Below, piece after piece: positions 1 to 23,277 of a stretch of DNA of 23,277 nucleotides. Under the pieces are notes generated by a model. It was not told the origin of the DNA. It made no database searches and was given only the letters and a program-made list of their open reading frames with translations. The position numbers and the translations under genes were made by a program. The stretch spans positions 4,012 to 27,288 of the forward strand of contig JAOXYC010224237.1 of NCBI GenBank assembly GCA_028565715.1. The letters run 5' to 3'. Each line of letters starts with the position of its first letter. The stretch's first letter is position 1. This stretch comes from Phoronis pallida (lineage: Eukaryota > Phoronida > Phoronidae).

Positions 1-240
1 CATTTCCATTTGCTCAGGGCCGTCTTTGGAATTCCACTTGTTACGTTTTTCATGCAGGAAGGTACGCGCGTCTTGGTTGTCAACAAGAACATTGGTAGAA
101 TCCAATCTTTTCTTCACATCCATTTCCATTTGCTCAGGGCCGTCTTTGGAATTCCACTTGTTACGTTTGTCATGTAGGAAGGTACGCGCGTCTTGGTGGT
201 CAGCAAGAACATTGGAAGAACGTAGTCTTGGCGGTAAACG
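1..240 (-). repeat. 120-bp in-frame tandem repeat (two units visible)
   Basis: Bases 1-120 and 121-240 are two copies of one unit. About 100 bp (1-100 against 121-220) differ at only five positions, after which the copies diverge. The period is exactly 40 codons, so the repeat duplicates one peptide-plus-spacer module of the minus-strand precursor. More units may lie beyond the window edge. Confidence 0.93.
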
Positions 241-348
241 TAATTCAAGTTGTTTGTCCGTGTCTTCCCCATTCACAACAGACAGCTCTGGAAATGAATT
301 AGATGTGTCTAAAATTGAAATAAAAACAACAATTGTTTTTAGCGACAT
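1..348 (-). CDS. Secreted multi-peptide precursor, 3' end beyond window
   Basis: An open frame of 116 codons runs from ATG at 348-346 to the window edge without a stop, so the gene is partial. Residues 1-18 look like a signal peptide (MSLK, then hydrophobic TIVVFISIL, then DTSNS). The proprotein carries KR at 61-62 and 101-102 and KKR at 79-81, typical furin/prohormone-convertase sites. Two nearly identical 40-residue units follow each other (about 45-76 and 85-116), each containing NVL, QDARTFLH and, after KR, NKWNSKDG. Cleavage would release about 16-residue Trp-containing peptides. The D-A-x-x-F-L core matches DANSFL/DANSFM in the MKL genes at 2920 and 4767, so I infer relatedness. No intron is evident here, unlike those genes, although an ATTTTAG at 317-311 could be an acceptor of an alternative model. 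A TATA box lies 33 bp upstream. Function is unknown: neuropeptide, defence or venom-like peptides all remain possible. Confidence 0.7.
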   Translation of the reverse strand, partial: MSLKTIVVFISILDTSNSFPELSVVNGEDTDKQLELRLPPRLRSSNVLADHQDARTFLHDKRNKWNSKDGPEQMEMDVKKRLDSTNVLVDNQDARTFLHEKRNKWNSKDGPEQMEM

Positions 349-360
349 GTTTCGACGTGT

Positions 361-415
361 ACGTCACGTCATTCTCAAGCTTTATAGAGGTACGTACTCA
401 TGTGGCGTCACGTTG
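361..415 (-). promoter_or_regulatory. Core promoter of the minus-strand precursor: TATA box and CRE-like motifs
   Basis: On the minus strand TATAAA lies at 386-381, placing transcription start near 355 and leaving a very short leader before ATG 348. Between the TATA box and the ATG, TGACGTGACGT (371-361) holds two TGACG half sites, and a further TGACG-type motif lies at about 403-411. TGACG is the half site of cAMP-response elements. The TATA box is seen directly; CRE function is inferred. Confidence 0.55.
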
Positions 416-429
416 GTGCCCAGGTAGGG

Positions 430-1380
430 AATTGTGCCATTTGTGGGTTAGAATTTGCCGTCTCTCTATTTCATTTAAACCTTTAAAACTAGATGTAGGT
501 AACTAAAGTGCTAAAAATACATGGTGAGCACTGGTGCCCACATGCTTTATGTGCCCGGTTTCTGGACACCAATGCCTGGTCCTCGCACCGAGTTTTCGCT
601 GAGTGAATACACCTCTTTAACTGAATGGCTGAATGCCAAGCATTGTGACTGATCATAAAAGCGGACAATTATGGGGGCTGATACCGATTGTATTCTGTGT
701 GAGCAACATTCACAAGCAAATATTCCTAGATGGCTATGACATCACGGAAGCTCTTGAAGGGTAGCAACATTTAATAAAAAAATGCAACTTTTTAAATAAC
801 ATTTGTTTTTATGAAACTGTCGACGAAATATCTGCCTGTGCCTTAAAAGCGACGATAGATACCCATCTTTTGAAATCGATTGTTGTTTTTTGGTCACATC
901 AAGATGATGGGTTTTATGAAGAAACATACCCTCATTTATTGTTGACAATTTTTTTCGAAAAAGTATTGGTCAAGGAAAATGTTTTAATTTAAACAGACAA
1001 CAGAACAAGGAGTAACTTGACTAAAAATTTAGAATTCAAACGGTGGCAATAATTTTTACCGTTTGGTAACATAGACCGCATATAGTATACCCTTTAAAAA
1101 TATCAAAACATTTCTGATATTAAATCTCAGAAAAATATGTTAACTTTCAGTTGAATTTTAATGGATACTAGTGTAGTTGCGATAATGGTTTTCTACGCAC
1201 CAAAGTAACACAGAGCTACCAGAACCAGGGCGCCAACACTGCGGAACAACATCATCCTAGGGAAGTTGGAGATATAATGAGACAGTATTACTTCGCCAAA
1301 GTGTCGGGCATTTTATATCAGCGGCCGGTTCAACGTGGCCTACCATCAGAAAGACAAATAAACCCGAGTCTGTCTCCGGG
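430..1380. other. Non-coding stretch
   Basis: Nothing convincing on either strand. Reading frames here are short, lack an ATG in good context or start with TTG, and show no domain. Composition is AT-rich with scattered poly-T runs. No signal-peptide exon with a matching splice donor was found here for the candidate exon at 1490. Confidence 0.5.
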
Positions 1381-1489
1381 GTTTATTCATAATTCTCTTG
1401 TGTCACCGATAAACATGTACGTTTGAAAGCAAGCAAAAATGAACATGTTGATATTGTGTCTATTTTTAAGGTGACGCCAGGGGATACAG

Positions 1490-1629
1490 TCAATTACAAA
1501 GAAACACAGACAGAACTAGGTCTAGACGCATTTCTGACAGAAATATGCCTAGACAAAAGAGCGTCAAAACGCTGGCAAAAATGCGGCAACGAGCTAAACG
1601 TACTTCTGTCAGAAGAGAGGCACGCGTGA
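1490..1629 (+). CDS. Possible orphan second exon of the peptide family
   Basis: An open frame ends at TGA 1627-1629. Just upstream, ACAG|TC at 1486-1491 is a potential 3' splice site that splits a GTC valine codon after its first base, the same phase-1 G|TC junction used by all three MKL genes. The 46 residues include LDAFLTE followed by LDKR and SKRW, resembling DANSFLTE plus dibasic sites in the gene at 2920. Two Cys residues are present, unlike the relatives. An ATTAAA lies at 1720-1725. No signal-peptide exon, donor or TATA box was found upstream, and the polypyrimidine tract before the acceptor is poor. It may be a decayed or distant member, or coincidence. Confidence 0.28.
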
Positions 1630-1639
1630 CATTCTGTCT

Positions 1640-2860
1640 GTTTTTTTGCAATATACTGTAAGTACGTTCACGCTTTCCTCGTGATCGTATTATAAAATGA
1701 TTGTGAAACGCATTATTTAATTAAATCCTTTTTTTAAAAGCGGCTGTTGTATCTCAGTTTCGTATGGGTTAGGTGCGGGCTCGGGGAAGAGACCCCGGGG
1801 TAGAGGCCCCGGGGTAGAGAAGGCTGATACGATGATTGGGAAGATGATGGGTTTCTACTCCTGGTGTATTGACGAAGATATATAACGGTCATTCACCAAC
1901 TCTTTACATCGATTGAATTGCATGATCCTATACACTTATCAAATTAGCTACATAATTCTAGAGTGGGCGCAATTTTTGGAGTAAACAAAACCGTTACCTG
2001 TAGCCGTAAGGTCTAATTGTTTGCAAATACTATTTAAGCACGTTTTAATGGGAAAATCGTCGAACTGATCATGAGCATTTGCACCTGTTTATTTGTAATG
2101 AAGTAAATATTGACTGAATTTCCAGTGTTTGAAACTTATAGTTTATAGACAATCTACGATAGTACGAATTTAACCGGGGAAAATGCTTGAAATAAAATAC
2201 AGAAGAATTTACATTTTGCAAAATGTGACATTCAATTATGAAAATCATATAACTATTTATTTACTTTCATATTAATGTTCGAGAAATAATGAGTTGATAG
2301 TTAGTTGTCACTAGGCCTATTACTGTGTCGTACACAGAAAATCATGCGAAGATGAAAGTGCTCCCTTTGTAAATTAGGCAACTAATAACTGTGTCAATTA
2401 CTAATTTCACATAATAAGAGTTGAAAAGTGGAATTTGGCTGAACTCTATTTATTTTCAACTTGTATCTGCGTACGTATCTGTTAATCAATGCATTGATGA
2501 GTCGACCTCAATGATGAAAGGGGTAACTTGTTTTTTTTTTTAGATATTGTCAACAACTTAATTTCTATAATGACGAGACCAAAAGTTAATTTTGTGTAAT
2601 CTGTTCAAAATGAATTTGCTCAATAATTTGTTCAAACGGGCAGACTCAATAATACTAATTTAGTAATTTTTGATTACATTAATTGTTGCTGAAATCGACT
2701 GCTGATTCGTGTTGAAACCTCAGAAGTTCCCGCCGTGTGTATAGTCTAATCATTGACATAGTTTGAATTATTTGTTGCAGATATGTGAATGCCTGTACAA
2801 AATCTAATCTTCCACGAAAGTGTTCCCCCGGAAATGACCATTTTGATAGCATCTAGGCTG
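1640..2860. other. Non-coding intergenic stretch
   Basis: No gene is visible. A short GC-rich patch at 1782-1818 has two copies of a CCCCGGGGTAGAG motif in tandem. The rest is AT-rich with frequent stops in all frames. It ends at the promoter of the gene starting at 2920. Confidence 0.5.
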
Positions 2861-2864
2861 CATA

Positions 2865-2877
2865 CAAATAAAAGATC
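2865..2877 (+). promoter_or_regulatory. TATA-like box of the MKL gene at 2920
   Basis: AAATAAAAG lies about 50 bp before the ATG. It is a weaker match to TATAAAA than the boxes of the two sister genes but sits at a comparable distance, so transcription would start near 2895-2900. Confidence 0.4.
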
Positions 2878-2919
2878 ACTGTGCAGTTGCGCAAAAACAT
2901 TCATTCCAATCATGAAATG

Positions 2920-3461
2920 ATGAAGTTGGCTCTTCTTGTGTTGCTGGTAGCGGCAATTTGCTGTTGTGGTAATAAGCTCTGCTAAATGTCTTAAACACTG
3001 ACATCAGAACATCTTATTATTTTGAAAATCATGATGACATTGTTTGAAAACTGTAAGTTGCCAAAATAAATAAAGTATATGGTTCAGCTATTGATTGAAA
3101 CTAATAAAAAAACTTTACAGATCGATAGAACTGAACTTAAAACAAAACACACTTGATTGAAACAAAGGAAATAAATTCATGATTGAAAATCACAGATACA
3201 GCTGGGATTGAATGAATTGAAATGTCGTTTAATTCAAACTTTATAATTTTGTTTTTCCATACTGTTTTAGTCACGAGCCGGGGAGTTCTTGATGACAGTT
3301 TTGTTAGCGTTGATAAGAGGGATGCCAACTCGTTCCTGACGGAAGATGATTTCGACGTCAGACGGGATTCTGGTGAACCATTATGGATAAGAGGTCCCAC
3401 CAACCAGCGACAGAAGCGTGGAGCAGCCTGGGAACAGCTGGAACTAGACTTCTGGGAATGA
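2920..3461 (+). CDS. Two-exon secreted peptide precursor (79 aa), MKL family member 1
   Basis: Exon 1 is 2920-2968, exon 2 is 3271-3461; the 302-bp intron is G|GTAATA...TTTTAG|TC, phase 1. Residues 1-16 are a strong signal peptide (MKL plus LLVLLVAAICCC). The proprotein has KR (about 29-30), RR (46-47) and RQKR (62-65), releasing predicted peptides beginning DANSFLTE, then DSGEPLWI, and a C-terminal 13-mer rich in Trp and acids. Signal exon, splice phase and the VLD-SFVS...KRDANSF block match the gene at 4767, which settles the start. The 3'UTR has AATTCAG at 3509 and ATTAAA at 3526-3531. A mini-ORF (ATG AAA TGA, 2912-2920) overlaps the start codon by one base. Extracellular or secretory-granule location is inferred; receptor or target is unknown. 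Confidence 0.8.
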
Positions 3462-3534
3462 AACTAGAACAAAACTCTTAAAAATGGAATTGAATTATTT
3501 GTGAATCTAATTCAGAGTAAAACTGATTAAATAT

Positions 3535-4286
3535 TTGTTCCAAAATGATATTTCAGTGTTGTATTGTGACTTGCATAATTGTTTAATCACAAAATGTATG
3601 CTTTTTGTGATGAATTCTAAAACACCTGTTATGCAAAATAGAAGACCTGGCTCCTTGTTTTTCTGTCTTTTCAATATTTATATATTTATTTCCATCATTT
3701 TTTCGCGGCTGTTGAAAATCTTGGCGCTTTACAAAAATGCTAATTATTATAAATTACAATAGTTTAAACGTTAAAAGCTATTTCAAGACATTAAATAAAC
3801 AGACACATTAAAAATCAAATGAAATTTAACCAACTGATCTGTGGATATTTACAAACTAAAGGAAAAAAATGAGCATTAAACCTTCAAGTTCAGTGGAGAT
3901 TGACAAATTTGAATAGGTAAGGTCACTCCACTGAGAAGGCAGGAGTAGCGTGCCCGAAAGTCTATGAACGAGGTTTACACACATTGGAGAAAGAACTTAC
4001 TAATGAATCGATAGCCCACAGATTACTTTACATTAGACAAATGAAGAAACCTTTTAAAGAGTGAAAGTTCGAATTCGAATTTGTTATGCCCAACCGCTAT
4101 TTAGTTTTTAATAAGACAATGACAATAATTTCGCCTCAAATTTTGCACATGGTATAAACATAGCATATCCACCCGATTGAACACCTAAATCGAAGATGGG
4201 GCCACTGATTTGACTCAACGCGGCATTGCAAACAATCACCATTGGTATAGGCCTACTGCCGATGGCCTCGGCATGAAATATGTCCC
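3535..4286. other. Intergenic stretch between family members 1 and 2
   Basis: No gene or recognisable element. It is AT-rich, with a long frame (3535-3762) that starts just after the poly(A) signal and has the low-complexity hydrophobic composition of random AT-rich sequence. It ends at the foldback element. Confidence 0.5.
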
Positions 4287-4649
4287 TTAACGATACTGTC
4301 TCCTCGTTGGTGAGGATCTGGGGTCAAAATTTAAATCAACTAGAAAATTTGTGTATGAGTCCTTTGATGAATATAATTAACCTGCATCATAGTCAAAAAA
4401 TTCAAAAAAAAATCTGTAAGGGGGTAAACTTGAGCTTTTTGTCCTAAAAAAGTGTAAATTTCGAAAACCTTGTCGGACAACAAGGTTTTTTGGATACAAA
4501 GATCTCAAATTTACCCCTTTACCGATTTTTTTGAATTTTTTGGCTATGACGCAGGTTAATTATATTCATCAAAGGACTCATACACAAAATTTCTAGTTGA
4601 TTTGAATTTAGACCCCAAATCCTCACCAACGAGGAGACAGTATCTTTAA
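4287..4649. mobile_element. Foldback/MITE-like element A, TTAA flanked
   Basis: The element at 4291-4645 is almost a perfect palindrome. The left arm (GATACTGTCTCCTCGTTGGT...) reappears inverted in the right arm over about 160 bp, with a short centre around CCTTGTCGGACAACAAGG. TTAA stands on both sides (4287-4290 and 4646-4649), as expected for a target-site duplication. There is no coding capacity. Three relatives occur at 4848, 17401 and 22668. TTAA targets are typical of piggyBac-type transposases; the assignment is inferred because the ends do not show the usual CCY start. It ends only 50 bp before the TATA box of the next peptide gene. Confidence 0.82.
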
Positions 4650-4699
4650 GTAAAGCGACCCCCCAGGGAACAATACGTCAACGGGGACGTTCTATCGGC

Positions 4700-4709
4700 T
4701 ATAAAAATA
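4700..4709 (+). promoter_or_regulatory. TATA box of the MKL gene at 4767
   Basis: TATAAAAATA in a GC-richer context, 67 bp before the preferred ATG (46 bp before an in-frame upstream ATG at 4746). Transcription would begin near 4730. Confidence 0.7.
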
Positions 4710-4766
4710 AGAACATCGAGCAGTTTCGTAGAAACATTCATCGAAATGTCTTCGACGTCAGACACT

Positions 4767-6035
4767 ATGAAGCTGGTATTTCTTGGGGTGTTGGTGGCTG
4801 CTATCTGCTGTTGTGGTAAGCTATGCGCGAGTTTTTCAATAGAATAGTTAAAGATACTCTCTCTGCGTTGGGTCCAAATTCAGCGTCACAACTCAAAACA
4901 ACTAGAGATTTTGTGTACGTGTCCTTTGTTGGATTTAACTTACTTGCATTAAAAAAAATCTGTAAGAGTGATTTGAGAGTTTTGTATCCGAAAAAGTCAA
5001 ACCTTAGTTTTTAGACTGTAGGTTTTTAATGGACACAAAGTTCTCAAATCACCCCTTTATCGTTTTTTGATTTTTTTTCTCAGCTGCAAGAGAGTTATGT
5101 TCAGCAAAGGACTCGTAGCCTTAACAAAACTTCTAGTTGCTTTGCGTTTTGACGCCGGATTTTGACCAACGCAGAGAGAGTATCTTTAAATGGTTTCTTC
5201 ATTTTTTAACGCCGTTAATCGTTTTGGATTAATTATAAATAAAACATCCTGATTTCCAATTCAAACACCGACAAACGAAGTTTTGCTTCTAAACTCTTAA
5301 AGGTTATTTCTCCATTACAACTTTCCTAGAAGTAGTAAATAGGCTGAATATTTTAATTTTGACCAAACATCATAACATTGAATGAATATTTCAATACATG
5401 AATAAGTAAATATGGGCTGATTCCAATAATCTATACCCTCACTTCTAGTGTAACATCTTTTTTGTTACTGTTCTGTTAATCTTCCGGAGATTGTTAAATT
5501 ACCATTGTCTCATTCCATTTCGTCATTTATATAAATGATCTTTTCCAACTCATTACAACTTATCTCAGCAACCGAGCTCGAAGCGTAACTTTAGCAAATA
5601 TATAACCGCGATAAAAAGTCTTTCTTGCAACATATACAATTGGATACTACAAAATTGAAACGAATTTATCAAATTAAATTGAAAAAACAAAACGAGTATT
5701 ATAAAAAAATACTAGGCTAGTTAATGGAGAGAATGAGGGACAAAATTGTTTAGTTGGAAATTTGATTTGACTGTTTATATATCGTTTCAGTCAGGAGCCA
5801 GGGAGTTCTTGACAGTTTCGTAAGCCTTGCTAAGAGAGATGCCAACTCGTTCATGACAGAAGGTGACTATATCGACGCCAGACGAGATAATGAAGTATGG
5901 ATTGCTAGCAACAACCCGCGTCAGAAGCGTCAGAGACGGGCTAATGAAGTATGGATTGCTAGCACCAACCCGCGTCAGAAGCGTCAGATGAAACAAAACC
6001 GATATGAAGAATTCCCGGAAGAATTATGGGGCTGA
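4767..6035 (+). CDS. Two-exon secreted multi-peptide precursor (97 aa), MKL family member 2
   Basis: Exon 1 is 4767-4815, exon 2 is 5791-6035; the 975-bp phase-1 intron is G|GTAAGC...TTTCAG|TC and contains foldback element B. Residues 1-16 form the signal peptide (MKL, hydrophobic core, AAICCC). An in-frame ATG at 4746 would add seven residues; the later ATG aligns with both sister genes. The proprotein has KR before DANSFMTE, RR, and two tandem copies of a unit reading NEVWIAS-N/T-NPRQKRQ, then a C-terminal Tyr/Glu/Pro-rich tail ending ELWG. Convertase cleavage would give two near-identical 13-mers ending RQ. The poly(A) signal AATAAA lies at 6074-6079, after AATTCAG at 6052. The duplicated peptide strongly suggests a neuropeptide-like or other multi-copy peptide precursor. 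Its biological role is not recognised. Confidence 0.82.
4848..5189. mobile_element. Foldback/MITE-like element B inside an intron
   Basis: Element 4852-5185 is flanked by TTAA at 4848-4851 and 5186-5189. The ends read AGATACTCTCTCTGCGTTGG and its inverted copy. Internal arms include CAACTAGA and TCCTTTG motifs shared with element A. It differs from A at the ends (CTCTCTGCG instead of GTCTCCTCG), so it belongs to another subfamily that also includes the copy at 17401. It sits wholly in the intron of the gene at 4767-6035. Confidence 0.82.
5889..5996 (+). repeat. 54-bp in-frame tandem duplication within the precursor
   Basis: Units 5889-5942 and 5943-5996 are each 18 codons. The first 48 bases differ at one position (AAC versus ACC, giving Asn versus Thr). 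The unit codes for one Trp-containing peptide plus its RQKR cleavage site, so the duplication doubles the peptide dose. Confidence 0.93.
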
Positions 6036-6079
6036 ATTCTTTGTGCACCTAAATTCAGAAAAAAAAACTGAGAAATAAA

Positions 6080-6773
6080 TCACTTAATTATGTAGCAATG
6101 TTGTTCATTTTATGAAAACACGACTGCATAATGTTTGTGTAGTTGGGCAGCAGTCCTTCAACGCATTCTAAAATTGTTCTCTTGATTTAGTTACTTGTTT
6201 GGCCACTAGGGCGCATATGTCATCTAAATTTGTATGTACCGGGTACTGATTTTCACACTTCCTTTGTTATTTCTGTCATGCGAATTTGTGTACAAATTTT
6301 GGCGCACTTTTGGGATTTTACCATTGTGTATCCTGAAATGAACAGAGCTTGTTCGAAGTTTCGGAATATATGTATAACTTTAAATCAACACATCTTTTAC
6401 TGTTGATACTGACATCACTGATATGGATGGCAACGTTCGGATTACTATTATGGCAACTACCAGCTGAACAAAAACGCATACTCAGAACATTTGAGAAAAA
6501 ACCGCCTGAAATTAGAAAAAAGTAAGATCAGTAGTGTTTTCAATAACACTTATTTAAATGAAAGACTGCATAATGATAAACTTTTTTATTAAGATTTCCA
6601 AAATTACTTTAAAATATTTTTTTTTATAAGTGTGTATCATCAGAAGAGTACATTGAACCATTTTTGAAAAGTTCATTTTGAGACGTTGTTTATACCCACC
6701 TGAAAAAGACACGTTTTCGATACAAAATCGCATTACACGACATGGATAGACCACTCTAATAGATCCAAAATCT
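6080..6773. other. Non-coding stretch after family member 2
   Basis: No gene recognised. The reading frame at 6554-6754 (minus) is AT-rich, without a domain or a good start. It ends at the next inverted-repeat element. Confidence 0.45.
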
Positions 6774-6775
6774 GA

Positions 6776-7422
6776 TATATGTTATGCACAAAAAGTTATG
6801 CCCCCTAGATTTTTTCAATTGTTTTCCATGAAATTCATCGGTCACAGTAACACAATATATTCATGGTTGGTTCAACTCATTCCCAACATTTTAGTGTGTA
6901 AATCGTATCAAGGCAATTAGATTAAAGATTAGTTAAAAATGATTTAACCTGGTATCTATCATATTCTTGATCAAACTCTATGGGTGGTGTAAAATCAAAA
7001 GCCACAAAATGCTAATTTTTAATGCCACCACGATTTTTGAATAAGGACTAATTCTGTAAATGCGAAGGAATTTTTTACTGATATGATATGGGTTTTAAAC
7101 GTTCCCTAATCGGCTTTCTGGTTTTGAAGAAATCTAAATCCAAACTTTTTTTCAAAAAAACAAGCTTTTGACTCAAAACTCTTATCACGTGATCAAGGGA
7201 ATGTGAAAAAACTAAACAGTTGTTTGACTTTTGTTTTTGAACCACATGATTTTATTAACCTTTTTGGCGCATTCATTTTCAACCGACTGTATCATGATTG
7301 GTATCGAAATGATTGTATTGAATTTATCTTTTCAACCATGTATCACTGGTTTTCAATTTATCGATCTTTCAGCTAGTTATTCAAAAACCTAAAGGGGGGC
7401 GTTACTTTTTGTGTGTAGTATA
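6776..7422. mobile_element. Degenerate inverted-repeat element flanked by TATA/TA
   Basis: The left end (about 6776-6825) carries CACAAAAAGTTATGCCCCC then a TAGATTTTTT stretch. The right end read on the minus strand carries ACACAAAAAGTAACGCCCCC then TTTAGGTTTTTG. Outside both is TATA (6776-6779 and 7419-7422), fitting a TA target duplication as made by Tc1/mariner-type transposases. Weaker inverted similarity (ATGGTTG motifs and beyond) continues inwards, so the whole may be a decayed foldback element. No coding capacity. Exact ends are uncertain by a few bases. Confidence 0.6.
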
Positions 7423-7980
7423 TTAAGTATTTTAGTTTCAATTTAGAATGGCCCACCACCAAAATATTGGACAGCAGGGGGTTTCTAATTCAGAGTGCGT
7501 GAGATGTTAAAATTAGTCATGATACTTGAATTGGAAATCTTTACAGAAAACCTGGACATTATTTTACTGCATAGACATTGCCCCAGAGCACACTTATATG
7601 TTTAATTACAAATTATCCTGAAAACAATTAAAATTGTTCCCAGGGATATCAGGACTCGTCCGCGTCTGAAATGGTTACATTAAAGCCGAATTTTACAACA
7701 AAATTCAAACACTTTCAAACGTCAAAACATCTTGTTAATATAGCGCGCCTTCTTATAAGGAGTTAAATTTGATGACTCCATGTAATTCCACCAAAATGAT
7801 AAAACGTAAAAAAATACCAATGTTGGCATCTACCCATCCTGAAAACAAGCTTTAAAACTAACAGATTTGGACATTGTAGTGTTGAATATAGAAGATGTCC
7901 CGAGTCATTCCAGATTGTATGCTTGTTTTTTTTGCTGTTTATAGGGGATTGTCTCCCTTTTTATATCATATCAGTAAAAA
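7072..7980. repeat. Perfect 18-bp inverted pair, ~870 bp apart
   Basis: TTTTTACTGATATGATAT at 7072-7089 has its exact reverse complement at 7963-7980. One arm lies inside the 6776-7422 element and the other outside it. This may mark a second nested or interrupted element. Confidence 0.55.
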
Positions 7981-8336
7981 GTTGGTTATAGAATGCAGTC
8001 ACGTTTGTGATGTCTAGAGGCCATAATAGTGAAATTTAAAAAAAAAAGTTGTTTGGATGAGACGAATTTGTCAACATTCATCTGACGAAAATTAATCTGC
8101 TACAGCTTGTTAAGTCCTCTGGCAAATATTTGCAAATATTTACAGAAAAGGAAATCTTTGTAATTAATATAACTATACGCAATTATTCATGTGAACTGAA
8201 TAATAAATCATTAATAGGAAAAAAAAACGAAAGCATTTTAGAATAAAAAATCTCTATAATAACCGAGATTGTTTGTTTGTCTCGGCGTAAACGTTCCCGC
8301 GGAATGGATTGCCGGTAATTGACAGAACATTGACGG
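7423..8336. other. Non-coding stretch upstream of family member 3
   Basis: No gene seen apart from the right arm of the 18-bp inverted pair. AT-rich with homopolymer runs. The frame at 8183-8368 (minus) runs through the next gene's promoter and is not credible. Confidence 0.45.
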
Positions 8337-8344
8337 TATAAAAC
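8337..8344 (+). promoter_or_regulatory. TATA box of the MKL gene at 8420
   Basis: TATAAAAC after GACGG, 83 bp before the ATG; predicted transcription start near 8367. Confidence 0.65.
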
Positions 8345-8419
8345 AAGTCCATGAGCGGCTGCATGCAACCATTCATACCAACCCTAGATCCATCTCCACT
8401 CAAGACTTAAACGGAAACT

Positions 8420-8991
8420 ATGAAGCTGGTGCTCCTTGTGTTGTTGGTGGCGACCGTATGTTACGGTAAGTAATGTGTTTTTACGCATCACAAGTTTTGA
8501 CAAATGTTTGACTATAGTACTAGGATTTTTAAAAACGACACTTTTAAATTTGGCAAATATTATAGCAGTGTCCGAAACATTTACATTTGTATTTTTGTAA
8601 GCAGTTTATCATTGTGCTAAAAAACGAGCTGATTTGCTGTAGGTAAAAACATTCGATCCAACACACAACTGATATAGGAACAACGAGTGGGTAGACGAGA
8701 TTAAAAATGTATATTTTAAATACAAGACTAAAACAAAATAAGACAATTTGAGGTCCAAACAAAGTAGAAATGTTATCCGATTAATTATCGAAATATTATT
8801 ACATTCTTTCAGTCTCCAGTCGGGCAGTTTCTGACGGTACTTATGCAAGCGTTGATGATTTTGACGCCAGAGGCGCTGAGGATTCAGATGATATTTACGT
8901 GGACGATGTGGCGAGCGACCCGCGCCAGAAGCGAGCTCATTGGGAATCATCACCAACCAACATCTGGACGGGCGTACCTAGCTGGAAATAA
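8420..8991 (+). CDS. Two-exon secreted peptide precursor (74 aa), MKL family member 3
   Basis: Exon 1 is 8420-8465, exon 2 is 8813-8991; the 347-bp phase-1 intron is G|GTAAGT...TTTCAG|TC. Residues 1-15 are the signal peptide (MKLVLLVLLVATVCY), one codon shorter than in the sisters. The pro-region is strongly acidic (about half Asp/Glu between 29 and 48) and ends DPRQKR, the same RQKR site as the sister genes. Cleavage would free a single 18-residue C-terminal peptide with three Trp, starting AHWESS. The KRDANSF block of the other two is absent; only a DFDAR remnant is seen. AATAAA overlaps the stop (8987-8992) and a second is at 9030-9035, preceded by the shared AATTCAG at 9007. This is the most diverged of the three plus-strand genes. 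Antimicrobial, venom and signalling roles are all possible. Confidence 0.78.
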
Positions 8992-9035
8992 ACGTATTTA
9001 CAAAGAAATTCAGAACTGTAAAACTGAAAAATAAA
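8987..9035 (+). terminator. Poly(A) signals of family member 3
   Basis: AATAAA at 8987-8992 overlaps the TAA stop. A second AATAAA at 9030-9035 follows AATTCAG...AAACTG, the arrangement also found in the 3' ends of the genes at 2920 and 4767. The second is therefore the likelier functional signal. Confidence 0.6.
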
Positions 9036-9039
9036 GCTA

Positions 9040-10540
9040 TCGTAATAAAATTTATATTTCCTTTTTCATGTGCACACTTATAGGAATTGAATTTCATTTT
9101 CCCATTTTTGCCGCTATAACATGTTCAGGCGACAGTTCAACACAGTTTTAAACAAAGAATATGTCAACATTACCAGATTGGGCTTACAACTGACACCCGA
9201 AGAAATCATTTTTTTTTATCAAAACTGATGAAACTTGCCACGGAGATACAAAATTGGTCACTTACATAAAAAACTGCTACTTTTGCTATCAAAAACAGGA
9301 AAAAAACGAAGTGCAGTGATTCCTTTTTTGGAAGATTTAAGCAAAACAGATTTGAACTGAAAATTTTATATGGTTGCACACAAGATGAGTTGTCTGCCGG
9401 GATGAAACAAAACCTAATGTCAGAAAATGGTTTTTATTTGATTTGTCAGATTACAAAAATTGATCAAAATTAAGAAACAATCTTTCTGAGTTATTTTGTT
9501 TAAATAATTTTATACGATAAAATCCTGATCACTGGCGGCTAAAATGCAATCGAATGATAAAAATACGTAGAATACAGGGATTTTGGCGGGTCTATTAATC
9601 AATTACCAGCGATAATAGTCAACAAAGTTGAATACAAATATCATATTCAATAACTATAATCAACACGTTGAAACCGCTACAACACCTTTGTATTGTGAAA
9701 TATTGAAAATATATTACTAAACATTGTTTATCAAATCACACCAAAACAAATGGCAAACAATAGCCATTCACTGATATTATTTATTCTACCCACATCACAA
9801 TCCATATATGTTATATGAAACAGGTGTAAAATCAATGTATCTAAAGGCGATTAGGGGTATGAGGTTTGAGACTGTTTCCGGAGGCTGTCAGGACACGTTA
9901 TACAGGGGAGTTGCGGGATATTGAGTCACTGACCGTGAGTTAACTGTTCAATTGTCTTTCTCTACGTACACGAAGGTCTGCTTCAAAAAGTTGTTGTTAT
10001 TGTAAGCACCGCGTAAATAATTACTTAAAGTAATTACAAATTGAATACATTATTTTGCCTACCTAGGACGTATAGCAACCAAGGTCTACATGTAGGCTGT
10101 CATGTGACCTGTAATCTGACTACGGGAAGGGTTGAGTTTTTTTACTTTAATCTTTGATACATCTACACAGTTACGGAGGTACACAATGGTGACAGTTTTG
10201 AAGGAGGGGTCATGAAGGTTGTTATGTTTGTCTATTTTTACAAAATTTGAGGTCTTTACATAGCTTACAGGTGAAGATCATTTTCATGGATTATGCTAGC
10301 TCTGATAACTCCTGTCTCACGTCTTCAAATTTGAAATAAAAATGGAACAGTAGATATGCGGTAACGTAATATTCCAAAGAGTTCACGTATGTTATTGCTG
10401 TGTACACGTAGTTTATCGGCATATTCTAAATCAGTTTTTTGTTCCCTGATGAGTTTCTAAATTTGAATAATCCGATATAAGCAATGTAAAACAGATGTTT
10501 ATGAGAATAGAATATGAATATGATAAAACACCGTAGTGCT
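9040..10540. other. AT-rich non-coding stretch
   Basis: I see no gene, repeat or RNA structure that I can defend in these 1.5 kb. All frames are short and contain frequent stops. Confidence 0.5.
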
Positions 10541-10705
10541 GCTACACTTTGCCTGCTCATAAGCAATCCCGCATCATCAGCAGCATACCTCCCGCCAGTT
10601 TTCGGGGCCGAATGCTGAAATTGGCTTAAGTTGGGAGGCGCCCCAGCAGAGGTGATCAGTCTCTACCTGCGGAATCAAGATGTGATCCGTAATGCAAAGT
10701 GTAGC
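10541..10705. repeat. 165-bp structure with perfect 12-bp inverted ends
   Basis: GCTACACTTTGC at 10541-10552 is matched exactly in reverse complement at 10694-10705. Inside, CCTCCC near 10590 pairs with GGGAGG near 10635, and GCCAGTTTTCGG nearby has a partial inverted partner, so the whole could fold. It is more GC-rich than its surroundings. No clear target duplication flanks it, so a small MITE is only a possibility. Confidence 0.5.
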
Positions 10706-12287
10706 CTAGGACAAAGGAGCTAGGAAGTATTGCGACTATGGTTTTAGACCTGATAATGCTTCCCGCTGTCTCACGTCCAGCAGTCTGTCACACCACTGAC
10801 TGGACAGCAGTCCACTGCCCCAACCAACCAGAGTAGACCCTAGGGTGTACCAGATCATGTTTCATGCCTGCAGAGGCCACCGACAATATCTACCCTCAAC
10901 CATCTCCAGTCTCTCCTGGATGTCTCTGGTCTTTCCCAATTGTCAGCCAGACTTTCCTGGTGGTCAGCCAGCCTTTCGGTCAACGAAAAGTAAAATAGAT
11001 GAGTCATAGTGTAAAAGCGAAATTCCACAGCCTCTTCAAAGTTATGTAGACAATATCGCAGAGTTTTTGAAAAATAAAAAGTGTTCAAACCTATACTTTA
11101 AATAGGTCGACAAACGACAAAAGTTTTGAACATTGAAAACCGCCCGAATACTTTTAAATCTGTAGCGGACATTTTGTGGGAAAACAAAATCGACATATTT
11201 TTTCAATCCAGTGAAGTATAGCTTAGCCCTTTTCTCAAAAAAAAAACTAATCCTATTGTCTGCATTAAGAAAATAAGACGACCTGTATGAAGCCGTAGAT
11301 TTGAACACTTGGAATGTGATTTTAACTTGAACCATCATTGAAAACGGATTGTATGTGGCAACAAAACAACCTGATTAAATTACGAAGGGCAAAATCCGCT
11401 CGTGTATTAAACTCAGTTTTAATGAGATGGTAACTTTTTTATTCGTTTGATGAGGAATATTTTCTGTGACTTGGGTTATTGACGTAAGTCGCCAGTTTAT
11501 TATGTGCATTATGCTAATTTTAGATTAAGCGTTGGTCGTTTCGATTCGAATCATCAGGTTAACAATTATCAAAACTTCTGACAATGTTTGTATTGCGATC
11601 GTGTGATAAGTTTATTTATCAGAGAGTTGCCAAGCTATTTTCTTTTATAAATGGGTCCCATGTGTTTGGGGATATCTGATATCAATAACATTACCCATTG
11701 TTTTACTGTGAAGGTTTTGTTTCATAAACGTACAATGCTGCTCAGAAACAATACAAGTACACGTCATTTCAAGCCAATCGATGGAGGGGAGCTATATATT
11801 GAACGCCCTTTGACATTAAAAACTCCCACATAGACGTTTACTCAGGTTATACCAATTGTAAACAATATATATCTAATGAATTTGAGAAAAGGAATTGATA
11901 TTTCTTTAAGTAATCTTAACTGTATGAAATGATTTCTGGTTTATATTTATTTAATCGTCACAGTGCCACAGCCTATGAAGTCGCCTTTACTGGTTTGTTT
12001 GGTTTGTATCTTAGAACTTCAATAGGAAATAATTAATTAAGCAAGTTATGTTGGGTCAATCGAAGTAAAGTGAAAATGAATTTAGTTACTTTATGAAACA
12101 TAAATGCAATTTGAAATTACACTTATGTAATGAATGCTTTAATAAAATATATGTTATATAGAAGATGTTGTTGGAAGAGATTTTCAAAAGGTCGAATTAA
12201 AATATATCATAAGTGCGGATATATACATGTATATACACTCGAATAATGAAGTTGAATTGAAACGTTACGTATTTTTTTCTTTTTCAG
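10706..12287. other. Non-coding stretch with repetitive minus-strand frame
   Basis: The first 280 bp remain GC-richer and contain an imperfect direct repeat (GTCAGCCAGACTTTCC / GTCAGCCAGCCTTTCGG, about 10941-10979). The rest is AT-rich. A polypyrimidine tract at 12271-12285 ends in the CAG acceptor used by the next gene, so part of 11.9-12.28 kb is probably its 5' intron. Confidence 0.4.
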
Positions 12288-12347
12288 ACGACGTTTGGAT
12301 AAATTCGCTAATCTCAATGGATATTTATTAATTACATCAAGATCACC

Positions 12348-12698
12348 ATGGCAACGACACCCATTGACCAATCCGAGATGTCGACGCAGGGGTTCGCAAC
12401 GGAAGACCCCCTAGCTCAACATAGACGACTATTAGCCATACCTTACGTACTTTGGACCCTCGCCATTGTCATTTTTCTTGTAATCTCATTCCTGCTTTTT
12501 CGATACCGTAAGAAGCTTGATAAGATTGAGAAACTAGAACTTCTAGAAGTAAAAATTCTTAACACAAATGACTTGAATATCCACAAAAAATCTCAAAGGA
12601 TAGGAGGAGGTGCGTGGCGGCCATTTGGAACTAACGTTGTCATGCATGGTATATTTTTAGGAGCACACAAAGGAGGACGAAGAAACTCGCTACCATAA
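12348..12698 (+). CDS. Small single-pass membrane protein (116 aa as read through)
   Basis: The ATG sits in a near-ideal context (ATCACCATGG) 60 bp downstream of a strong 3' splice site (polypyrimidine then TTTTCAG|ACG, exon starting at 12288), so a 5'UTR exon lies upstream. Residues 1-29 are polar. Residues 30-51 form one hydrophobic helix (IPYVLWTLAIVIFLVISFLLF), followed at once by RYRKK and a charged, possibly coiled KLDKIEKLELLEV segment. This predicts an N-out, C-in topology without a cleaved signal. After residue 87 the frame meets a good donor (GAG|GTGCGT, 12610). Splicing there to AACAG|TC at 12889 keeps phase and gives a different 121-residue protein. I do not recognise the family. 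Confidence 0.55.
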   Translation: MATTPIDQSEMSTQGFATEDPLAQHRRLLAIPYVLWTLAIVIFLVISFLLFRYRKKLDKIEKLELLEVKILNTNDLNIHKKSQRIGGGAWRPFGTNVVMHGIFLGAHKGGRRNSLP

Positions 12699-12857
12699 AT
12701 CCTAGTATCAATTCAAAATAGGAGATTTCTCAAAAATTGATGAGGAGATTTTTAAAAAAAGTGGATGAATCCCTCACTTTATACGCCGTTCGTGCCAAAT
12801 ATTGGGGGAAAACAAGTCGCTGGATATTGTGGCGTTAACTCAGGCATTTGACACAAA

Positions 12858-12992
12858 ATGGCATTATCGCACGTAAAAGTGTTAACAGTCTTCCAAGAAA
12901 CGGAGATTAATGAACTGGTGATTTTACGACAAGAAGCGACGATACAAAAATATCCGAATTTAGCTGTGGAGAATATTTGTATGGCAACTTAG
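12858..12992 (+). CDS. Short frame, possible last exon of the membrane-protein gene
   Basis: A 44-codon frame starts with ATG in good context (AAAATGG) and ends at TAG. Its residues, such as FQETEINELVILRQEATIQ, look more protein-like than neighbouring frames. An acceptor-like TTAACAG|TC at 12881-12890 falls so that phase 1 is kept with the donor at 12610. The spliced product would be 87 residues of the membrane protein, one Val, then 33 residues. It may also be a chance frame. RNA evidence is lacking. Confidence 0.3.
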   Translation: MALSHVKVLTVFQETEINELVILRQEATIQKYPNLAVENICMAT

Positions 12993-13857
12993 TGTTACGA
13001 AACATTCGTTGTTGATACAAGTACCAATTGCCAAAAGTAGTTTCGTTCACGAAGTCTTGTAAAGCGTAAAAGCATTGATTTTGTTTAAGCAGTCTGTCTT
13101 GTTGATTTTTTTCAAATCTGGATTCTATACTGGTTGAACATTTTTTTTAACTTTCAAAAAATCAAAAATGCTGAAACGTATTTTTTTGAGAAAAATTTGA
13201 TCGAATAAATTTGGCCAAAAAACAAGTTTTGTCAACATGTACAAAATCCAGATTCTAACATTTTTTTTGTTTGAATGCTTTTAAAAAAGCGTAGCATATT
13301 GTCTGCGCTCTAAGTAGTGCCGGTGGCATTCTCGTAGGTTCGATCCTATGGGAAAGACTGATTTTTCAGTAGGTCTTTATACCGTTTAGTCAAAAAAGTG
13401 CGATTTCTTCACTGTCATTGAGATATTTATTTGTAGTTGTCACTTTTTATATTTGATGGTTCAAATTGTTGCACAATTATGTGTTTGTTAACATAAAATA
13501 TATTTTTCATTCACAGTCGTTCTATTTAAAAAAAACAAACACGACAGAAGTCACACGTACATAAAGTAAAAAAAACACTAAAATTCTAGTAAAATACACT
13601 ATGAGTGTTTCAGATAAATGCATTTGCCACTGTCAGATTATGTAATCTCAACTGTAAACGGCACAAACAGTCTACTTTAACATAAGTTGTTGCCTAAATC
13701 AGTTAGATTTTAAGTTCATCGCCCGTGTTGATGCAACAACTCACTGCCAATCACCCAGTTATCACAAAACCACTAAAAATGTAAACAATTCAAAAACATG
13801 AAAAAGTTGTATAAATTGTTTCTTACTTCTTAGTCAAGAAATTTAATGAGCTACAGC
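12993..13857. other. Convergent intergenic stretch
   Basis: Lies between the ends of a plus-strand and a minus-strand gene. AT-rich with many T runs. AATCTGGATT near 13115 has an inverted partner AATCCAGATT near 13245. Possible minus-strand poly(A) signals for the coiled-coil gene are ATTAAA at 13847-13842, just past its stop, and AATAAA at 13431-13426. Confidence 0.45.
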
Positions 13858-15180
13858 TCATGAACTTCTTCCCCTTTCTATGGCATCCACGCGTGCCATC
13901 AAAGCATCCAACTTTCGTGAAACGTTGTGCAAACTTTGCGTCAACTGAACATCATGCTGAAACGTACGGACCGCAGTTTGACGGTGAGTTTCTAAACCAT
14001 TTTCAGCCACGCGTTTCAAATATTCCTGCTTCAGTTCAACTTTAGTGATATTTTCGGCAATTTTCTGAAATGACACCTTTTGTAAATGTTGAGTGTGTCT
14101 CAAGACGTCCATGCTCGATTTCAACACATTGGTTGCGTTTCTTATTTGCCGTGCGTTTTTATTCATTTCATAACGATTTCGAACTAAGCATGAAAGTAAC
14201 AAATTCATCCGTCTCTGCAATACGGCGATATCATGTGCATTTGCGGTCAACGTTGAGTTGGAGTTCCCGAGAAGCTGAGCGTTCCCTTTGACCACTGTGG
14301 ACAGATTTTCTAACTTTTGGTCAAATGTTTCAATGGTGATCCTCACATTCGAATCCACCCTTGCGATTCCCTCCTCAATACTTTTGATTCCGTCATTTAT
14401 TCTTTCATCAAATATGGTTTTCATTTGGTAGGTTAAGTTGGACAATTCTGGGTCAATGTTGCGCTTCATTTCAGATAAATCACTGGTCAAATTCTGTAAC
14501 CAATCGTTTTGATCTTGTTGAACTTCGACAATTTTATGTAACTCTTTCAGAGTTCCATTATTCACGAATTTCAATTTTTTGTTTTCATCAGACAACAAAC
14601 TCATCCTTTGCTCGATATGACGGACGATTTCAGTTCCATTTATATAAGCTTGACTTTTCCTTTTAACTTCATCACCAATGACACCAACCTTTGCCTCCAG
14701 AATTTCCAGCGTTCGATTGTACTTCTCCATAAAGTTTGGAGTCGATACAGGCATACCACCACGCGTTCTCGACGTCAGTTTTAGAATAAGATTACTAAAA
14801 GTTCTATTCGTTTTAATCCCAGAGTTGTAATTTTGGTTTGGATCAACATACTCGCTTACGTTTTGATCTGACAGTCTAAAACGTGAAGCACCAAATTTTC
14901 GCGCGTGATCTGGTTGTTCTCGTTCCTCCAGTAGTTCCCGAAGTCGTCTGCTTTCGACTTCCGCTCTTTCCATACGGTTTTCTAATTCTGCAACACGAAC
15001 TATGTGAGACTCGATTAACACTTCCAACTGTTTTGACACTTTTTCAGAAATCTTTTCTTTCAATACATTAAATATGTATTGCGGGTCAACATGGTTTGCT
15101 AGTCTTGAAATGTCTCCCGTCATCTGACATTTAGAAACACTCAAATTCACAAATAATACAAAGATCACTGGTAAAGCCAT
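13858..15180 (-). CDS. Secreted, heavily N-glycosylated coiled-coil protein (440 aa)
   Basis: The open frame reaches 15363, but a minus-strand TATA box at 15304-15297 puts transcription start near 15270, so the first usable ATGs are 15195 and 15180. I choose 15180 because AAGATGG is the better context and the following MALPVIFVLFVNLSVSKCQ is a classic signal peptide. The rest is almost entirely charged, helical sequence: an RVAELENRMERAEVESRR stretch near the start and many Leu-spaced segments to a C-terminal RKLDALMARVDAIERG. I count twelve N-X-S/T sequons in the mature part (for example NVS, NRT, NGT, NLT, NIT). Only one Cys remains (LLSCLV), which could link chains. No globular domain such as fibrinogen or C1q follows. 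It resembles the stalk of multimerising extracellular proteins, but I cannot name a family. The coding part has no intron. Confidence 0.75.
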   Translation of the reverse strand: MALPVIFVLFVNLSVSKCQMTGDISRLANHVDPQYIFNVLKEKISEKVSKQLEVLIESHIVRVAELENRMERAEVESRRLRELLEEREQPDHARKFGASRFRLSDQNVSEYVDPNQNYNSGIKTNRTFSNLILKLTSRTRGGMPVSTPNFMEKYNRTLEILEAKVGVIGDEVKRKSQAYINGTEIVRHIEQRMSLLSDENKKLKFVNNGTLKELHKIVEVQQDQNDWLQNLTSDLSEMKRNIDPELSNLTYQMKTIFDERINDGIKSIEEGIARVDSNVRITIETFDQKLENLSTVVKGNAQLLGNSNSTLTANAHDIAVLQRRMNLLLSCLVRNRYEMNKNARQIRNATNVLKSSMDVLRHTQHLQKVSFQKIAENITKVELKQEYLKRVAENGLETHRQTAVRTFQHDVQLTQSLHNVSRKLDALMARVDAIERGRSS

Positions 15181-15296
15181 CTTTACAAATGTCATTAAAC
15201 CGTCGAAACTCGAAGACTTTGATAGCTCAAAATTGTAAAAACATATACACTTTGTAAATTCGTATTCTTGTTTTAGTACAAAATTTGTTGAAAGCC

Positions 15297-15304
15297 TTTT
15301 TATA
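15297..15304 (-). promoter_or_regulatory. TATA box of the coiled-coil gene
   Basis: On the minus strand GCCTATAAAAAGGC, a near-consensus TATA box. Its position rules out the longest possible N-terminus of the gene downstream, whose ATG codons at 15363 and 15309 would lie before transcription start. Confidence 0.7.
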
Positions 15305-15309
15305 GGCAT

Positions 15310-16678
15310 CACACATCGGATTTTTGCCAAAATTAGGAAACAAAAACACCAAATAAACATCACGTGGTCGTGGTTGTTTCTAGAATTCCATCGATTATTT
15401 TATTTTTCATACTGTTAATCAGATAAAATGAACAATGACATTAAAATAAGATTGTTTATTTTGTTACTCTTAATCTAATTTTTCAATTATTTGTAGGCCT
15501 ACTTATAATTTAATCAGATATGACGGACATTGACACTGAAATGAATTTATTTTCAAAACATCTTGTCATCAATATGTACATCCGGATGTTGGTGCAACAA
15601 TCACTTTATATCATAATTTAAATTGAACCAACTGTGGTAAACTTTTAACGGTTGTTGACCCCTTCATAATAATTGTGCAGTCACGACGTTGTAAGTGCAT
15701 CTTTCTTAATGCAGTTAATGCCATTTTAAATTTGAAGTCATAATTTTAAAAAATGTGTCAATAATTGCAGTATCGATGGACATTTCTATGAAATAGCGAT
15801 TTTGCTTTACGAGGGTGCTGCAGTCTTTGGCAGTAAGGTAATGGGTGTATTTTTTATCTGAGCGCGATACTCCGGACAAATGTAATGTAATTTTTAACAA
15901 CTTACTCCCAAAGGCTTCACTATGCGGGCCATCACATTCAGAGACCAGCCCTCTAAAAGAGCGCCTTTGGGGCTCTTTTGAAAATTCCCGAAAGAGCGCA
16001 AAATCTAAAAACTGGACAATTCGGGTCATCATTATTTCTTGGATTGAGATCCTTAGTTGAAGCGTTTTTTTAATTCTGTAAAGTCTCTTTTTCCGATAAG
16101 CGCTCATAGTTTCTAGAAGAGCACCCATGGGCGTTCTCATTTGGAGAAAAAGTCAACCTGAAAAATGGTGTTTTCCGAAAGCCGCGCCCAGGGAGCTCTT
16201 TCGGATATTCCCGGTATAACTTTCCTAATCTCAGTGGAATTTATTTGTACATTGAGATGGGAGAGGTGACTGTTTTATCAGACAGAAACGTAAGTGCCAA
16301 TGGCTGACTTCGAACTAGGAACCAATAAACGAGCTCTTGATTCCTAGCTTCGACCAGTAGCATTTGACTCCCTTATCTGGGCGTAACTACTAAATACTGA
16401 CGTGATTTCATTTGAACAATTATACAAGCCAGGGCCCATAGAGTATTAGCATGGAGGAGAAGGCGAAATTTGAAAGAAAAACGTCTACTTCAATTTCCCC
16501 GCGATCAAATGCCGGCATAAAACAAAGTTTTTAGAACATTCGACTTCGTGTTGTTTGTCAATAACCCCGTAAATAACCCATGCCATCAGCCCATTGTACT
16601 TTGTTCTTTTTGTTCTTAAAAATATTTATGTTTATTTGTTAATATCCCGCTCGATGGTCAGCTATAGCAAAAGCCACA
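15310..16678. other. Non-coding stretch with repeated GAAAGAGC motifs
   Basis: Between about 15945 and 16215 several direct and inverted CCGAAAGAGC / GAGCTCTTTCGG and AAAGAGC-type motifs recur, suggesting an old structured repeat. A 141-residue minus-strand frame covers 15715-16140 but has no domain, signal peptide or promoter and is probably chance within this repeat. Nothing else is recognised. Confidence 0.4.
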
Positions 16679-16733
16679 AGGGCACATGAACAGGGCATGT
16701 GAACAGGGCACACGGACGTACAGGGCATGTGAG
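16679..16733 (+). repeat. Imperfect short tandem repeat
   Basis: Four degenerate copies of a roughly 13-base AGGGCATGTGAAC unit, the third interrupted (CACACGGACGTAC). Confidence 0.75.
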
Positions 16734-16739
16734 ATTTGA

Positions 16740-17400
16740 AAACTAGATCAGATCAACAAATTTCGGTGATAACCAGATTGACGATCTTTGGCCTGAAATA
16801 TTCTAAAGAGTAGCCTACGTGGAAGCTAGGCAAATGGTACACGTTGTATAGTAAAATCTCATCATGATAACTTTCTGAATCATACCGTCAATTTTTGAGT
16901 ACATTAATTTATTACGAATTGATCTTCAATTGTGTCGGAACATATAAATATGTTCTGAACAATTATTTGTAACCGATCCGACGCCCGTTATCGTTTTTAC
17001 ATGTTGTGGCCGAGGTATAGATTTCAATTGTTTGAATAAACGGAATGGGCTAACCCCGCAATTTGAAAGTTGATTGGTTCTCTAAGAAACTTCTGACATC
17101 GGGGCCGGGCCTTGTCCAAGTTGAGAGGGTCCTCAAACGATGGCGTTGGCGGTATTCAGATTGATTACCTATACGCGTAGCTGCCAAGTTATTACAATGG
17201 AAGGGCCAACTCCAGACACGTTTCGCGTTGTGATGAAACCTTACTTTTCGTGTCTCGTATTTTGTTGACATTTGAATAATGATTTTTTTTTGTTATTGTT
17301 CGCCACTTTTCTCAGTCAGGTGATTTCCGCCTAGGATTTTGCGTACAGGTTGCAGTACAGCACATCTAGTCATTTTATGTAACTAAATTCATTACAGTTG
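16740..17400. other. Non-coding stretch
   Basis: No gene recognised. The minus-strand frame 17050-17271 starts in ordinary context and shows no domain or composition signal. Confidence 0.45.
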
Positions 17401-17530
17401 TTAAAGATACTCTCTCTGCGTTGGTTCAAATCCGTCGTCAAAAAGCAAATCAACTAGAAATTTTGTGTAGTACGAGTCCTTTGATGAACATAACATACTT
17501 GCATCCGAGTCATAAACATTGCAATTTGAG
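17401..17530. mobile_element. Half copy of the TTAA foldback element (C)
   Basis: TTAA at 17401-17404 followed by AGATACTCTCTCTGCGTTGG, identical to element B's left end, then CAACTAGA, TTTTGTGTA and GAGTCCTTTGATGAACATAA motifs of the same arm. Similarity fades near 17530 and no inverted right arm follows. The copy is either truncated or has lost one arm. Confidence 0.75.
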
Positions 17531-18217
17531 GATCCTCTTTACTAAAGGCCAATGGGTAATCCGGTTTTAAAGGAATGTACGTATATGTTTGAGCAACATT
17601 GTGTTTTTTATTGTAATTATAAATAACTTAACATTTACATTGAACGGGTATCAAACTTAATACTAGCACTTTTGGTTAATAACAAACTGAAACCCACACA
17701 ATTACTTCTAGTATGACTGTAACACTACACTTTTCACAACTATTGTTTACAAACAAATGACACTAACATCCGCATTTCCCTCTTACTCAAAATAATAACA
17801 CCGTTATCTGAATGGGTTTTCACTTAGATAACATTTAACCTAGGACGAACATGGATGGGACAGGTTAGTTTCAACTTTCATCATACAGAAAAAGTTCGAC
17901 AGCAGAGCCCTCTTTTGAGAAAAAAATCACAAGGCATGCCCAAAAGAGGGCTCTCTGCTATCAGATGTAGAATGTGTTGTTATTATTTGGATACAGTCGT
18001 AGTATGAACTTCAACATTTAAGTCCATGACAATAGTACCTATCTTCCTTGCAAGAAAAAATTAAACAGCTAATCAATGTTGATAATCAAACTGCAAAAAT
18101 CTAATTTATATTGAACATGTTTTTGGTACAGACTGTTCTTAGATGAAAAAAGTGGAAAACTCTAGAAAAACTTTATGAAGTTATATACCGAAATGCACAA
18201 TGACAACTAACGTACAA
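17531..18217. other. Non-coding stretch containing one strong hairpin
   Basis: Apart from the inverted repeat at 17900-17959 nothing is recognised. AT-rich; probably the 3' intergenic side of the kinase gene. Confidence 0.45.
17900..17959. repeat. Strong inverted repeat / hairpin
   Basis: AGCAGAGCCCTCTTTTG (17900-17916) faces CAAAAGAGGGCTCTCTGCT (17941-17959). The arms are complementary over 17 bp with a two-base bulge, separated by a 24-base loop. The length resembles a pre-miRNA-like stem, though the stem is short for one. Confidence 0.75.
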
Positions 18218-18543
18218 TCTAATATATAAGTATGAAAATGTGTGTCTGTGTGTCTGTGTGTCTGTGTGTCTGTGTGTCTTTCCGCAAGATTTGACAGCAC
18301 GAAGCGCTGGAACAGTCGAGGTGACTCAAAGTGACAAGGTGTGCATGTGCACGGGGTGTGCACGTGCGAAGCACGCGCACACCCCGCACGTGCCTGCACG
18401 TGCAGTTCCGCGCGGAGCGCGGAAAGTCGGGAAAAGTCGAGGTTGTTCACGGCAACGGGTGTACATGTTCACGGGGTGTGCACGTGCGAAGCACGTGCGA
18501 AGCACGCGCACACCCTGCAGCGAAGCGCGGGTCACACATCTAG
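18218..18543 (+). mobile_element. Candidate short non-autonomous Helitron
   Basis: The segment starts TCTAATATATAAG, carries a (TGTGTCTG)n tract, and ends CATCTAG. The base before it is A and after it T, so it fits the Helitron pattern of 5'-TC...CTRR-3' inserted between A and T without duplication. The inside is sharply GC- and CpG-rich against AT-rich flanks and made of hairpins: 18352-18367 pairs with 18371-18386 over 16 bp (one mismatch, GAA loop), TTCCGCGC/GCGCGGAA at 18406-18424, and a second GTGCACGTGC-type hairpin at 18475-18514. The expected 3' subterminal hairpin just before CTAG is weak, so the call is tentative. Confidence 0.5.
18241..18280 (+). repeat. Microsatellite (TGTGTCTG)5
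   Basis: Five 8-base units, the last ending CTT instead of CTG, inside the candidate Helitron. Confidence 0.95.
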
Positions 18544-18627
18544 TTTGTACATGTATTGCAAAAAGTCAATTTACAGTTTGGTTATCAGCAGTTTTAGTAA
18601 TTTGTGGTCAAAATCAAACACATCAGT

Positions 18628-20448
18628 TCATTTCAATGATTCTAGTTTGACAATATAACTTCTCAAGTGAGCAATTTCATCAGCTTGTGCCTCAAGCCTA
18701 CTTGTCAATTTTGCAATTATCTCATCCTTGGTGAGGAAGATTTCGCACTCCAAAACCTCCTTTGCGGTGGGTCGCAATTTTGGGTCAGCATTGACCATCG
18801 CCAAAATTGCTTTCGATATTTGAGGCCACCTAACTTGAAATTGTTCAGGGACGACACCAGAGCGTAATTTAGTTAATGTTTGAGCTCTCTCCATTTCTGT
18901 TAGAAATGGGTGAAACATTTCAAATGTTGTAATACCAATACTAAAGATGTCCGTCTTTGAGTCGTAATCATGACCGCTCAGTTGCTCTGGTGCTCCGTAA
19001 ATACTTGTACCAACCCCAGTTGTATAGTCTTCAACATCAAACAGATCTTCAAACTGAAAGTCAACCAGAGGCATGACATTCACCGTACTGTCCTCTAGAA
19101 TGTCATCTCTGGCTAGACCAAAATCACCGATCTTAATTGTGAAATCGTCACCGTACAGAAATATATTGCGAGGCTTGATGTCCCTGTGTATCAAGCCTTG
19201 GTTGTGAATATACTCAGTTCCCCATAGTATTTGTTTCAGAGCCTTCAAGGCTTGAATTTCATTCACACATTCAAATAAATCCCCTGTATTGCATTGTGAA
19301 TTTTGTCGATGAATCCAATCTTTCAGTGTTGAGGTACACAGCTGCATTTGAATGTAGAGCACTGTCTTACTGTCCTGCAGTAAGTCCCCAGTGTACCAAT
19401 AGGAGTCAGCACTGCACTGGCCTCCTGTGTTCTTGTGATCACAGCTTAAGCTTTCACGTTTTGTAGATTTACCATTACAATCTTGAACATGATTCAAAGA
19501 ATGAGCACACTGCGCTTTATTCACACTTTTGAGCAACACATTGTCCCCGCCTGCATTCGCTTCTGAGTGTTGAAATATGATATCACTGTCATCACCATTT
19601 TTGTTTTCAAGGCTTCGACTTCTATTGTGCATACTTCCAACAGGCCGTACCTTGGCGGGGGCGATGCATTCTTGTTGCAGCCAAGCGGCATTATATCCAA
19701 CAACATTTGGATGATTCAAATTGGCAAGAACGCGCACTTCTCGTAATATTTTCATCCACATCTCTGGATTGACTTGACCTAATTGTATTTTCTTAATAGC
19801 GTACAAGCACCCATCAAGTTTGTGCCTCGCTTTATAAACGCTTCCGAAGCCACCCCGGCCAAGACACTTCAGTTCAATGAATTCCTGCCGATATCTTGAT
19901 GCATTCATGTCAAACACGTCAGCAATTTTGAACCCGGGTTGCTTATGACTTATTCTCGGTTGAAACATAATCGCTAATCTTTCTTTTGTTGACATCAACT
20001 TTAGATAACTCCTATCTTTGTGATTTTCATGAACGGTAAGTCTAGCAGAATCCAACATAACAGTGAATACTTTCTTGTAATGGCTTCGGATCGTTTCAAG
20101 CTCGTCAACATAACAAAGTGGAGACATGACTTTGAGCTTTGCTAAGTGATTACAGATCGCTTTGAATAGCTCATCTTTCATGGATGGGTCTGGTTCATAT
20201 ATTGAACACAAATGTTCTAGCAACGATACCATTAACAGATGACTTGGAACATGTTTACTCGGAATAGTCCTCAGCGCACCGGCTCTGTGATCATGAGACG
20301 CCGACTCGCTAATGTTGCTGTACACAGAAGCATCAGATTCATCAAAATCTGATAGTGTTCCGCTTATTTCTGCAATATTGAATCCCGACTCCAGTCCTCT
20401 TGGTGGAGGAATGCGCGGAAACTTCGGTCTATTAAAGTTGTTCATCAT
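18628..20448 (-). CDS. EIF2AK1: Heme-regulated eIF2-alpha kinase (HRI), intronless
   Basis: HRI phosphorylates the alpha subunit of eIF2 in the cytosol and so represses translation during heme deficiency, oxidative or mitochondrial stress. The frame opens at 20520; I prefer the ATG pair at 20448/20445 (A at -3), giving 606 residues. Numbered from 20520 the 630-residue frame shows the HRI N-terminal block VSLLEHLCSIYEP (98-110), glycine loop GRGGFGSVY (221-229), catalytic Lys243 (AIKK), Glu261, a Cys/His/Ser-rich kinase insert (about 282-385), HRDIKPRN (445-452), DFG (466-468), the activation segment with GVGTSIYGAPEQ (502-513) and a C-terminal coiled tail. All catalytic residues are present, so it looks functional. 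Length matches vertebrate HRI. The vertebrate gene has many introns; this one has none in its coding region, so a retrocopy or intron loss is possible. Confidence 0.95.
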   Translation of the reverse strand: MMNNFNRPKFPRIPPPRGLESGFNIAEISGTLSDFDESDASVYSNISESASHDHRAGALRTIPSKHVPSHLLMVSLLEHLCSIYEPDPSMKDELFKAICNHLAKLKVMSPLCYVDELETIRSHYKKVFTVMLDSARLTVHENHKDRSYLKLMSTKERLAIMFQPRISHKQPGFKIADVFDMNASRYRQEFIELKCLGRGGFGSVYKARHKLDGCLYAIKKIQLGQVNPEMWMKILREVRVLANLNHPNVVGYNAAWLQQECIAPAKVRPVGSMHNRSRSLENKNGDDSDIIFQHSEANAGGDNVLLKSVNKAQCAHSLNHVQDCNGKSTKRESLSCDHKNTGGQCSADSYWYTGDLLQDSKTVLYIQMQLCTSTLKDWIHRQNSQCNTGDLFECVNEIQALKALKQILWGTEYIHNQGLIHRDIKPRNIFLYGDDFTIKIGDFGLARDDILEDSTVNVMPLVDFQFEDLFDVEDYTTGVGTSIYGAPEQLSGHDYDSKTDIFSIGITTFEMFHPFLTEMERAQTLTKLRSGVVPEQFQVRWPQISKAILAMVNADPKLRPTAKEVLECEIFLTKDEIIAKLTSRLEAQADEIAHLRSYIVKLESLK

Positions 20449-20587
20449 TTTAAAATCTTGGACTAAATACACAACACGCTGAAAGCTTATGATGACCTCA
20501 TAGTTCCAACCAGTCACCACTGCTGTCCAGTTTGCAGGACTAGGTCGACTTGGAAGTAGGGTGCCCGACGCCGACGGTCATTGTTGA

Positions 20588-20594
20588 ACTTCCG
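20588..20594 (-). promoter_or_regulatory. ETS-type site upstream of the kinase
   Basis: CGGAAGT on the minus strand, about 140 bp before the preferred ATG, in a locally GC-richer stretch without a TATA box. This is the usual look of a housekeeping promoter, but a single short motif is weak evidence. Confidence 0.3.
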
Positions 20595-20861
20595 TTGTTA
20601 GCAACAGCTGTTGACACGTGTGTTTTAATGATTGGAGGTCAAAGCGACATAACTACAGGTTACCACTTGGTATTGTATTCGTGTCAGCACAGTTTAACAT
20701 CAAACAACATGATTACTTCCAGAAAACTCCAGTATTTTCGAGAAACAACACAGACTCTTCGAAACGAACATTCTGACGAAATGTCGACAACGCTCACAGT
20801 GACCCCTAGCGTATGAGAAGAGCGCCGTGCGTGGTGGACTTCTAAACTAAATCCACTGAGG

Positions 20862-21051
20862 CATATTTTTTTCAACAGCATAATATTTTTTTGCCGCACG
20901 GCTGTAGATTGGAACAGATTGGATAACACACAAGCGAATGCCAGTACACTGGAAGTGTTCCAATCATCGTTGGTTCAGCACCAACCTTTGTGCAATGCCA
21001 GAGATGGCCCATAGACAAAGTACAACAATCAAGATCAAGATCAAGATCAAG
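20862..21051 (+). mobile_element. 3' end of a LINE-type retroelement with (TCAAGA)n tail
   Basis: The frame 20862-21014 ends with TAG and reads ...FFCRTAVDWNRL...STLEVFQSSL, the pattern at the C-terminus of CR1/L2-like reverse transcriptases (FF-RT-x-x-DWN-L ... F). It is followed at 21029-21051 by (TCAAGA)n, the microsatellite tail typical of such elements. Upstream the frame breaks quickly (stops near 20848 and 20857), so only a 5'-truncated, dead fragment remains. The exact clade cannot be set by eye. Confidence 0.65.
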
Positions 21052-21055
21052 TTAG

Positions 21056-22265
21056 TGTGAACGTCGCATTAAGAGAATTCATTAAAAGTATTATGCTATT
21101 ATCTCAATGTAGTTTTTTTACCAACAAAATGACGGCACTTGATTCAATAAATTTTGAAAAGTTTGGTAAATCTGGGGGCAAATCCCCGGGCAAATCCCCC
21201 CCAAATTTAAAGTGTTCCTCATGCAGGCCCGTGGGTCTATGATTGATTCTAAAGCCCAAGCACTACTAAACAGCTGTTGGTAGAATTATTCAGTTTATTC
21301 TCTGGCAATTGCCTTTAATTTAACGATACATTACTTAGATAACTCTCCAGGGGCTTCGGGTGAAATTCCCAGTGAAATTGTACTGAGGGTTACTTAGTGT
21401 ATTTACTCTACGTGAAACATGATGATTCGGACAAAACAACTCAAATTAGAAATCGCATAAAAAGAAACGAACTGGCGTACTAAGATATAAACATGTTCAT
21501 AAATAGAAGATATGATTTCTCACATTCTTAATAGTTGCCCTCAGTTTTTGACATTTAGCCGGGCGGGGGCGGGGGGTTGCGTATACCCCGGCGTATACGC
21601 ATGCTTTGTGGTTTACATGTATATGGATGTGGAACACCTAATGAACAAGTACAATATGAGGCGATTTGGAGATACTTCGTTATTATTCATGCAACTTGTT
21701 GAAAAGGCTGAATATATTCTATAAATACATGTTTTTTTAATATACGTGTCGCTGTACACACAGTTCAGCGACCCTTTGACCACAGTGGTATTTTTAAACA
21801 CCATGAAACGACGAAAACAATTCCCCGAAAACTGACTGTCAAGTGAAGTGGCCGGTTTTCAAACCATCAGAAGTAATACTCATACTCCATTGCCATAACT
21901 TGTAATTTCAATAACATGTTGTTGTTTTTGTCCCGGGCAAATTATGTTTTGCTCACCCATCTCTTAATTTGTTCACTGACATAAATTTCAAACTCAGATG
22001 TATAAAAATTGTTTTTATCACGTGACCCGAGCGGTACCCCACTAGGACACTTTCTAATCACTCAAAAAAGTATGCCGGAATATAATTTTCAACGACATAA
22101 TCTTCACAATTCAATAATTTATGTCACTTAAAACGTTACACTGAGATGTTGCTTGCCAATATAAAGAACTACTGGTATTTTGATGCAATGTTTTTACTGA
22201 AGAATCCCGCTTTTGCGGGTTAAAATATTGTCATATTTCAATTAGAGCAGTCCGGAGCAGATCCC
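21056..22265. other. Non-coding stretch
   Basis: No gene. It contains C- and G-rich patches (CCCCGGGCAAATCCCCCC near 21184-21202; GGGCGGGGGCGGGGGG near 21561), the latter followed by GCGTATAC and a GCGTATACGC palindrome up to 21600. A small CCCGC/GCGGG hairpin lies near 22207. Confidence 0.45.
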
Positions 22266-22270
22266 CGAAG

Positions 22271-22420
22271 AATAGAATAGAATAGAATAGAAAATATCTT
22301 TATTTTAACAAATATGTCAAGAATTACAATAACAATGAAAAACAATAAATAAGGGACACTTCCAAAAGACCATAACAGTCGCTAGACTGGAAGTGACCTT
22401 GACAATTTAATTAAATATCT
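22271..22420 (-). mobile_element. 3'UTR and tail of a LINE-type retroelement
   Basis: On the minus strand an AT-rich 3'UTR leads to AATAAAGATATTTT (AATAAA at 22304-22299) and then four CTATT repeats (22290-22271), an arrangement typical of CR1/L2-type elements with short-repeat tails. No coding end could be identified upstream, so the left limit is approximate. The tail differs from that of the LINE fragment at 20862, indicating another family. Confidence 0.5.
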
Positions 22421-22429
22421 TTACATGAA

Positions 22430-22667
22430 AACAATTAGATTTGCAAATAAATTTTAACAAAGTATGTCAATTCAAATAATATATGTACAAATAAAACAAG
22501 ATTACCGTTTATGCAAATAAATTTGAAATAAAATGCATCAAAATAATTTCACTGTGTGGTAAATAGCAGTTTTACAAAACAACATAATTTTTATTAACAA
22601 AAATCAAAAACATGAGGCCATTATCCTTTTTTTGGGCCCACCCAATATTCGCCACAAATTGACAACT
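22430..22667. other. AT-rich stretch, perhaps more of the LINE 3'UTR
   Basis: Contains repeated ATGCAAATAAAT-like motifs (near 22441 and 22512). No gene is visible. Confidence 0.35.
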
Positions 22668-23025
22668 CTAAAGATACTGTCTCCTCGTTGGTCCCAATCT
22701 GGCGTCAAATCGCAAATCAACTAGAAATGTTGTGTATGAGTCCCTTGTTGAACATAATTTACTTGCATCTGAGTAAAAAAAAATCAAAAGGGTGATTTGA
22801 GAGCTTTTGTGTCCCGGATTTTAACCTACTATAAGAGTGGAAAGACACTTTCTTCGGATAACAAGCTCTCAAATAACCCCTTACAGATTTTTTTTGAATG
22901 TTTTGACCCGGGGTTTTGACTCAGGTGCAAGTTAGTTATGTTCATCAAATGACTCATACACATAACTTCTAGTTGATTTGAATTTTGACGCCACATCGGG
23001 ACCAACGAGGAGACAGTATCTTCAA
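22668..23025. mobile_element. Foldback/MITE-like element D
   Basis: Element 22672-23021 has ends AGATACTGTCTCCTCGTTGG and the exact inverse, the same end type as element A. Flanks are CTAA and TCAA, decayed versions of TTAA. Arms share CAACTAGA and GAGTC(C)TTTG motifs with the other copies, with a centre near 22825-22850. Any reading frame here is only the translation of the palindrome. Confidence 0.8.
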
Positions 23026-23277
23026 CTTTCTTCATCTCCCAATCTTTAAAGATGACTATAATTTTGTTGAAACATTAGTTAAGAAATACAGCATTCAGCA
23101 ACAAAATGTATTTGTTTCACTTACATGAAAATTTGATATATCATGAGCAGGAAAAAAACAACGCATTTGTGTTTTTCCCTTACAATTGTTTTTAATTACG
23201 ATACAGAATGAAGCACAAATGTTAATATTTCGAACTTAAAAAAGTTTTTCGTCAGAACTAATAAGAAAATGACAATA
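23026..23277. other. AT-rich end of the window
   Basis: Nothing recognised. Confidence 0.45.

Follow-up and report, generated by a model that had tools for sequence, protein, structure and literature searches.

Candidate tandem genes for convertase-processed prepropeptides in Phoronis pallida

A putative prepropeptide gene family

We infer, with confidence standing at the halfway mark, that the window (the whole 23,277-nucleotide stretch of Phoronis pallida contig JAOXYC010224237.1 analyzed here) carries a small tandem family of convertase-processed prepropeptide genes, whose products would be linear, signal-like peptides. The genes look real in their structure, and it is only their role that we infer. 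The precursors of three plus-strand genes (g1, g2 and g3) would enter the secretory pathway, undergo cleavage at RQKR, RR and KR by convertases of the furin/PC type and trimming by carboxypeptidases, releasing linear cysteine-free peptides that would act outside the cell. These would most likely be local or neuroendocrine signals, with a receptor reading their paired aromatic residues; a minus-strand gene (gm) with the same two-exon plan would release repeated copies of NKWNSKDGPEQMEM(DV). By itself, a tandem peptide family overturns nothing known. If expressed, however, this one would be a peptide family without a match in the searched databases and with a near-complete gene anatomy from promoter to 3′ UTR; g1–g3 and gm would give defined peptides for synthesis, and the paralogs would show released peptides drifting about a constant W/Y-E..W frame even as the 3′ ends and the signal exon are retained.

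Gene structure

The plus-strand genes g1 (2920-3461), g2 (4767-6035) and g3 (8420-8991) comprise two exons each and encode precursors of 79, 97 and 74 residues, respectively (Table 1), a structure of which we are highly confident. An earlier sequence-only reading had placed their splice junctions at 2968/3271, 4815/5791 and 8465/8813, and these are borne out by sequence as GT..AG borders in phase 1. The short signal exon (16, 16 and 15 whole codons), phase-1 G|TC junction and RQKR sites that it ascribed to all three genes are likewise present in 3/3. The introns are needed because unspliced read-through reaches a stop after 21, 26 and 17 residues. The first exon is hydrophobic in all four genes and 15–18 residues long, as in the signal peptides of convertase precursors; the KD maximum over nine residues is 3.13 in g2, 3.71 in g3 and 3.02 in gm, while the g1 exon was judged by alignment. 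An in-frame upstream ATG lies at 4746 in g2.

Table 1. Predicted features of the four genes, in window coordinates
Feature	Position	Strand	Description	Basis
gm TATA box	1312..1317	-	TATAAA, 62 bases ahead of the gm ATG	
gm exon 1	1201..1255	-	putative signal exon MMLFRSVGALVLVALCYF(G), phase-1 donor G|GTGCGT	signal-exon scan
gm intron (predicted)	309..1200	-	3′ end TTTTTATTTCAATTTTAG	
gm exon 2	1..308	-	two 40-residue units, open towards the left edge of the window	
g1 core promoter and 5′ UTR	2863..2919	+	degenerate TATA-like TACAAATAAAAG at 2863, CATTCAT at 2898	
g1 exon 1	2920..2968	+	putative signal peptide MKLALLVLLVAAICCC, phase-1 donor	paralog comparison
g1 exon 2	3271..3461	+	propeptide ..DKRDANSFLTEDDFDVRR, peptide DSGEPLWIRGPTNQ(RQKR), C-terminal peptide GAAWEQLELDFWE, stop	
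g1 3′ UTR	3509..3535	+	conserved block AATTCAGA..., ATTAAA at 3526	
g2 core promoter and 5′ UTR	4700..4766	+	TATAAAAATA at 4700, CATTCAT at 4735	
g2 exon 1	4767..4815	+	putative signal peptide MKLVFLGVLVAAICCC, phase-1 donor	
g2 exon 2	5791..6035	+	propeptide, two W peptides, C-terminal peptide QMKQNRYEEFPEELWG, stop	
g2 3′ UTR	6052..6079	+	conserved block, AATAAA at 6074	
g3 core promoter and 5′ UTR	8337..8419	+	TATAAAACAA at 8337, CATTCAT at 8370	
g3 exon 1	8420..8465	+	putative signal peptide MKLVLLVLLVATVCY, phase-1 donor	
g3 exon 2	8813..8991	+	acidic propeptide ending SDPRQKR, C-terminal peptide AHWESSPTNIWTGVPSWK, stop	
g3 3′ UTR	9007..9049	+	conserved block, AATAAA at 9030 and 9044	

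The proposal that these secreted, convertase-type precursors match no known family stands within the limits of the searches (homologues for g2 and gm, Pfam for all four). A protein homologue search with g2 and gm, by a method that needs shared five-residue words and annotated short proteins, returned no relatives, and none of the four precursors gave a Pfam family above noise at an E cutoff of 10. The PDB, searched with gm, one gm unit and g1, likewise yielded nothing above noise, the single gm unit drawing just two vinculin-type chains (E 0.5-0.6). The window has no Rfam match, and a literature search with the peptide strings found no relevant paper by title and start of abstract. A kinase run as a control in the homologue search points, among the 120 of 1113 matches listed, to a host that is probably a lophotrochozoan. 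A 16,147-base mitochondrial contig of the assembly, possibly from the animal that also supplied the window, has genes on both strands (cox1 named by Pfam, the others from their translations); PMC2728741 describes an inversion of this kind in molluscs, phoronids and, with additional changes, entoprocts. The gene orders of Nacellidae (PMC9322768) and of a solenogaster (PMC11488289), with atp6 on the plus strand, differ from that of the contig. Across the 11.7 Mb of genome searched (probably partial), neither exon 2 of g1, g2 and g3 nor gm has copies outside the window. A candidate extra exon 2 within it, at 1490-1627(+) (LDAFLTEICLDKRASKRW..), was rejected: 268, 912 and 223 of 2000 shuffles reach its scores against g1, g2 and g3, respectively, and no plus-strand signal exon was found ahead of it.

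Paralogy and selective constraint

From their sequences we take g1, g2 and g3 to be old tandem paralogs, which share the signal exon, the phase-1 junction, the RQKR sites, a 3′ UTR block and, in part, the promoter and 5′ UTR. The exon-2 peptides of g1–g2 and g1–g3 align with scores above all 2000 shuffles, and those of g2–g3 are beaten by 20/2000. The 3′ UTRs match in all three pairs (1/1000 shuffles each); the promoters match in g1–g2 (0/1000) and less clearly in the other two pairs (40 and 27/1000). The intron ends of g1–g3 show no match between pairs (133 to 733 of 1000 shuffles). Such matching of 3′ UTRs, signal exons, exon-2 peptides and the g1–g2 promoter, alongside intron ends that cannot be aligned, argues for both paralogy and intact transcription units.

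Purifying selection acts on the signal exon (dN/dS of 0.12/1.25, 0.13/1.97 and 0.20/0.92 in the three pairs) and on the g1–g2 propeptide (0.12/0.54), and dS exceeds dN across the whole coding part in 3/3 pairs. In g1–g2 the mature part has a dN of 0.81, about seven times that of the signal and propeptide (0.12), whereas in the pairs with g3 it is no looser (0.46 and 0.85 as against 0.67 and 0.96 for the propeptide); dS is saturated in 2/3 of the mature comparisons. As for the previously suggested rapid change, what the mature parts display is looser constraint, with no evidence of positive selection.

Predicted mature peptides and cleavage sites

Genes g1 and g2 encode one or two short Trp peptides ahead of RQKR, and all three plus-strand genes encode a C-terminal peptide with an ungapped 11-residue block, x-x-[WY]-E-x5-[FLI]-W. 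Hence, the earlier view that the mature peptides scarcely resemble one another needs some correction: the block, its length picked after the peptides were seen, scores 63, whereas the best of 3000 shuffles scores 54 (0/3000 reach 63). Over nine residues, the g1–g2 pair is not notable (352/3000 shuffles). Among the internal peptides, WI is common to g1 and g2, and PRQKR to g2 and g3. The two g2 W peptides, DNEVWIASNNP and ANEVWIASTNP, are each followed by RQKR and form a 54-nt tandem repeat. RQKR stands 1, 4 and 0 residues ahead of the C-terminal block in g1, g2 and g3, respectively, with the g2 site falling in another MAFFT column than those of g1 and g3. The number of basic pairs is ordinary for the composition (shuffles out of 5000: g1 399, g2 383, g3 2072, gm 1245); the recurring feature is the placing of RQKR, not that number.

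Tryptophan makes up 9/203 residues after the signal in g1–g3 (binomial p 1.5e-3 at an assumed 1.3%). The C-termini read FWE, LWG and SWK, the final Gly of g2 being the only amidation site. The predicted released peptides are DNEVWIASNNP, ANEVWIASTNP, GAAWEQLELDFW(E), QNRYEEFPEELW (amide or G), AHWESSPTNIWTGVPSW(K) and, from gm, NKWNSKDGPEQMEM(DV). No precursor of the four has a cysteine after the signal, and the cysteine framework of toxins and defensins is absent. Net charge, scored over the whole post-signal part, is -5, +3, -6 and -3 (g1, g2, g3, gm), so that three of the four lack the net positive charge of cationic antimicrobial peptides.

The minus-strand gene

The minus-strand precursor had been placed at 1-348. 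Its start at 348, MSLKTIVVFISIL, is a reading of the reverse-strand tract ...TTGTTTTTATTTCAATTTTAG|AC and probably lies in the polypyrimidine tract of an intron; a better signal exon, one of six places passing a scan of both strands, is found at 1255-1201(-). Exon 2 of g1 has a false hydrophobic start of the same kind (MSFNSNFIILFFHTVLV.., ORF 3222-3461). The revised model probably gives gm the two-exon phase-1 plan of g1–g3. A gm open frame of 1458 residues was rejected as an artefact of bases past the window edge being read as N. Each unit consists of a spacer, ..VLxDxQDARTFLHxKR, and the peptide NKWNSKDGPEQMEM(DV). All 7/7 codons differing between the units fall within the first 19 of 35 compared, and both units encode NKWNSKDGPEQMEM with the same 14 codons.

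Whether gm is a fourth member is evenly balanced: plan and place agree, and sequence alone does not decide. It has an equal chance of being an ordinary multicopy precursor that merely lies nearby, with a coincidental DAxxFL. The claim that gm and the plus-strand genes carry the same D-A-x-x-F-L block holds exactly for g1, but g2 has DANSFM and g3 lacks it. For one gm unit, 164, 1149 and 1046 of 2000 shuffles reach the score against g1, g2 and g3, respectively, and CATTCAT is absent from the 120 bases ahead of the gm ATG, both of which favor an unrelated gene. Against this stand the shared plan, the TATA box, the position adjoining the cluster and the scores of both units together (12, 319 and 38 of 2000 shuffles).

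A possible signalling role and alternative explanations

We consider the g1–g3 peptides more likely to be signals than toxins or antimicrobials, and put a signalling role as such slightly short of an even chance. In PMC10501145, signalling peptides are described, for orthologs, as having a conserved mature part and a variable remainder. The gm units, with variable spacer and identical NKWNSKDGPEQMEM codons, fit this pattern. To the contrary, the g1–g2 mature dN (0.81 versus 0.12) is the reverse of it and nearer to toxins or effectors, although g1 and g2 are paralogs, not orthologs, dS is saturated and the g3 pairs differ. As with lophotrochozoan proneuropeptides in general (PMC6425005, PMC8557429), there is a signal peptide, basic cleavage sites and short, sometimes repeated peptides; in contrast to those, no match to a named family was found (an unnamed entry in the supplementary peptide lists is possible), amidation sites are few and RQKR dominates.

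Possible, if on the unlikely side, is that these are effectors secreted by glands or epithelia (for defence, in mucus, as adhesives or as deterrents), bulk secretions released by the same processing. Bulk secretion would suit the TATA promoters, the weakly constrained mature parts and RQKR sites of the furin type; TATAAA is suitably placed in 3/4 genes (as against 1189/20000 random sites), and the g1–g2 mature part is less constrained than the signal and propeptide, which is not so in the g3 pairs. However, the peptides are free of cysteines and not consistently positive in charge, retain the C-terminal motif across g1–g3 and lack extra copies in the 11.7 Mb searched. In conotoxin-type superfamilies the signal and propeptide are conserved and the mature part is variable. 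The g1–g2 pair alone recalls this contrast along the precursor; unlike in those superfamilies, there are no cysteines, copies are few and the mature block is still common to g1–g3.

We regard it as improbable that g1–g3 are divergent Wamide/MIP relatives acting at MIP/sex-peptide-type receptors without amidation. Like Wamide/MIP/allatostatin B peptides (PMC7270403, PMC4307165), they have two aromatics seven apart and W near the C-terminus (W-x7-W in g1 and g3; Y-x7-W-G, amidatable, in g2), and sex peptide acts at the MIP receptor with a W pair and no amidation (PMC7270403). Known Wamides, however, are amidated and come from repetitive precursors with multiple flanked copies, whereas here each precursor has one C-terminal [WY]-x7-W, a Glu follows the first aromatic, and FWE (g1) and IWTGVPSWK (g3) cannot yield a W-amide by ordinary processing.

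Very improbable, and new if true as a repeated gamma-carboxylation recognition site, is that the gm spacer VLxDxQDARTFLHxKR docks a vitamin K-dependent carboxylase in each copy, with carboxylation of the NKWNSKDGPEQMEM Glu and subsequent convertase cleavage. The spacers have hydrophobic-x5-Ala-x3-Leu, the conserved F/A/L spacing of known recognition sites (PMC4537219), just ahead of a Glu-bearing peptide; when the part through the first unit is shuffled, the core followed by a basic pair occurs in 33/5000 shuffles, and the core alone in 400/5000, the pattern having been defined after gm was seen. Unlike in vitamin K-dependent precursors, Arg is one residue short, L replaces F and there is no Gla domain (PF00594 is absent from the four precursors in the Pfam scan at E up to 10). 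The Gla domain has no match in the genome itself, in a search also silent in 14/14 control genomes, and the carboxylase (PF05090) has none in the 11.7 Mb (likely partial, exons searched singly), with matches in 3/14 controls. According to PMC4537219, multiple recognition sequences within one multi-modular protein are without precedent, and in g1–g3 the recognition pattern is absent, which led us to reject this modification for them.

Finally, chance reading frames or pseudogenes, suggested by the short exons and the 41 ORFs of at least 60 residues in the window, many similar in length, are very unlikely indeed given the matching 3′ UTRs and signal exons, the excess of dS over dN in every pair and the four exon 2 frames, each free of internal stops.

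Paralogy of the plus-strand genes

Three plus-strand genes (g1, g2 and g3), perhaps with one minus-strand gene (gm), make up what looks like a real tandem family of secreted peptide precursors, unmatched in the databases searched. In an earlier sequence-only reading g1–g3 had been given splice coordinates that hold, yielding on splicing precursors of 79, 97 and 74 residues, respectively; unspliced, the frames end after 21, 26 and 17 residues. The exon-2 peptide of g1 aligns with those of g2 (score 118 vs. a shuffle mean of 25.5) and g3 (71 vs. 25.1) at scores reached by none of 2000 shuffles, while 20 of 2000 reach that of g2–g3 (39 vs. 23.8). The 3′ UTRs are similar in all three pairs (1/1000 shuffles per pair), as are the promoters of g1 and g2 (0/1000), with weaker promoter similarity in g1–g3 (40/1000) and g2–g3 (27/1000). 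The intron ends match in no pair (133 to 733 of 1000 shuffles). Together, these exon-2, 3′ UTR and partial promoter matches and the unmatched intron ends mark g1–g3 as old duplicates whose signal exon (exon 1), 3′ end and, partially, promoter have been retained. The motif CATTCAT, with seven occurrences in the window when both strands are counted, lies at −22 (g1), −32 (g2) and −50 (g3) relative to the ATG, and TATAAA is found upstream of g2, g3 and gm, with a degenerate form upstream of g1.

Positions of features in the window
Feature	Position	Strand	Remark
g1	2920-3461	+	two exons
g2	4767-6035	+	two exons
g3	8420-8991	+	two exons
gm exon 1	1255-1201	-	likely; encodes MMLFRSVGALVLVALCYF(G)
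gm exon 2	308-1	-	two 40-residue units
116-residue frame	12348-12698	+	one putative membrane-spanning stretch, by eye
439-residue frame	13861-15177	-	starts near signal-like stretch
EIF2AK1 (HRI), heme-regulated eIF2-alpha kinase	18631-20451	-	Pkinase and HRI2_3H matches
Foldback (inverted-repeat) family	4286-4650, 4850-5189, 17401-17516, 22669-23025

Predicted peptides and selection

Cuts at RQKR, RR and KR would release DSGEPLWIRGPTNQ and GAAWEQLELDFWE from g1, DNEVWIASNNP, ANEVWIASTNP and QMKQNRYEEFPEELWG from g2, and AHWESSPTNIWTGVPSWK from g3. The earlier claim that the mature peptides are dissimilar is largely withdrawn: the C-terminal peptides align ungapped (AAWEQLELDFW, NRYEEFPEELW and AHWESSPTNIW in g1, g2 and g3), the three-way block, its length picked post hoc, scoring 63 vs. 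a mean of 9.7 and a maximum of 54 in 3000 shuffles. Pairwise over nine residues, g1–g3 (5/3000 shuffles) and g2–g3 (3/3000) are notable and g1–g2 (352/3000) unremarkable.

For g1–g2, g1–g3 and g2–g3, respectively, dN is 0.12, 0.13 and 0.20 in the signal exon (dS 1.25, 1.97 and 0.92), 0.12, 0.67 and 0.96 in the propeptide (dS 0.54, 0.85 and 0.64), and 0.81, 0.46 and 0.85 in the mature part (dS saturated in the first two pairs, 1.13 in the third). We read the signal exon, and likewise the g1–g2 propeptide, as being under purifying selection. The g3 propeptide is loose, and in both pairs that include g3 the mature part is at least as constrained as the propeptide. Across these three regions and pairs dN/dS gives no sign of positive selection, except in the g2–g3 propeptide, where dN exceeds dS but over about 20 synonymous sites, a size and alignment quality at which we do not trust it.

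The minus-strand gene

The gm start formerly placed at 348 (MSLKTIVVFISIL) reads in DNA as TTGTTGTTTTTATTTCAATTTTAG, a typical 3′ splice site, after which phase 1 gives ACACATCT; in the better model a new first exon is needed. A scan of both strands for a phase-1 donor combined with an ATG and a hydrophobic stretch returned nine hits, which fall at six places: g2, g3, 1255-1201(-), and starts at 13623, 15195 and 15360(-); g1, whose donor is GTAATA, was missed. The hit at 1255-1201(-), with TATAAA 62 bases upstream of its ATG, is the likely first exon of gm; three other places pass in 46.5 kb of strand, and we put the odds that one would fall by chance in the kilobase preceding gm at roughly 1 in 15. 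At both 3222-3461 (+) and 348-308 (-), a polypyrimidine tract before a 3′ splice site translates, from an in-frame ATG, into a hydrophobic stretch that mimics a "signal peptide", an artefact that can mislead ORF-based readings of small secreted genes.

Between the two gm units, 7 of the 35 codons compared are different; these fall entirely within the spacer (codons 1–19), and the peptide part is identical. Against g1, g2 and g3, the score of one unit is reached by 164, 1149 and 1046 of 2000 shuffles, and that of both units by 12, 319 and 38. Sequence likeness is marginal, and the resemblance of gm to g1–g3 rests on gene plan and position. The window covers positions 4012-27288 of a contig 27,288 bases long (assembly of 933 contigs, 11.7 Mb); the first 4011 bases of the contig are N throughout, and hence gm is truncated at the window edge.

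Likeness to known families

That no described family fits is supported by the searches made: Pfam returned no family above cut-off for the four precursors (gm without its new exon 1), and among 5.8 billion proteins, annotated lophotrochozoans included, g2 and gm have no homologue with an E value of up to 10. In kind, the precursors come closest to lophotrochozoan proneuropeptides; by motif, the nearest named family is Wamide/MIP, of which they show neither the C-terminal amidation nor the multiple copies. We tentatively favor the peptides acting as signals, a role somewhat short of an even chance, over their being gland or defence effectors, which we deem rather unlikely. The boldest reading, a gamma-carboxylation recognition site in gm, is very improbable. 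Among the four precursors only gm has the pattern, which, set after seeing gm, recurs in 400 of 5000 shuffles, or 33 of 5000 with a basic pair behind it. At the spacing of F31, H34 and L41 of FIX, contacts reported in PMC12589487, the first gm unit has L, H and L and the second L, N and L.

Neighboring features

One foldback element, with 125-nt arms (94%), stops about 50 bases upstream of the g2 TATA box, and the g2 intron contains a diverged copy, so that the g2 signal exon is bracketed by two. The EIF2AK1 frame, 607 uninterrupted residues, may be a retrocopy or may represent a gene without introns; among the best 120 of 1113 matches, Lingula anatina ranks first (47% across 41% of the query), ahead of the annelid Owenia and then the chiton Liolophura, with hemichordates, amphioxus and fishes scoring lower. 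Taken with the two-strand gene arrangement of the mitochondrial contig described below, this ranking suggests that the animal is probably a lophotrochozoan. Pfam gave nothing above cut-off for the 439-residue frame, which by eye looks coiled-coil, and no family above cut-off for the 116-residue frame. Elsewhere in the assembly, a mitochondrial contig of 16,147 bases (C671) carries genes on both strands, in the order, read from translations, cox3 nad3 nad2 cox1 cox2 atp8 (+), nad5 atp6 (-), nad6 (+), nad4 nad4L cob nad1 (-); atp6 adjoins nad5 on the minus strand.
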